NCBI RefSeq assembly: GCF_016745095.1
Contig: NZ_CP067087.1
Span: 686,501 to 750,500, forward strand
DNA: 64,000 bases
DNA from: Croceicoccus sp. YJ47
GTDB taxonomy: Bacteria; Pseudomonadota; Alphaproteobacteria; Sphingomonadales; Sphingomonadaceae
Reading direction: 5' to 3'
Part shown: one piece after another, positions 1 to 64,000 of the stretch
Position numbering within the stretch: the first letter of the stretch is position 1
How the letters are laid out: each line of letters starts with the position of its first letter
Position numbers and translations under genes: made by a program
The notes under the pieces: model-generated
Told to the model about the DNA's origin: nothing
Database searches by the model: none
Seen by the model: the letters and a program-made list of their open reading frames with translations, nothing else

Positions 1-770
1 AGGTCGCCTCCGCGCAGCACGAGCTCGGCATCACGTTCGGCACGCTCACGCAGACGGCGGACCGGGTGCAGATCTACAAATATGTCGTGCACATGGTCGC
101 GCAGGCCTATGGCAAGACCGCGACCTTCATGCCCAAGCCGATCAAGGCCGACAACGGGTCGGGCATGCACACGCACATGTCGATCTGGGACAATGGCAAG
201 CCGACCTTTGCCGGCAATGGCTATGCCGGCCTGTCCGACAATTGCCTCTACTACATCGGCGGCGTGATCAAGCATGCCAAGGCCTTGAACGCCTTCACCA
301 ACCCGACCACCAACAGCTACAAGCGTCTGGTGCCGGGCTTCGAGGCGCCGGTGCTGCTCGCCTATTCGGCGCGCAACCGGTCGGCATCGTGCCGCATTCC
401 GTATGGCGCGGGCGAAAAGGCGAAGCGCGTCGAATTCCGCTTCCCCGATCCGCTCGCCAATCCCTATCTGTCGTTCGCGGCGCTGTTGATGGCGGGCATC
501 GACGGGATCAAGAACAAGATCCACCCCGGCGAAGCGATGGACAAGAACCTGTACGACCTGCCGCCGGCAGAGCTCGCCGAGGTGCCGACCGTGTGCGGTT
601 CGCTGCGCGAAGCGTTGCTCGCACTGGAAGCGGATCACGAGTTCCTGCTCGAAGGCGGCGTGTTCACCAAGGAGCAGATCGACGCCTATGCCGAATTGAA
701 ATGGGCCGACGTGCTGCGTTTCGAAACGACGCCGAGCGCGGTCGAATTCGACATGTATTACAGCGCCTGA
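1..770 (+). CDS. glnA: Glutamine synthetase type I, C-terminal part (5' end outside window)
   Basis: Ligates ammonia to glutamate with ATP; the central cytoplasmic enzyme of nitrogen assimilation. The reading frame is already open at base 3 and reads through [30 protein letters not shown] and the core catalytic-domain segment RVEFRFPDP, so about the last half of a usual 470-residue subunit is present. NLYDLP near the C-terminus is the conserved tyrosine loop that is adenylylated in bacterial type I enzymes, so control by the GlnE/GlnB cascade is likely (family knowledge). A U-tailed hairpin follows the stop codon. The 5' end, promoter and any upstream glnB lie outside the window. Confidence 0.96.
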
Positions 771-793
771 TTCCATCGGAACGGCATTTTGCG

Positions 794-828
794 AAAGGGC
801 GTCCGGCCGTGGGTCGGGCGCCCTTTTG
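794..828 (+). terminator. Rho-independent terminator of glnA
   Basis: A 12-bp stem (AAAGGGCGTCCG pairing with CGGGCGCCCTTT, one G-U pair) closes a 9-nt loop and ends in four T residues, 23 bases after the glnA stop codon. Confidence 0.85.
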
Positions 829-924
829 CATGTCCGCCACGTGGGAGAGGGGCAATGCCGCAGCGTGTGTCTTTGTGGAACCGCGCGCCTTTGCAATGCG
901 TTACTCCCGCAAAGGAGATTAACA

Positions 925-1983
925 ATGCGCAAGTTTTTGATCGGCGTAGCCGTGCTTGCCTTGTCCGCCCCGGTCGCCCACGCGCAGCCCGGAAATGGCA
1001 ATGGCAACGGGAATGGCAACGGCCAGGCGAAGGGCCAGGCCGCCGCCCAGGGCGGAAACGGCAATGGCAACGCCCGTGGCAACAATGGAGCCGGCAACCG
1101 CGGCAATGGCGGCGGAAAGCCGGACAAGCAGGCCTCTGCCGCTCCTCGTAATCCGGGCAATGGCAACGGGAACGGCAACGGAAACGGCAATGCCCGCCTT
1201 GCCAACGATGCCCAGCCGCGCGGCAATTCCGCCAAATCGTTCAACGGAAACGGGAATGGGAACGGGAACGGCAACCGGCCGGTGATGCAGGGCAACAACG
1301 GCAATGCCCGGCAGGATCGCGATATCCGCTACGCCCGCGACGATTATTATTCGCGCGGCGATTACCGCGACGGGCCCGTGCGCGATATTTACTACGACCG
1401 CCGCTCGCCCGATTACCGGCCCGTCGACGGGTGCCCGCCCGGTCTTGCCAAGAAGAACAACGGCTGCATGCCGCCCGGCCTCGCGCGGAAGGCGGACCGC
1501 CGGTACGACCGGCTCGATTGGTGGGATCTGCCCAACATGACCGACGGGCGTTATCGCTATTATGACGGCAATCTGGTGCGGATCGGCGATGGCGGCAGGA
1601 TCAGCGGCTATTACCCGCTGCTCGCCGGGGCGCTTTCGCCCGGACAGCGCTGGCCCAACTGGTTCCAGCAGGAGCCGCTCCCGTCCTATTACCAGTCCTA
1701 TTTCGACCTCGGCAATGCGCAAAGCTATCGTTATGCCGACAATACGATCTACCGGATCGACCCCACGACGCAGGCGATCACCACGGTTGCGGCGCTGCTC
1801 ACCGGGAATGACATCCGCGTGGGACAGCCGATGCCATCGGGCTACGACGTCTACAACGTGCCGTATAATTACCGGGATCGTTACCGCGACGGGCCGGATG
1901 CCCGCTATCGTTACAGCGACGGCTATGTCTATCGGCTCGACCCGACGACGCAGCTTGTCCAGGCCGTGATCGAACTGCTGTGA
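925..1983 (+). CDS. Secreted GN-repeat protein with three YRY-DG motifs (unknown function)
   Basis: I do not recognise a characterised family. The ATG at 925 has AAAGGAG 7-14 bases upstream and starts a signal peptide (MRKFLIGVAVLALSAPVAHAQ), so export is expected. Residues about 22-130 are low-complexity Gly-Asn runs broken by short charged segments. A CPPGLAKK/CMPPGLARK pair follows near residue 170-190. The C-terminal half holds three copies of a Tyr/Arg motif: RYRYYDG at 209-215, YRYADN at 268-273 and RYRYSDG at 327-333. The last two continue as YRIDPTTQ and YRLDPTTQ. The end resembles the short C-terminal motif of RcnB-like periplasmic proteins, but that is only a loose similarity. It is 352 residues long and stands alone after the glnA terminator; its stop almost touches the next gene. 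Confidence 0.8.
   Translation: MRKFLIGVAVLALSAPVAHAQPGNGNGNGNGNGQAKGQAAAQGGNGNGNARGNNGAGNRGNGGGKPDKQASAAPRNPGNGNGNGNGNGNARLANDAQPRGNSAKSFNGNGNGNGNGNRPVMQGNNGNARQDRDIRYARDDYYSRGDYRDGPVRDIYYDRRSPDYRPVDGCPPGLAKKNNGCMPPGLARKADRRYDRLDWWDLPNMTDGRYRYYDGNLVRIGDGGRISGYYPLLAGALSPGQRWPNWFQQEPLPSYYQSYFDLGNAQSYRYADNTIYRIDPTTQAITTVAALLTGNDIRVGQPMPSGYDVYNVPYNYRDRYRDGPDARYRYSDGYVYRLDPTTQLVQAVIELL
988..1311 (+). repeat. Degenerate GGCAAYGG-type coding repeat (poly Gly-Asn)
   Basis: Short tandem units of GGCAAC/GGCAAT/GGGAAC alternate here, in three dense blocks at about 991-1080, 1156-1192 and 1243-1280. They encode Gly-Asn dipeptides in frame, with codons varied by synonymous change. This makes slippage less likely than in a pure repeat and suggests selection on the peptide. 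Confidence 0.85.
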
Positions 1984-2003
1984 TGCGCAGGGAAGGAAAA
2001 CCG

Positions 2004-2549
2004 ATGAACCAGATCCTGCGCAATCTTTCCGCCGCCCTGCTGCTCGTCGCACCGCTGGCCGCATGCGGATCGGACGAAGCCGGGGGCGCCGCGGGCGGGG
2101 CGGCGGATGCCCGCAACGAATCGCTGGCCGCGGCGCTCGCCGATGCGGACGGGCTTTCACGGTTGAGCGGTTCGCTCAACGAAACCGCGATGGCCACCAT
2201 CTTCGACGGTACGGCGAGCTACACGATTCTCGCGCCCACCGACGCCGCCTTCGACGAGGCCGCGCTATCCCCTCAGGAAGGCGAGAGTGCGGATGCCGTG
2301 CTCGCCGCCGTACTGCGCGAACATGTCCTGCCCGGCGCGTTCACCGTGCCCGATATTGCCCGCGCGCTCGAAAACGACGGCAGCGTGGAGATGCAGAACA
2401 TGGGCGGGACCATGCTGACCTTCGCACGCGAAGGCGATGCGATCCGCGTCACTGACGAGGATGGCGGCACCGCTCTCATCACAGGGGACGCGATCGTCGC
2501 CAGCAATGGGGTCGCCATTCCGGTCGATGCCATGCTGAAAACGCCGTAG
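2004..2549 (+). CDS. Fasciclin (FAS1) domain lipoprotein
   Basis: The start was placed at ATG 2004, preceded by GGAAGG, rather than the upstream ATG at 1980 that overlaps the previous stop. The N-terminus MNQILRNLSAALLLVAPLAAC is a lipoprotein signal with lipobox LAAC, so the mature protein is probably membrane-anchored in the periplasm. The rest is a single FAS1 domain: LAAALADADGLSRL, then the hallmark YTILAPTDAAFDE (H1 box), VLREHVLPGAF, and the H2-like end AIVASNGVAIPVDAMLKTP. FAS1 domains act in adhesion and protein-protein contact. It is 181 residues and sits 20 bases after the GN-repeat gene, so the two may be co-transcribed. Confidence 0.88.
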   Translation: MNQILRNLSAALLLVAPLAACGSDEAGGAAGGAADARNESLAAALADADGLSRLSGSLNETAMATIFDGTASYTILAPTDAAFDEAALSPQEGESADAVLAAVLREHVLPGAFTVPDIARALENDGSVEMQNMGGTMLTFAREGDAIRVTDEDGGTALITGDAIVASNGVAIPVDAMLKTP

Positions 2550-2558
2550 CAGCGGCGC

Positions 2559-2585
2559 CGGGTGCGGGGCGACGCTCCGCACCCG
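2559..2585. terminator. Hairpin between convergent genes (possible terminator)
   Basis: An 11-bp stem (CGGGTGCGGGG with CTCCGCACCCG, one G-U pair) has a 5-nt loop and lies between the fasciclin gene and the end of tamB. There is no T run on either side, so termination is plausible but unproven. Confidence 0.45.
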
Positions 2586-2594
2586 CGACCTGCG

Positions 2595-5500
2595 TCAGTA
2601 ATCCCGGCTGACCTCGGCCCCGACCGAATTATACCCGATGGACGACACGCTCGCGAGCAGCGAGAGCCAGCCTGTGACCCGGTATTCGAGTGCGCTCGCG
2701 CTATAGCCGCGCCCGTCGGTAATCAGCTCGACATAAAGATTGCGCCCGAGATATTCGCCCGCCGCGACGCTGGTGCCCCGGCCCAGCGCCTCATCCGCGC
2801 CGACGATGCGCAGCCGGTCGAGGCCGATCGCGCTGCGCAGGCGGTTGATCGGGTCGAGCCCGCTCCCCCCGCCCTGCAAGGCTGCCACGGCGGAACCGAG
2901 CTGCAACGCTTCCGCCGCGGAGATATTGGCAATGGAATCGCCGAACAGCAGGCGGGAGAGCACTTCTTCCTCCGGCAGGGCCGGGACGGAGGAGAAGGCG
3001 ATCTGCGGCGCGAGCGCCGAGCCGCTGATCGCGATGCGCGCGTCGATATCCTCCACATCCGCGACGGCGAGCACGTTCAATTGCGGATCGGGCGGATTTT
3101 CGCCGGTGAACTGGATCCGCCCGCGTTCGAGTTCGAAACGCTGTCCCGAAAACTGATACCCGCCGCGGACGAGTTCCGCCTCACCATAAAGGCGCGGCGC
3201 CGCGGTGGTGCCGCGAATGCGGACATCGGCCTCCCACTCGCTGTCGAGGCCGAGGCCGGTCACTGCGAAACGATCATCGGCGCGCACGTCGATGAGATAG
3301 CGCCACGGCCCCATGCGCGACCGTGCGGCCTGCTGATCCGCGGGAAGGTTGATTTCGCGCGTCGCAACGCTCGGCAGGCTTTGCGCCGCCGATGCGCGCC
3401 CCAATTGCCAGCGCCCGCTTTCCACGCGCAGGCGCCCGGCGATCGTACCGCGATTGTCGCGCGCCACGATACGCATCGGGCCGGTCACCACGGCGCCGAT
3501 TTCGTCACGACGAAGCAGCTGCGCCTGCTGTGCCGCGATGCGAATATCCATGCCGACACCGCGCTCCGCAATATCGGACAGGTCGATCGTGCCGCTACCC
3601 GCAACCGTGCCGCCATTGCCCGCGCGCCCCGAAAACCGCCCGATCCGCAGGACGGAGCCATCGAAATTGCCGCGCAGGGCCAGGCCGTCGATGTCGGTGC
3701 CGGTAAGCGCGCTCTGCATGCGCAGATCGTCGCTGCGGATGGTGCCGCGCAATTGCGGATCGTCGAGCGTACCGCGCATGTTGGCGGCGATGCGGACCTC
3801 GCCGGTAAGGTCGAACAGTTCCACCGCGACCAGGCGCCAGATCGCATCGGCCGGCCCGCGATAGCGCGCCTGTCCCGTAAGCCGTCCGGCCCGCAGCCGG
3901 TCGATCACCGCGCCGCTGGCCGGAAGGTCGTCGATCCGCGCCTGCAGCCGCCCGCTGCGGTTGCCGTTTTCGCGGATGACCGCGCGCGTCTCGAACCGGC
4001 CTACCGACAATTCGGCCACCACCGCCAGATCGACCGGCCGCGAGGTCAGCACCAGCCCGGACCGCGTCAGGTCGTCGAACAGCAACCGCGCCCGTCCCGT
4101 CGGCGCCTCTCCCGGCATGTCGCGATAGGTGACGACGCCCGACGCGGTCCCGCCCAACCCGAGATCGCTCACCAGAAGGTCGCCGACCGACATCGGCATG
4201 TCCGCGAGTTTCAGCGTGATGGCGTTCACCTCGCCCAGCTGTCCCTCGACCTGAAGGCGTCCGCCGGCAAAATCGATCTGGCTGCGCTGCAATTCCCATT
4301 GCGTCCCGCCCGCCCCGTCACGCCGCAGCAATACGGCGCGGCGCGGCATGGAAATGTCCCGCCCGGCATAGCGCCCCCGCGCGCCGACGGCGATCCTTTC
4401 GCGCGAGACATCGCCCGCCACGCGCAGGACAAAGCGGCTGCCGCGCCGCCCGGCGATACGCGCCCGGAAATCGCCCGCCCCGTCGCGCAGGCGCCCTTCC
4501 GCCGCGAGCCGTCCGATGAAGATGTCCCCGCGCGAGATCCCCTGCGCATTGATGGCGGCATCGAGCGTCGCATCATCGCCCAGGGTTCCGTCGATCCGGA
4601 TATTAGCGGTGCGCACCTGCATCGGGACGGCGCCGGCGAACCGCGCATTGCGCAGCCGCAGCGCGGCATCGATCCCCTGCCCCGCGGCGTCCGGGGACAG
4701 GCCGACCGTTCCCGAAACCCCGCCCCCCGACAGCGCAAGCTCGCCGGCGACGCCGCCCGGCAACAGGCGCAATTGGCCGGTGACGTCGGTATCGCTGATG
4801 GTGAGGCGCTGCACACCGATCGCCGTTCCGCCACCGCGCATAGCGAGCAGGTCGAGCACCCCGTCGAACCGGCCGAGGAGCGATTGCCCCTCCGTCTCGA
4901 TCCGGAAGCCGTCCTCGCTCGGGTTCACGGCCACGCGCACGTCGCGCAGGCCCGCCGCGGGATAGGGATCGGCAAAGACGAGCACCGCGCTCGGCCCGTT
5001 ACCGACGATGCTGCTCTCGATCTCGAACGCGCCGAAACGGATGTGCCGGCCCGTGCCGGACACTGTGACCGTTCCATCGAGCGCGCGCCTCCCGGTGAGC
5101 GAAAGATCGACATCGCGTGCGTCGATGCGGGCCGTGCGGATGAGGATCGGCGCACCGGCGGCAAGCTCCACCCGGCCCGAAAAGGCGATCGGCGGCCCCG
5201 CGATATTGCGCAGCGCGGCATTCGTGATCCGCGCCATCCGCCCGTCGAGCGTGGCATTCAGCGTCCATTTGCGCGGACCGCCAAGCGTGGCCGCGATGTC
5301 GCCGCGCATGTTCACCGTGCCCAGATTGGCAAGCGGAACGCCGGCGGCGGCGACCGGTCCCGACAGCGCGTACAACCCCCGCCGCAGATCCCCGCGCAGC
5401 GCCAGCCGCGCTTCGATCCCCGGCCCGGCGAGGCGCAGCGCATCGGCCATAAGCTGACCGTCGGAATGCACCAGCGTCCCTGTCAGCACCGCACCGCGAA

Positions 5501-6797
5501 GCTGCCGGTCGAGCGGGGCGACCCCTGTTGCAATCCCCCCCGCCATCAGCCGCACCGGCACGGTCAGGCGCCCGTTCTCCAGCACGCCCGTACCCCGCGC
5601 CCGCACCCGCGACAGCCGCAACGCGCCCAGCGTCACGCGATCCGCCGCGGCCTCGTACCCGACCGCCGATCCGCGAAACGCCCCGTCAAAGGCGAGCCGC
5701 GCCGTCATCCCGCGCAGGCGAAGATCGCCGCCGAGCAGCGCCGGATCGCGCAAACGCAGCCGCGCGACCAAATCGTCGAAACGGTTCCCGGCAAGGTCGA
5801 CCGCCCCGCGGACATCGCCGGCAAGGCCGCGCCCCTTGAACCGGGCGGCGCCATCGACGACGCTGTTGCGCAAGGTTCCTTCGGCGCGCAGCGACACGCC
5901 CTCCCCCGCAGCGCGCGCGGGCAGGCCGGTGAGCAGGTCGCCCGGATAGATCCGCCCCAGCGCGCCATATCGCCCCGCCCGGTTCGACAGGCGGAAGGCC
6001 GCGAATGTATCCCCCCCGCGCCGGACAAGCAGGCGCCCGTCCCAGCGCCGCCAGTCGCCATCGCCCGTCACCACCGCGCGCAGATCCTCCCGCGCGCCGA
6101 CCATGCCGGCCAGCACGCCGCCCGCCGGCGCGCGATAGTCGATTTCGAGGTCGAAGCGATTGTCCGCCGGCGCCATGTCCAGCCGCGCGGCCAGCCGGTC
6201 CGCACCGCCCAGCGCGCTGTCGATGGCGACCTTCGCGCGCCCGTCCGCGATCCGCGCCCGGCCGAGCAGGTTGACGCGCCGCGCCTCCCCCGCAATCTGC
6301 GGGCCGACGGTCAAGGCATCGAATTCCAGCCTGTCGATGCGAATGTCGAAATTCGGCAGGATCGGCGCATCCGGGTCGCCGGGGTTGAGCGCGGGCATCC
6401 GCATCAACTCGCCCCGCCGGAAGACCAGACGCCGCACGTCCAGCCCGCTCGTGAACCAGGCGAACGGTTTCCAGGCCAGCTCCACCTCCGGCACGCGGGC
6501 GAACACGCCTTCCGTGTCGGAAAAGCGCACATCGTGCAGGACCGCCTCGTCGAGGACCGACCCCTCGATCCTGCAGACCTCGATGCGAAGCCCGGATGCC
6601 GGCGCATAGCGGGACAGCGATTCGGCGATGAAGCGATGGCCGATGGGGCTGTCGATCACGGCGAAAAACACCGCCAGCGCCACGAACAGCAAGGCGACGC
6701 CCGCCGTGATCCGGATGCGCCAGTACCGGCCCCAGTTCCGGCGGGGCTTCTCGGGCGGCGCCTCCCCGGTCGCGCCAAAATCGGGCGCGTCGGTCAA
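2595..6797 (-). CDS. tamB: Translocation and assembly module subunit TamB (DUF490)
   Basis: An inner-membrane-anchored, periplasm-spanning protein of the AsmA-like group; TamB proteins work with the outer-membrane TamA in outer-membrane protein assembly and phospholipid movement (family knowledge). After about 28 residues there is one transmembrane segment (ITAGVALLFVALAVFFAVI), then roughly 1,000 residues of repetitive beta-rich sequence, and a C-terminal DUF490 domain with GRIQFTGENPPDPQLNV, PEEEVLSRLLFG and NRLRSAIGLDRLRI. The only start near the end of tamA is a TTG at 6797 overlapping the tamA stop (TTGA), implying translational coupling. 1,400 residues is normal for the family. The long opposite-strand open frame across it is a GC artefact. 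Confidence 0.93.
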   Translation of the reverse strand: MTDAPDFGATGEAPPEKPRRNWGRYWRIRITAGVALLFVALAVFFAVIDSPIGHRFIAESLSRYAPASGLRIEVCRIEGSVLDEAVLHDVRFSDTEGVFARVPEVELAWKPFAWFTSGLDVRRLVFRRGELMRMPALNPGDPDAPILPNFDIRIDRLEFDALTVGPQIAGEARRVNLLGRARIADGRAKVAIDSALGGADRLAARLDMAPADNRFDLEIDYRAPAGGVLAGMVGAREDLRAVVTGDGDWRRWDGRLLVRRGGDTFAAFRLSNRAGRYGALGRIYPGDLLTGLPARAAGEGVSLRAEGTLRNSVVDGAARFKGRGLAGDVRGAVDLAGNRFDDLVARLRLRDPALLGGDLRLRGMTARLAFDGAFRGSAVGYEAAADRVTLGALRLSRVRARGTGVLENGRLTVPVRLMAGGIATGVAPLDRQLRGAVLTGTLVHSDGQLMADALRLAGPGIEARLALRGDLRRGLYALSGPVAAAGVPLANLGTVNMRGDIAATLGGPRKWTLNATLDGRMARITNAALRNIAGPPIAFSGRVELAAGAPILIRTARIDARDVDLSLTGRRALDGTVTVSGTGRHIRFGAFEIESSIVGNGPSAVLVFADPYPAAGLRDVRVAVNPSEDGFRIETEGQSLLGRFDGVLDLLAMRGGGTAIGVQRLTISDTDVTGQLRLLPGGVAGELALSGGGVSGTVGLSPDAAGQGIDAALRLRNARFAGAVPMQVRTANIRIDGTLGDDATLDAAINAQGISRGDIFIGRLAAEGRLRDGAGDFRARIAGRRGSRFVLRVAGDVSRERIAVGARGRYAGRDISMPRRAVLLRRDGAGGTQWELQRSQIDFAGGRLQVEGQLGEVNAITLKLADMPMSVGDLLVSDLGLGGTASGVVTYRDMPGEAPTGRARLLFDDLTRSGLVLTSRPVDLAVVAELSVGRFETRAVIRENGNRSGRLQARIDDLPASGAVIDRLRAGRLTGQARYRGPADAIWRLVAVELFDLTGEVRIAANMRGTLDDPQLRGTIRSDDLRMQSALTGTDIDGLALRGNFDGSVLRIGRFSGRAGNGGTVAGSGTIDLSDIAERGVGMDIRIAAQQAQLLRRDEIGAVVTGPMRIVARDNRGTIAGRLRVESGRWQLGRASAAQSLPSVATREINLPADQQAARSRMGPWRYLIDVRADDRFAVTGLGLDSEWEADVRIRGTTAAPRLYGEAELVRGGYQFSGQRFELERGRIQFTGENPPDPQLNVLAVADVEDIDARIAISGSALAPQIAFSSVPALPEEEVLSRLLFGDSIANISAAEALQLGSAVAALQGGGSGLDPINRLRSAIGLDRLRIVGADEALGRGTSVAAGEYLGRNLYVELITDGRGYSASALEYRVTGWLSLLASVSSIGYNSVGAEVSRDY

Positions 6798-9064
6798 AAC
6801 GCCTGACCCAGCGAGACATAGACCGCCACCGGGCCGTCGCCCGGGCGCGGATTGATCGGCGTGGCGAGATCGACGCGCAGCGGCCCGAAATTCGTGTGAT
6901 ACCGTATGCCGACGCCCGCGCCGAATTGCAGGTCCGACAAGCGCGGCGTGGTGGTGGTATCGACCGCGCCCGCATCGATGAACGGCACGACGGAAAGCGC
7001 GCCGTCGAACAAGCCGGTGCGCACCCGTGCCTCCAGCGCGAATTCGGTCAGCGAACGGCCGCCCGTCGGATCGCCGATCGTATCCTTCGGTCCGATCTGC
7101 TGATAGCCATAGCCGCGAACCGATCCGCCGCCGCCCGCGTAAAGCCGGCGCGAGGGCGCGATGTCGGACAGCCCCAGCCCCGTGATCGTGCCGAAACGCA
7201 CCCGCCCCGCCCCGACGATGCGGTCGGTGAGAGGCTGGTAAAAACTCCCGTCGAGGATCGCCCGGGCATAGAACCCTTGCGATCCTGTCGAATTGTTGCG
7301 GCTGAATTCCGGGGAGAGCAGCAGCGATGCACGCCATCCGCGCCGCGGGTCGAGCAGGTCGTCGCTTTCATCGAAACCGATCCGCCCCGGTGCCGCCGCG
7401 ACGAAATAGGTTTCGCGCGGGCCGAGATTGCCGTCGAGCGCGCCTTCGCGTTCCTGCGACGCGACGAGTTCGAGCCCGGCGGCCCAGACGAAGCGTTTCT
7501 GAAAGATCAGCGTCGAAAGCCGTTCGTAACGGGCGATGGCCGAAATCGTGCGGGCCTCGTACGCGTCGCGATCGATCGTGTTGGCAAACAGGTCGAGCGT
7601 GAGAACGCGGTCGCGCCCGGTGAAATTGTTGCGGCGGACCGTCGCGCCGATGAGCTGTTCCTGCGTGCCCGCGATGCCGCGCAGGCGCAGCATGCCTTCG
7701 GGTGGGAAGAAATTGCGATGTTCCCAACTCGCCGCGAGCCGGAATCCCTGCCCGGTGCCGTAACCGATGGCCCCGGCAATCGTGCGAAGCGGGGCGGGCG
7801 TGATATCGACATCGATGTCGGCCACTCCCGGCTCGCCATCCGCGGGCGGAACGACGGCGCGCGGACGCACGGTCAAGGTGGAGGCGAGCCCTGTTTGCAG
7901 GATCGCCTCCCGCAGATCCTCCACATCGCTGCCGCGGTAGGTTTCCCCGGCCTTGAACCGGGCGATTTGCGCCAGATGCCGGCCCGAGAGGAAATCGGGA
8001 TCCGTGCTCGTCACCGTGCCGAACCGGTATTTGCCGCCCGGCGCCACCGGCATCGACAGCGTTCCGCCATCCACCGCGTGGTCGATGGTCAGCTGCGGCT
8101 CGGCCACCTCGGCAAAGGGATAGCCATTTTGCGTCAGCGCATATTGAAGGTCGATCCGCTCGAAGGTGATCGCGTCGAGATCGATGGGGTCGCCCGCCTC
8201 CACCGCAAAGCTGCGACGCAGCATCGCGCTATCCGCGCCGGTCGCGTCGAGCGCGCCGAGATCGATCGCCATCAGCCGGTAACGCGGCCCCGGCTCCAGC
8301 ACGAAGCGGAACCGCGCATCGGACCCTTCCCCCGCCGGCGAAGGCGCATCGGCCCCGTCTGTCCCAACAGCCTCCGCTCCGCCCCGTCCGGCAAGCTCGC
8401 GCCGGATATCGGCATCGTAAAATCCGTACACGGTGAGCAGCCGCGCCAGCACATCCTGATCCGCGCGCGCACGATTGACCACCTGCGCCAGCGTATCGTC
8501 ATCGTCGGCGAGCGTTTCCAGCGTCGACAGGGCCAGAAACCGCGTCGTAAAATTGTCGAACTGTCCGAACCGCGCAAAGGTTTCGGGAAAAGCGAGCGTG
8601 ATCCGGTCGGACAGGGCCGTCCGCACCAGATCGCTTTCCCGCCCGGCAAAATCGCTTTCCATGTCGGCGCTGCGCAGGTCGGCGGCGATCTCCGGGCCGG
8701 ACGGGTCCAGCAATTCGGCAAGCGCGGGATCGGGCGCGACCGGTTCGATCTCGACCGCCAGCCGTTCGTCATCCGGCCATGCGAGCGTATAGCCGCTCTC
8801 GTCGATCGGGGTGTCGACGACGTCGTCTACCGCGCTTTCGGCATCGGCACCCGTGGCCCACCCCTCGGCATCGGCGACCGCGCCATCGGGGATCAGCGCT
8901 TCCAGCTCCGGATCGGATTCCTGCGCCCGTGCGCCGGACGGCGCCCAGAGCGCCGACGCCCACAGCATCGCCGCCCCGCCCAGCAGGGCGACACGACGGG
9001 ATTCAGCTCTTGGCCGCCGCGTATTGCCGCTGGCCGCCGGGCATGCCGTCCTTGTTGCCGCCAT
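6794..9064 (-). CDS. tamA: Autotransporter/translocation assembly outer-membrane protein TamA (BamA/Omp85 family)
   Basis: Outer-membrane partner of TamB. After a signal-like region ([14 protein letters not shown]) comes an acidic linker, POTRA-type repeats and a C-terminal surface-antigen barrel containing [21 protein letters not shown], which carries the conserved RGY motif. The protein ends in phenylalanine (YVSLGQAF), as barrels recognised by Bam do. The start is uncertain: ATG 9064 gives an arginine-rich n-region and overlaps the end of bpt by 62 bases; ATG 8968 would leave too short a signal peptide. At 756 residues it is longer than E. coli TamA (577), the excess being mostly the acidic segment after the signal peptide. 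It is the middle gene of bpt-tamA-tamB. Confidence 0.88.
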
Positions 9065-9857
9065 GGGTGCCGTCACCGCCGCGTCGGGGCGCCGAAGCCT
9101 CGGCAATGAGAGCGCTCTGACGATCGGCATCGAAACGTTCCCACCCCTGCCGGCCCAGCCGTTCGAGGGGCCGATAGCGGACCTTGTATTGCATGCGCGG
9201 CGAACCCTCGATCCAATAGCCCAGATAGACATAGGGAAGGTCGGATTGGCCTGCGCGCCGGATATGATCGAGAATGATATAATTGCCAAGTCCGGTCCGC
9301 GTGGGATGGTGCGGGTCGTAGAATGAATAGATCATGGACAGGCCATCGTCCTGACGGTCGGTCAGGCAGGCCCCGACCAGACGGCCCGGCGTCCCATCCT
9401 CGCCCGGCTCGCGATATTCGATGACATAGCTGGTCACGGGCGTCTGTTCCACCATGTCGGCGTAATCCATCTCGTCCATGGCGGACATGCCGCCATCGGG
9501 ATGGCGCACCGACAGGTATTTTTGCAACAGATCATATTGCTCGACCGTGGACCAGGGCCGGGTCGCCGTCGCGATCAGGTCGCCATTGGCCTTCATCGTG
9601 CGCTTCTGCGTGCCGGAGGCGCGAAATTCGCTCGCCACGACGCGCACCGACACGCACGCCGAACAGGTCGCGCAATTGGGGCGATAGGCGACGTTCTGGC
9701 TGCGGCGGAACCCGATCCGGCCAAGGGCATCGTTCAACGCTTCGGCATCCGGCCCGTCGATCTCGGTGAAGACCTTGCGCTCCTGGCGATCCGGCAGATA
9801 GGGGCACGGCGCCGGAGCGGTCACGAAGAAACGGGGAAATTTTACCGGCGCAGTCAT
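9003..9857 (-). CDS. bpt: Aspartate/glutamate leucyltransferase (arginyl-tRNA-protein transferase family)
   Basis: Transfers leucine from Leu-tRNA to proteins with N-terminal Asp or Glu, marking them for ClpS/ClpAP degradation (bacterial N-end rule). The N-terminal cysteine-rich region is present: [17 protein letters not shown] followed by [16 protein letters not shown]. The C-terminal GNAT-like half has [20 protein letters not shown] and [17 protein letters not shown]. It is 284 residues with ATG at 9857 and AGGTGA upstream; an open frame of 38 more codons upstream is not protein-like. It is the first gene of the run with tamA and tamB. A perfect dyad lies about 120 bases before the start codon. 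Confidence 0.93.
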
Positions 9858-9960
9858 GATGCGATCACCTGGCCCTTTCGCTCTTTGACGTTCCAAAACC
9901 GATGCACCATGGCCGATTGCCGATGCTGCACCTGCGTAGATGGCAAAGACCCACAGAAGG

Positions 9961-9990
9961 TTAAAGTCCATTAACTACGTTTGAACGTAG
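9961..9990. promoter_or_regulatory. TTAA-N6-TTAAC element next to a 16-nt palindrome, upstream of bpt
   Basis: Bases 9961-9975 read TTAA, six bases, TTAAC. Immediately after, 9975-9990 form the perfect inverted repeat CTACGTT-TG-AACGTAG. The site lies 104-133 bases before the bpt start codon, in the 224-bp gap after ilvA. The dyad has the size of an operator for a dimeric HTH regulator. The TTAA pair is one base short of the usual CtrA spacing (seven), so CtrA binding is doubtful. Confidence 0.5.
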
Positions 9991-10081
9991 CAAAACCGAC
10001 CTCTCCCGCAATGGCACAGGTCGAAATTTGTTGGATTAAACGTGGAACGGGGCCGCGCAAACACGCGCCGCCCCGCTGGTT

Positions 10082-11347
10082 TCAGGCGAGTTCGACCTCG
10101 CTCACCACATAGCCTTCGCCCTGAAGCTGCGAAACGAGCGCGTCGATCTGCGCGCGGTCGCGGGCCTCGCACTCGATATCGGTGATCAGCCCCTTGGCAG
10201 GCAGGGTGGTGAAGATGCGCTGGTGATAGATCTCGATGATGTTCACATTATGCGCATCGAAGGCGCGCATCACCTTGAACAAGGCGCCCGGCCGGTCCTG
10301 CAGCGTGAGGCGGAGCCGCGCCAGCCGTCCCGACCGCGCCAGATCGCGCAGCAACACATTGGCGAGCAGCCGGGTGTCGATATTTCCGCCGCACAGCACG
10401 ATGCCGATATTGCGCCCGCGGAATAATTCAGGGTTCGCGCGCACCGCGGCGAGGCCGGCGGCACCGGCGCCCTCAACCACCGTCTTTTCGATCTGCAACA
10501 AGAGTGCAGTCGCCGATTCGAGCTGCGGCTCGTCGACCAGCACGATATCGTCGACATTGCGGGCGACCACCTTGGACGTCATCTTGCCCGGGTCGCGCAC
10601 CGCGATCCCTTCGGCGAGCGTGTCGCCGCCGCATTCCATGCTCTTGCCCTTCACCTTCGCATACATGGAGGGGTAGAGCGCCGCCTGCACCCCGTAGATG
10701 GCGATGTCGGGCTTCACCTCCCGCGCAAGGGTGGACATCCCGGAAATCAGCCCGCCGCCGCCGATGGGCACGCAGAGCGTGTCGATCTCGGGCGCATCCT
10801 CCAGCATTTCGAGCGCGACCGTCCCCTGCCCCGCGGCCACCCGCGGATCGTCGAACGGGTGGACGAAAGTCAGCCCCATATCCTGTTCGAGCTGCCGCGC
10901 ATGGGCATAGGCCTCGTCATAGGTTTCCCCTTCGAGCACGACATTGCCGCCCACGGCCTCGGTCTGCATCACCTTCACCGTGGGGGTGGTGCGCGGCATG
11001 ACGATCGTGACCGGCACGCCGAGCCGCGTGCCGTGATAGCTCAACCCCTGTGCATGGTTGCCCGCCGATGCGGCGATGACGCCGCGCGACCGGGCATCGT
11101 CCTCCATGAGCAGCAAGGCATTAAGCGCGCCGCGTTCCTTGTAGGCGGCGGTGAACTGCTGATTCTCGAACTTGAGCCAGATATTGGCGCCGGTAATGTC
11201 GGAGAGCGTCTTGCTGTGCATCGTCGGCGTGCGCACGATCTGCCCGCTGATACGGGCGGCGGCGGCGCGGACATCCGCGGCGGTAAACGGGGCCTGGTCG
11301 GCAGCGGTCGTGCCGCCGGCCTTCGATGCGTTCTGAAGATCTGCCAT
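10082..11347 (-). CDS. ilvA: Threonine ammonia-lyase (threonine dehydratase), PLP-dependent, with ACT domain
   Basis: Deaminates threonine to 2-oxobutyrate, the first step towards isoleucine. Seen: the PLP lysine in FTAAYKERGALN, the substrate loop SAGNHAQG, the phosphate-binding loop PIGGGGLISG, the C-terminal fold-II glycine motif VLCGGNID, and one ACT domain (LTLQDRPGALFKVMRAF) at the end. At 421 residues with a single ACT domain it matches the shorter bacterial form rather than the two-domain E. coli IlvA; a catabolic role cannot be excluded. The start is ATG 11347; upstream in-frame ATGs fall inside the divergent amidohydrolase. The 58 bases between the two start codons must hold both promoters. 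Confidence 0.94.
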   Translation of the reverse strand: MADLQNASKAGGTTAADQAPFTAADVRAAAARISGQIVRTPTMHSKTLSDITGANIWLKFENQQFTAAYKERGALNALLLMEDDARSRGVIAASAGNHAQGLSYHGTRLGVPVTIVMPRTTPTVKVMQTEAVGGNVVLEGETYDEAYAHARQLEQDMGLTFVHPFDDPRVAAGQGTVALEMLEDAPEIDTLCVPIGGGGLISGMSTLAREVKPDIAIYGVQAALYPSMYAKVKGKSMECGGDTLAEGIAVRDPGKMTSKVVARNVDDIVLVDEPQLESATALLLQIEKTVVEGAGAAGLAAVRANPELFRGRNIGIVLCGGNIDTRLLANVLLRDLARSGRLARLRLTLQDRPGALFKVMRAFDAHNVNIIEIYHQRIFTTLPAKGLITDIECEARDRAQIDALVSQLQGEGYVVSEVELA

Positions 11348-11405
11348 GGGGGTCGGCCCTATCGGATATGGCGCGCTGTGCAAATGGCGTTTAAGGCTGT
11401 CGTTC

Positions 11406-13085
11406 ATGAAGTCTGTCTTTACCCCCGTCCGCTCCGTGCTCTCCGCCCTCGCCATGCTGGCCGTGGCGGGCACTCCTGCCCATGCCGATACGCTGGTCGA
11501 CAATGTGGCGGGCATGCGTTTCGAACGCGACGGCACCGTCGAACGCTTTGCCGCGCTGCTGATCGACGATGACGGGCGCGTCGCGCGGCTTTACCGCGAA
11601 GGCGAGCGGCTCCCGCGGGAGGTGGATTACCGCCTCGATGGCGAGGGCCGCGTGCTGATGCCGTCCTTCGTCGATGCGCATCTGCATGTCGCCGGGCTGG
11701 GGCTTGCGACGCTCACGCTCGACCTGTCGGACACGAACAGCCTTGCCGAGGCGCAGCAGCGCATCGCCGCCTATGCCGCCGACAATCCCGACCGGGCATG
11801 GATCATCGGCCGCGGCTGGAATCAGGAACGCTGGGGCCTTGGCCGCTTTCCCACCGCGGCCGACCTCGACGCGGCGGTCGCGGACCGGCCCGTGTGGCTC
11901 GAACGGGTGGACGGCCATGCCGGATGGGCGAACACGGCGGCGATGCGGGCCGCGGGCGTCGATGCCGGCACGCCCGACCCCGATGGCGGACGCATCGAAC
12001 GCATCGCCGGGGGCAAGGCGCCCGCCGGCGTGTTCGTCGACGGGGCGAGCGCGCTCATCGACAAGGCCCGCCCCTCCATCCGGCCGGAGGATCGCGACCG
12101 CGCGCTGCAAAATGCGCAGGACCTGCTCATCGCGCGCGGGATCACCGCCGTTGCCGACATGGGCACCACGATGCAGGACTGGCACACCTATCGCCGGGCG
12201 GGCGATCTTGGCTAACTGCGGATCCGGATCATGTCCTATGCCCACGGGGTGGAGGACATGGAAGCGATCGCCGGGCCTGGCCCCTCGCCCTGGCTGTACC
12301 GCGACCGGCTGCACATGGGCGGGGTGAAGCTTTACCTCGACGGGGCGCTGGGCTCGCGCGGGGCATGGCTCAGCCAGCCCTATGCCGATGCGCCGAAGCA
12401 GACGGGTCTGCCGCTGCTCACCGGCACGCAATTGCGCAACCTGATGAGCCGGGCTGCGATGGACGATTTCCAGGTCGCGGTGCACGCCATCGGCGATGCC
12501 GCCAATGCAGAGGTGCTCGACGCGATTGCGGAGCTTGACGATACCTACACCGGCGAACGGCGCTGGCGCATCGAACATGCGCAGATCGTCGCGCCGGCCG
12601 ACATCCCGCGCTTTGCCGCGCTCGGCGCCGTGGCAAGCATGCAGCCGCAGCACCAGACCTCGGACCGGCTGATGGCGGAGGCGCGGCTGGGGCCGGACCG
12701 GCTCGACGGTGCGTATGCCTGGGCCTCGATGGAGCGGGCAGGCGTGCCGGTGGCCTTCGGTTCGGACGCCCCGGTCGAAGCGCCGGACGTGTTCGCCGGG
12801 CTCGCCGTCGCGATGTCGCGCACCGATGCCGATGGGCAGCCGGCGGGCGGATGGTATCCCGACGAAACGATCATGCCGGCGCAGGCGCTTGCCGCCTATA
12901 CCGCGACGGCGGCGTGGGCCGGGCGGGCCGAGGGGCGCTTCGGCACGCTGGACACTGGCGAGTGGGCCGATTTCATCCTGCTGAATGACAACCCGATGAC
13001 CGTCTCGCCCGAACGTTTGCGCGCGATGACGGTCGTGGAAACATGGATCGCGGGACAGCGGGTCTATACCGCCGATCGCGACTGA
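11406..13085 (+). pseudogene. Exported YtcJ-like amidohydrolase interrupted by an in-frame TAA
   Basis: The gene starts at ATG 11406 with a signal peptide (MKSVFTPVRSVLSALAMLAV...AHA). It carries the amidohydrolase metal motif DAHLH, then the later metal and catalytic segments AVHAIGDAAN, RIEHAQIV and FGSDAPVEAPDVF, ending with the small composite beta domain (GEWADFILLNDNP). The frame is uninterrupted from 11406 to 13085 except for one TAA at 12213-12215, between RRAGDLG and LRIRIMSYA. Both sides belong to one protein, so a single substitution (from CAA, AAA or GAA) explains it. The complete protein would be about 559 residues. The first part alone lacks half the active site, and an internal ATG at 12231 has no good ribosome site. 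It is inactive unless read through or a sequence error. Confidence 0.85.
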
Positions 13086-13128
13086 CCCCCGTGCGTGATC
13101 CCTGCGCGCGTGGCGCGGCCCGTCCGGT

Positions 13129-13932
13129 TCAGGCTTCCTTTTCCACCTCGGCGGCGGCGGGGGTTTCGGCCTCGCGTACGCGCTTGCGCTCGCTCCACCG
13201 CATGATCAGCATCGAGCATTCGAACAGGAGATAGAGCGGCAGGGCCAGCACAAGCTGAGAGCCCGGGTCGGGCGGCGTTACGATCGCCGCCAGCGTCACG
13301 ATCCCGACGATGACATAGCGCCGCGCCTTCACCAGCTGCGCCCGCGTCACCAGCCCCGCCCGGTTCAGCAGGAGCAGCAACACCGGCAACAGGAAACAGA
13401 TCCCGAACGCCAGGATGAACTGCATCACCAGCGACAGATAATCCCCGGTGCCGGGCAATGCTTCCATCTGCATCCCGCCGGTTTCGCCCGAAAAGCCGAT
13501 GAACCAGCGAAACGCGGTCGGCATCACCACGAAATAGGCAAGCGACGCCCCCGCCGCGAACAGGATCGGCGTCGCGAAGAGGAACGGCAGGAACGCCCGC
13601 TTTTCCCGCGCGTAAAGCCCCGGCGCGACAAAGGCCCAGAGCTGATTCGCGATGATCGGGAACGACAGGCAGAACGCCGCAAACAACGCCACCTTCAATT
13701 CGACGAAGAACGCCTCGTAAAGCTGCGTATAGATGAGCCGCCCCTCGCCCGCCGGGAACGCCTGCGTCAACGGGCGGACGAGCCAGCCGAAGATCGTGTC
13801 GGCAAAGGGCAGGCAAATCGCAAAGGCGATGCCGAGCGCCAGCAGGCACCGGATCAGCCGGTTGCGCAATTCGATGAGATGGTCGAGCAGCGGCTGCTCG
13901 CTCTCGTCGATGTCGGGAATGCGATAGACCAT
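13129..13932 (-). CDS. tatC: Sec-independent protein translocase TatC
   Basis: Polytopic inner-membrane receptor for twin-arginine signal peptides; with TatB it binds the substrate and recruits TatA. The conserved N-terminus is clear: PLLDHLIELRNRLIRC, with the glutamate used in signal recognition, then six hydrophobic segments including the P-rich loop around RWFIGFSGETGG. It is 267 residues with ATG 13932, four bases after the tatB stop. A charged tail (RKRVREAETPAAAEVEKEA) ends the protein. It is the last gene of the argS...tatABC run; the pseudogene amidohydrolase ends 43 bases away on the other strand. Confidence 0.97.
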   Translation of the reverse strand: MVYRIPDIDESEQPLLDHLIELRNRLIRCLLALGIAFAICLPFADTIFGWLVRPLTQAFPAGEGRLIYTQLYEAFFVELKVALFAAFCLSFPIIANQLWAFVAPGLYAREKRAFLPFLFATPILFAAGASLAYFVVMPTAFRWFIGFSGETGGMQMEALPGTGDYLSLVMQFILAFGICFLLPVLLLLLNRAGLVTRAQLVKARRYVIVGIVTLAAIVTPPDPGSQLVLALPLYLLFECSMLIMRWSERKRVREAETPAAAEVEKEA

Positions 13933-13936
13933 GGGT

Positions 13937-14350
13937 TCAGCCCCGCGTTTCGCGCGCGTTCGGATCATCCGATGCGGTGCTTGCCGGTGGTGGCGGGGGC
14001 GCGGGCGGGTTGAGCGGCTCCATCTGCGGGCCGGCGTCGTCGTCCGCCGCGGCGGTGCCGCTCAAGCCCAGGGGCGCAGGAGGCGGCGTTTCGGACCCCG
14101 GATCACGCGCGGCTTCGGGGTGGCGGGCCATGATCTCGGCATTCCGCCGCTTCCACTCATCCTCCATGTCGGACAATTCCGCGTCGCGGACCATCGCATC
14201 GATCCCGGCGCGGAAATGGCCGGTCACCTTGCGCAGCTTCCCGATCCAGCGGCCCGCGGTCCGCATGGCGAGCGGCATGTCCTTCGGCCCGATGACAAAC
14301 ACCGCCGCGCCGATGATGATCAGCAGTTCAAAAGCACCGATATCGAACAT
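13937..14350 (-). CDS. tatB: Sec-independent protein translocase TatB
   Basis: Single-span membrane protein that forms the twin-arginine receptor complex with TatC. The N-terminus MFDIGAFELLIIIGAAVFVIG is the TatB hallmark with Glu-8 in the membrane segment, followed by the GPKDMP hinge and the amphipathic helix (LAMRTAGRWIGKLRK). The tail after residue 85 is Pro/Ala/Asp-rich and variable, as in other TatB proteins. 137 residues. It lies between tatA (27-base gap) and tatC (4-base gap), the standard order. Confidence 0.96.
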   Translation of the reverse strand: MFDIGAFELLIIIGAAVFVIGPKDMPLAMRTAGRWIGKLRKVTGHFRAGIDAMVRDAELSDMEDEWKRRNAEIMARHPEAARDPGSETPPPAPLGLSGTAAADDDAGPQMEPLNPPAPPPPPASTASDDPNARETRG

Positions 14351-14377
14351 GGGCTGATCAGCCGTCGCCTCGCCGGA

Positions 14378-14674
14378 TCACGCCTTGGGTTCGGACGCGT
14401 TCGGATCGGCGGGTGCGGAAACCGGCGCCGATCTGCCCGGTGCGGGGGCGGGCGTCGCGGTCGGCGCCGGCGTTACCGGCGGCGCGGGGGTGGGCGCGGC
14501 CTCGCTGCGCTGCTCGATCCGGGCGGCGTCCTTGCGCTCTTCCTCGTTCATGCCTTGCTTGAAGCTTTTGATGCCCTTGCCGAAATCACCCATCATTTCG
14601 GATATGCGTCCCCGCCCGAACAGGACGAGGATCAGGACAGCGACGATCAGCAATTGCCAGGGACCGACATTCAC
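14378..14674 (-). CDS. tatA: Sec-independent protein translocase TatA
   Basis: Pore-forming subunit of the twin-arginine translocase. It has one N-terminal membrane helix (WQLLIVAVLILVLFG) followed by the TatA motif FGRGRISEMMGDFGKGIKSF. The tail from about residue 55 is a Pro-Ala-Thr low-complexity stretch, a little longer than in many homologues. 98 residues. It follows scpB by 35 bases, and no terminator is seen in between. Confidence 0.96.
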   Translation of the reverse strand: MNVGPWQLLIVAVLILVLFGRGRISEMMGDFGKGIKSFKQGMNEEERKDAARIEQRSEAAPTPAPPVTPAPTATPAPAPGRSAPVSAPADPNASEPKA

Positions 14675-14709
14675 GATGCATTCTCCACAACGGGTTTCAT
14701 GGCTGTGAT

Positions 14710-15381
14710 CTAGGCGCTTTCGCCGTCATTATCCAGTGCTGCCGTGCGGGCATTCGGATCGGTTCGCCCGATATTGCCCCCATCACCGGCGTCGTCACCG
14801 TCGCCCGCTTCGCGTTCCCCCATCGCGCGTTCCCCCATCGCCCGCTCCATCGCCTCCTCCACCGGGTCGAGCAGGCCCGCGGCGCGCAATTCGGCGAGGC
14901 CCGGCAGGTCGCGGCGGCTCTGGAGGCCGAAATGGGTGAGGAACGCGGGCGTCGTTGCGTAGATCACCGGTCGGCCCGGCACCTCGCGCCGCCCGGCCGC
15001 CCGGATCCAGCCCGCCTCCATCAAGACATCGAGCGTGCCCTTCGCCGTCTGCACGCCGCGGATCGATCTGATTTCCGCCCGGCTGACCGGTTCGTGATAG
15101 GCGATGATGGCGAGGCATTCGGTCGCCGCGCGCGACAGGCGGCGTACCTCCTCGCGCTCGCGACGCAGCAGCGAGGCGAGATCGGCGGCGGTCTGAAAAT
15201 GCCAGTGCTGCCCGCGCCGGACCAGCTCGATCCCGCGCCCTTCGTAATGCGCCTCCAATTCGCGCAGCGCGGGCGTGACATCCTCGCCGCCCAGATGCTC
15301 GGCTATGTCCTGCACGCTCATCGGTTCTGTTGCGGCGAACAGCACCGCCTCCACCCCGCGCACGAGATCGGGCCGCGCCAC
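14710..15381 (-). CDS. scpB: Segregation and condensation protein B
   Basis: Winged-helix subunit of the Smc-ScpA-ScpB condensin, which compacts and segregates the chromosome. Visible motifs: VEAVLFAATEPMS, ECLAIIAYHEPVSRAEIRSIRGV, and GRPVIYATTPAFLTHFGL. The start is GTG 15381, two bases after the scpA stop, giving VARPDLVRG. The C-terminus is an acidic/Gly extension containing MERAMGERAMGERE, produced by a 15-bp tandem duplication at 14814-14843. 223 residues, normal for the family. Confidence 0.93.
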   Translation of the reverse strand: MARPDLVRGVEAVLFAATEPMSVQDIAEHLGGEDVTPALRELEAHYEGRGIELVRRGQHWHFQTAADLASLLRREREEVRRLSRAATECLAIIAYHEPVSRAEIRSIRGVQTAKGTLDVLMEAGWIRAAGRREVPGRPVIYATTPAFLTHFGLQSRRDLPGLAELRAAGLLDPVEEAMERAMGERAMGEREAGDGDDAGDGGNIGRTDPNARTAALDNDGESA

Positions 15382-15383
15382 GG

Positions 15384-16184
15384 CTACCGTTCGGCGCTGC
15401 GCAGGCTGAGGGGGCCGAACGCCGTATCCTGACGCAGGTCGGCCTTGCCTTGTTTTGCAAGTTCGAGCGCGGCGGCAAAGCTGCTCGCCAAAGCGGAGCG
15501 GCGCAATTGCGGGTCGGCATGCGGGGGCAGGAATTGGCGCAGTTCCATCCAGTCGATCGCCACGCCCAGCATGGCCGACACCCGCGACAGCGCGCTTTCC
15601 AGTGTCATGACCGCGCGGTCCTTCACCATGTGGACGACGGGCGCGGTGCGGGCCTTCACCTGCCCGTAGGCGTGGACGATGTCGAACCATTCGCATTGCC
15701 AGGCCTTGCGCTTCATCACGCGCAGCCCTTCGGGCGCGCCGCGCAGGAAATTATCGCGCCCCAGCCGGTCGCGCGCCATGAGCCGCGCCGCCGCCTCCCG
15801 CATCGCCGCGAGCCGCTGCAACCGCAACTGGAGCCGCAGGGCCAGCTCCTCGGGACTCGGATCCTCCTGCTCCGCCTTGGGCAGCAGCAGCGCGGATTTG
15901 AGATAGGCCAGCCACGCCGCCATCACGAGATAATCCGCCGCCAGTTCGAGTTTCAGCGCGCCCGCCGTGTCGATATATTCCAGATATTGATCGGTCAGTT
16001 CCAGGATCGAGATCGTGCGCAGATCGACCTTCTGCCGCCGCGCGAGATCGAGCAGCAGGTCGAGCGGTCCCTCCCAGTTGTCGAGCTCGATATAAAGCCG
16101 CGCGGCGTCCTCCGCATCGGCGGGCGCCTGCGCGTCCCACCCCGCCTCGCTGAACAGCGGCGCCGGGGACGGGGTGTCGTTCAC
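15384..16184 (-). CDS. scpA: Segregation and condensation protein A
   Basis: Kleisin subunit that bridges the Smc heads and binds ScpB. Conserved N-terminal segment LDNWEGPLDLLLDLARRQKVDL, then LELTDQYLEYI and ADYLVMAAWLAYLKSALLLP; the C-terminal winged helix includes FLPPHADPQLRRSALASSFAAALELAKQG. The start is GTG 16184, overlapping the nagZ stop by three bases (GTGA), which implies coupled translation. 266 residues. The upstream extension of the open frame is nagZ read in another frame. Confidence 0.94.
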   Translation of the reverse strand: MNDTPSPAPLFSEAGWDAQAPADAEDAARLYIELDNWEGPLDLLLDLARRQKVDLRTISILELTDQYLEYIDTAGALKLELAADYLVMAAWLAYLKSALLLPKAEQEDPSPEELALRLQLRLQRLAAMREAAARLMARDRLGRDNFLRGAPEGLRVMKRKAWQCEWFDIVHAYGQVKARTAPVVHMVKDRAVMTLESALSRVSAMLGVAIDWMELRQFLPPHADPQLRRSALASSFAAALELAKQGKADLRQDTAFGPLSLRSAER

Positions 16185-17209
16185 GCCGCCATGCCGGCCG
16201 CGCGCAGCAATGCATCGCGTTTCGCGATCGCGGCGGCGCGCGCGTCCGCGCGGTCGAACGGCGCCGCGACGCGGGTCGGCGCCATCGCCGCGGCCAGCCG
16301 TTCGCGCGCCCGCTCGGTCATCGGCGGCAAGGCTTCGGCAATGCCCGCCATGTCGTCCATCCGGGCCCAGCAATTGAGCACGACATCGCACCCGGCGGCA
16401 ATCGCGGCGGCGGATCGTTCGGGGATGCTGCCCGAAAGCGCCTCCATATCAATATCGTCGGACAGCAGCAGCCCGTCGAAACCGATGCGCCGCCGGATTA
16501 TAGTCTCGATCACGGTCGGCGATTGCGTCGCGGGGCGATCCGCGTCCCATGCGGTAAACACGATATGCGCCGTCATGCCGACCGCCGCGTTGCGAAGCGC
16601 GCGAAACGGATGAATATCGCGTTCCAGCGCGCCATCGTCCACGGTCACGGTGGGCAATTGCTTGTGACTGTCGGCGGTGGCGCGCCCGTGGCCGGGAATG
16701 TGCTTCACGATGCCCTGCACGCCGGCATCGAGCAATCCGTCGAGCACCGCGCGGCCAAGCGAGGCAACGCGCGCCGGATCGCGGCCCAGCATGCGGTCGC
16801 CAATGACATCGTGGGTGTCGTGCGTACCGACGTCGAGAAGCGGGAGCGCATCGCAGGAAACCCCCGCCTCGGCGAGGTCTAGCCCGATGGCCAGCGCGTT
16901 TGCGCGCGCCGCCTCCATCGCGGACATCGGCGCAATGTCGTAAAGCCTGTCGAACACGGCCCCCGCGGGATAGGCCGGCCAGACCGGCGGCTTCATCCGC
17001 GCGACGCGTCCACCTTCCTGATCGATGGTGATGAAGAGATCGTCGCGCCCGTGCAGGCTGCGCAGCGCGTCGGTCAAGGCGCGCATCTGCGCCGGGCTTT
17101 CGCAATTGCGCCCGAACAGAATATAGCCGGCGGGGTCCGCCTCGCGCAGGAAATCGCGCTCGTCATCGGTGAGCGCGAGGCCGGAAAGGGCAAAGATTGC
17201 AGGCGTCAT
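16181..17209 (-). CDS. nagZ: Beta-N-acetylhexosaminidase NagZ (glycoside hydrolase family 3)
   Basis: Removes GlcNAc from anhydromuropeptides in cytoplasmic peptidoglycan recycling. GH3 motifs: GYILFGRN, FITIDQEGGRVAR, KHIPGHGRATADSHKQLP (with the catalytic Asp/His loop) and LLLSDDIDMEAL, where the first Asp after LLLS is the expected nucleophile. Start choice: ATG 17209 gives MTPAIFALSG, the common family N-terminus (342 residues); ATG 17254 would add 15 residues. Neither has a strong ribosome site. It overlaps scpA at its 3' end and follows the SPOR gene. Confidence 0.92.
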   Translation of the reverse strand: MTPAIFALSGLALTDDERDFLREADPAGYILFGRNCESPAQMRALTDALRSLHGRDDLFITIDQEGGRVARMKPPVWPAYPAGAVFDRLYDIAPMSAMEAARANALAIGLDLAEAGVSCDALPLLDVGTHDTHDVIGDRMLGRDPARVASLGRAVLDGLLDAGVQGIVKHIPGHGRATADSHKQLPTVTVDDGALERDIHPFRALRNAAVGMTAHIVFTAWDADRPATQSPTVIETIIRRRIGFDGLLLSDDIDMEALSGSIPERSAAAIAAGCDVVLNCWARMDDMAGIAEALPPMTERARERLAAAMAPTRVAAPFDRADARAAAIAKRDALLRAAGMAA

Positions 17210-17287
17210 CCGACCGAAATCGCGCAATCGCCGCGCTTTCGCAAGGTCGGACATGCGGCCACCGGGGAAAACCGGACCGCACGCACC

Positions 17288-17911
17288 CTATTTCACCTGG
17301 CACTCGATCCCGTTGCGGCGCAGATCGCGGCACAGCGCATGGGCCGGCCCGCGCGCAGGGGCCAGCGCCTGAAGCCTGTAGACGGTGCCGATGTCGGCCC
17401 GCCCTTCGACGACCCGGTGGCCATGCGCGCGCAGCGGTTCGTAACGCGCGATCAAGCGCTGCCACCCTGCCTGCGCGTCGTCCTCGCTCGAAAAGGCGCC
17501 GATCTGCACCGGGACGCCGGCGGGTGCCGATGTGTCGCCCTCGGCCGGTGCCGCGTCCCTGCGCGCCAGCGTGCCGCGCTGCTCGACCCCTTCGCCGACG
17601 AGATAGGCGGTGTCGCCCGTCCCGCGAAAGCGCAGTCCGCCCGGATCGTCGGGGCGGATCTTGTACGGCGTATCGGGCGCCGCGATGATCGAACCGTCGG
17701 CTTGCGGCGGGGTCGCCATGCGGTCCGACGCGAACCAGAAGACGAGCGCGAGCACGAGAAGCACCGCGGCCAGCACCCCCGCGAAGGTCCGCACACGGGG
17801 CCAGTCCACACCCTCGTCCCGGTCCTCTCCGGCGGGTTCCAGCCACGGCAGATGCGTGTCCGGCTCACCCAATGCCAGCCGCCCGTCATCCGCCCGGTCC
17901 TTCGCCGCCAT
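17288..17911 (-). CDS. SPOR domain-containing membrane protein
   Basis: A bitopic inner-membrane protein: cytoplasmic N-terminus of about 41 residues, one transmembrane segment at 42-61 (TFAGVLAAVLLVLALVFWF), a linker, and a C-terminal SPOR domain from about 133 (VPVQIGAFSSEDDAQAGWQRL ...VYRLQALAP). SPOR domains bind denuded septal glycan, so a place at the division site is likely. 207 residues. It lies 15 bases downstream of argS and upstream of nagZ, tying it to peptidoglycan metabolism. The family has no informative symbol here. Confidence 0.88.
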   Translation of the reverse strand: MAAKDRADDGRLALGEPDTHLPWLEPAGEDRDEGVDWPRVRTFAGVLAAVLLVLALVFWFASDRMATPPQADGSIIAAPDTPYKIRPDDPGGLRFRGTGDTAYLVGEGVEQRGTLARRDAAPAEGDTSAPAGVPVQIGAFSSEDDAQAGWQRLIARYEPLRAHGHRVVEGRADIGTVYRLQALAPARGPAHALCRDLRRNGIECQVK

Positions 17912-17926
17912 GGCCGCCCCCGTCGC

Positions 17927-19687
17927 TTAGAGTTCCTCTGCCGCCTCGACGCCCAGAATGGCGAGCCCGTTGCGGATCACCTGCGCGATGCGTTCGGCAA
18001 GATACAGCCGCGCGCCCGTAAGGTCGGCATTGTCGGCGACGATGAACCGCTTGTCCATCCGGTCATTGCCGAGGTTCCAGTAGGCGTGCAGCGATCCCGC
18101 CAGCTCGGCGAGGAAAAACGCGATGCGGTGCGGTTCGCGCGCCCGGCCCGCTGCCTCCACCATGCGGGGAAACTGCGCAGCCTGCTTGATGAGCGCCTGC
18201 TCCTCCTCGCCCAGCAGGTCGAGATGCGCATCCGACGGTGCCATGCCGGCCTCCGCCCCCTTGCGCAGCGTCGAACAGATGCGCGCATGGGCATATTGCA
18301 CGTAGAAGACCGGATTGTCCTTGGATGCCTCGACGACCTTGGCAAAGTCGAAATCCATCTGCGCCTCGGGCTTGCGGGTGAGCATGGTGAAGCGCACCAC
18401 GTCCTTGCCCACTTCCTTCGCCACTTCGGCGAGCGTGACGAAATTGCCCGAACGCTTGGACATTTTCACCGGCTCGCCATTGCGCAGGAGCTGCACCATC
18501 TGCACCAGCTTCACGTCGAAAGGTTTCGGCGTGCCGTCCTCCGCGCCGGTCAGCGCGGCGACCGCGGCCTTGATCCGCTTTACCGTGCCGGCATGGTCCG
18601 CGCCCCATATGTCGATCAGCGCGTCGACGCCTTCCGACTTCTGAAAATGATAGGCGAGGTCGGCACCGAAATAGGTCCACGCGCCGTTCGACTTTTTGAT
18701 CGGGCGGTCCTGATCGTCGCCGAACTGGGTGGAGCGGAACAGCGGCAGTTCGACAGGCTCCCAATCGTCGGGCAACTTGCCCTTGGGCGCTTCCAATACG
18801 CCGTCGTAGACGAGACCTCTTTCGCGCAGGAATTTCTCTGCTTCTTCGGGCTTTCCGGCGGCCTGCAACTCGGCCTCGGACGAAAACAGGTCGTGATGAA
18901 TGCCGAGCAGCGCCAGATCCTCGCGAATCATGGTGAGCATGGCCGCGACCGCCTCTTTCCGAAACAGCGGCAGCCATTCCGATTCGTCCGCGCCGACGAA
19001 GGCATCCCCATGCTCGCGGGCAAGCGCCTCGCCCACCGGGACGAGGTAATCGCCCGGATACAGCCCCTCGGGAATGGCGCCGATCTTTTCGCCCAGCGCC
19101 TCGCGGTAGCGCAGGTGCACGCTCTTCGCGAGGACATCGACCTGTCCACCCGCGTCGTTGACGTAATATTCGCGGATGACGGCAAAGCCTGCAAATTCGA
19201 GCAGCGCGGCCAGCGCATCGCCGACCACCGCGCCCCGGCAATGGCCCATATGCATCGGCCCGGTCGGATTGGCGGAGACATATTCGATGTTCACCGTCTG
19301 TCCGGCGCCCATGTCGGACCGGCCGTAATCGTCGCCCAATGCCGCGATCGCCCGCAATTCGTCGAGCCAGGCGTCATTTCCAAGCCGCATGTTGATGAAG
19401 CCCGGCCCGGCGATGCTGGCCTCCTCGACGGCGGGATGCGCGGTCAGCTCGGCGACGATTCCCTCGGCAAGGGCGCGCGGATTGGTCTTGGCCGGCTTGG
19501 CCAGAACCATCGCCGCATTGGTCGCCAGATCGCCGTGGGAGGGATCGCGCGGGGGTTCCACCGCGACATTCGCGCGGGACAGGCCAGCCGGCAGCGTGCC
19601 CGCCTCCACCAATCGGTCGAGCACGGCATCCACCGCATCGGACATGACGGCGTGCAGCGTGGCGGTATGGGTATCGTTCGGTGTCAT
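17927..19687 (-). CDS. argS: Arginine--tRNA ligase
   Basis: Class I synthetase charging tRNA-Arg. Seen: the N-terminal additional domain, EYVSANPTGPMHMGHCRGAV with the HIGH-type sequence HMGH, YYVNDAGGQVD, WGADHAGTVKRIKAA, the KMSKRSG loop, and the C-terminal anticodon-binding DALR domain (YVQYAHARICS onward). 586 residues, the usual length. ATG 19687 is the first start. It leads the eight-gene minus-strand run through tatC. Confidence 0.97.
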   Translation of the reverse strand: MTPNDTHTATLHAVMSDAVDAVLDRLVEAGTLPAGLSRANVAVEPPRDPSHGDLATNAAMVLAKPAKTNPRALAEGIVAELTAHPAVEEASIAGPGFINMRLGNDAWLDELRAIAALGDDYGRSDMGAGQTVNIEYVSANPTGPMHMGHCRGAVVGDALAALLEFAGFAVIREYYVNDAGGQVDVLAKSVHLRYREALGEKIGAIPEGLYPGDYLVPVGEALAREHGDAFVGADESEWLPLFRKEAVAAMLTMIREDLALLGIHHDLFSSEAELQAAGKPEEAEKFLRERGLVYDGVLEAPKGKLPDDWEPVELPLFRSTQFGDDQDRPIKKSNGAWTYFGADLAYHFQKSEGVDALIDIWGADHAGTVKRIKAAVAALTGAEDGTPKPFDVKLVQMVQLLRNGEPVKMSKRSGNFVTLAEVAKEVGKDVVRFTMLTRKPEAQMDFDFAKVVEASKDNPVFYVQYAHARICSTLRKGAEAGMAPSDAHLDLLGEEEQALIKQAAQFPRMVEAAGRAREPHRIAFFLAELAGSLHAYWNLGNDRMDKRFIVADNADLTGARLYLAERIAQVIRNGLAILGVEAAEEL

Positions 19688-19768
19688 GCCCGCGCGGTTA
19701 GCGTCTTATCCGCGCGGGGGGAAGCCGGTGATGCGCGAAATCGCGTTACCGCCAGCCCGGCGCCCGCT

Positions 19769-20428
19769 TTACCGGGTCGCGTTATAGGCGAGCTGCTGCG
19801 GCGTAAGCTGAAACCCGACCAGCATTTCGAAGGTGGCACGCGCGACGGCAGCCTTCACCTCCGGATCGGCGAGCGGATCGAGTGCGGCATCCTCGTCGCC
19901 GGCCTTGCGCCGCCGGGTGATGCGGTCGCGCACATCCTCGGGAAGGGTGGCGGCGGCGCCGTCGACGAAGGCACCGGCCCGCGCGCTGGCCTGCGCCCGG
20001 TCCTGTCCGGCGGCGAAATCGATCGTCACCTCGCCGACCCGCTTCGTCAGCACCGCGGTCCCGCCGCGCACGACGGTCACGAAATAGGGGAGCGTGACCT
20101 GTCGCGCCTGCGCGGTGTCGCTGCGCCGGGCATACACGTCGAAGGCGACCTCGGAATAGATCCGCGCGCCGCTGTCGTCGCAGGTCACGCGCAGGTTCGT
20201 CATCGCCGCCGTCACGTCGAGCGAGGCCGCGGTCATCGCCTGCGCATCGCGGAACGTGGTGATGTCGCCCGTGTAATCGGGAATGCCCACGGCGGGACAG
20301 CGCGAACGGACCGCATTCACACCCACGCCCTGATCCACGACCAGCTCGCCCTCGGTGCTGCACCCCGCGAGAAGGGCGGCTGTGCCCAGCGTCGCGGCGA
20401 TGCGGGCGATGCGGTTACGGTATTTCAT
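19769..20428 (-). CDS. Lipoprotein of unknown function
   Basis: N-terminus MKYRNRIARIAATLGTAALLAGC is a lipoprotein signal with lipobox LAGC, so membrane anchoring is expected. The mature part (about 197 residues) contains CPAVGIPDYTGDITTF, a repeated beta-type pattern and the C-terminal FEMLVGFQLTPQQLAYNATR. I recognise no characterised domain; homologues are often annotated only as hypothetical. It is transcribed towards argS with an 81-base gap and divergent from ispH; the 286 bases between those start codons show no gene. Confidence 0.75.
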   Translation of the reverse strand: MKYRNRIARIAATLGTAALLAGCSTEGELVVDQGVGVNAVRSRCPAVGIPDYTGDITTFRDAQAMTAASLDVTAAMTNLRVTCDDSGARIYSEVAFDVYARRSDTAQARQVTLPYFVTVVRGGTAVLTKRVGEVTIDFAAGQDRAQASARAGAFVDGAAATLPEDVRDRITRRRKAGDEDAALDPLADPEVKAAVARATFEMLVGFQLTPQQLAYNATR

Positions 20429-20714
20429 GCGGCAAAACCCTTATCTGTTCATGCGCGAACGCCTGTTCCCGCGCGTGCGGAGCGACACGCCCCCGATGCC
20501 CGCGCCGGATGTTTCCCCGTCGCCCTTAACGGTCATGCGGGGCAAGGGCAATCGAGACGGCGCATCGCTCCTGCGCGCGGAATCGTTTACCGCCGATTTA
20601 CGGGCGCGCGGCGTTTCGCGGCGGGCGTCCATGGCGCGGCTTTGCAAGGGTGAAGAATAACGCGCGCGCTGCTCGCTTTACGAAACGGGGCGCGCGGCGC
20701 TATGCAGGGGCATA

Positions 20715-21695
20715 ATGACCCAGCCCAGCACCCTTGCGCCCGCGCGCACCGCCGATACCCGCCTCCCGCTCAAGGTGCTCATCGCGGCGCCGCGCGGGTT
20801 TTGCGCCGGGGTGGACCGCGCCATCGAAATCGTCGAACGCGCGCTCGCCCGCTATGGCGCGCCGGTCTATGTCCGCCACGAGATCGTCCACAATGCCTTC
20901 GTCGTCGACACGCTGCGCGAAAAAGGCGCGGTGTTCGTGGAGGAGCTGGACGAGGTGCCCGATGGCGTGCCGGTCGTCTTTTCCGCGCATGGCGTACCCA
21001 AGGCCGTGCCCGCCAATGCCGAGGATCGCGGCCTCGACTATCTCGACGCGACCTGCCCCCTCGTCAGCAAGGTGCATCGGCAGGCCGAACGGCAGGTGGA
21101 GGCAGGGCGCCACATCCTGTTCATCGGCCACCGCGGCCATCCCGAGGTGATCGGCACGTTCGGGCAGGTGCCCGACGGCTGCATGACTCTCGTCGAAACG
21201 GTGGAGGACGTGGCGTCGCTGTCCTTCGACGACGACGCGCCCCTGGCCTTCCTCACGCAGACGACATTGTCGGTTGACGACACCAACGCCATCGTGGAGG
21301 CATTGCGCGCCCGTTTCCCGCAGATCGTCGGGCCCAAGGCCGAGGATATCTGCTATGCCACCTCCAACCGGCAGGCGGCGGTGAAGGCGATCGCGGCCAA
21401 GGTGGACCTGATGCTCGTCATCGGCGCGACCAATTCGTCGAATTCGGTCCGCCTTGCCGAGGTCGCCGAACGCATGGGCACCGATGCCCGCCTGATTCAG
21501 CGCGGCGCCGATATCGACCCGGCCTGGCTCGATGGAGTGGGCACCGTCGGCCTTACCGCCGGGGCGAGCGCGCCCGAAGTGCTCGTGCGCGAGGTCATCG
21601 ACCGGCTCAACGCCTTGCGCGAGGTGGAAGAGGACGTCGTCACCACGGCGGAGGAACGCATCACGTTCAAGCTGCCGCGACAGCTCGCGGACTGA
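20715..21695 (+). CDS. ispH: 4-hydroxy-3-methylbut-2-enyl diphosphate reductase
   Basis: Last enzyme of the non-mevalonate (MEP) isoprenoid pathway; makes IPP and DMAPP using an iron-sulfur cluster. The three cluster cysteines are in [19 protein letters not shown] and [11 protein letters not shown]. The substrate-binding motifs [16 protein letters not shown] and [11 protein letters not shown] are intact. 326 residues, with a 19-residue N-terminal extension before [10 protein letters not shown]. It is the first gene of ispH-thrB-rnhA, with thrB starting four bases after its stop. Confidence 0.97.
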
Positions 21696-21699
21696 AACC

Positions 21700-22704
21700 A
21701 TGGCGGTCTATACCCGCATCGGGGCGGAGGACATGGACGCGCTGATCCGCGCGTTCGGGGTCGGCACGCTGATTTCCGCCAAGGGCATTGCCGAGGGCGT
21801 TTCGAACAGCAACTGGCTGATCGAAACGGATGGCGGACGCGACGGGGCGGGCAATCGCCGTTTCATCCTCACCATGTATGAAGAGCGGACCGAGGCCTCC
21901 GACCTGCCGTTCTTTCTTGGCCTGCTCGACCATCTCGCGGCGGCGGGCTGTCCGGTGCCGCGCACCATCCACGATACCGGGGGCGCGTCGTTCCGCATGT
22001 TCCCGGCCCGGATGCGCGACGGCTCCATCGTCGAAAAGGCCGTCGCGCTGATCGAATTCCTTCCCGGCGTGTCCGCCGACAATCCGACCCCGGCGCAGGC
22101 CCGTTCGGTCGGCGTCGCACTCGCCGGCGTGCATCTTGCCGCGCGCGATTTCGCCATGCGCCGGGACAACGGGATGGGCCCCGCCGCGTGGCTGCATTTC
22201 ACGGCCGAGTGCGAGGGACGATGGGACGAGATCGACCCCGCCCTTGCCGCCGTGCCCGAACTTGCGCGCGATATTGCGGACCGCTGGCCCGGCGACCTGC
22301 CGCAATCGGTGATCCATGCCGATCTTTTTCCCGATAACGTGCTGCTCACCGGGGATGCGGTGGCGGGGCTGATCGATTTCTATTTCGCGTGCAACGGGGC
22401 GATGGCCTACGACCTTGCCGTGACCCATGCGGCGTGGTGTTTTTCCCCCGACGGGCGCGAATTCGACGCAGAGCTGGGTGCGGCCCTGCTCGCCGGGTAC
22501 GAAACGGTGCGCGCGCTCGGCGACGAGGAGCGTTCGGCGCTTCCGCTTCTGGCGCAGGGGGCGGCGCTGCGTTTCCTGCTCACGCGGGCCTATGACTGGC
22601 TCCATACGCCCGCCGATGCGCTGGTGACGAAGAAGGATCCGGTCGCCTTTCTCAATCGCCTGCAATTCTATGCCCGCCACGGCGACGCGGCGTTCGCGGC
22701 ATGA
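21700..22704 (+). CDS. thrB: Homoserine kinase, ThrB type II (APH-like)
   Basis: Phosphorylates homoserine in threonine biosynthesis. This is the aminoglycoside-phosphotransferase-like form typical of alpha- and gammaproteobacteria, not the GHMP form. Seen: [15 protein letters not shown] (nucleotide loop), the Brenner-type catalytic motif [14 protein letters not shown] and the Mg-binding [16 protein letters not shown]. Start at ATG 21700 just after ispH; the longer open frame upstream overlaps ispH and is rejected. 334 residues. Its last four bases overlap rnhA. Confidence 0.95.
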
Positions 22705-23141
22705 GCGACGTCGAAATCTTCACCGATGGCGCGTGCAAGGGCAATCCCGGCCCCGGCGGCTGGGGCGCGATCCTGCGCAAGGGCGAGGTGGAAAAGGAAA
22801 TGTCGGGCGGCGAGGCCGACACCACCAACAATCGCATGGAGATGACCGCCGCGATCCGCGCGCTGTCCGCGCTCAAACGCTCGTGCCGCGTCGATCTTTA
22901 TACCGATAGCAAATATCTGATCGACGGGATCACGAAATGGGTCTTCGGCTGGCAGAAAAAGGGGTGGAAGACCGCGGCGAAGAAACCCGTGCTGAACGAG
23001 GATTTGTGGCGCGAATTGCTCGACGCGGCGCGCCCGCACACCATCGAATGGCACTGGGTCAAGGGGCACGCCGGCCATCCGGAGAACGAACGCGCCGACA
23101 CGCTCGCCAGCGATGCGGCGGACGCGATCGCCGGGCGCTAG
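22701..23141 (+). CDS. rnhA: Ribonuclease HI
   Basis: Cleaves the RNA strand of RNA-DNA hybrids in replication. All catalytic segments are present: [17 protein letters not shown] (Asp), NNRMEMTA (Glu), YTDSKYL (Asp), and [18 protein letters not shown] (His loop and last Asp). 146 residues. ATGA overlap with the thrB stop indicates coupled translation. It is the last gene of the operon and converges on the FAD oxidoreductase gene with a 10-base gap. Confidence 0.97.
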
Positions 23142-23151
23142 GCGCCAAGCG

Positions 23152-24240
23152 TCAGGCGAAGCGCGCGGGATCGTAGGGCGCAGGGTCGAGCGGTTCGTCA
23201 CCCCCTTGGCCGAGCAGCAGCGCCGCAGCCAGCGCCGACCCGGCGGGCGCGGTCTGGATCCCGAAACCGCCCTGCCCCGCGCACCAGAAAAACCCCTCTG
23301 CCACAGGATCCCAGCCATAGACCGGCAGGCGATCGGGCGCGAAGCTGCGCAGCCCGGCCCAGCGCCGCTCGACATGTTCGGCGCGCCAGTCGACCACCTG
23401 CTCCAGCCGCGCGATGGCGGTCGCGACGTCAATCTCTTCGGGCGCGGCATCGCAAGGCGCGGAGGGCGTTTCGTCATGCGGCGATAGCCAGATGCGCCCG
23501 CTTTCCGGCTTGAAATAGAACCGTTCGTCAATGTCGAGCACGAGCGGGAGCGTCGCCGGCGCGGGCGGATCGGTCCGCACCTGCGCGACCGTGCGGCGCA
23601 GCGGCGCGATGCCCAGCGGCTTCGCCCCCGCGATCCGCGCGATCCCGTCGGCCCAAGCGCCGGCCGCATTGACCAGCACACTGGCCCGCATCGTCGCGCC
23701 ATCCGCCAAGACGAGCTGCCATTCCCCTCGCTCCCGCCGGGCGGAGGAAAGCCGCGCCCGGTTGCGCAGGCCCGCCCCGCCCCGCCGCGCCAGCGCGAGG
23801 AAATGCGCGTGCAGCGCGGCCACGTCGATGTCGCAGCAATCCGGTTCCCACGATGCGGTTGTCCAGCCCTCGCGAATGCCGGGCACGCGGGCCTCGATCT
23901 CCTCGCGGTTGAGCATCGCGACATCGACACCGAGTGCGGCGAAACGCGAAACGAACGCGGCGATGCGGCCCCGGTCCCCTTCCCGCGCCAGCGTCAGCGC
24001 GCCGCGCGGGGTGAGGAACCCGTGCCGCCGCAGATACGGTCCCGACGCGATGGTGAGCGGCGTGATGCCCGGCCCGCCATAGCTTTCGGCCCAGAACGCC
24101 GCCGAACGCCCCGTCGCGTGATAGCCCGGCTCGTCCTCGGCCTCGATCATGGTCACGCTGCGATGCGGCGCGAGCCGCGCGGCGAGCGACGCCCCGGCCA
24201 TACCCGCGCCGGCAATGACGATGTCGAACCGTTCCGTCAT
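23152..24240 (-). CDS. FAD-dependent oxidoreductase of the DAO family (D-arginine dehydrogenase-like)
   Basis: N-terminal Rossmann dinucleotide fold FDIVIAGAGMAGASLAARLA (GxGxxG) and a second FAD segment VNAAGAWADGIA place it in the D-amino-acid oxidase/glycine oxidase group. ATGRSAAFWAESYGG and the C-terminal GFFWCAGQGGFGIQTAPA resemble DauA-type D-arginine dehydrogenases, but the substrate cannot be fixed from sequence alone. 362 residues. The start codon overlaps the stop of the alpha/beta hydrolase upstream (ATGA), so the two are coupled. Confidence 0.85.
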   Translation of the reverse strand: MTERFDIVIAGAGMAGASLAARLAPHRSVTMIEAEDEPGYHATGRSAAFWAESYGGPGITPLTIASGPYLRRHGFLTPRGALTLAREGDRGRIAAFVSRFAALGVDVAMLNREEIEARVPGIREGWTTASWEPDCCDIDVAALHAHFLALARRGGAGLRNRARLSSARRERGEWQLVLADGATMRASVLVNAAGAWADGIARIAGAKPLGIAPLRRTVAQVRTDPPAPATLPLVLDIDERFYFKPESGRIWLSPHDETPSAPCDAAPEEIDVATAIARLEQVVDWRAEHVERRWAGLRSFAPDRLPVYGWDPVAEGFFWCAGQGGFGIQTAPAGSALAAALLLGQGGDEPLDPAPYDPARFA

Positions 24241-25202
24241 GATGCGGGGGGTGCCGCCTCGTCCAGGAAATCGTCGATCGCGAGAAGCGCCCGATCGCGG
24301 ATCGCATCGGTCTCGCGAAGGATTTCATGCGCGCAATCCGGCCCGAACTCGACCAGCCGCGAATCGGGAATCAGGCGATTGGCCCGCCGGATCGCATCCG
24401 CCGACACCAGCCGGTCCGCGCCTGTCGCGACGAACATGACCGGCGCCGCGACCCGTCGCAACACCGTCTCCCGCGCGAGCCAGCGCATGGAGCCTATCGC
24501 ACCCGCGACCCAGCCCCAGCTCCCCGGCCCCATGGCGAGCTCCGGGCGCTCGCTGCGCCACCACACCTCGTCGGCATAGCGGCTTTCGTCGTGAGTGAGC
24601 AGGTCGATCCGGTCCTGCGGCAATTCGCCGGGCTTCTCGCTCCACCGCCAGGCCGGCGTCGTCGCGCCCCGGATCCATCGCATCGCCCGCGCCGCCGCAT
24701 CGGTGATCACCGCGGGCATCTGTTTCCCCGCAAGGCCCAGCATCGGCGCGACAAGCACCGCCACATCGGGCGCGATCCGCCCCTCCGCCATCGCGCGCAG
24801 GGCGAGATGCCCGCCCATGGAATGGCCGACCACGACCCGCGGCCCGACACCCTGCTCCATCCATTGCGTCCAAAAATCGGCGAGATCGTCGACCCACAGG
24901 CCGAAATGATCGACATGGCCCGTCACGCGGTCATCGCCCAGCCGTCCCGACCCCGCCTGCCCGCGCCAGTCCACCGCCGTCACGCGCCACCCCGCCTGAT
25001 GCCAGCGGGCCAGCGTTTCGAGATATTTTTCATACGAATCGCCCCGCCCCGGCAGGAACAGCAACGACCCGCGCGGCGCGGCGACGCCGGACCCGTGATC
25101 GAAGTCGATCCGGCGCAAGCGAAACCCGTCGGGTGCGGACCATCGCGCTTCGTGCGCGTGGGCCGGAATTTGTCGGCGGACCGGGTCGGGGGAGGACGTC
25201 AT
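24237..25202 (-). CDS. Alpha/beta hydrolase (lysophospholipase/monoacylglycerol lipase-like)
   Basis: Alpha/beta-hydrolase fold with the nucleophile elbow VVGHSMGGHLALRA (GHSMG), a late acid segment in FVATGADRLVS, and the catalytic His in DCAHEILRE. The N-terminal LLFLPGRGDSYEKY gives the oxyanion-hole HG-like loop, here PGRGDS. Members of this Hydrolase_4 group act on monoacylglycerols or lysophospholipids; the real substrate is unknown. 321 residues, probably cytoplasmic, no signal peptide. First gene of a two-gene unit with the FAD oxidoreductase and divergent from the pilus operon. Confidence 0.85.
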   Translation of the reverse strand: MTSSPDPVRRQIPAHAHEARWSAPDGFRLRRIDFDHGSGVAAPRGSLLFLPGRGDSYEKYLETLARWHQAGWRVTAVDWRGQAGSGRLGDDRVTGHVDHFGLWVDDLADFWTQWMEQGVGPRVVVGHSMGGHLALRAMAEGRIAPDVAVLVAPMLGLAGKQMPAVITDAAARAMRWIRGATTPAWRWSEKPGELPQDRIDLLTHDESRYADEVWWRSERPELAMGPGSWGWVAGAIGSMRWLARETVLRRVAAPVMFVATGADRLVSADAIRRANRLIPDSRLVEFGPDCAHEILRETDAIRDRALLAIDDFLDEAAPPAS

Positions 25203-25223
25203 CTGGCTCAGGCCATCTTTTCG

Positions 25224-25279
25224 GGCTTGGTTACTATTTGGTAAGCCATGCCGCCTAAACCGGGCCTCGTAATGGTTAA
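25224..25279. promoter_or_regulatory. Divergent control region with a dyad and a CtrA-like half-site (ATGGTTAA)
   Basis: The 92-base gap between the hydrolase and cpaA starts holds the inverted repeat GGCTT-N14-AAGCC (25224-25247) and ATGGTTAA at 25272-25279, the reverse complement of TTAACCAT, an 8-mer reported as a CtrA-associated motif in Caulobacter. The same 8-mer occurs before cpaB in the other orientation. Confidence 0.45.
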
Positions 25280-25294
25280 GACGGGGTTTGGAAC

Positions 25295-25807
25295 ATGGAC
25301 GATGGGCTGCTCACTTACGCGGCGGTCGCCGCCTTGGCAATCGCGGTGCTCTATGCCGCTTTTACCGATTACCGCTATCGCAAGATCAAGAACACGCTCT
25401 GCCTTGCGATCGTGGTCATGGCGCCGCTGTTCTGGATCGGGAGCGGGCTATCGCTTTGGCCGGGGGTGGCGATTCAACTGATCATGGCGGTGGCCGCGTT
25501 CCTGGTGGGGGCGGTGCTGTTCCGGCTGGGTCAGGTGGGCGGCGGCGATGTCAAGCTGCTCGCCGCGATCGCGCTTTGCATGGAGCCGCGCTGGTATCTC
25601 GCGCTCATCGTTTTCACCGCGCTTGCCAACGGGGTGCTGACGCTTGCCGTGTGGCGACGTCACCGGCGGGCACGGCGCAATGGCACGAAAACCGACCGCA
25701 TGCAGGTGCCCTACGCCATTTCGGTGGCCGCCGCGATGATGGCGGTGATCGCGGTCCGCTACGGCGCGGGGTTGAGCGAGCTCGGCAGTGCGACGCTCGG
25801 CTCTTGA
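25295..25807 (+). CDS. cpaA: Prepilin peptidase CpaA (TadV type, A24 family)
   Basis: Membrane aspartic protease that removes the leader from Flp-type prepilins. The two catalytic aspartates are in FTDYRYRKIKN and GGGDVKLLAA (GxGD). Five or six hydrophobic segments fill the 170 residues, and the N-methylation domain of long PilD enzymes is absent, as is normal for the Tad version. It is the first gene of the Tad run; its pilin substrate is not encoded in this window. Confidence 0.93.
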   Translation: MDDGLLTYAAVAALAIAVLYAAFTDYRYRKIKNTLCLAIVVMAPLFWIGSGLSLWPGVAIQLIMAVAAFLVGAVLFRLGQVGGGDVKLLAAIALCMEPRWYLALIVFTALANGVLTLAVWRRHRRARRNGTKTDRMQVPYAISVAAAMMAVIAVRYGAGLSELGSATLGS

Positions 25808-25814
25808 CCTGATC

Positions 25815-25822
25815 TTAACCAT
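25815..25822 (+). promoter_or_regulatory. TTAACCAT element before cpaB
   Basis: The exact 8-mer TTAACCAT lies 79 bases before the cpaB start. With flanks, the 11-mer at 25813-25823 is the exact reverse complement of the one at 25271-25281 before cpaA. Confidence 0.45.
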
Positions 25823-25900
25823 TTGGGGCGAATTTCACTTCGACAAACAGGCGCGGACGGGATTCGCCGGACCTTGCGCATAAATGAGGGCTGATGGGCC

Positions 25901-26935
25901 ATGGACAGGAAAAAGCTGATATTGCTGGCGGTGGCACTGGTGGTGGCGGTGGGGACCGCGCTGATGGCGCGCAGCCTGTTCGCCGGCAGCACCGCGCCGC
26001 AGGTGCAGGCCGCACAGGTTCCCGAAGGGCCGCGCGTGCTGGTCGCGCAACGCGCCCTGCCCGTCGGCACGATCGTCACCGCGGACGCCCTCCAATTCAA
26101 GCAGTGGCCCTCCGAAATGGTGCAGGATGCCTATTACATCGATGGCGAGGCGGACCTCGAAAAACTGCTCGGCACGGTCGTGCGCTATCCGGTGACCGCC
26201 GGGCAACCTGTCACGCATGGCGCATTGGTCATGCCGGGCGACAGGGGCTTTCTCGCCGCGGCACTCGGCCCCGGGATGCGCGCGGTCACCGTGCCCGTCT
26301 CGGTCAAGACCGGGGTCGGCGGGTTCGTTTTTCCGGGTGATCGGATCGATCTCGTGCTGACGCAGCAGGTCACGGGCGACGGCCCGCCGTTGAAGGTCGC
26401 GGAAACGATCCTGCGCAACCTGCGCGTGCTCGCTACGGATCAGTCGACGACGACGCGGACGGTGGAGGGGAAAACCGTGGTGCAGGGATTCCGGACCGTC
26501 ACGCTGGAGGTAACGCCCCGCATCGCGGAGCAGATCGCGGTCGCGCAGACGATCGGCGAACTGTCGCTCTCGCTGCGTTCGCTCGCCGATAATCAGGGTG
26601 AGCTCGACCGGGCGATCGCATCGGGCGAGGTGATCGTGCCCGACGATGCGACGCCGGAACAGGAGGAGGCGATCCTGCGCACCGCGATGAACCGCCCGCA
26701 GGCCGGCCGCTCCACCGTGCAGACGGGCGCCGACGTGTCCCGCTTTCAACGCCGCACCGTCCCGCCCCGGCAGAGCAATTCGGGCAGCAGCGCCCCTGTC
26801 CGCCGGATCGACGCGGACGAGGACCGCAGCCGCAATTCCTCCAGCGGGTCGCAGACCGCGCAGTCGGGCTATCAGGGGCCGATCGTCCGGATCAGCCGCG
26901 GGACCGATACCGTCGCCGTCCCGGTCGGCAAATGA
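25901..26935 (+). CDS. cpaB: Flp pilus assembly protein CpaB/RcpC
   Basis: Periplasmic assembly factor of the Tad secretion apparatus, thought to work with the CpaC secretin. It has an N-terminal membrane anchor (LILLAVALVVAVGTALMA), a SAF-like domain (VLVAQRALPVGTIVTADAL) and the RcpC segment RAVTVPVSVKTGVGGFVFPGDRIDLVLTQ. The C-terminal 80 residues are Ser/Arg-rich and low in complexity. 344 residues, with GAGGG upstream of ATG 25901. Overlaps cpaC by ATGA. Confidence 0.93.
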   Translation: MDRKKLILLAVALVVAVGTALMARSLFAGSTAPQVQAAQVPEGPRVLVAQRALPVGTIVTADALQFKQWPSEMVQDAYYIDGEADLEKLLGTVVRYPVTAGQPVTHGALVMPGDRGFLAAALGPGMRAVTVPVSVKTGVGGFVFPGDRIDLVLTQQVTGDGPPLKVAETILRNLRVLATDQSTTTRTVEGKTVVQGFRTVTLEVTPRIAEQIAVAQTIGELSLSLRSLADNQGELDRAIASGEVIVPDDATPEQEEAILRTAMNRPQAGRSTVQTGADVSRFQRRTVPPRQSNSGSSAPVRRIDADEDRSRNSSSGSQTAQSGYQGPIVRISRGTDTVAVPVGK

Positions 26936-28599
26936 TCGCGCAAAAAGGTAAGAACGGGATCATGATCAGGCAGACACAATCGAAGACTGCGTTCGCGAAA
27001 CGCCTGTTCGCAGGGGTTGCCCTTGCCGCGACCGCGCTCGCCCCTGCGGGACCGGGTATGGGCGGCACGGGCGGCATGGCACGGGCGCAAAGCGTGACCG
27101 CGCCGGCGGGCGAGATCGTCCTGTCCATCGGGCGGGGACAGCTGGTGAATGTCGCGGGACAGATGACGGATATCTTCATCGCCAATGACGCGATCGCGGA
27201 TGTGAAAGTGAAATCCCGCAACCAGCTCTACGTCTTTGGCAAGGCGGGCGGCGAAACCACCGTCTATGCCTCGAACGCGGCCTACGATATCGTGTGGTCT
27301 GCCAATGTGCGGGTCGGCTCCAATATCGACAGCATCGACCAGATGCTCGGGCTGGCCATGCCCGAGGCGCGGATCGCGACGGCCACGATGAACAACATGG
27401 TGCTGTTGACAGGGACGGTCGCGTCGCCCGGCGATGCGGCGGAGGCGGAGCGGCTCGTCGCGGCCTTCGTCGGCGATGGCGTCAACGTCATCAGCCGCCT
27501 GAAAACCGCCACGCCCTTGCAGGTCAGCCTGCATGTCCGCTTTGCCGAGGTCAGCCGTTCGCTGGTCCGCGAGATGGCGTCGAATCTCGTCACCCGGGAC
27601 ACGACCGGCGGGTTTCAGTTCGGGGTTCAGCGCGGCAGCAACAATGCCGGCTGCGAGATCGTCGATGCCTTCAGCTTCGACCGTTTTCCCAGGGTCGACG
27701 CATCGGCCATGTATAATCTTCCCGAAGGTTCGATCAGCCTGCCGTTCGACCCCACGACCGGGCAATTTGTCGTGAACGGCACGCGGTTCAGTTCGCCGGG
27801 CAATCAATCCGAGCAGACCGCGCTCAACCTGGCGGGCAAGCTGCTCGGCATCGACGTCAATCTGGGCCTCGACCTGGCGGAACGGGTCGGGTTGATCACC
27901 ACGCTGTCGCAACCGAACCTGACCGCGCTTTCCGGCGAGACGGCCACCTTCCTTGCCGGCGGCGAATATCCCATCCCGATCAGCCAGGGTCTGGGCGCGA
28001 CGAGCGTGCAATATCGCGAATATGGGGTCAGCCTGTCCTATTCGCCGACCGTGCTCGCCAACGGACGCATCTCGCTTCGCGTGCGGCCCGAAGTGTCGGA
28101 ACTGTCCTCCCAGGGGGCCATCACCATCGAAGGGTTCCAGATTCCCGCGCTCACCACGCGGCGGGCGGAAACGACGGTCGAACTTGGGTCCGGGCAAAGC
28201 TTCATGATCGCGGGCCTGCTGTCCAACAATTCGCGGCAGACACTGGAAAAAACGCCGGGTGCCGGCGACCTTCCCATCATCGGAAGCCTGTTCCGCTCCA
28301 CCGATTTCCGGCGCGGGGAGACCGAGCTGGTCATCGTGGTCACGCCCTATCTGGTCGAGCCGGTCGATGCGAAGGACATCGTCCTGCCCACCGACGGCTA
28401 TCGCGCGCCCGACGAGTTGCAGCGCATTCTCGGCAATATGCAGACCGACGGCGTGTCGGCCGGCGTAACGGGGAGCGAACGCCCCATGCCGCGCAGCGAG
28501 CCGGCCCCGGCCTTGCGCGCCGATGGTGGCGCAGTGGCGCCGCCCGCCGGTCCGTACGCGACCGAAACGGGCGATCCCGCCCCCGGCTTTTCGTTTTGA
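26932..28599 (+). CDS. cpaC: Type II/III secretion system secretin CpaC (RcpA)
   Basis: Outer-membrane secretin channel of the Tad pilus. After a signal peptide (ending ...GMARAQ) come the pilus-assembly N-terminal domain (ILSIGRGQLVNV-like), a BON-type segment (MVLLTGTVASPGDAAEAERL) and the secretin core, with VGLITTLSQPNLTALSGETATF and GAGDLPIIGSLFRSTDFRRGETELVIVVTPYLVEP. 555 residues from ATG 26932 (ATGA overlap with cpaB); ATG 26962 is an alternative start. The Pro-rich C-terminal tail after residue 500 is variable. Confidence 0.95.
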   Translation: MIAQKGKNGIMIRQTQSKTAFAKRLFAGVALAATALAPAGPGMGGTGGMARAQSVTAPAGEIVLSIGRGQLVNVAGQMTDIFIANDAIADVKVKSRNQLYVFGKAGGETTVYASNAAYDIVWSANVRVGSNIDSIDQMLGLAMPEARIATATMNNMVLLTGTVASPGDAAEAERLVAAFVGDGVNVISRLKTATPLQVSLHVRFAEVSRSLVREMASNLVTRDTTGGFQFGVQRGSNNAGCEIVDAFSFDRFPRVDASAMYNLPEGSISLPFDPTTGQFVVNGTRFSSPGNQSEQTALNLAGKLLGIDVNLGLDLAERVGLITTLSQPNLTALSGETATFLAGGEYPIPISQGLGATSVQYREYGVSLSYSPTVLANGRISLRVRPEVSELSSQGAITIEGFQIPALTTRRAETTVELGSGQSFMIAGLLSNNSRQTLEKTPGAGDLPIIGSLFRSTDFRRGETELVIVVTPYLVEPVDAKDIVLPTDGYRAPDELQRILGNMQTDGVSAGVTGSERPMPRSEPAPALRADGGAVAPPAGPYATETGDPAPGFSF

Positions 28600-28613
28600 A
28601 GGGTGACCCACGC

Positions 28614-29297
28614 ATGATGCCCATGACCACGCCCCGCCGCCCGGCCCGACGCCTGCGCACCCTGACCTTCCCGCTCTGCATCGCGCTTGTCGCGGGGCTT
28701 TCCGGCTGTATCGGCGGAGTGCCGCACAATCGCTCGCTCTATTCCGTGAAACAGCCCGTGGTCACCGCGCAAACGCATGTCCTCGACCTGCAAACGATGG
28801 CGTATGGCCTGCCCCAGTCCGAACAGGCCCGGCTTGACGAATGGCTCGAAGCGATGGATTTCGGCTATGGGGACAGGATCGCGGTCGACGGTGCCATCGG
28901 CGACGATGCCATCGCCCAGATCGCGGCACTGGTCGAACAGCGGGGCATGATGCTGTCGGCGAACGCGCCCGTCACGCAAGGCGCGCTGCCGCCGGGGGTC
29001 GTGCGCGTCGTGCTGACCCGCGCTACCGCCGCGGTGCCGGGTTGCCCGGACTGGTCCGCCGATTCCGATGCGAACCCCTATAACGCGACCTATCCCAATT
29101 TCGGGTGCGCGATAAACGGCAACATGGCCGTGATGATCGCCGATCCGCAAGATCTGCTGCGCGGGCAACGGGCCGGCGGGGGGACCGATATCATGACCGC
29201 GGCCAAGCCGATCGAGAGCTATCGCGAACAGCCGCCCAGTTCGCAGCGCGGCCTGATCGGCGCGCAAACCGCCAGCCAGGGAGGGAACCAGCAATGA
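28614..29297 (+). CDS. cpaD: Pilus assembly lipoprotein CpaD
   Basis: CpaD proteins are outer-membrane lipoproteins that help the secretin. The signal peptide with lipobox LSGC (LCIALVAGLSGCIGG) is clear. GALPPGVVRVVLTRATAAVPGCPDW and NATYPNFGCAINGNMAVMIADPQDLL are the typical C-terminal family segments with two cysteines. Start: ATG 28614 preceded by GAAGGGTGA, rather than a TTG at 28596 that overlaps cpaC. 227 residues. It overlaps cpaE by four bases. Confidence 0.92.
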   Translation: MMPMTTPRRPARRLRTLTFPLCIALVAGLSGCIGGVPHNRSLYSVKQPVVTAQTHVLDLQTMAYGLPQSEQARLDEWLEAMDFGYGDRIAVDGAIGDDAIAQIAALVEQRGMMLSANAPVTQGALPPGVVRVVLTRATAAVPGCPDWSADSDANPYNATYPNFGCAINGNMAVMIADPQDLLRGQRAGGGTDIMTAAKPIESYREQPPSSQRGLIGAQTASQGGNQQ

Positions 29298-30562
29298 GCG
29301 CGTCCACAGGCAACAAGTCAGATCGCGACAGCTTTGCCGCCTATGTCTGCGACCAGCCCACGATGGACATCGTGCGCACGGTGATTTCGGATCTCAACAT
29401 TTCGGAGGACAACATCAATCTGGGCGGTCTGCGCAACGCGGTGCAGTCGCTTTCGGTGAGCGCGAGCCCGACGATCCTTCTCGTCGACCTGTCCGAATGC
29501 GCCGACCCGCTGTCCGATATCAACGCCCTGGCGGAGGTTTGCGAGCCGGGCACGATGGTCGTCGCGATGGGGCAGGTGAACGATGTCCGCCTCTACCGCG
29601 AACTTATCGCCAGCGGGATTCAGGATTACCTGCTCAAACCGCTATCGGAACAGATGCTGCGCGAGGCGATGGTGTCCGCGCTCGCCGTGTTCAACGCGCC
29701 TCGCAATTCGGCGGCGAACGGCGGCGGAACGGAACGCACCCATGTCAGCACGGCTGTCGTCGGTACGCGCGGCGGCGTCGGCGCCACCACGATCGCAAGT
29801 TCGCTCGCGTGGTTTTTCTCGGAGGAGCGGAAACTGCCGACGGCATTGCTCGATCTCGACGTCCATTTCGGGACCGGGGCGCTCGTCATGGATCTCGAAC
29901 CGGGTCGTGGCCTCACCGATGCGATGGACAACCCGAGCCGGATCGACGGCCTGTTCATCGAACGCGCGATGGTGCGTGCCAATGAAAACCTCTCCGTCCT
30001 CTCCGCCGAGGCGGCGATCGGCACGCCGCTGATGACGGATGGCAGCGCCTTTGTCCGGTTGAGCGAGGAATTTCGTCAGGCCTTCGACATGACGGTCATC
30101 GATCTGCCGCGCAACATGCTCATCAATTTTCCGCATGTTCTGGCCGAAACGAATGCGTTCGTTCTCGTTACGGAACTGACGCTGGCATCCGCGCGCGATG
30201 CGATCCGCATCCTGTCCTGGGTGACCTCGAACGCGCAGCACGTGACCCCCTTCATCGTGTGCAACAAGATGCCCGCTTACCAGACCGAGATCACGCGCAA
30301 GGATTTCGAAGCCTCGATCGAACGCAAGATCGACATCGTCATCGCCGAAGACGCGAAGGCGGCCGTCAACGCGGCAAAGCAGGGCGAAACCTTCATCGAG
30401 GCCAACCGCAACAGCAAGGCAGGCGGCGCGATCGTCGATCTCGCGGACCGCATCTATGCGATGTCGGGCGGCGCAGAACCGGTGAGCGGAAAGTCGGAAA
30501 AGAGCGCGCTGAAGGGCATGTTCGACCTTCGCGCCCTTCTCGGCACAAAGCAGAAGGCATGA
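29294..30562 (+). CDS. cpaE: Pilus assembly ATPase-like protein CpaE (TadZ)
   Basis: Polar localisation factor of the Tad apparatus: an atypical receiver-like N-terminal domain (ILLVDLSECADPLSDINAL ...DYLLKPLSEQMLREA) is joined to a ParA/MinD-type ATPase. The deviant Walker A is present as GTRGGVGATTIASSLAWF, and LLDLDVHFGTGALVMDLEPG follows as the A'/B region. The Walker A reads GGVGATT where MinD/ParA proteins have GGVGKTT, so the second lysine is replaced by alanine; nucleotide hydrolysis may be weak, as noted for some TadZ proteins. 422 residues. Next comes tadB, without the expected cpaF. Confidence 0.93.
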   Translation: MSASTGNKSDRDSFAAYVCDQPTMDIVRTVISDLNISEDNINLGGLRNAVQSLSVSASPTILLVDLSECADPLSDINALAEVCEPGTMVVAMGQVNDVRLYRELIASGIQDYLLKPLSEQMLREAMVSALAVFNAPRNSAANGGGTERTHVSTAVVGTRGGVGATTIASSLAWFFSEERKLPTALLDLDVHFGTGALVMDLEPGRGLTDAMDNPSRIDGLFIERAMVRANENLSVLSAEAAIGTPLMTDGSAFVRLSEEFRQAFDMTVIDLPRNMLINFPHVLAETNAFVLVTELTLASARDAIRILSWVTSNAQHVTPFIVCNKMPAYQTEITRKDFEASIERKIDIVIAEDAKAAVNAAKQGETFIEANRNSKAGGAIVDLADRIYAMSGGAEPVSGKSEKSALKGMFDLRALLGTKQKA

Positions 30563-30584
30563 TGCGGCGCGCGGGGGACAAGCC

Positions 30585-31553
30585 ATGGGATTGATGCAGA
30601 CGCTGATGATTGCGGGTGCGATGCTCGCCCTGTTGCTGCTCGGCTATTACGGCGTTTACGAGAACATGCGCGCGCGCAGCCAGACCAGGCGGCTGGACAA
30701 GATCCGCGCTCGCCACGCGCTCAATGAAAGCGCCAAGGTGGAGGCGCAGCTCAAAAAGGCGGTCGCCGCGCGCAAGCCGCGCCGCCGAAAGGGCGGTGCC
30801 GATTCCCGGCTCGATGCGCTCGCGCTTCGACTGGAGAGGACGGGCGACAAATGGTCGGTCTCCCAATATCTCTACATTTCGGCCGGGCTGACCGTCATCG
30901 TCGCGGCGCTGACCCTGTTGAAGACAGGGGCCGTTTTCCTCTCGGTGTTTGCAGGGCTGGCGATCGGGTTGGGGCTGCCCCACTGGATCGTGGGGTTCAT
31001 GATCAAGCGCCGCCTCGATCAGTTCAACACCCGCTTTCCCGATGCGATCGAACTGCTCGTTCGCGGGCTCCGGTCCGGTTTGCCGGTCACTGAAACCATG
31101 GGTGTCGTCGCGCATGAAGTGCCCGGCCCCGTCGGCGCGGAATTTCGCGGTGTGGTCGACGGCGTAAAGGTGGGCCGCACGCTCGACGATGCGCTGCAGC
31201 AGACCGCGAACCGGCTCAACATCCCCGAATTTCAGTTTTTCTGCATCAGTCTCGCCATTCAGCGCGAGACGGGTGGCAATCTGGCCGAAACATTGTCCAA
31301 CCTTGCCGAGGTGCTGCGCAAGCGCGCGCAGATGAAGCTGAAGATCAAGGCGATGAGTTCGGAATCGAAGGCCTCTGCCTATATCGTCGGCTCGCTGCCG
31401 TTCATCGTCTTCACGCTCGTCTATCTTCTGAACCCCGACTATCTGGGCGGATTTTTCGTCGACGACCGGCTCATCGTCGCGGGCATCATCGGTGCCGTGT
31501 GGATGAGCATCGGCGCGTTCATCATGTACAAGATGGTCAGTTTCGAGATCTGA
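30585..31553 (+). CDS. tadB: Tad pilus inner-membrane platform protein TadB
   Basis: Inner-membrane platform of the Tad system, of the type II secretion F-domain family. It has an N-terminal helix (LMIAGAMLALLLLGYYGVY), a basic cytoplasmic stretch, then two hydrophobic segments and the conserved F-domain helix pair RFPDAIELLVRGLRSGLPVTETM and ISLAIQRETGGNLAETLSNLAEVLRKR. C-terminal membrane segment present. 322 residues. It follows cpaE by 22 bases and precedes tadC by 13. Such platforms are driven by the CpaF/TadA ATPase, which is not found here. Confidence 0.94.
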   Translation: MGLMQTLMIAGAMLALLLLGYYGVYENMRARSQTRRLDKIRARHALNESAKVEAQLKKAVAARKPRRRKGGADSRLDALALRLERTGDKWSVSQYLYISAGLTVIVAALTLLKTGAVFLSVFAGLAIGLGLPHWIVGFMIKRRLDQFNTRFPDAIELLVRGLRSGLPVTETMGVVAHEVPGPVGAEFRGVVDGVKVGRTLDDALQQTANRLNIPEFQFFCISLAIQRETGGNLAETLSNLAEVLRKRAQMKLKIKAMSSESKASAYIVGSLPFIVFTLVYLLNPDYLGGFFVDDRLIVAGIIGAVWMSIGAFIMYKMVSFEI

Positions 31554-31566
31554 GGGGGGACGCGGC

Positions 31567-32556
31567 ATGATGAACCAGAGCGACGGCCCCACCCTTCTCG
31601 GCTTCGACGTGATCACGGTCGGCACGCTGCTGGTCGCGGTTGCGACCTTTGCCGTGATGCTCGCGATCTATGCCGCAGTGACCGTGCGCGACCCGATGGC
31701 GAAACGGGTCAAGTCGCTGAATGCCCGGCGCAACGAACTGAAGGCCGGGCTGACCGTGATGGCGCACCGGCGGCGCAGCGTGCGGCGCAACACGACCCAT
31801 ACCGACAAGGTGCGCCGGATCCTCGCCAAACTGCGCATGTTGCAGGACACGCAGATCAGCGAGATCGAGCAGAAGCTCATGCAGGCGGGCATCCGGCGCA
31901 AGGATCTGGCCTATGTCGTCATCGCCTTCCGGGTGATTGCGCCTGTCGTTCTCGGCCTGCTTGCCGCCTTCATCGTCTACTGGTCCGACACATTCCCCGA
32001 ATGGGGCAGCTTCAAGCGGTTCATGCTCTTCGCGGCCGCGCTCGGCATCGGGTACAAGGCGCCCGACATCTACCTGAAGAACAGCATCACGAAGCGCACC
32101 GACGCCATCCGCAAGGGGCTTCCCGATGCGCTCGACCTGCTCGTCATCTGTGCCGAGGCCGGGTTGACGGTCGATTCCGCGTTTGGCCGCGTGGCGGGCG
32201 AACTCGGGCGCGCCTATCCCGAGCTCGCCGACGAATTTTCGCTGACCTCGATCGAATTGTCGTTCCTGTCCGAACGGCGCCAGGCGTTCGAAAACCTCGC
32301 CTATCGCGTCGATCTGGAGGCGATCCGCGGCGTCACCACCACCATGGTCCAGACCGAGCGCTACGGCACGCCGCTCGCCTCCGCGCTGCGCGTGCTTTCG
32401 GCGGAATTTCGTAACGAACGGATGATGCGGGCGGAGGAAAAGGCCGCACGCCTGCCGGCGATCATGACCGTGCCGCTGATCCTGTTCATCCTGCCGGTGC
32501 TGTTCATCGTCATTCTCGGCCCGGCGGCCTGCTCCATCTCGGACGCGATGCTTTAA
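31567..32556 (+). CDS. tadC: Tad pilus inner-membrane platform protein TadC
   Basis: Second platform protein, paralogous to TadB. Motifs: LPDALDLLVICAEAGLTVDSAFGRVAGEL and the membrane segments at the N-terminus, middle and C-terminus (LPAIMTVPLILFILPVLFIVI). 329 residues; GAGGGGGGA lies before ATG 31567. It is the last gene of the operon and is followed directly by a strong hairpin shared with the convergent marR gene. No TadD-G genes or pseudopilins follow. Confidence 0.94.
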   Translation: MMNQSDGPTLLGFDVITVGTLLVAVATFAVMLAIYAAVTVRDPMAKRVKSLNARRNELKAGLTVMAHRRRSVRRNTTHTDKVRRILAKLRMLQDTQISEIEQKLMQAGIRRKDLAYVVIAFRVIAPVVLGLLAAFIVYWSDTFPEWGSFKRFMLFAAALGIGYKAPDIYLKNSITKRTDAIRKGLPDALDLLVICAEAGLTVDSAFGRVAGELGRAYPELADEFSLTSIELSFLSERRQAFENLAYRVDLEAIRGVTTTMVQTERYGTPLASALRVLSAEFRNERMMRAEEKAARLPAIMTVPLILFILPVLFIVILGPAACSISDAML

Positions 32557-32557
32557 C

Positions 32558-32586
32558 GACGCGCCGGGTCCGGAACCCGGCGCGTC
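32558..32586. terminator. Hairpin terminator between tadC and marR
   Basis: A perfect 12-bp stem (GACGCGCCGGGT with ACCCGGCGCGTC) and 5-nt loop start two bases after the tadC stop and overlap the marR stop. There is no clear T run, but the position between convergent genes and the stem strength support termination of both. Confidence 0.65.
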
Positions 32587-33043
32587 AATCGCGCTTTGCG
32601 CCGATCTCGCGCGCGCGGTCGAACAGCTTGCTCAGCGTGCGCAGCAGCGTCTCGCGCTCGCTCGCCGACAGCACATGGAGCAACGACGCCTCCATCTCCA
32701 GCGCGAGCGGCATGACCGCGTCGAAGATTTCGGTCCCCTCCTCCGTCAGTTCGAGAAGATGGGACCGGCCGTCGTTCGCATTGGGCCTGCGTTTGATGAG
32801 CGCACGGTCGCACAACACCTTGCACGCGCGATTGACTGCGACCTTGTCCATGAACGTCGCGGCGACTAGATCGCGCTGCGTCAACGCGCCCGCATCGCCC
32901 AGAATCGCCATGACGCGCCATTCGGATACCCTGAGCCCGAAGCGCCGACGATATTCGCGCGCAATATTGTCGCTGACCATGTTGGAGGTGACGGACAGGC
33001 GATAAGGCAGAAAGTCGGCAAGGCGGGACGAAAGCTGTTTCAT
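32585..33043 (-). CDS. MarR-family transcriptional regulator
   Basis: Dimeric winged-helix repressor type: VSEWRVMAILGDAGALTQRDLVAATFMDKVAVNRACKVLCDRALIKR is the recognition region and NDGRSHLLELTEEG the wing. 152 residues, no obvious ligand clue. It is divergent from the Oar-like receptor gene, with 427 bases between the start codons, so it may control that gene as well as itself; this is inference from position. No cysteine pair suggesting a redox sensor of the OhrR type is seen at the N-terminus. Confidence 0.92.
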   Translation of the reverse strand: MKQLSSRLADFLPYRLSVTSNMVSDNIAREYRRRFGLRVSEWRVMAILGDAGALTQRDLVAATFMDKVAVNRACKVLCDRALIKRRPNANDGRSHLLELTEEGTEIFDAVMPLALEMEASLLHVLSASERETLLRTLSKLFDRAREIGAKRD

Positions 33044-33470
33044 AGCGTTTCCCTATCGCGCAAACGCCGCTTCGCCAAGCGTCGCTTCGCCATTTAGCTT
33101 AGTATGTTACGCGAATACCTGCCCGTGGCGCATTTAAATATCCGCAAACGACCCTCGCGACCGTCTTGTCTTTCGCCCGGCGCACCGCGACTCATGATCG
33201 AGCGACTTTACGCGCAAAACGCCCTTTGCCGCCTTGTACGACGGTTCCACGCCGATGCTCGGGATCCGTCGCGATCGCACGTGGACGGCAAAAAAGGATA
33301 TACTGTTGCCCGATAACAACATGATGTGCGTAATCGTTGATTTTGTGACTTAATTAAATTGCAAAAAAATGACGGTCGGGGGAGCCTCTGAACTCTCCTT
33401 TAACGGCGCGAGCCGAGGGGTACGGATTCCTTGGGGGCATCCGATGTATGACATTAGAGGGACTGAACAC
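33044..33470. promoter_or_regulatory. Divergent intergenic region (marR / TonB-dependent receptor), AT-rich centre
   Basis: 427 bases without a convincing gene. The part near 33300-33365 is far more AT-rich than its surroundings (runs such as TTAATTAAATTGC and A7). TTGATT at about 33339 followed by AT-rich hexamers could be a promoter for the receptor. The leader from there to ATG 33471 would be about 100 bases and holds AGAGGGA as ribosome site. A 70-codon open frame at 33104-33316 lacks protein character. Confidence 0.45.
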
Positions 33471-36400
33471 ATGAAAGCTTGGACTTTCCGCAAGCAGGCG
33501 CTTGCCACCGGTTCGGCGCTGCGCGCGATTGCGCTGATCGGCGCCGGAACCGCGGCGATCGGCGTGGCCACCGCGCCCGCCCATGCGCAGGATTTCACGC
33601 GCGGCTCGATCACGGGCATCGTCGTCGACGAGGCAGGCAACGCGGTGCAGGGCGCCAATGTCACGCTCACCTCGAACGAGCAGGGCTTCAACAACACTGC
33701 GGTCACCGATGCCGACGGTTCGTTCCGGATCAACGGCCTGCCGACCGGTTCCTACTCGATCACCGTCACGTCGCAGGGTGCCGTCGTCGTGCGTGATACC
33801 GGCGTGCGCGTCGTCGCCGGCCAGAACACCGCCTATCGCTACATTGCGGGTGAAAGCACGCTGGGCGAGGAAGTCGCGGGCGGCGAAGGTATCGTCGTCG
33901 TTGGTCGCCGTATCCAGGTGAACGATTTCGCCGCGACGCAGACGGGCGTGACCCTCGACGTCGAAGATCTTGCGCAGACCGTCCCCGTAGGCCGCGATCA
34001 GACCTCGCTCATCCTGCTGGCGCCGGGCACCACGCCGGGCGACGAAGGCTTTGGCAACCTGGCCTCGATCAACGGCGCGACCGTTGCCGAGAACCAGTAT
34101 TACATCAACGGCCTCAACGTCACCGATTTCCGTAACCTGCTCGGCAGCTCGATCGTTCCGTTCGAGTTCTACCGTACCACCGACGTCAAGACGGGCGGCT
34201 ATCAGGCGGAATACGGCCGTGCGCTGGGCGGCGTGATCTCTTCGATCACGAAATCCGGCTCCAACGAATTCGCCGGCGGCGCGGTCGTCGTGTACGAACC
34301 GCAGGGCCTGCGCAGCCAGACGCCCAACACTTTTGTCGATGCGGATTCCGATCCCGAGACCGAAGGCGACATCATCGGCAATCTGAACTCGCGCGATTAC
34401 GACCAGTCGCTCGACGGCAACTTCTACCTGTCCGGTCCGATCATCAAGGATCGCCTGTTCTTCTACGGCCTTTACAACGCGCGCTATCGCGAAAATGCCG
34501 ACACGTCGTTCTCGGGCGCGCGCACGACGACGATCCGCGACGACAGCCCGTTCTTCGGCGGCAAGCTCGACTTCGTGATCGCCGACGGCCATCGTCTCGA
34601 AGGCACCTATTTCCGCGACAAGGTGACGCGCGACATCATCTACACCGGCTTTGACACCGAAAACATGGTCGATGGCGAAGTGCAGGGCGGCCTGAGGCAG
34701 GAATTCGGCGGCGACAACTTCATCGGTACCTACTCTGGTCAATTTACCGACTGGCTGTCGATTTCCGGCTCCTATGGTCAGTACAATGACAATACGACGC
34801 AGGTCGCCAGCCCGAACAACGCCTATATCCTCAGCCGGATCGGCAGCACGCGTGTCGTAGGCGGCACGAGCACCGGGCGAAACAACGACGAGAGCAAGCG
34901 CGAATTCTACCGTGCCGACGCCGACATCTACGTCGACTTCCTTGGCGAGCACCACATCCGCGGCGGTTTCGATCTTGAAAAGCTGTCGGCTGGCGAGAAC
35001 ACGACCTATAACGGTACGGGCTATCGCTATGACGTGCGGTCCAACCTCGCGATCCGCTGGTACTACCTCAACGAAGGCGGGTTCAACACCGATCAGCGCG
35101 CCTTCTATCTTCAGGATTCGTGGTCGCTGCTCGACAATCGCGTGAACCTGCAGCTCGGCGTCCGTAATGACAGCTTCAAGAACTACGGCGTCACCGGCGC
35201 GAAATTCTATGATTCGGGCGATCTTTGGGCACCGCGCCTGGGCGCATCGTTCGACGTGTTCGGCGACGGCGCGACCAAGCTGAACGTTTTCTATGGTCAG
35301 TATTACCTGCCGATCGCGACGAACACGAACATCCGCCTCGGCGGTGCCGAGACCTATTATCAGCAGGTCGATTTCTACGGCACCTCGCAGGATCTGAACG
35401 GCGATGGTATTCCCGATCAGTATACGCTCGACGAAAATGGCGACATCGTCGGCTTCGATGCGAACTTCGGCGGGGGCGTCTGCCCCGAGGGCACGCCCAA
35501 TGCAGGCGAAGTGTGTAACAACGTTTATAGCGATGGCACCGCCGGGCCGACCGACACGCTGGTGTCGCAGACCCTGAAGCCGAGCCGGACCGACGAATAT
35601 ATCATCGGTCTGGAGCACCGGATCGGCGATTGGCGCGCGTCCATCAACTACACCCGTCGCCGCCTGGCCTCGACGCTGGAGGACGCCGCGATCGATGCTG
35701 CGGTCAATTCCTATTGCGCCGACAACGGTATCGCGGGCTGCGAAGATGTATTCACTGGCTACCACCAGTACGTGCTGCTCAATCCGGGCGAAGACGTGAC
35801 CGTGCGCCTCGACGGCGACTGCTCCATCGAAGGGCAGTGCGATGTCGTGACCCTCGATGCGGCATCGCTTGGCTATCCCGAAGCGGTACGCGATTACGAC
35901 GCGGTGCAGTTCGAACTGGAGAAGGCGTATAACGGTCTCTACGGTTTCCGGTTCAACTACACCTACATGGACCTTCGCGGTAACTTCGAAGGTGCGGTGA
36001 AGTCGGACAACAACCAGACCGACGCCGGCCTGACGCAGGATTTCGACCAGCCGGGCTTCCTCGAAGGCGCGACGGGCCCCCTTGCCAACGGCCGCAAGCA
36101 CACCTTCAAGCTCTACGGCAATGTCAGCCCGACCGAATGGCTCGACCTTGGCGCGAACATGACCGTGTCCAGCCCGCGCAAGTTCAGCTGTATCGGTAAC
36201 TACTTCGATTCGAACAACTTCGCGGCGGGTTACGGTGCGGCATCCTACTACTGTACCCAGGACGGCGTCGGCGGCACCCCGGTCGAGAATTCGGGTGGCA
36301 CGACGTCCTATCTCGTCCCCCGCGGTTCCGCGTTCGAATCCGAATGGAGCAAGAATGTCGATCTCAGCGTCACGTTCAAGCCATTCGCCAGCAACCGGAA

Positions 36401-36590
36401 CATCCAGTTCCAGACCGCGGTCTTCAACGTGTTCAACTGGAAGCAGGAATCCGACTACAACGAATTCGGCGATTACGATCTCGACTATACGCCGAACGGC
36501 AACCCGAACTATGGCCGCGTGACCGCCTATCAGGCGCCGCGTGCGGTCCGGTTCACCATGTTCATGCGTTTCGGAGGCGACGCGAAATAA
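33471..36590 (+). CDS. TonB-dependent receptor, Oar-like, with N-terminal carboxypeptidase-regulatory domain
   Basis: Outer-membrane receptor that imports a ligand using TonB energy. ATG 33471 gives a signal peptide (SALRAIALIGAGTAAIGVATAPAHAQ). Residues about 43-125 are a CarboxypepD_reg-like domain (GSITGIVVDEAGNAVQGANVTL). The plug follows (EGIVVVGRR; VNDFAATQTGV; NQYYINGLNVTDFRNLLG; TGGYQAEYGRALGGVISSITKSGSNEF), then a large barrel. 1,039 residues. The C-terminus is FTMFMRFGGDAK, so it lacks a terminal aromatic residue. The ligand is unknown; Oar-like proteins are often tied to peptide or protein export/import. A terminator follows the stop. Confidence 0.92.
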   Translation: MKAWTFRKQALATGSALRAIALIGAGTAAIGVATAPAHAQDFTRGSITGIVVDEAGNAVQGANVTLTSNEQGFNNTAVTDADGSFRINGLPTGSYSITVTSQGAVVVRDTGVRVVAGQNTAYRYIAGESTLGEEVAGGEGIVVVGRRIQVNDFAATQTGVTLDVEDLAQTVPVGRDQTSLILLAPGTTPGDEGFGNLASINGATVAENQYYINGLNVTDFRNLLGSSIVPFEFYRTTDVKTGGYQAEYGRALGGVISSITKSGSNEFAGGAVVVYEPQGLRSQTPNTFVDADSDPETEGDIIGNLNSRDYDQSLDGNFYLSGPIIKDRLFFYGLYNARYRENADTSFSGARTTTIRDDSPFFGGKLDFVIADGHRLEGTYFRDKVTRDIIYTGFDTENMVDGEVQGGLRQEFGGDNFIGTYSGQFTDWLSISGSYGQYNDNTTQVASPNNAYILSRIGSTRVVGGTSTGRNNDESKREFYRADADIYVDFLGEHHIRGGFDLEKLSAGENTTYNGTGYRYDVRSNLAIRWYYLNEGGFNTDQRAFYLQDSWSLLDNRVNLQLGVRNDSFKNYGVTGAKFYDSGDLWAPRLGASFDVFGDGATKLNVFYGQYYLPIATNTNIRLGGAETYYQQVDFYGTSQDLNGDGIPDQYTLDENGDIVGFDANFGGGVCPEGTPNAGEVCNNVYSDGTAGPTDTLVSQTLKPSRTDEYIIGLEHRIGDWRASINYTRRRLASTLEDAAIDAAVNSYCADNGIAGCEDVFTGYHQYVLLNPGEDVTVRLDGDCSIEGQCDVVTLDAASLGYPEAVRDYDAVQFELEKAYNGLYGFRFNYTYMDLRGNFEGAVKSDNNQTDAGLTQDFDQPGFLEGATGPLANGRKHTFKLYGNVSPTEWLDLGANMTVSSPRKFSCIGNYFDSNNFAAGYGAASYYCTQDGVGGTPVENSGGTTSYLVPRGSAFESEWSKNVDLSVTFKPFASNRNIQFQTAVFNVFNWKQESDYNEFGDYDLDYTPNGNPNYGRVTAYQAPRAVRFTMFMRFGGDAK

Positions 36591-36628
36591 GCGTTTCCAC
36601 CAAAGCGCCGGACACCGGACAAATGGAA

Positions 36629-36655
36629 AGGGGCGGCTTCGGCTGCCCCTTTTTA
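36629..36655 (+). terminator. Rho-independent terminator of the Oar-like receptor gene
   Basis: Nine-bp stem (AGGGGCGGC with GCTGCCCCT, one G-U pair) capped by the stable TTCG tetraloop and followed by TTTTT. It ends 56 bases before the sulfotransferase start, so that gene needs read-through or its own promoter. Confidence 0.85.
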
Positions 36656-36710
36656 TTGACCCGGCCTTGCGCCCCAGCCCATCATTCCTGTTCACCATGG
36701 ACCATGCCCG

Positions 36711-39635
36711 ATGCCATCCCCCGATGTGACAACCGCCGCCGCCGCGTTTCAGGCCGCCAATCGCGCCGACGACCGCCCGGCGCTGCTCGCCGCGGCGCGC
36801 GTGCTTGTGGAGCAGCGCGCACCGATCGGGCCGCAATGGAATTTCGCGGCGCAGGCGATCATGCGCTGCGGCGATCTCGATCTTGCCCTGCGCGCACTCG
36901 ATTTGTGGCAGGATCAGGCCGCACCGCCCCATGCCGCCGTGCATGAGAAAGCCGTTCTCCTCGCGCAGTCGGGGCGTGAGGACGACGCGCTTGCCCTTGT
37001 CGCGCAGCTTCCCGAAACGCACCCCTCGCCCGTTGCCAATGCGTATCTGCGCGGGTCCATCGCCGCCAATCTGGGGCGCCGGGACGAGGCGGAACGCCAT
37101 TATCGCCGTGCCGTGGCCGCCTTGCCCGTATCGGGTCGGTCATGGGTCGGGCTGGCGCAGCTCGACCGGCTCACCCCTTCGGACCGGGCCGCCATCCGCG
37201 CCCGGCTCGACGCCCCCGACGCAAACCGGATCGAAACGGTCGACCGTGCGGGCCTGCACCATGCGCTCGCCATCGCCGCCGATCGGGAGCAGGACCACGC
37301 GAAGGCCTTCGACCATTTCGACGCGGCAACCCGGATTCAGGCCGAGCTATACGCCTATACGGCGCGAGACGACGAGAATTCCGCGCGGACCGCCCGGATG
37401 TGGCACGCACCCGATATCGCCGACCATGCCATCGCCGGCCCCGCGCCGGAGCGGCAGCCGATTTTCGTTACCGGCCTCGCGCGAAGCGGCACTACGCTGG
37501 TTCAACAATTGCTTGCCGCGCATTCGCTGGTCGATGGCGGCCGGGAGCTTGGCCTTACCGTGCCTGTGGAGGCGATGACGGGCGGGTTCGCCCCCGCGGA
37601 TTTCGACCGTTATCGCGCCCGTGGCGGCACGATGGAGGCGCTGCGCGACACCTATCTCCGCTTCGCCGGTCAACGCATTTCCGGCACCGGGCGCTTCGTC
37701 GACAAGACGCTCAACGCCAGCCGGGCGATCGGCCCGCTCGCGGCGATGTTTCCCGATGCGCCTTTTGTCTGGTTGCGCCGCGATCCGCTCGACAATGCGT
37801 GGTCCATCTATCGCGCGTGGTTTTCGAACAATGTGCTATCCGGATGGTCGCTTGCCGATATCGCGCACCACATGATGGTGGAGGATCGCATGCACGCCCA
37901 CTGGGCCGATGTTCTCGGCGACCGGATGCTGACCGTGCCGTATGCCGATCTTGTCGAACATCCGGAGGAATGGACGCGCCGGATCACCAGCTTTTGCGGG
38001 CTGGAGTTTGAGCCCGGCCAGATGAACTTTCACCGCCGCGCCGGCGCGGTCAGCACGGCCAGCGCCCTGCAGGTGCGCGAACCCGTCAATCGCAAGGGTA
38101 TCGGCGCGGCGGCTCCCTATCGCCGCTGGCTCGACCCGTTCATGCGCGTGTATCGCGCCCCACCCGTCGATACGCCGCCGGACCCCGCGACGCTGGTGGC
38201 CGGATTGAAGGACGGTCTCGCGCGGCAGGATATCCTCGCGATCAACCACGCGGCGAAGGGCCTGATCGCGGCGAAGGCCCCGATGGGCAATTCCTGGCGC
38301 GCCATCGCGCAGGCCTTGTTGCGCAATGGCGAGAAAACCGCCGCGCGGGATGCGATGCGCCTGCTGGAGGAGAACGGCGGCCATACGCGCGCGCTGCGGA
38401 TCGAGCGGGCCGCATTCGTCGCCCGGTCCGGATTGCCGGAGGACGCGCGGCGGCTTCTGACCGAAGGCGCCGGCAATGCGCAGGACGCCTCCGCCTCGCT
38501 GCAATTTCTAATGGGATCGATCGCCACCAATCTCGGCGAAGCGGAGGAGGCCGCCGACCATTTCCGCCGTGCGGCAAGGATGCAGCCGGCATCGGGACAA
38601 TGCTGGCTCGGCCTCGCGATGACGGGCGCCGCCGACGATGCCGACCATCGGGCGATGGAGGATGCGTCCGCCGCGCTCGCCCAGGCGCCGCCGGCCGAAC
38701 GCTCGGCATGGCACTATGCGCTCGGCCACATGCGCCATCTTGCGGGCGAGCATGGGCGCACATTCGATGCCTTCGAAAAGGGTGCGGCCCATATGGCACC
38801 GCTGCGCCCGTTCGACCGGGAGGCCGATCGCGCCGATGCCCGCGCGGCGGTGGATGGCTGGGCCGAGGGGCTCCGCGACACGCGCGGGGCGGATCGGCGC
38901 AAACCGGTGCGCGACCCCGTGTTCGTGACGGGCCTGCCGCGGTCCGGGTCGACACTGGTGGAGCAGATCCTCGCCGCCCATTCCGCGGTCGCCGGCGGGG
39001 GCGAACTCGGGCTGCTTCGCCTGCTTGAGCAACGGATCGGGGGCAAGTCGTACGGCGCCTTCGCCCACTGGGAACGCGATGGCGGCCGGGTCGACGATCT
39101 TGTCGCGCATTACGATCATCTCCTGAACGAAAGCGTGACGCGGGACGGGCGCGTTATCGACAAGACTCTGTCGACCTCCCGCCATCTCGGGCTCGTGGCG
39201 ATGGTATTGCCCGATGCGCCGGTCGTTTGGGTGCGGCGCGATCCGCTCGACAATGCGTGGTCGGCCTATCGCACATGGTTTGTCGAGGGCGTCGCGTGGA
39301 GCTGGAACCAGGCCGATATCGCGGCGCACATGGCGTGCGAGGATGCGCTCCACGATCACTGGCAAGACGTTCTGGGCGACAGGATGCTGACCATTGCATA
39401 CGAAACGCTGGTCGCCGATCCCGCGACCGAGATCGGCCGTATCCTCGATCATTGCGGGCTCACGCGGGAGGCTGCGTGCTTTGCCCCGCACGAAACGAAG
39501 CGCAGCGTCATCACCGCCAGCGCGATGCAGGTGCGCGCACCGATCAACCGCCGCGGCATCGGCGTCGCCGAACCCTATCGCGTCCGACTCGCCCCGTTCG
39601 AAGCGGCCCGGCGCAGCAACGACAGCCCTCTTTAA
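36711..39635 (+). CDS. Tandem double TPR-sulfotransferase fusion protein
   Basis: 974 residues made of two complete copies of a TPR plus sulfotransferase module. Module 1 (about 1-480) has TPR-like helices then the PAPS-binding loop IFVTGLARSGTTL at 251-263 and the 3'-phosphate motif RRDPLDNAWSIYRAWF at 356-371. Module 2 (about 485-974) repeats this: TPR region, VFVTGLPRSGSTL at 737-749, RRDPLDNAWSAYRTWF at 842-857. Each also has (V/I)DKTL and VLGDRMLT. P-loop spacing is 486 residues. A 26-bp identical stretch (37779-37804, 39237-39262) sits exactly 486 codons apart, consistent with internal duplication. No signal peptide is seen, so a cytoplasmic place is likely; the acceptor is unknown. Known TPR-sulfotransferases usually have one module. 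It lies between two TonB-dependent receptor genes, all on the plus strand. Confidence 0.9.
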   Translation: MPSPDVTTAAAAFQAANRADDRPALLAAARVLVEQRAPIGPQWNFAAQAIMRCGDLDLALRALDLWQDQAAPPHAAVHEKAVLLAQSGREDDALALVAQLPETHPSPVANAYLRGSIAANLGRRDEAERHYRRAVAALPVSGRSWVGLAQLDRLTPSDRAAIRARLDAPDANRIETVDRAGLHHALAIAADREQDHAKAFDHFDAATRIQAELYAYTARDDENSARTARMWHAPDIADHAIAGPAPERQPIFVTGLARSGTTLVQQLLAAHSLVDGGRELGLTVPVEAMTGGFAPADFDRYRARGGTMEALRDTYLRFAGQRISGTGRFVDKTLNASRAIGPLAAMFPDAPFVWLRRDPLDNAWSIYRAWFSNNVLSGWSLADIAHHMMVEDRMHAHWADVLGDRMLTVPYADLVEHPEEWTRRITSFCGLEFEPGQMNFHRRAGAVSTASALQVREPVNRKGIGAAAPYRRWLDPFMRVYRAPPVDTPPDPATLVAGLKDGLARQDILAINHAAKGLIAAKAPMGNSWRAIAQALLRNGEKTAARDAMRLLEENGGHTRALRIERAAFVARSGLPEDARRLLTEGAGNAQDASASLQFLMGSIATNLGEAEEAADHFRRAARMQPASGQCWLGLAMTGAADDADHRAMEDASAALAQAPPAERSAWHYALGHMRHLAGEHGRTFDAFEKGAAHMAPLRPFDREADRADARAAVDGWAEGLRDTRGADRRKPVRDPVFVTGLPRSGSTLVEQILAAHSAVAGGGELGLLRLLEQRIGGKSYGAFAHWERDGGRVDDLVAHYDHLLNESVTRDGRVIDKTLSTSRHLGLVAMVLPDAPVVWVRRDPLDNAWSAYRTWFVEGVAWSWNQADIAAHMACEDALHDHWQDVLGDRMLTIAYETLVADPATEIGRILDHCGLTREAACFAPHETKRSVITASAMQVRAPINRRGIGVAEPYRVRLAPFEAARRSNDSPL
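37779..39262 (+). repeat. 26-bp direct repeat marking the internal gene duplication
   Basis: Identical 26-base copies at 37779-37804 and 39237-39262 encode the RDPLDNAW motif of each sulfotransferase module. They are 1,458 bases (486 codons) apart. The identity may reflect strong codon constraint or recent conversion between modules. Confidence 0.8.
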
Positions 39636-39897
39636 ATTATTGTGAAACTTTTTCCGCTTTCGCACTGTCTCCCACGGCAAGACCGCCCAACTGTATCAGA
39701 AATGTCACAGATTTTCGCGAAAGGTTTCCGAAGATACCAATAGGTTTTGCATAACCCCGGCGAGTTTGAGAGTGGCGCCGCCCTGAAAGTTTTGCCCGTC
39801 CGGTGCGATCGAACCACAGCGGTTCCGTTCGGCATCGCGCCGTCGCCACCGCGTGACGTGCGGATCGGACGGGCGACCAGCAAAGGGAATGGATTCC

Positions 39898-42800
39898 ATG
39901 AAAGCCTCTTTTCGTAACAAGCGCCTGCTTGCCGCCAGCTCGGCCCTGCGTGCGGTTGCCCTGATCGGCGCCGGCAGCGCCGCAGCCCTGTCGGTTCCCG
40001 CCTTCGCGCAGGCCGGCGACACCGATGGCGTCGTGACCGAGGAACAGGTCAGCGCGCCGATCGTGGTGACCGGTTCGCGCATCCGCCGCGCCAATCGCGA
40101 CACGATCGAGCCTGCGATCGTCGTCGATTCGCAGCAGATCGAGGAACGCGGCCAGACCAGCGTCGGCGAAGCACTCGAGGATCTTCCCGCATTCGGCCCC
40201 CCGGCGAACAACCCCGTCGGCGGCCAGGGCGGCAGCTTCGGTTCGGGCCAGACCTTCATCAACTTCTTCGGCCTGGGTTCGCAGCGCACGCTGACGCTGC
40301 TCAACAGCCGCCGCTATGTCAGCTCGAACACCGCGTCGATCTTCGGCCCGGTCGCGGCCGGCTCGCAGGTCGATCTCAACACCATTCCCACGCTGATGGT
40401 CGACCGGCTTGAGACGATCGCGGTCGGCGGCGCGCCGATCTACGGCGCCGACGCCATCGCCGGCACCGTGAACGTCATCCTCAAGGACCGCTTCGAAGGT
40501 GTTCGCTTCGACGCGCAGATGGGCATTGCCGAAGAAGGCGACGCCCGCGAATATCGCCTCGGCGCACTCACGGGCACCAGCTTTGGCGACGGGCGCGGCA
40601 ACATTGTCGCGGCCTTCGAATATAACCGCACCAACGGCCTGACCTATCGCGATCGTGACCGGACCGCGCGCGGCCTGTTCTATGCCGCGCCGAACGATCC
40701 CGATTCCCCCTTCGATCAGGTGATCATCGAGGATCGTCGCATTCCGATCCTGAGCCAGTTCGGCGCCCCCTCGACCGCAGACGCGTTCCCCGGTCTTGGC
40801 GCCGACATCACCGACAGCGCCGGCAACACGCTGGTGTTCGACGCGAACGGCAACCTCGTTCCGCTCGACTTCGGCGAACGTTTCGGCACGGTCAATTCCT
40901 CGGGTGGCAATGGCTTCAGCCTCGTCGACGTGTCGAACCTGCGTTCGCCGGTCGAACGTTACCTCGGCGCGATTCAGGGCACCTATGACCTGACGGACAA
41001 CGTCACCGCATTCTTCGAAGGGCAATATGCCAATTCGAAGGGCACCGAACTGCGTGCGCAGCCGGTGTACAACACCGCCCTGTTCGATGCCGGCGGCGCG
41101 CCCGACGGCAATCTGATCATCCCGATCGACAATCCGTTCCTGACGGACGAGGCACGCGCCACAATCGCCGCGCAGCTTCCCGAAGGTCAGGATTTCTTCT
41201 ACCTCGGCCGCGCCAACACCGACCTCATTTCCGGTCGCGGTTCGTCGACGGTGGAAGTGTACCGCTTTGCCGGCGGCCTGCGCGGCGATTTCACGCTGGG
41301 CGAACGCGACCTGAACTGGGAAGTGTCCGGCCTGTACGGTCGTTCGAAGACCGACGGCCGCAGCCGCGAGCTGGTGCAGCAGAACTTCGAGAACGCGCTG
41401 GCCGGTTGCCCCGCCGGCGCCGCATCCGCGCCGATCGACACGGTCAGCGCGACCTGCGTGCCGTTCAACCCGTTCGGCAACCAGAATTCGCAGGCCGTGG
41501 CGGATTACATCACGACCATCGCGAACCCCGTCGCCCTGAACGAACAGTACGACTTCATTGCCACGGTCGGCGGCGACCTGTTCAATATCTGGAGCGGTCC
41601 GGTCGCGTTCTCGCTCGGTTACGAGCACCGCGACGAATCCTCGGACTTCGATCCGGGTGAATTCTTCTTCGGTCAGGTGAACCCCGACGATCCGGACGGC
41701 CCCCGTGACCAGTTCGGCCGTTCGATCCCGATCGACGCCGTGTCCGGTTCGTACAACACGGACGAGGTGTTCGGCGAGGTGCTCGTGCCGCTCGTCACGC
41801 CGGCGATGGAAGTGCCGTTCGCCAATCTGATCGAGGTGAAGGGTGCGGCGCGTTACGTCGACAATTCGCTGACGGGCGGTGATCTCACCTGGACCGCAGG
41901 CGGCCGCTGGCAGCCGGTGCGTGACATCACGTTCCGCGGCAATTTCACCCGTTCGATCCGTTCGCCCGCGATTACCGAGCTGTTCAACCCGACCAGCGCG
42001 ATCTTCACGACCGCAGACGATCCGTGCGATGCGCGCTTCATCAATGCGGGTCCGAACCCGACCCAGCGTGCGGCAAACTGCGCAGCGGCGGGGCTTCCGG
42101 CGAACTTCACCTCCAACATCGTCGATTTCACGACGCGCGGTTCGCTTTCGGGCAACACCAATCTGGAGAATGAAAAGGCGGACAGCTGGACGGTCGGCTT
42201 CGTGTTCACCCCGACCTTTGCCCGCGGGCTCACGCTCTCGGCCGACTGGGTCGACATCTCGCTCGAAGGCGCGATCCAGAGCGTCGATGCCGAGCAGACG
42301 CTCGAGGCATGCTATGACGCGACGAGCTTCCCGTCGGATGCATGTGGCCGGATCGACCGCGACGCCGCCGGTCAGGTGGAATTCGTGCGCACCGGCTACC
42401 TCAACGTCGCAAGCTACGACTACAAGGGTCTGGTGAGCGAAGTGCGCTGGGTGCAGCCGACCCCGTTCCTCGGCGCGGACAGCCGCGTGACGGTGCGCGG
42501 TTCGTACCAGTATATCGATCAGCTCGAAACGCGGGTCGGTTCCGGCGATCTGGAAACGCTGCGTGGCGGTATCGGCTATTCGAAGCATCAGGGCACGCTG
42601 GGCCTGAGCTACGACAATGATGCGTTCGGCGTCTTCGGTCAGGGTCGTTACATCGGCGAGGCCGTGGTCGATCCCGACGCCGCGCCCGAGACGTACGAAT
42701 TCTTCGAGCGTGACGATGTCATCTTCGTGGATGCCGGCATCAGCTTCAAGGCTGGCGACGACATGGTTCTGCGCCTCATCGGGGAGAATATCTTCGACAC

Positions 42801-42900
42801 CAGCGCGCCGTTCCCCTCGCCCGCCGGTGGCGGTCTCGTGACCTATTTCGACGGGATCATGGGCCGCTACTTCAAGGTGGCTGCGACCTTCGGCTTCTGA
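39898..42900 (+). CDS. TonB-dependent receptor (second copy type, no N-terminal regulatory domain)
   Basis: Outer-membrane active importer. Start at ATG 39898 with AAAGGGA 11-17 bases upstream; ATG 39889 is too close to that site. Signal peptide core SALRAVALIGAGSAAALSVPAFAQ resembles that of the Oar-like receptor. Then a TonB-box-like APIVVTGSRIRRAN, plug motifs (VGEALEDLPAFG; LLNSRRYV; RLETIAVGGAPIYGADAIAGTVNVIL) and a barrel ending in FKVAATFGF with a terminal Phe, as Bam substrates have. 1,000 residues. Substrate unknown. The 262 bases before it contain no gene. A bidirectional terminator follows. Confidence 0.93.
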   Translation: MKASFRNKRLLAASSALRAVALIGAGSAAALSVPAFAQAGDTDGVVTEEQVSAPIVVTGSRIRRANRDTIEPAIVVDSQQIEERGQTSVGEALEDLPAFGPPANNPVGGQGGSFGSGQTFINFFGLGSQRTLTLLNSRRYVSSNTASIFGPVAAGSQVDLNTIPTLMVDRLETIAVGGAPIYGADAIAGTVNVILKDRFEGVRFDAQMGIAEEGDAREYRLGALTGTSFGDGRGNIVAAFEYNRTNGLTYRDRDRTARGLFYAAPNDPDSPFDQVIIEDRRIPILSQFGAPSTADAFPGLGADITDSAGNTLVFDANGNLVPLDFGERFGTVNSSGGNGFSLVDVSNLRSPVERYLGAIQGTYDLTDNVTAFFEGQYANSKGTELRAQPVYNTALFDAGGAPDGNLIIPIDNPFLTDEARATIAAQLPEGQDFFYLGRANTDLISGRGSSTVEVYRFAGGLRGDFTLGERDLNWEVSGLYGRSKTDGRSRELVQQNFENALAGCPAGAASAPIDTVSATCVPFNPFGNQNSQAVADYITTIANPVALNEQYDFIATVGGDLFNIWSGPVAFSLGYEHRDESSDFDPGEFFFGQVNPDDPDGPRDQFGRSIPIDAVSGSYNTDEVFGEVLVPLVTPAMEVPFANLIEVKGAARYVDNSLTGGDLTWTAGGRWQPVRDITFRGNFTRSIRSPAITELFNPTSAIFTTADDPCDARFINAGPNPTQRAANCAAAGLPANFTSNIVDFTTRGSLSGNTNLENEKADSWTVGFVFTPTFARGLTLSADWVDISLEGAIQSVDAEQTLEACYDATSFPSDACGRIDRDAAGQVEFVRTGYLNVASYDYKGLVSEVRWVQPTPFLGADSRVTVRGSYQYIDQLETRVGSGDLETLRGGIGYSKHQGTLGLSYDNDAFGVFGQGRYIGEAVVDPDAAPETYEFFERDDVIFVDAGISFKAGDDMVLRLIGENIFDTSAPFPSPAGGGLVTYFDGIMGRYFKVAATFGF

Positions 42901-42924
42901 TCCTTCAAGAAGCCTGCGCATAAA

Positions 42925-42957
42925 AAAACGGGCCCGGCCATAAGCCGGGCCCGTTTT
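42925..42957. terminator. Bidirectional terminator between the TonB receptor and clpB
   Basis: AAAACGGGCCCGGC, 5-nt loop, GCCGGGCCCGTTTT: an A run before and a T run after a 10-bp GC stem, so it can stop transcription from both convergent genes. Confidence 0.9.
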
Positions 42958-42997
42958 CGTATCGGGCTGCATTATCGGATCGGGGTGCGTCCTCGAA

Positions 42998-45577
42998 TTA
43001 CGCGACGCGCATCTGCAATTCGCCGTCGCCCTCGTCGATATGGACGGTGCTGCCATCGGCGATCTCGCCACGCAGCAGCCGGTCGGCGAGCGGGTCCTGC
43101 AAATGGCGCTGCACCGCGCGTTTCAACGGGCGCGCGCCATAGACAGGATCGTAACCGACCCGCCCGAGCCAGCGTTTCGCCGCATCGGTGAGGTCGAGCG
43201 TGATCTTCCGATCCTTGAGCAATTTCTGCACCCGACCCACCTGAATATCGACGATCGGCGCCATGTGCTCCTCGCCCAAGCGATGGAACAGGATGATCTC
43301 GTCCAGCCGGTTCAGGAATTCGGGCCGGAAATGCCCGCGCACCACATCCATCACCTGCGGTTCGACATCGGCGACGGTCTGCCCGTCCTCCATATTCGCG
43401 AGATACTGGCTGCCGAGGTTGGAGGTGAGGATGATCAGCGTGTTGCTGAAATCCACCTGCCGCCCCTGCCCGTCGGTCAGCCGCCCGTCGTCGAGCACCT
43501 GCAGCAGCACGTTGAACACGTCGGCGTGCGCCTTCTCCACCTCGTCGAACAGCACGACCTGATACGGGCGGCGGCGCACCGCCTCGGTCAGGACGCCGCC
43601 TTCGTCATAGCCGACATAGCCCGGCGGCGCCCCGATCAGGCGGGACACGGCGTGCTTCTCCATGAATTCGCTCATGTCGATGCGGACCATCGCATTGTCG
43701 TCGTCGAACAGGAACCCGGCCAGCGCCTTCGTCAGTTCGGTCTTCCCGACGCCGGTGGGGCCGAGGAAGAGGAAGCTGCCGAGCGGACGGTTCGGATCCT
43801 GTAGGCCCGCACGGGCGCGCCGCACCGCCTTCGATACCGCCTCGACCGCCTGGTTCTGCCCGATGACCCGCTTGCCCAGCGCGCCTTCCATGTTGAGCAG
43901 CTTTTCGCGCTCCCCCTCCAGCATGCGATCGACGGGCACACCGGTCCAGCGGCTGACGACGCCGGCGATGTCGTCCTCCGTCACCACCTCGCGCAGCATC
44001 GCGTTTTCGGATTGTGCCTTGGCCTCTTCCAATTGCCGGTCGAGTTCAGGGATGCGGCCGTAGGACAGCTCGCCCGCCTTCGCGAGATCGCCGGCCCGCT
44101 GCGCCTGTTCCAGCTCGATCCGCGCGGCGTCGAGCTGCTCCTTGATGCGGCCCTCGGCGGCGATCTTGTCGCGCTCGTTCTGCCAGCGGGTGGTCAGCTC
44201 GCTCGACTGCTGCTCGAGGTTGGCGAGTTCCTCGCGCAGTGCGCTCAGCCGGTCCTGCGACGCGGCATCGGTTTCGCGCTGGAGCGCCTGTTCCTCGATC
44301 TTGAGCTGGATGATGCGGCGGTCGAGATTCTCGATCTCTTCGGGCTTGCTCTCCACCTCCATGCGGATGCGGCTCGCCGCCTCGTCCATGAGGTCGATCG
44401 CCTTGTCGGGGAGGAAACGGTCCGCGATATAGCGGTTCGACAGCGTCGCCGCCGCCACCAGCGCATTGTCCGAAATGGTGACGCCGTGGTGCAGCTCGTA
44501 TTTCTCCTTGAGCCCGCGCAGGATCGACACCGTGTCCTCCACCGTGGGTTCGTCGACGAAGACCGGCTGAAACCGGCGCTGGAGGGCGGCGTCCTTCTCG
44601 ACATATTTCTGATATTCGTCGAGCGTCGTCGCACCGATGCAGTGCAGCTCGCCGCGGGCGAGCGCGGGTTTCAGGAGGTTGCCCGCGTCCATCGCCCCTT
44701 CCGACTTGCCCGCCCCGATGAGCGTGTGCATCTCATCGATGAACAGGATGATATGGCCCTCGGCGCCCTTCACCTCGTCGAGCACGGCCTTCAACCGCTC
44801 CTCGAACTCGCCACGATATTTCGCGCCCGCAATCAGGCTTCCCATGTCGAGCGACATCAGCGTGCGGTCTTTGAGGCTGTCGGGCACATCGCCATTCGCA
44901 ATGCGCAGGGCCAGGCCTTCGGCAATGGCTGTCTTGCCGGTGCCGGGTTCGCCGATCAGGACCGGATTGTTCTTCGTCCGGCGGGCAAGGATCTGCACCG
45001 TGCGGCGGATTTCCTCGTCCCGGCCGATCACGGGGTCGAGCTTGCCGGCACGCGCCGCCTCGGTCAGGTCGCGGGCGTATTTCTTCATCGCATCGTAGCT
45101 TTCCTCGGCACTTGCGCTGTCGGCGGTGCGGCCGCCGGTGGCCTCCTGGATCGCGGCCTCCAGCGCCTGCGCATCGACATTCGCGGATTTCAGCGCCTGC
45201 CCCGCCGCATTCGCTTGCGACAATGCGAGCGCCTGCAACACGCGCTGCACCGGCACGAAGCTGTCGCCGGCCTTCTGGCTGAGCTGCTCCGCCTGATCGA
45301 GGACGCGAACCGCATCGTTGTCCAGCCCCGGCGTCGCCTGCGCGCCGCTTCCCGACACGGCGGCGATTTTTGCCAGCGCCGCATCGGCCTGCGCTTCGGC
45401 CTGCTTCGCATTGCCGCCGGCGCGCTGAATCAACTGCGCCGCCATGCCCTCGTTATCCTCGAGCAAGGCCTTCAGGATATGGGCGGGCGAAATCCGTTGA
45501 TGATTGTTGCGGATCGCCACGGTCTGCGCCGCCTGCAGAAAGCCTTTGGCGCGATCGGTAAATTTTTCGAGATTCAT
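42998..45577 (-). CDS. clpB: ATP-dependent chaperone ClpB
   Basis: Hexameric Hsp100 disaggregase that works with DnaK to recover aggregated proteins. Clp N-domain ([18 protein letters not shown]), first AAA+ ring with Walker [10 protein letters not shown], long coiled-coil middle domain (about 400-525; EREKLLN-type linker after it), and second ring with GPTGVGKTE and the C-terminal D2-small domain. 859 residues, the full length. Start ATG 45577. The upstream region has candidate heat-shock promoters, in line with sigma-32 control in the family. Confidence 0.97.
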
Positions 45578-45602
45578 CACACAATCCTTGTCGTTACGGA
45601 CA

Positions 45603-45683
45603 GGAGATAGTGTTGCAATTTTACAACACAAGGGCCTCGCCGGCTAAGCGGTAAAGATTTTGTCGCAACCCGCCGATTTCAAG
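45603..45683 (-). promoter_or_regulatory. Candidate heat-shock (sigma-32) promoters of clpB with an inverted repeat
   Basis: On the minus strand, CCCCTTGAAA (-35 like, at 45677-45683) is followed after 17 bases by CAAAATCTT (45654-45662), a partial match to the alphaproteobacterial sigma-32 form CTTG-N17-CYTATNT. A second CTTG (45632-45629) has CTATCT 18 bases on. GTGTTG-N8-CAACAC (45610-45629) forms a dyad inside the second spacer. Confidence 0.5.
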
Positions 45684-45818
45684 GGGCCGTGTCTACCGCG
45701 AACGGACCGATCTTCGCGTTCGGGACGGCGTTCTAAGGCTGGCGTTTCCGGTTGAAACTGATACCGAATAGCGCGCTCGCGCCGTCTGGCGCCATGATCG
45801 ATTGAGGGGGATTTATCC

Positions 45819-48725
45819 ATGCGTATCATCACCGCCTGCCTTGCCGCCGTTTCCTCGCTCGCGCTGTCGGCCTGCGCCGTGCAGAATGCGAGTGTGCCCG
45901 TCGCCGCAAATGCACCCGCCCCGGACATGGCCCCTTCGATGGCAGAGCCCGCCTCGCTCGACGCGCTGATCGCCGAGGTCGATATTCCCTATGACCGGTT
46001 CACGCTGGACAACGGCCTGACCGTGCTGGTGCATGAGGATCGCAAGGCGCCGCTGGTCGCCGTTTCGGTCTGGTACGGCGTGGGATCGAAACATGAGCCC
46101 GAGGGCAAGACCGGTTTTGCCCATCTGTTCGAGCACCTGATGTTCAACGGGTCGGAAAATGCGCCGGGCGATTTCTTTCAACCGTTGCAGGATGCCGGCG
46201 CGACCGATTTCAACGGCACGACCTGGTTCGACCGCACCAACTATTTCGAGACCGTGCCGACCGGCGCGCTCGACCGTGCGCTGATGCTGGAAAGCGACCG
46301 CATGGGCTATCTGCTCGGCGCGGTGACGCAGGAAAAGCTCGATAACCAGATCGGCGTGGTTCAGAACGAAAAGCGTCAGGGCGACAATCAGCCCTACGGC
46401 ATGGTCGAATATCTGGAGCTTGAAACGCTCTATCCCGAAGCGCACCCCTATGCCCATTCGACGATCGGCTCGCTGGAAGACCTGTCGTCCGCCACGCTCG
46501 ACGATGTGAAGGACTGGTTCCGCGATCATTACGGGCCGAACAATGCAGTGCTCGTGCTGTCGGGCGATATCGACACCGCGACGGCGCGGGCAAAGGTGTC
46601 GAAATGGTTCGGCGCCATCCCGGCCGGCCCGGCCATCGCGCCGGTCGCCGCGCCGGTGCCGACGCTTCCCGCCGATGTCGAACGCACGCTCACCGACCAG
46701 GTGGCGACGACGCGCGTCTATCGCATCTGGGCGACGCCGGGGCTCGACAATCCCGATTACCTGCCGCTCGATGCTGCCGCGTCCGTGCTCGGCGGGCTGG
46801 CGAGCTCGCGGCTCGACAATACGCTGGTCCGGGATGAGGAGATCGCCGTCCGCGTCGTCGCCAGCAACAGCGCCTTTGCCCAGGGCGGGCAATTCACCGT
46901 CTATGCCGACGTGAAGGACGGCGTCGATCCGCAGGAGGTCGCCGACGCGCTCGACCGCGAAATCGCCCGCATGATCGCGCAGGGACCGACCGAGGATGAA
47001 TTGCTGCGGGCCAAGACCACCTATGCCGCGTCGCAGATCCGCGGCCTCGACAATCTCGGCGGGTTTGCGGGCAAGGCACCGACGCTCGCGCAGAGCCTCC
47101 TGTACCAAGGCTCGCCCGACGCGTACAAACGGGAGCTGCAACGCGCCGCCGACCTGACCCCGGCGCAGGTTCGCACCGCGGCGCAGACATGGCTGTCCCG
47201 GCCCGTCTTCCGCCTCACGGTGGAGCCGGGCGAACGGAACGAGGAAGGCGCCACGCCCGGAAGCTACCGCACCGGTACCGATGGCGCACTGCGCGGCCCG
47301 GCCTTCTTCATGCAGCCGGGCACCGATCCTGCCGCCGTCATGACGCAGGCAGAGGCGGACCGCTCGCAATTGCCGGAGATCGCTGAGCTTGCCGCACTCG
47401 ATTTCCCGGAGATACAGCGTGCCACATTGTCGAACGGGATCGAGGTCTATTTCGCGCAGCGCGACGCGATCCCGACCGTGTCGATCCGGCTCGCCTTCGA
47501 CGCAGGCTATGCCGCCGATCCGCGCGATTCGCTGGGCACGCAATCGCTGATGCTGTCGTTGATGGACGAAGGCACGGCGACGCTCGATGCCGAGCAGCTG
47601 GCCATTGCGAAGGAACGGCTCGGTGCCTCGATCGGGTCGGGGGCGAGCCTCGACGAAACCTATTTTCAGCTCGACGCCCTGGCGCCCAATCTCCTGCCCT
47701 CGCTCGAACTCCTGTCGGACTATGTGCGCAATCCCGCCTTCGCGCAGGACGATCTCGACCGGGTACGTGCGCAGCAATTGAACCGGCTCGACAATGAGCT
47801 GACCTCGCCCGGCGCCATTGCGCAGCGGGCGCTGTTCCCGCTGCTTTACGGGCCGAACCACCCCTATGGCATTCCGCCGTCGGGCCTCGGCAATCGCGCC
47901 GCGGTGGAGGCGGTTTCCCAAGGCCAGATCGCGGGCTTTCATGACACATGGCTGCGCCCCGATCTGGCGAAGATCTTCGTCGTCGGGGACAGTTCGCTCG
48001 GTGAAATCACGCGGCTGCTGGAGGCGAGTTTCGGCGATTGGCAGGCTCCGGCGACGTCCGCGCCGACGAAGGACTTCAACGTCGATGTCCCGGCACAGCA
48101 ATCGCGCATCGTGTTGATCGACCGGCCCAATTCGCCGCAATCGATCGTCTTGGGCGCGCGCGTGCTGGATCAGAAGGGCACTGACGATCTCGTGCCGCTG
48201 GGCAGCGCCAATTACGTGTTCGGCGGCAATTTCCTCTCGCGCATCAACATGAACCTGCGCGAGACGAAGGGCTGGTCCTATGGCGTGCGGAGCATCGTGT
48301 CGCGGCCCGTCGATCGTTCCTCCTTCATGATCTATGCCCCGGTGCAGGCGGACCGGACGGGCGACTCCATCGCGGAATTGCGCCGCGACCTCTCCGCCTT
48401 CACCGCCGACAAGGGCGTGAGCGCGTCCGAGCTCAGCGCCCTGGTCAATTCCAACATCCGGGAATTGCCCGGTTCGTTCGAAACGCAGGGCGACGTGCTG
48501 GGCGGCATCACGAGCATCGTGCGCAACGGGTGGAGCGACGATTATTACGAAATGCTCGCCGACCGCTATCGCGGCCTGACCGCGGCGCAGCTCGATGCCG
48601 AGGCCCGCTCCGCCTTTCGAGGGGACGATCTCGTCTTCGTGGTGGTCGGCGATGCGGACGTGGTGGAACCGCAGCTGGAATCGCTCGGCCTTCCGGTGGA
48701 GGTCCGCACGCCTTCGGGCGAATAG
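45819..48725 (+). CDS. M16-family zinc metallopeptidase, lipoprotein, two-domain (pitrilysin type)
   Basis: N-terminal lipoprotein signal with lipobox LSAC (Cys-19). Two homologous M16 halves follow. The first carries the inverted zinc motif HLFEH (His-102, Glu-105, His-106) in a region reading GKTGFAHLFEHLMFNGS, with the distal Glu in QNEKRQGD. The second half (from about 525) lacks the motif and holds the R/Y pair region TKGWSYGVRS typical of the inactive half. 968 residues, probably facing the periplasm, degrading peptides. It stands alone, divergent from clpB (241 bases) and convergent with gatB. Confidence 0.92.
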   Translation: MRIITACLAAVSSLALSACAVQNASVPVAANAPAPDMAPSMAEPASLDALIAEVDIPYDRFTLDNGLTVLVHEDRKAPLVAVSVWYGVGSKHEPEGKTGFAHLFEHLMFNGSENAPGDFFQPLQDAGATDFNGTTWFDRTNYFETVPTGALDRALMLESDRMGYLLGAVTQEKLDNQIGVVQNEKRQGDNQPYGMVEYLELETLYPEAHPYAHSTIGSLEDLSSATLDDVKDWFRDHYGPNNAVLVLSGDIDTATARAKVSKWFGAIPAGPAIAPVAAPVPTLPADVERTLTDQVATTRVYRIWATPGLDNPDYLPLDAAASVLGGLASSRLDNTLVRDEEIAVRVVASNSAFAQGGQFTVYADVKDGVDPQEVADALDREIARMIAQGPTEDELLRAKTTYAASQIRGLDNLGGFAGKAPTLAQSLLYQGSPDAYKRELQRAADLTPAQVRTAAQTWLSRPVFRLTVEPGERNEEGATPGSYRTGTDGALRGPAFFMQPGTDPAAVMTQAEADRSQLPEIAELAALDFPEIQRATLSNGIEVYFAQRDAIPTVSIRLAFDAGYAADPRDSLGTQSLMLSLMDEGTATLDAEQLAIAKERLGASIGSGASLDETYFQLDALAPNLLPSLELLSDYVRNPAFAQDDLDRVRAQQLNRLDNELTSPGAIAQRALFPLLYGPNHPYGIPPSGLGNRAAVEAVSQGQIAGFHDTWLRPDLAKIFVVGDSSLGEITRLLEASFGDWQAPATSAPTKDFNVDVPAQQSRIVLIDRPNSPQSIVLGARVLDQKGTDDLVPLGSANYVFGGNFLSRINMNLRETKGWSYGVRSIVSRPVDRSSFMIYAPVQADRTGDSIAELRRDLSAFTADKGVSASELSALVNSNIRELPGSFETQGDVLGGITSIVRNGWSDDYYEMLADRYRGLTAAQLDAEARSAFRGDDLVFVVVGDADVVEPQLESLGLPVEVRTPSGE

Positions 48726-48745
48726 ACCGACACACAGGCACAAGG

Positions 48746-48780
48746 AAAGGGCGCCGGAACTTGCTTCCGGCGCCCTTTTT
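48746..48780. terminator. Terminator between the M16 peptidase and gatB
   Basis: AAAGGGCGCCGGAA pairs with TTCCGGCGCCCTTT across a 5-nt loop and runs into five T residues on the plus strand, 21 bases after the peptidase stop. The flanking A residues make it usable for the convergent gat operon as well. Confidence 0.88.
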
Positions 48781-48804
48781 CGTGGTTTCGTGTTTTTGGG
48801 GTGG

Positions 48805-50301
48805 TTAGCCCAGCTTCTGCTTCAGGATGTCGTTGACGACCTGCGGATTGGCCTTGCCCTGCATCGCCTTCATCGTCTGTCCGACAAAGAACCCGAAGAG
48901 CCGGTCCTTGCCGCCGCGATAGGCTTCGACCTTGTCCGGGTTGTCGGCCAAAACGGTATCCACCGCCGCCTCGATCGCGCCGGTGTCGCTTTCCTGCTTC
49001 AGCCCCTCACGCTCGACGATTTCACCGGCACCGTCGCCGGTTTCCAGCATGATTTCGAGCACCTGCTTCGCAATGGAGCCGGAAATCGTGCCATCCCCGA
49101 TCAACGCGAGCAGTTCGCCGGCCTTTTCCGGCGTGACCGGGCTGTCGGACAGATCCTTGCCCAGCTTGTTGAGCGCGCCGAACAATTCGCTCATCAACCA
49201 GTTCGACGCCTGCTTGGCCACGTCGGCTTGTGCCTTGCCCTGCTGCTGCGCCGCGGTGGTCAGCAGCTTTTCGAACCAGCGCGCGGTTTCGACCTCGGCC
49301 GTCAGCACCGCCGCATTATAGGGCGGCACGCCAAGCTCGTTCTCGTACCGCAGACGCTTCGCATCGGGCAGTTCGGGCAGGCTGTCACGGCACGCGGCCA
49401 GAAACGCATCGTCCAGTTCGAGCGGCAACAGGTCCGGATCGGGGAAGTAGCGATAATCGTGCGCGTCTTCCTTGCTCCGCATCGACCGCGTCGTGCCGGT
49501 GTCGGGATCGAACAGGCGGGTTTCCTGCACGACCTTGCCGCCATCCTCGATCAGCTCGACCTGCCGGTTGGCTTCATATTCGATCGTCGCCATGACGAAG
49601 CGCACCGAATTGACGTTCTTCGTCTCGGTCCGCGTGCCGAATTCCTCCCCCGGGCGGCGCACCGACACGTTCACGTCGGCGCGCATGGAGCCTTCCTCCA
49701 TATTGCCGTCGCACGAGCCGACATAGCGCAGGATCGTGCGCAGCTTGCGGACATAGGCGCCAGCCTCTGCGGGCGAGCGCATGTCGGGCTTCGACACGAT
49801 CTCCATCAGCGCGACGCCGCTCCGGTTGAGGTCGACATAGGACATCGTGGGATGCTGATCATGCATCAGCTTGCCTGCGTCCTGCTCGACATGGATGCGC
49901 TCCACCCCAATGCGCTTGGTGGTGTTTTCGGGGTCTTTTTCATCGAGCACGATGTCGAGATGCCCCTCACCCACCAACGGATGATAGAGCTGGCTGATCT
50001 GGTACCCCTGCGGGAGATCGGCGTAGAAGTAATTCTTCCGGTCGAAACGCGACCACGCGTTGATCTGCGCATCGATGGCCATGCCCGTGCGCACCGCCTG
50101 CCGGATGCATTCGCGGTTCGGCACCGGCAACATGCCCGGCATCGCCGCATCGACGAGGCTGACCTGCGTGTTCGGCTCCGCGCCGAACGCCGTCGCCGCG
50201 CCCGAAAACAGCTTGGCCTTCGACGTTACCTGCGCATGAACCTCGAGGCCGATGACGACCTCCCACTCACCCGTGGCGCCGTGAATCGTATAGGTGCTCA
50301 T
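48805..50301 (-). CDS. gatB: Aspartyl/glutamyl-tRNA amidotransferase subunit B
   Basis: Kinase/amidation subunit that converts Glu-tRNA-Gln (and Asp-tRNA-Asn) to Gln/Asn-tRNA, using ammonia from GatA. GatB motifs: [19 protein letters not shown]-like [10 protein letters not shown], the Zn/Mg-site region and the C-terminal YqeY-like tail ([29 protein letters not shown]). 498 residues. Start taken at ATG 50301, overlapping the gatA stop (ATGA); an ATG at 50313 is also possible. Confidence 0.96.
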
Positions 50302-51785
50302 GCTTTCCACCATGTGTCGGGCTTCGCCGTGAAACCGGCGCGCTGTTCGATGGCGAGCCCGGCGTTCAGCACGCCCTGCTCGTCGAAACCCTTGCCGATG
50401 ATCTGTAGCCCCAGCGGCAGACCATCGCGGTTCAGCCCGGCCGGCACCGACATCGCCGGCAATCCCGCGAGCGAGGCGGGAACCGCGAACACATCGTTGA
50501 GATACATCGAAAGCGGGTCCGAAACCTTGTCACCCAGCGCAAATGCCGCCGAAGGGCACGTCGGCGCGAGGATCACGTCGCAGCTTTCCCAGGCCTTGGC
50601 GAAATCATCGGCGATCAGCTGCCGCACCTTCTGCGCCTGCGTGTAATAGGCGTCGTAGAATCCGGCGCTCAACACATAGGTGCCGATCATGATGCGGCGC
50701 TTCACTTCCTTGCCGAAACCGGCGGCGCGGGTCGCGGCATACATGTCCTGCAACCCCGCCCCGTCGGGAAGGTCGCGCAAGCCGTAACGCACCCCGTCAT
50801 AACGCGCGAGGTTGGAGGACGCCTCCGCCGGCGCGATGATGTAATAGGCCGGCAGCGCATATTTCGTATGCGGCAGCGAGATGTCGACGATCGTCGCGCC
50901 CGCATCCTTGAGCCAGGCGATCCCGTCGTCCCAGCTTTTCGCGACGTCGGCATCCATGCCGTCCATGCGGTATTCGCGCGGAATGCCGACGCGCTTGCCC
51001 GAAAGGTCGGGGTTCAACCCTGCCTCCCATTCCGGGACAGGCGCGTCGAGGCTGGTCGAATCCTTGGGGTCGAAACCAGCCATCGCCTCCAGCATGATGG
51101 CGCAGTCGCGGGTGTCGCGCGCCATCGGTCCGGGCTGATCCAGGCTGGAGGCGAACGCCACCACGCCCCAGCGCGAGCAGCGGCCATAGGTCGGCTTGAT
51201 CCCGGTGATGCCGGTAAAGGCGGCAGGCTGCCGGATGGAGCCGCCGGTGTCGGTGCCGGTCGCCGCCGGGCACAGCCGCGCCGCGACCGCCGCGCTCGAC
51301 CCGCCGGACGAACCGCCGGGGGCGAGCGGCGCATCGCTGCCGTTCGCGCGCCACGGGTTGACGACATTGCCGAATGCGCTCGTCTCGTTCGACGAACCCA
51401 TCGCGAACTGGTCGAGGTTCAGCTTGCCCAGCATGCCCGCGCCCGCATCCCACAGCTTTGCGGAAACGGTCGATTCGTATTGCGGCACGAACCCTTCGAG
51501 GATGTGGCTCGCCGCCGTCGTCGGCGTGCCGTCGGTGGCGAACAGGTCCTTCATCCCGATGGGCACGCCGCCCATCTTGCCGATGTCCTGCCCCTTCGCA
51601 CGCCGCGCGTCGACATTGCGCGCCGCGTCGAGCGCGCTGTCCGGCGTGGTCACGATGAAGGCGTTGAGATCGGACGCGGCGGCGACGGCGGCGTTGAACG
51701 CCTCGGCCACCTCGACCGCGGTGAAATCGCCATTGGCGACGCCGTCGCGAATCTGCGCGACGCCCATTTCGGTATGTTCGGTCAT
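50298..51785 (-). CDS. gatA: Aspartyl/glutamyl-tRNA amidotransferase subunit A
   Basis: Glutaminase subunit of the amidase signature family; releases ammonia that is channelled to GatB. The Ser-cisSer-Lys triad is visible: Lys-79 in GMKDLF, Ser-159 in [10 protein letters not shown], Ser-183 in [11 protein letters not shown]. 495 residues. Its start codon shares one base with the gatC stop (TAATG), and its end overlaps gatB, so the three subunits are translationally coupled. Confidence 0.97.
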
Positions 51786-52087
51786 TATTCGATCACCTTC
51801 GGCACGCCGAAAAACCCGTGTTCGGGGGCCGGCGCATTGGCGAGCACCTTGTCGCGCACGCCGCCTCCCGTCTTGGGATCGGCATTCACTTCATCCTCGC
51901 GCAGGCGCAGCGCATTGGGCACGACCGTCGCCATCGGCTCCACGCCGGTGACATCGACCTCGCCCAGCTGTTCGACCCAGCCGAGGATGTTGTTGAGTTC
52001 GGGGACCATGGCCTCGACCTCCGCATCGCTCATGGCGATGCGGGCGAGGCTGGCGATCTTGGTGACCGTTGCTTTATCGACTGACAT
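51785..52087 (-). CDS. gatC: Aspartyl/glutamyl-tRNA amidotransferase subunit C
   Basis: Small subunit that stabilises GatA-Gat[18 protein letters not shown] and [17 protein letters not shown]-type helix ([21 protein letters not shown]) followed by the ...REDEVN... tail match the family. 100 residues. ATG 52087 was chosen over an upstream start at 52123, because the family begins MSVDKATV. First gene of gatC-A-B. Confidence 0.95.
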
Positions 52088-52153
52088 GACACGCGCGTTA
52101 GCCAGACAGCCGCCGCTTGCCAAGCGGCTGTGTGACCGGCGGCGTGTAAAAAA

Positions 52154-52702
52154 TTACTCCGCCGGGGCGGGCTGCTGCGGCAGGGGCGCGGGCAGCGGGG
52201 CCCCGCCGGGACCGCCCTGTCCGCCAAGACCCATGGCGCGAAGCTGCTCCTGCATCGCCTGAATCTCGGCCTGGCTGCGGAATTCGAGCAGTTCTACGGT
52301 GAATTCGAGGTCGCTGTTGGGCGGGATCACGCCGCCGCCTGCGCCCTCTGCGCCATAGGCGAGATCGGAGGGGATATTGACCACATAGCGTCCGCCGGTC
52401 TGCATCCGGGTGAGCGCGTCGGCAAAGCCGGGCATCACCCCGCCGACCGGCATCGCGGCCTGTTCGCCGCTGTCGAAGACCGTACCGTCGGGCAGACGCC
52501 CTTCGTAATTCACCAGCACGACATCGTCCATCGACGGGCTCGGCCCCTCGCCCGCGGCGAGCGTATCGATCGTCACGCCTTCGTAGCGCGAGGCCCACGC
52601 CACACCGGCGGCGAGCAGGACGGCGATTGCGATCCCGATCCAGAGCTTGGTGATGATGCCCTTGCCGATGGGCTGCAACGGTACGCGGGTGACTTCGGCC
52701 AT
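52154..52702 (-). CDS. FKBP-type peptidyl-prolyl isomerase, membrane-anchored
   Basis: Catalyses cis-trans isomerisation at proline. N-terminal basic stretch and one membrane anchor (LWIGIAIAVLLAAGVAWA), then an FKBP domain: DVVLVNYEGRLPDGTVFDSG, PVGGVMPGFADAL, GGRYVVNIPSDLAYGAEGAGG and the end strand LEFTVELLEF. A Gln/Gly/Pro-rich tail closes the protein. The active domain is expected in the periplasm. Start ATG 52702 has GGGGAAG just upstream; ATG 52714 is an alternative. 182 residues. Separated from rpsU by a terminator and from gatC by 66 bases. Confidence 0.9.
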   Translation of the reverse strand: MAEVTRVPLQPIGKGIITKLWIGIAIAVLLAAGVAWASRYEGVTIDTLAAGEGPSPSMDDVVLVNYEGRLPDGTVFDSGEQAAMPVGGVMPGFADALTRMQTGGRYVVNIPSDLAYGAEGAGGGVIPPNSDLEFTVELLEFRSQAEIQAMQEQLRAMGLGGQGGPGGAPLPAPLPQQPAPAE

Positions 52703-52760
52703 GATCTTCCCCATTCTTGAACGACGGTCAGTTTGCGAAGGCCCCGCCATGGCGGGCAGC

Positions 52761-52790
52761 AAAAAGGGCGCCGGAAATATCTGGCGCCCT
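52761..52790 (-). terminator. Rho-independent terminator downstream of rpsU
   Basis: On the minus strand an 11-bp stem (AGGGCGCCAGA with TCCGGCGCCCT, one G-U pair) with a 4-nt loop is followed by TTTTT. It stops rpsU transcription and separates it from the prolyl isomerase gene. Confidence 0.85.
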
Positions 52791-52861
52791 GATGGCTCAT
52801 GCAGGCGGCGGCGACAAGAGGCTTTGTGCCGTGCCGCGCGCCCTCATGCAAAGGCTATGGC

Positions 52862-53068
52862 TTAACGCACGCCATCGCGTTCGGCGCGCTTGCGCTCGAG
52901 CTTGCGGGCGCGGCGCACGGCGGCAGCCTTTTCACGCGCACGCTTCTCGCTCGGCTTTTCGTAGTGGCGGCGCAATTTCATTTCGCGATACACGCCTTCA
53001 CGCTGAAGCTTCTTCTTCAACGCACGAAGGGCCTGGTCGACATTGTTATCGCGAACCATGATTTGCAT
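52862..53068 (-). CDS. rpsU: 30S ribosomal protein S21
   Basis: Small basic ribosomal protein of the 30S subunit near the anti-Shine-Dalgarno region. [20 protein letters not shown] is the family N-terminus, [22 protein letters not shown] the conserved middle. 68 residues. Start ATG 53068 with AGGTAG nine bases upstream. It forms a single-gene unit closed by a strong terminator. Confidence 0.96.
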
Positions 53069-53401
53069 ATTCTGAAACTACCTCACATCTGTTGTCAGTT
53101 CGGCCAATGATGCCACCGCCGGTCGGACCGGTCCGCATGCACCTCGACTCGATGAAAAACGAATCACATTGCCAGAAGAGCCCGAATTCAACGAAAAACC
53201 GGCCATAGCTGGCGGCGCCGCTACCACCCGCAATGCGGAAAAGCAAGCGCCGGAACCGGTATCATATACCACGCAACGTGCCTTCGCGCAAATCCGGGCC
53301 AGTACGCGCGCCGATCATCGGGAACGCCGCTTTTTTCCCGCGTTTGGCGGCGCGCCGCGACACGCCCCTTTCGCATTCGCGCGGCAACGCGTAAGGCGCT
53401 C
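53069..53401. promoter_or_regulatory. Divergent intergenic region between rpsU and fluC
   Basis: 333 bases with no gene. A 13-nt palindrome GGTAT-CAT-ATACC lies at 53258-53270. On the minus strand it includes TATGAT, with TTGCGC 19 bases upstream (or TATATG at 17), a fair sigma-70 promoter for rpsU with a leader of about 185 bases. No fluoride riboswitch-like fold was found before fluC. Confidence 0.45.
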
Positions 53402-53830
53402 ATGATAATGAACCAGACCACCATGAACCACCCATCGCCCCTTTTCGCATCGTTTCTCGTCGCCGCAGGTGGCGGGACCGGTGCCGTGCTGCGCTATCAG
53501 CTCGGCCGCGCGATCACCGGCCTCTTCCCCGCGTCGAGCGGGAGCTTCCCCTGGCCGACACTCGCCGCGAATGTCTTCGGCAGCCTCGCCATGGGGGCGT
53601 TGATCGCGTGGCTCGCCCGGCATGGCGGTGGGGGGAGCGAGGCCTGGCGCCTCCTGCTGGGCGTAGGCCTGCTCGGCGGTTTCACCACGTTTTCCTCGTT
53701 CAGCCTCGAACTCGTCATGCTGTGGGAACGCGGCGCGGCGCTCGCGGCACTGACCTATGCTCTGGTCTCGGTGATCGCCGGAGTCGCGGGATTGTTCATC
53801 GGGCTTTCCATCATGCGGGTGGCGGCATGA
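53402..53830 (+). CDS. fluC: Fluoride ion channel CrcB/FluC
   Basis: Small four-helix membrane protein that acts as a dual-topology dimeric F- exporter. Motifs: GGGTGAVLRYQLGR, TLAANVFGS (pore Asn) and GLLGGFTTFSSFSLE, the Phe-box/Na-site loop. 142 residues, somewhat longer than many because of an 11-residue N-terminal lead. Start ATG 53402 with AAGG upstream; ATG 53408 is close by. Its stop overlaps the next gene by ATGA, so this is the head of a five-gene coupled chain. Confidence 0.95.
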   Translation: MIMNQTTMNHPSPLFASFLVAAGGGTGAVLRYQLGRAITGLFPASSGSFPWPTLAANVFGSLAMGALIAWLARHGGGGSEAWRLLLGVGLLGGFTTFSSFSLELVMLWERGAALAALTYALVSVIAGVAGLFIGLSIMRVAA

Positions 53831-55065
53831 GCGCGCCCTACGATCCCCACGCAAAGGGCAGCGACAATGTCCGGCAATTCGTGGTCAGCCGCGACGATGC
53901 GGGCATCCGGCTCGACCGCTGGTTCAAGCGCAACCTGCCGCATATCGGCTTTGCCACCATCTCGCGCTGGGCGCGGACCGGGCAAATCCGGGTCGATGGC
54001 GGGCGGGTCAAGCCTGACGACAGGCTGGAACCGGGACAGCAGATCCGCGTACCACCCGGCGGCGAGACGACCACAGGGGCGCCGCGCGAACGGCGCCCGC
54101 TGACGGACGATCAGCTGGAGCAGGCGGACGCGATGCTGCTCCACCGCGACCGTGCGGCCATCGTGCTGAACAAGCCGCCCGGCCTCGCGACGCAAGGCGG
54201 CACGGGCACGCATCAACATGTCGATGGCCTGCTCGACGCCTATGCGACGGGCGGTGCCAAGGCGCCGCGGCCCCGGCTCGTCCACCGGCTCGATAAGGAT
54301 ACGTCGGGCGTCCTGCTGATCGCCGCGACGCCGGGCAGCGCCGCGTTCTTCTCCAAGCGGTTCTCGGGCCGTTCGGCCAAGAAGATCTACTGGGCGCTGG
54401 TGGTCGGCGTGCCCAAGGTGCCGCACGGGGTCATCGACCTCGCGCTTGCCAAACAGCCCGGCACCGGCGGCGAGAAGATGATGCCGGACGAAGGCGGACA
54501 GGCGGCCAAGACCCGGTATCGCGTGGTCGAACGGGCCGGCAATCGCGCCGCCTGGGTGGAGTTGGAGCCGCTGACCGGCCGCACGCACCAGCTTCGCGTC
54601 CATCTCGCCGCGATCGGCCATCCCATCGTCGGCGACGGCAAATATGGCGCGCAGGAGGCATTCCTCACCGGATCGATCAGCCGCAAGATGCACCTTCACG
54701 CCCGGCGCCTGATCATCGACCATCCCGATGGCGTGGCGCTCGACGTGACGGCGCCGTTGCCCGAACATTTCGCCGCCAGCATGGAGCAGCTGGGCTTCGA
54801 TCCCGCGCTCAGCGACGCCGAGCCGGAGACCGGCCCGCCCCCGCCCCCGCGCGAGATTCTCAAGCAGCAGGCCCGCCGCCACGCAAAGCAGGTGCGCAAG
54901 GACAAGCGCGGCGAACGGCGCGAACGTGCCGGCGTGAAGAGCAGTTCGGGCGGCAAACCGAAATCCCGCCCCGGCAAGACGGCCGGCCCCGCGCGCCCCG
55001 GCCCGAAACGCAACGGCCCCGGCCCCCAGGGCCGCAAGCCGGGCGGAAAGCCGAAGAAGCCATGA
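53827..55065 (+). CDS. 23S rRNA pseudouridine synthase, RluA/RluC family
   Basis: Isomerises uridines to pseudouridine in rRNA. An S4 RNA-binding domain (GIRLDRWFKRNLPHIGFATISRWARTGQIRVDG) is followed by the RluA-type core with the catalytic Asp in HRLDKDTSGVLLIA and the conserved ELEPLTGRTHQLRVHLAAIGHPIVGD. The last about 70 residues are a Lys/Arg/Pro/Gly-rich, disordered tail. RluC is the likeliest assignment, but RluD-type specificity cannot be excluded. 412 residues; start ATG 53827 overlaps fluC. Confidence 0.92.
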   Translation: MSAPYDPHAKGSDNVRQFVVSRDDAGIRLDRWFKRNLPHIGFATISRWARTGQIRVDGGRVKPDDRLEPGQQIRVPPGGETTTGAPRERRPLTDDQLEQADAMLLHRDRAAIVLNKPPGLATQGGTGTHQHVDGLLDAYATGGAKAPRPRLVHRLDKDTSGVLLIAATPGSAAFFSKRFSGRSAKKIYWALVVGVPKVPHGVIDLALAKQPGTGGEKMMPDEGGQAAKTRYRVVERAGNRAAWVELEPLTGRTHQLRVHLAAIGHPIVGDGKYGAQEAFLTGSISRKMHLHARRLIIDHPDGVALDVTAPLPEHFAASMEQLGFDPALSDAEPETGPPPPPREILKQQARRHAKQVRKDKRGERRERAGVKSSSGGKPKSRPGKTAGPARPGPKRNGPGPQGRKPGGKPKKP

Positions 55066-55718
55066 ACCGGCTGGCGATATTCGATTGCGACGGCACGCTC
55101 GTCGATGGGCAGGCGAATGTCTGCGACGCGATGGAGGAAGCCTTTGCCGCCTCCGGTTTGCAGGCGCCCGACCGGCTTGCCATCCGCCGCGCCGTCGGGC
55201 TGTCCCTCCCGCAGGCCATGGCGCAGCTCGTTCCCGAAGGCGACGCGGTACAGCATGAAATGCTGGCCGAACGGTACCGGCTCGCCTTTCGCACCCATCG
55301 CGAGCGGGGCCTGGTGAATGAACCGCTGTATGACGGGATGGCGATGTTGCTGCGCCATCTGCACGCGGCAGGCTGGACGCTGGCCGTCGCCACCGGCAAG
55401 TCGGACCGCGGCCTCGCCCATTGCCTCGACCATCATGGCATCGCCGACCTGTTCGAAAGCCTGCAGACCGCCGACCGGCACCCGTCGAAGCCGCATCCGT
55501 CCATGATCGAACGTATTCTGGACGATACGGGCGTCGATGCGGACCATGCGGTGATGATCGGGGATACCAGCTTCGACATGCTGATGGCCGATGCCGCCGG
55601 CGTTCGCGGCGTCGGGGTCGCATGGGGTTATCATGCGCCGGACGAATTGATGGCGGCTGGCGCCGATGCGGTGGCGAACGACATGGACGACCTTCAAAAA
55701 CTGCTGGGCGCGGCGTGA
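55062..55718 (+). CDS. HAD-superfamily phosphatase (phosphoglycolate phosphatase-like)
   Basis: HAD fold subfamily IA: nucleophile motif IFDCDGTLVDG, motif II VATGKSDRG (Thr/Ser), Lys in HPSKPHPS and the acidic motif MIGDTSFDMLMADAAG. A helical cap lies between 20 and 85. 218 residues, cytoplasmic; the substrate (phosphoglycolate, pyrophosphate or another small phosphate) cannot be read from the sequence. Start ATG 55062 overlaps the synthase stop by four bases. Confidence 0.9.
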   Translation: MNRLAIFDCDGTLVDGQANVCDAMEEAFAASGLQAPDRLAIRRAVGLSLPQAMAQLVPEGDAVQHEMLAERYRLAFRTHRERGLVNEPLYDGMAMLLRHLHAAGWTLAVATGKSDRGLAHCLDHHGIADLFESLQTADRHPSKPHPSMIERILDDTGVDADHAVMIGDTSFDMLMADAAGVRGVGVAWGYHAPDELMAAGADAVANDMDDLQKLLGAA

Positions 55719-55930
55719 GCGATCCTGCGGCGCGGCGGTTCTTCGTGATACAGGCGGTGCGGGTGGCAGGCGTCGTGGTGGCCGTATGGGGTTTGTCGGC
55801 CAGCTATGGCCGGGCGCCCTGGCTTGGCGGCGCGCCTGCGTGGGTCGGCGCGCTCGTACTGGCGGCGGGAACGGCGGTGGCGCTGATCGGGCCACGGCTG
55901 CTGGCGCGCAAATGGCGGAGCGGTTCGTGA
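55715..55930 (+). CDS. Small membrane protein (71 residues, unknown function)
   Basis: GTG start at 55715 overlaps the HAD stop (GTGA); the stop at 55928 overlaps the next start. The product, VSDPAARRFFVIQAVRVAGV..., has two hydrophobic segments (VRVAGVVVAVWGLSA; AWVGALVLAAGTAVALIGP) and a basic end LLARKWRSGS. No family is recognised. The 4-nt overlaps at both ends and membrane-like composition argue for a real gene that is easily missed. Confidence 0.75.
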   Translation: MSDPAARRFFVIQAVRVAGVVVAVWGLSASYGRAPWLGGAPAWVGALVLAAGTAVALIGPRLLARKWRSGS

Positions 55931-56625
55931 AGCGATTTTACAGCGATGTGCATGTCGATGCGCAGGACAGCGGCTGGCAGGTCCGGCTCGATACGCGGCC
56001 ACTGAAAACCGCAGGCGGCGCGCCGCAGATCGTGCCGGCTCGCGATCTCGCCGAAGCGCTTGCCGATGAATGGCGCGCGCAGGAGGACGAGATCGACCCT
56101 GCGGGCTTTCCCTTGCGCGACATGGCCGATTACGCGATCGACCGCGTTGCACCCGACAGGCCGGCGACCATCGCCAAGCTACTCAGCTATGCCGAAACCG
56201 ATACGCTGTGCTATCGCGCGGACGAAGGCGATGCCTTGCGCACGCGGCAGGACGAGGCGTGGGAGCCGTTGCTGACCGAAGCGGAGCGGCGGTATGATGT
56301 GCGCTTCGAACGGATAGGCGGCATCGTCCACCGACGGCAGCCCGATGCGACCATGGCCCGCCTGCAGGACGAGCTCTACGGGTTCGGGCCGTTCGTGCTG
56401 ACCGGCCTGCTCAATCTTGCCGGGCTTGCCTGCTCGCTCACCGTGGCACTGGCGGCCTTGACGGACGACGCCGATGCCGACGCACTGTGGGCCATCGCCA
56501 ATCTGGAAGAGGATTGGCAGGCGGTGCAGTGGGGCTGGGATTCAGAGGCGCTCGAAAACCGCAATCGCCGGCTTGCCGGCTTTGCACTGGCGCTGCGTTT
56601 CGCGCAATTGTCGCGCGGCGGTTGA
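55927..56625 (+). CDS. ATP12-family F1-ATPase assembly chaperone
   Basis: Homologue of mitochondrial ATP12, which binds the F1 alpha subunit during ATP synthase assembly and is kept in alphaproteobacteria. Recognisable: KRFYSDVHVDAQDSGWQVRLDTRPLKT, ALADEWRAQEDEIDP, RPATIAKLLSYAETDTLCYRA and LANLEEDWQAVQWGWD-type end (AIANLEEDWQAVQWGWD). Start: GTG 55927 (GTGA overlap with the small membrane protein, GGAG seven bases before) gives MKRFY; ATG 55912 is an alternative adding five residues. 232 residues. Last gene of the coupled chain. Confidence 0.88.
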   Translation: MKRFYSDVHVDAQDSGWQVRLDTRPLKTAGGAPQIVPARDLAEALADEWRAQEDEIDPAGFPLRDMADYAIDRVAPDRPATIAKLLSYAETDTLCYRADEGDALRTRQDEAWEPLLTEAERRYDVRFERIGGIVHRRQPDATMARLQDELYGFGPFVLTGLLNLAGLACSLTVALAALTDDADADALWAIANLEEDWQAVQWGWDSEALENRNRRLAGFALALRFAQLSRGG

Positions 56626-56671
56626 GCGGGCGCTCCGGCGGTGCGCCGGATGCCCGCCCGCCTCGGCAGGC

Positions 56672-57265
56672 CTATTGCGCGATCCAGTTCGCGATTTCCA
56701 TCGCCACCGTATTGGCCGCCTGGTTCAAAGCAGGCGCAACCGCCGCGGCATCGGGCGCGATGCCGGGCACCGTGCTCGAAAACCGGCGTGAGACGACCTC
56801 GCGCCCTTCCTCGATCCGGATGGCGTCATAGGTGACGGTGACGCTGCTGTCGCGAGCGTCATAGCCCATCTCGATCAGCCTACCGTGGAGCCGGATGCGC
56901 GGCTCGGCGCCGGGCTCGATCCCCTCGAACACCAGCCTCCCGGTCTGCGCCCGCAATGTCTCGGCCAGGAGATGCTGCATCAGCCGCGTCGGCTTATCCA
57001 CCAGGAACGCGTTTTCGAGATAGGCGATGCCCGTCTCGTCGATCCGCACCGGCACGCGTTTGGCATTGAGCCTGTCTTCGGTTTCCGCCTCCATCACGGC
57101 GATGGCCGTGCTGGCCTTGCCGGTGGTGCTGCTCGCGCCTGCCGGGGCCACCGCCTGCGACGTGAGGCCGATGAGCTGTTCGGGCGCATCGCCGCCGCCG
57201 ATGCTGACGCAGGCCGGCAGGAGGCCGAACAGGGCCAGCGGGGCGGCGATACGGGTGATACGCAT
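56672..57265 (-). CDS. ABC-type transport auxiliary lipoprotein (PqiC-like) of the MCE locus
   Basis: Lipoprotein signal with lipobox LPAC (LALFGLLPACVSIGGG). The mature part resembles the ABC_trans_aux / PqiC group: IAVMEAETEDRLNAKRVPV..., then VDKPTRLMQHLLAETLRAQTG and a terminal ALNQAANTVAMEIANW. 197 residues. Start ATG 57265 has GAGG nine bases upstream and overlaps nothing; ATG 57274 lacks room for a ribosome site. It follows the MCE gene by 11 bases, so it is likely the outer-membrane partner of this lipid transporter (inference). Confidence 0.82.
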   Translation of the reverse strand: MRITRIAAPLALFGLLPACVSIGGGDAPEQLIGLTSQAVAPAGASSTTGKASTAIAVMEAETEDRLNAKRVPVRIDETGIAYLENAFLVDKPTRLMQHLLAETLRAQTGRLVFEGIEPGAEPRIRLHGRLIEMGYDARDSSVTVTYDAIRIEEGREVVSRRFSSTVPGIAPDAAAVAPALNQAANTVAMEIANWIAQ

Positions 57266-57276
57266 GGGAGGCATCC

Positions 57277-58221
57277 TCAATTGTCGGGTTCGTATGTGGG
57301 CAGTTTCTGCCCGCCGATCAGTCCGGTCGCCCCCTGATCGTCAAGCTTTTCGGTAATCGTGCGCAGCGAGCGTGTCGTCGTGCGCAATTCGCGGATCGCG
57401 GCCTCCGCCTCCGGCAGGGTGCCGGTGGTAATCTGGCGCGCGGCGGGACGAATATCGGCGAGCGTCGCCTCCAGTTCCTCCATCGCGCCATTCGCGGTGC
57501 GCAGCGTCACGCGCAATTCGTCCGCGATCGATCCGCCTTCCTGATTGATGACCTTGTCGGTGGAGGCAGCGACCTTTTCGAACTGCGCCAGCGTCATGTT
57601 CGCCTGACGCAGCGTCGCCTGCAATTCGGCCATGGTCTGATCGATGCGCGGGCTCGTATCGGCGAGCGTGTCGGTCAGCCGCTCGGTATTCTGCAGAATG
57701 CCGGTCAGCGCCTGCTGATTATCGTCCGACAATGTCATCGTCAGCCGCTCGGTCAATGTCGAGAGCCGTTCGAGCAGGAGCGGCGCATTCGACAGGATCT
57801 CGCCAATGCCGCCACGACGGGTCGGGATGACGGGCACGCCTTCGGGGCCGATCTCGGTAATCGGCGGGGCACCGCGGACCGCGCCTTCCATCTGAATCGT
57901 GGACACGCCGGTAAAGCTGCCCTGCATGGTGGCGGTGGTGCCCTGAAGAATGGGGACGCTTTCGTCGATCTCGATCCGCACGCGCACGAATTCCGGATCC
58001 TTGTCCCACAGCCTGATCTCCCGCACCTGACCCACCGGCACGCCGGAATAGGCCACCTGCGATCCGCGGGCGAGGCCGCTGACCGACTGGCTGAAGAAGA
58101 TGTCGTATTCCTGCTGTGCCCCTTCGTTCAACCTTGCGAGCCAGATGATGAACCCCGCCAGCAAGGCGAGCAGGATGAGCGTGACCGCCCCGACCCAGAT
58201 ATGATTTGCGCGCGTTTCCAT
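57277..58221 (-). CDS. mlaD: MCE (MlaD-like) substrate-binding protein
   Basis: Inner-membrane anchored periplasmic protein of a lipid ABC transporter. N-terminal helix (WVGAVTLILLALLAGFIIWLA), one MCE domain (EYDIFFSQSVSGLARGSQVAYSGVPVGQV ... MQGSFTGVSTIQMEG) and a long C-terminal helical part (SDNQQALTGILQNTERLTDTLADT...) that may form the central tube. 314 residues. Third gene of the E-F-D-lipoprotein set. The symbol follows the Mla nomenclature; PqiB- or YrbD-like naming is possible. Confidence 0.9.
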   Translation of the reverse strand: METRANHIWVGAVTLILLALLAGFIIWLARLNEGAQQEYDIFFSQSVSGLARGSQVAYSGVPVGQVREIRLWDKDPEFVRVRIEIDESVPILQGTTATMQGSFTGVSTIQMEGAVRGAPPITEIGPEGVPVIPTRRGGIGEILSNAPLLLERLSTLTERLTMTLSDDNQQALTGILQNTERLTDTLADTSPRIDQTMAELQATLRQANMTLAQFEKVAASTDKVINQEGGSIADELRVTLRTANGAMEELEATLADIRPAARQITTGTLPEAEAAIRELRTTTRSLRTITEKLDDQGATGLIGGQKLPTYEPDN

Positions 58222-58230
58222 CGCGATGTC

Positions 58231-59145
58231 CTATGCCTTGTCCATGGTCGGGTTGTCCACTTGCGCGTGTTCGTCGGCGAGGCCGCGCGCCTGCGTTTCC
58301 TCGCGCAGGTCGGTGGCCTGGGCGGCGCGTCCGCGCGGACCGTTGAAATATTCCTGAATCCACGGATGATTGGTTTCGAGCAGTTCGGGGATCGTGCCGA
58401 CCGCCGTCACCTTCTTGTCCGCGAGCACCGCCACGCGGTCGCAAATGGCGTAAAGCGTGTCGAGATCGTGGGTGATGAGAAACACGGTCAGGCCCAGAGT
58501 ATCGGTCAATTCCCGCGTCAACGTGTCGAACGCAGCCGCGCCGATCGGGTCCAGCCCCGCCGTCGGCTCGTCCAGAAACAGGAGTTCGGGATCGAGCGCG
58601 AGCGCACGGGCCAGCCCGGCGCGTTTCTTCATGCCGCCCGACAATTCGGAGGGAAACTTGCTCGTCGCTTCCTCGGGCAGGCCGGACAGCCGCACCTTGT
58701 AGCGGGCGATTTCATGGCGCAGCTCCGGGGTCAGTTCGGGAAAGAACTGCCGGAGCGGCACCTCGACGTTCTCCGCCACCGTCAACGTGGAAAACAGCGC
58801 CCCGCCCTGGAACAATACGCCCCAGCGCGAGCGGATGTCGATGTCCGCGTCCTCCTCCGCCTCCGTGATGGAGCGGCCCAGCACCTCGATCGAGCCTTCG
58901 TCGGGCACCTGCAACCCGATGATCGAGCGCATCAGCACGGATTTGCCCGTGCCCGACCCGCCGACCACGCCGATGATTTCACCGCGCCGGACATTGAGGT
59001 CGAGATTGTCGTGGACCGTTTGCGAACCGAACTTGTTGACCAGCCCCTTCACCACGATGGGATGTTCGCCGGTGAACATCGGCGGCACATATTCCGCCTC
59101 GTTCATGGCGCGCTTCATCAGCTTTCTGGCGCGTGCGCTGCTCAT
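58231..59145 (-). CDS. mlaF: ABC transporter ATP-binding protein (MlaF-like)
   Basis: Energises lipid transport between the membranes. Walker A GVVGGSGTGKSVLM, signature LSGGMKKRAGLARALALDP, Walker B LLFLDEPTAGLDP and H-loop LITHDLDTL are complete. 304 residues with a C-terminal extension (GPRGRAAQATDLREETQ) after the core. Start ATG 59145, four bases after the mlaE stop. The open frame before it is the mlaE end. Confidence 0.94.
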   Translation of the reverse strand: MSSARARKLMKRAMNEAEYVPPMFTGEHPIVVKGLVNKFGSQTVHDNLDLNVRRGEIIGVVGGSGTGKSVLMRSIIGLQVPDEGSIEVLGRSITEAEEDADIDIRSRWGVLFQGGALFSTLTVAENVEVPLRQFFPELTPELRHEIARYKVRLSGLPEEATSKFPSELSGGMKKRAGLARALALDPELLFLDEPTAGLDPIGAAAFDTLTRELTDTLGLTVFLITHDLDTLYAICDRVAVLADKKVTAVGTIPELLETNHPWIQEYFNGPRGRAAQATDLREETQARGLADEHAQVDNPTMDKA

Positions 59146-59149
59146 CGCA

Positions 59150-60319
59150 TCAATCCCAACCCAGATTGCTGAAGAAGACGGCGAAAAATGCGTCGAGCAC
59201 AATCACCATGAAGATCCCCTGCACCACCGCGATCGTCGTGCGCAGGCCGACATCCTCGGCATTGCCCTTCACCTGCATCCCCTGATAGCAGCCGGCGATG
59301 CCGATGATCAGGCCGAAGACCGGCGCCTTGATCAGGCTGATATAAAGGTCGGTGATCGGCACCACCTCGCGCACGCGCAGCAGGAACGTCCAGAACGGAA
59401 TGTCGAGCGCGAAATTGGCGATGAACGCACCGCCGATGATCGCCAGCACCGAGGAGTAAAATCCCAGCACCGGCATCAGGAACACCACGGCGAGAATGCG
59501 CGGCATCACCAGCCGCTCCATCGGCGAAACACCGATGGTCCGCATCGCGTCGACCTCCTCGGTCAGGCGCATCGTGCCGATCTGCGCGGCAAAGGCGCTC
59601 CCCGAACGGCCCGCCACCATGATCGCGGTCATCAACACGCCCAGCTCGCGCAGCGACAGCCGCCCGGTCAGGTTGATGGTGTAGATTTCGGCGCCGAACT
59701 GTTGCAACTGCACCGCGCCCTGCTGCGCGATGACGATGCCGATGAGGAAGCTCATCAAGCCGACGATGGGCAATGCGGCGACGCCGACCACCTCGAACTG
59801 CCGGACCATCGCGGTAAAGGGGAACCGGCGCGGATGGCGGATCAACGTGAAAAACGAGGACACGACCGCGCCGAAGAAACCGACGACGCCCTTGATCCCG
59901 CTGCCGAAATTGTCGACCGCCTCGCCGACGGCGGCGGGCACGCGTTCGACCGGGCCGGGCCGCGGCGGGGCGATTGCCGCCTCGCTCTTGGCGTCCTGCA
60001 CGGCGGAGATGAGCCGTTCGGCCTTCTCGCTCACTCCGCGCAATTCGGCATCGAAATGCCCCGCGGCGCGCGACACGGTCCACGCGCCGACGGTGTCGAT
60101 CTCGGTAATCTCGGCAATGTCGATGACGTCGAGCGGTTCGTCGATTTCGCGGAGCCGATGATCGAGCGGCCCCACCGACGATACCGTCAGCGGCCCACTG
60201 ATTTTCAACGTGCGGCCACCCTCCGCATCGATCGTATCGAAATCTGCCCATTCGCGCATGGCCATGCTCATGGGCGAAATCACGGCCCGCGACAAGCGTT
60301 TCGTAAAGGCGGCGCGCAT
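59150..60319 (-). CDS. mlaE: MlaE-like permease with N-terminal STAS domain
   Basis: Membrane subunit of the lipid ABC transporter. Residues about 37-115 read as a STAS-like (MlaB-type) domain ([19 protein letters not shown] ... [11 protein letters not shown]), fused to the permease, whose core is in [75 protein letters not shown], the conserved MlaE stretch. The fusion supplies a MlaB function, so no separate mlaB gene is needed. 389 residues from ATG 60319; ATGs at 60271/60265/60259 are alternatives. Divergent from valS with 149 bases between starts. Confidence 0.92.
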
Positions 60320-60468
60320 GGTCGGTCCGATTCCGGATATTCTTTACGCCGCATTTCGGCCCCGCCGGATCGGTCGCTGCGCGTGCCCGTGCGCCCCCAT
60401 GCACCATGTGCGCCGCGCGTTGCGCTATCCCCTTGCCCCCCTCGCCCGCCGCTGGCAAAGCGCGGGCC

Positions 60469-63231
60469 ATGACGACGCACGAAACCGACACGCCCGCCCC
60501 CACCGATCAGGCCGATGGCGGCGCCCTGCCCAAGACGTTCGACCCCGCCGGGATCGAGGCGCGCTGGTACGCGCATTGGGAAGAAACCGGCCTGTTCCGG
60601 CTCGAGCGCCCGGATGCAAAGCCCTTCACCATCGTCAACCCGCCGCCCAATGTGACGGGATCGCTGCATATCGGCCACGCGCTCGACAATACGTTGCAGG
60701 ACATCATGGTCCGCTACGAACGGCTGCGCGGCAAGGATGCGCTCTGGGTCGTGGGGACCGACCATGCCGGCATCGCGACGCAGATGCTGGTGGAGCGCAA
60801 GCTCGAGGCCGAGGGCGACAAGCGCACCAACCACTCGCGCGAGGATTTCATCGCGAAGGTATGGGAGTGGAAGGAAGAAAGCGGCGGCACCATTACCCGG
60901 CAATTGCGGCGGCTGGGCTGTTCCATGGACTGGAGCCGGGAGCAGTTCACGATGGACCCGCATTTTACGCAAGCGGTGCTCAAGGTGTTCGTCGACCTGC
61001 ACGAACGCGGGCTGATCTATCGCGACAAGCGGCTGGTGAACTGGGACCCGAAGCTGAAGACCGCGATCTCCGACCTCGAGGTCGAGACGAAGGACGTCGC
61101 CGGCGGCTTCTGGCACTTCCGCTATCCGCTGGCCGATGGCGCGGTGCTCGCCGACGGGCGCGATTATATCGAGGTGGCGACGACGCGGCCCGAAACCATG
61201 CTCGCCGACATGGCCGTCGCGGTGCACCCCGATGACGACCGCTATGCCAGCGTGGTGGGCAAGGAGATCGTCCTGCCGATCACCGGGCGGCGCATTCCCA
61301 TCGTCGCCGACGAACATGCCGACCCGGAACTCGGCAGCGGGGCCGTGAAGATCACGCCGGGCCACGATTTCAACGATTTCGAGGTCGGCAAGCGCGCCGG
61401 CTTCAAGCCCGCCGACATGCTCAACATGCTCGATGGCGAGGGCAATGTGGTGCAGACCGCCGACGGGCGCGTGCCCGAGGAATTCATCGGCCTGCACCGG
61501 TTCCGCCGCGATGGCACCGATGGCGCACGCGAGGCGGTGGTGCAGCGGATGAAGGCCGACGGGTTCCTCATCCCCCATGTCACGAAGGACGCCGATGGCA
61601 ACGAGACGCAGCACGATGCCGAACCGCGCACCATCGCCACCCCCTATGGCGACCGTGGCGGCGTGGTGATCGAACCGTGGCTGACCGATCAATGGTATGT
61701 CGATGCCGCGACGCTCGCCAAACCCGCGATCGAGGCGGTGCGTTCGGGCGCGATCGAAATCGTCCCGAAGACATGGGAAAAGACCTATTTCAACTGGATG
61801 GAGAACATTCAGCCATGGTGCGTCTCGCGCCAGCTGTGGTGGGGGCACCGCATTCCGGCGTGGTACGACGCGGACGGCACGCCCTATGTCGCCATGACCG
61901 AGGAAGAGGCGCAGGCGAAGGCGGGCGCGGGCGCCGTCCTCACCCGCGACAATGACGTGCTCGACACGTGGTTCTCCTCCGCCCTGTGGCCGTTCGCGAC
62001 GCTGGGCTGGCCGGAAAAGACTGCGCTTCTCGCCAAGCATTACCCGAATGACCTGCTGATCTCCGGCTTCGACATCTTGTTCTTCTGGGACGCGCGCATG
62101 GCGATGCAGGGGATCGAATTCATGGGCAAGGCCCCGTGGAAACGGCTTTATCTCCATGGCCTCGTCCGCGCCGCCGATGGCGCGAAAATGTCGAAGTCGA
62201 AGGGCAATGTCGTCGATCCGCTCGGCCTGATCGACCAGTATGGCGCCGATGCGCTGCGCTTTTTCATGGCGGCGATGGAGAGCCAGGGCCGCGACGTGAA
62301 AATGGATGAGAAGCGCGTCGAGGGGTATCGCAATTTCGCGACGAAGCTGTGGAATGCGACGCGTTTCTGCCAGGCGAACGGCATCGGCGCATCGCAAACC
62401 GTCGCTGCGCCGCCCGCGACCAGCGCGGTCAATCGCTGGATCACCGGCGCCGTCGTCGCGGTGCAGGGCGAGCTTGACCGGGCGCTGGGCGATCTGCGCT
62501 TCGATGCGGCGGCCAATGCGATCTACCATTTCGTGTGGGACGATTTCTGCGACTGGTATGTGGAGCTGATCAAGCCGGCGCCGGGCGCGGAGATGGATGC
62601 CGAAACGCGCGCCGTCGCGGGCTGGGTGCTCGACCAGATTTTCGTGATGCTGCACCCGTTCATGCCCTTCATCACCGAGGAATTGTGGCATGCGCAGGGG
62701 GAACGCCCCTACGAATTGATCGTGGCGCAATGGCCCCGGCCCGATGCCGCCGTCGATGCCGAGGCGAAGGCCGAGGTCGAATGGCTGATCGCTCTTGTCG
62801 GCAATCTGCGCGCGGCGAAGAACGAGCTGGGCATCGCGCCGGGCGCCCGGCTCGACGCCTATCTGGCCGAGCCATCCGCCGCCAGTCGCCGCGCGATCGA
62901 GCGCAACGCCGCCGCGATCGAACGGGTCGCGCGGCTGTTGTCGGTGCAATTCGCGCCGGCGCCCGATGGCCCCGCAATGCAGGTCGGCGCGGGTGAGGAT
63001 GTGTTCGTCATCCCCCTCGAAGGGGTGATCGACATCGCGGCGGAACGCGCGCGCCTCGAAAAGGCGAAGGCCGCCGCGCAGAAGGAAGCCGACAGCCTCG
63101 TCAAGCGGCTCGACAATCCGAAATTCGTGGAAAAGGCAAAGCCCGAGGCGGTCGAAAAGGCCCGCGCCGATCACGCGCATCACATGGCGGAGGCGGAGCG
63201 GCTCGACGCGGCGCTGGCGCGGCTGGGATAA
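60469..63231 (+). CDS. valS: Valine--tRNA ligase
   Basis: Class I synthetase charging tRNA-Val, with editing of mischarged threonine. [15 protein letters not shown] (HIGH), the CP1 editing insertion ([19 protein letters not shown]), the [18 protein letters not shown] segment, [10 protein letters not shown] (KMSKS), the anticodon-binding region and the C-terminal coiled coil ([23 protein letters not shown]). 920 residues. Start ATG 60469; the upstream open frame is not protein-like. The gene starts a plus-strand unit with queE 26 bases downstream. Confidence 0.97.
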
Positions 63232-63257
63232 GGCCGGGCGCGCATGATGACACGCAT

Positions 63258-64000
63258 ATGCTGACGCTCGCCACCGTCACGCCGGGCGAACCCGAAATCT
63301 TCGCCTCGTTACAGGGCGAGGGCCCCTCGATGGGGCGGCCCAGCGTGTTCGTGCGCGTGTCGCGATGCAATCTCGCCTGCGTATGGTGCGACACGGCCTA
63401 TACCTGGCATTTCACCGGGGACGAACGCCCGCATCGCGGGGGCGAGACATTTGCGCGGCCCGCCAATCAGCTCGCCCTGCCGGAGGCGGAGGTCGCGCGC
63501 CGCGTGTTGCGCGCCGGCGCGGACCGGCTGGTGCTGACCGGCGGCGAGCCCTTGCTGCAAGGGGCGGCGCTGGCGCGGATGGTGGGCCTTGTGAAAGAGG
63601 CGCGGCCCGGTTTCCACGTCGAGATCGAAACGAACGGCACCGTCGCCGCGCCCGCCGCGCTCGACCCGCTGATCGACCAATATAACGTCAGCCCGAAACT
63701 CGCGCATAGCGGCAATCCCGCCAGCCTCGCGCTCCTGCCCGACCGGATCGCGGCCTATGCCGCCGACGCGCGGGCCTTCTTCAAATTCGTGGTCGCGGAC
63801 GAGGACGATGCCCGCACGGTGCTGAGCCTGCGCGACGCATTCGGCATGGCGGGCGACCGGCTTTTCCTGATGCCGGAAGGGACGGATAGCGCGACATTGC
63901 GCGAACGGATGCAATGGCTGGCACCGTTCTGTCAGCAGCACGGCCTCCGCCTGTCGGACAGGCTCCACATTCACCTCTACGGCGATACGCGGGGGACCTG
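63258..64000 (+). CDS. queE: 7-carboxy-7-deazaguanine synthase, radical SAM (runs off window)
   Basis: Radical-SAM enzyme that converts carboxytetrahydropterin to 7-carboxy-7-deazaguanine for queuosine/7-deazaguanine synthesis. The cluster cysteines are in SRCNLACVWCDTAYTW (CxxxCxxC), preceded by EIFASLQGEGPSMGRPSVFVR; LVLTGGEPLLQ follows. The frame stays open to the last base of the window, so the 3' end is missing. Start ATG 63258; no strong ribosome site, 26 bases after valS. Confidence 0.93.
   Translation, partial: MLTLATVTPGEPEIFASLQGEGPSMGRPSVFVRVSRCNLACVWCDTAYTWHFTGDERPHRGGETFARPANQLALPEAEVARRVLRAGADRLVLTGGEPLLQGAALARMVGLVKEARPGFHVEIETNGTVAAPAALDPLIDQYNVSPKLAHSGNPASLALLPDRIAAYAADARAFFKFVVADEDDARTVLSLRDAFGMAGDRLFLMPEGTDSATLRERMQWLAPFCQQHGLRLSDRLHIHLYGDTRGT

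Follow-up and report, generated by a model that had tools for sequence, protein, structure and literature searches.

A putative fusion of two diverged TPR-sulfotransferase paralogues beside a TonB-dependent receptor gene in Croceicoccus

The window analysed here, a stretch of 64,000 nucleotides from Croceicoccus sp. YJ47, contains an open reading frame (36711-39635 on the + strand, with an ATG start, a TAA end and zero internal stops) whose 974-aa product carries two successive TPR-sulfotransferase modules. It is flanked by two receptor genes:

33468-36590, + strand: TBDR1, an Oar-like TonB-dependent receptor with an N-terminal carboxypeptidase-regulatory domain (PF13620, E 3e-18); 33468 is the likely start
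36630-36654, + strand: terminator-like hairpin with a T run, between TBDR1 and the sulfotransferase gene (comparison of joints)
36711-39635, + strand: fused two-module TPR-sulfotransferase, 974 aa (ORF, Pfam, Croceicoccus homologues, AlphaFold2)
36711-38162, + strand: module A, residues 1-484, with a TPR solenoid at about 4-239 and a sulfotransferase domain at about 250-480 (Pfam, alignment, AlphaFold2, tree)
38163-39632, + strand: module B, residues 485-974, with a TPR solenoid at about 492-724 and a sulfotransferase domain at about 736-969 (Pfam, alignment, AlphaFold2, tree)
39853-42900, + strand: TBDR2, a second TonB-dependent receptor, downstream (PF00593 and PF07715)

Long antisense frames on the - strand (33354-37100, 39637-43071 and 45813-48743; 1248, 1144 and 976 aa) mirror receptor and peptidase genes and are probably shadow ORFs of GC-rich coding DNA.

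The Sulfotransfer_3 family (PF13469) matches the protein twice (E 7e-77 and 259 bits for the whole protein; 126-139 bits per half, curated cut-off 27), and Pfam matches to the TPR families TPR_2, TPR_8 and TPR_14 precede each sulfotransferase domain. AlphaFold2 (pLDDT 89.4) predicts both halves as complete, high-confidence modules with 14 helices ahead of each catalytic domain, and its pTM of 0.58 makes the mutual placement of A and B uncertain. The TPR-like helices that the first-pass annotation had described in both halves are recovered both by Pfam and in the structure prediction it had proposed. Modules A and B are 41% identical across 468 aligned residues (score 824; shuffled mean 46.5, sd 7), and the joint between them is a stop-free coding linker. 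Since the N-terminus has no signal-peptide-like start, the enzyme is presumably cytosolic and shares a compartment with PAPS. The host genome (complete, 3.35 Mb) encodes two more TPR-sulfotransferases, both single-module in a profile search, as well as an APS kinase, which makes a supply of PAPS for the predicted sulfate transfer plausible.

Alignments place the PAPS-binding motifs of both modules as follows:

37464-37499, + strand: PAPS 5'-phosphosulfate loop of module A, FVTGLARSGTTL, residues 252-263
37776-37805, + strand: 3'-phosphate motif of module A, RRDPLDNAWS, residues 356-365
38922-38957, + strand: PAPS 5'-phosphosulfate loop of module B, FVTGLPRSGSTL, residues 738-749
39234-39263, + strand: 3'-phosphate motif of module B, RRDPLDNAWS, residues 842-851

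The spacing from A to B is exactly 486 residues for both the loop pair and the RRDPLDNAWS pair, and the reading frame and the half-versus-half alignment agree on this point with the first-pass annotation. The key residues are present in both halves (R258/R744, E279/E765, K332/K818, R357/R843, S365/S851 and S451/S937) and are invariant in all 53 of the 53 modules of related loci. When both halves are aligned with TPST1/2, the RSG[TS]T loop and the Glu that follows it, the Lys of DKT and the Arg and Ser of RRDPLDNAWS are all kept, with R258/E279/K332 and R744/E765/K818 occupying the positions of the TPST1/2 catalytic Arg/Glu/Lys. An S-x-x-QVR loop (S451, S937), matched by eye, also occurs in both halves. 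Both active sites thus look intact, as had been proposed, with the Glu, the Lys and the S-x-x-QVR loop as additional shared elements. Comparison of Croceicoccus species gives a dN/dS of about 0.18 in module A and 0.19-0.23 in module B, which shows both halves under purifying selection and neither in decay.

A search for proteins of the same length and architecture, suggested at the outset, found the 974-aa form in two further Croceicoccus genomes (95% and 89% identity, three assemblies in total) and a fused pair in two other genera (G126 and G492). The G492 pair (985 aa) has an intact third module (489 aa) as its next gene, whose ATG directly abuts the stop codon of the fused gene (L122:6895-11322, + strand). 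In four genomes (G060, G094, G102 and G243), A and B are separate neighbouring genes that follow the same receptor gene in unchanged order, overlapping by four bases in G094; here A orthologues were assigned by clade and those of B, whose modules are not monophyletic, by position. Since cases are few among the roughly 670 distinct genomes surveyed (mostly of the same family, at varied cut-offs), the double-module architecture is rare, and no further double module appeared among about 160 loci examined, consistent with the earlier statement that the family is normally single-module. The first-pass annotation had named two observations that would count against it, double modules being common and one half lacking catalytic residues; the architecture's rarity and the invariant residues are the opposite of both. 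A contig scan of the genomes returned just two close relatives, and long frames with sulfotransferase matches in G004, G147, G140, G032, G087, G122 and G059 proved to be single modules only.

The two modules differ in their placement in the tree. Module A forms one clade (100% support) that branches from within the B-type and single modules of its locus, while module B groups with single-module genes of that locus without forming one clade. Because of this nesting, module A is, by phylogeny, a derived duplicate of single origin that arose within the receptor-linked locus. A symmetric internal duplication is rejected, as A and B are older paralogues in the tree, and the one duplicated module assumed at first gives way to a fusion of two older, diverged tandem paralogues. 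"Pseudo-dimer", the term first applied to the protein, is still apt as a description, but its origin lies in the fusion of diverged tandem genes that are still separate in relatives. No bootstrap tree (0%) unites the fused A modules, the AU test gives p 0.061, and fused proteins have different linker sequences, so fusion likely arose twice, in the other genera separately from Croceicoccus; a single origin is disfavoured.

About 22 positions distinguish module A from other modules, and D275 together with about 20 others holds in 8-9 of nine A members. Many of these positions flank the catalytic Glu (D275 and 287-297) or trail the 3'-phosphate motif (362-378), which would put them on the acceptor side of the fold. 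Because they cluster where acceptor contacts are expected, it is plausible that module A has a different acceptor or site than B. The first-pass annotation had reached a similar view from the contrast between VDGGREL and VAGGGEL; different acceptors or sites do seem plausible, but only Croceicoccus has the R of VDGGREL, and it is D275 and the other 20 or so positions that mark A.

The best hint of function lies outside the protein itself, in a receptor linkage that the first-pass annotation had missed and that is the main functional clue. A TBDR1 orthologue stands 81-157 bp from the sulfotransferase gene, co-oriented or convergent, in 22 of 22 lineage loci (one, L150, retrieved via the receptor and the others via the sulfotransferase). 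TBDR1 is therefore a standing partner of the sulfotransferase locus; TBDR2 is variable and occurs at only some related loci. Counted from the receptor side, the enzyme adjoins the receptor orthologue in 14 of the 20 genomes that have one, and the remaining six orthologues stand without it. Outside the lineage, a TonB-dependent receptor lies at most 1.5 kb away at each of the 12 distant TPR-sulfotransferase loci checked, although these loci are related to each other and so are not 12 independent trials; the same holds for all three TPR-sulfotransferases of the genome itself, where receptor-domain profile matches put the chance adjacency of a random gene at about 6.9%. The link is not universal, because a sister clade of single TPR-sulfotransferases is mostly without receptors (within 1.6 kb in just 2 of 20 loci). 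Receptor-free examples from that clade (L107:5206-9837 and L043:8856-10094) lie beside LigAB-type dioxygenase genes or a PEP-CTERM protein.

The hairpin between TBDR1 and the enzyme is kept across genera in 11 of 12 joints examined, and three of its 11 pairs show a change of both partners in at least one sequence. It was missed by a simple terminator scan, apparently since the T run was counted into the stem, and the locus has no Rfam match. Judging from this conserved element, the enzyme is probably made via read-through, at a level below that of the receptor.

Across Croceicoccus, the interval beside clpB (33043-42998 in the window; L175-L183), mostly arranged as tad-marR-slot-clpB, is a variable slot that holds differing TonB-dependent receptors with 0, 1 or 2 TPR-sulfotransferases. 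In G157, a tryptophan halogenase gene (PF04820, E 2e-118; L148:9287-10873, - strand) separates the TBDR1 orthologue from clpB, taking the position that the convergent sulfotransferase holds in G154. The halogenase shares the slot and an orthologous receptor with the TPR-sulfotransferase, but it is an unrelated enzyme with unrelated chemistry. More speculatively, two unrelated tailoring enzymes in one slot would be compatible with the modification of a common substrate.

We suggest that the 974-aa protein is a natural fusion of tandem paralogues that performs two-site or two-acceptor sulfation serving the neighbouring receptor, a reading to which we give an even chance. Each half would transfer sulfate from cytosolic PAPS onto a hydroxyl, with the Glu as base, Arg, Lys and Ser stabilising the transfer, and the TPR solenoid of that half gripping the acceptor. 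A single acceptor could then be sulfated at two sites, one by A and one by B, or each module could have an acceptor of its own, candidates being the receptor polypeptide before export, a peptide, or a compound taken up by the receptor. In this form the first-pass idea that one chain performs two sulfations survives. Fusion would set A and B at 1:1 and hold both sites together, and the upstream hairpin would probably hold the enzyme below receptor level. Receptor Tyr content gives no support to this proposal: neither Tyr nor acidic-Tyr enrichment was found when sulfotransferase-linked and unlinked receptors were compared (p 0.88 and 0.69). As a candidate acceptor, an acidic Tyr cluster close to the C-terminal end of the receptor (ESDYNEFGDYDLDY) was rejected, its Tyr being replaced by Phe or missing in close homologues. 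Also weighing against the proposal are the six receptor orthologues that stand without the enzyme, the largely receptor-free clade of single enzymes and the uncertain placement of the two modules.

Alternatively, the sulfate may go not to a protein but to a small molecule or a glycan (such as a phenolic, a siderophore-like ligand or a surface glycan) that is made or imported with the receptor, with the TPRs merely assembling the complex. The lack of support from receptor Tyr content for a protein acceptor fits such a scheme, as does the ability of a tryptophan halogenase to fill the same receptor-side slot, and Sulfotransfer_3 also spans small-acceptor enzymes (for example, a weak match to the nodulation protein NoeE). 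However, the closest solved relatives modify protein tyrosines and the usual ligands of TPR domains are peptides or proteins, and we regard a small acceptor as somewhat unlikely. We are more doubtful still that only one half is catalytic in the cell and the other a structural or regulatory pseudo-subunit, replacing half of a dimer that single-module relatives would form: gene-fused pseudo-dimers are generally common and A is derived from B by duplication in the tree, but every residue for PAPS binding and catalysis persists in A and B alike in the different species, dN/dS is similar in the two, and even the third module of G492 is intact. An assembly error or two-gene readthrough is scarcely credible as the source of the double module, since, even though relatives do have separate adjacent genes, the 974-aa form recurs in three Croceicoccus assemblies (89-95% identity), G126 and G492 carry fused genes too, and the joint is coding and without a stop.

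Returning to sulfation in the service of the receptor, a broader and more tentative proposal, to which we give somewhat less than an even chance, is that sphingomonad TPR-sulfotransferases are dedicated TonB-receptor partners whose sulfation targets are the receptor or its cargo, that tandem duplication and fusion (one, two or three modules) add sites, and that a tryptophan halogenase can take the same role at the locus. We found no papers on the acceptors or receptor linkage of bacterial TPR-sulfotransferases in the open-licence literature, which makes this a weak absence. These proteins form a large, widely annotated family, and through the receptor linkage, which singles out the Oar-like receptor or its cargo as concrete candidates, family function becomes testable. 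Furthermore, with two apparently live sites in one chain and split-gene relatives, the product of each site should be assignable via simple mutants.

Among known systems, TPST1/TPST2 (3ap1, 5wrj, 8w5z) are nearest in solved sequence and catalytic fold: they are the top catalytic Foldseek matches (target TM about 0.57-0.67) and their Arg, Glu, Lys and 3'-phosphate Arg/Ser align with those of the Croceicoccus modules, but identity is just 22-25% or so and TPSTs are Golgi membrane proteins without a TPR domain. TPR-glycosyltransferases match the solenoid portion. Among them, O-GlcNAc transferase and SPINDLY likewise set a TPR solenoid before a transferase, but they have an unrelated catalytic fold and donor and their match is limited to the solenoid, so that they offer a possible works-like analogy in which the TPRs would recruit the acceptor. 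Also among the closest are the sphingomonad single-module proteins (TPR plus PF13469), named TPR-containing sulfotransferase family proteins in public records, which have the domain order of each half, share its invariant residues and are 34-57% identical to it. They carry one module per chain, whereas the Croceicoccus protein joins the paralogous A and B in one.
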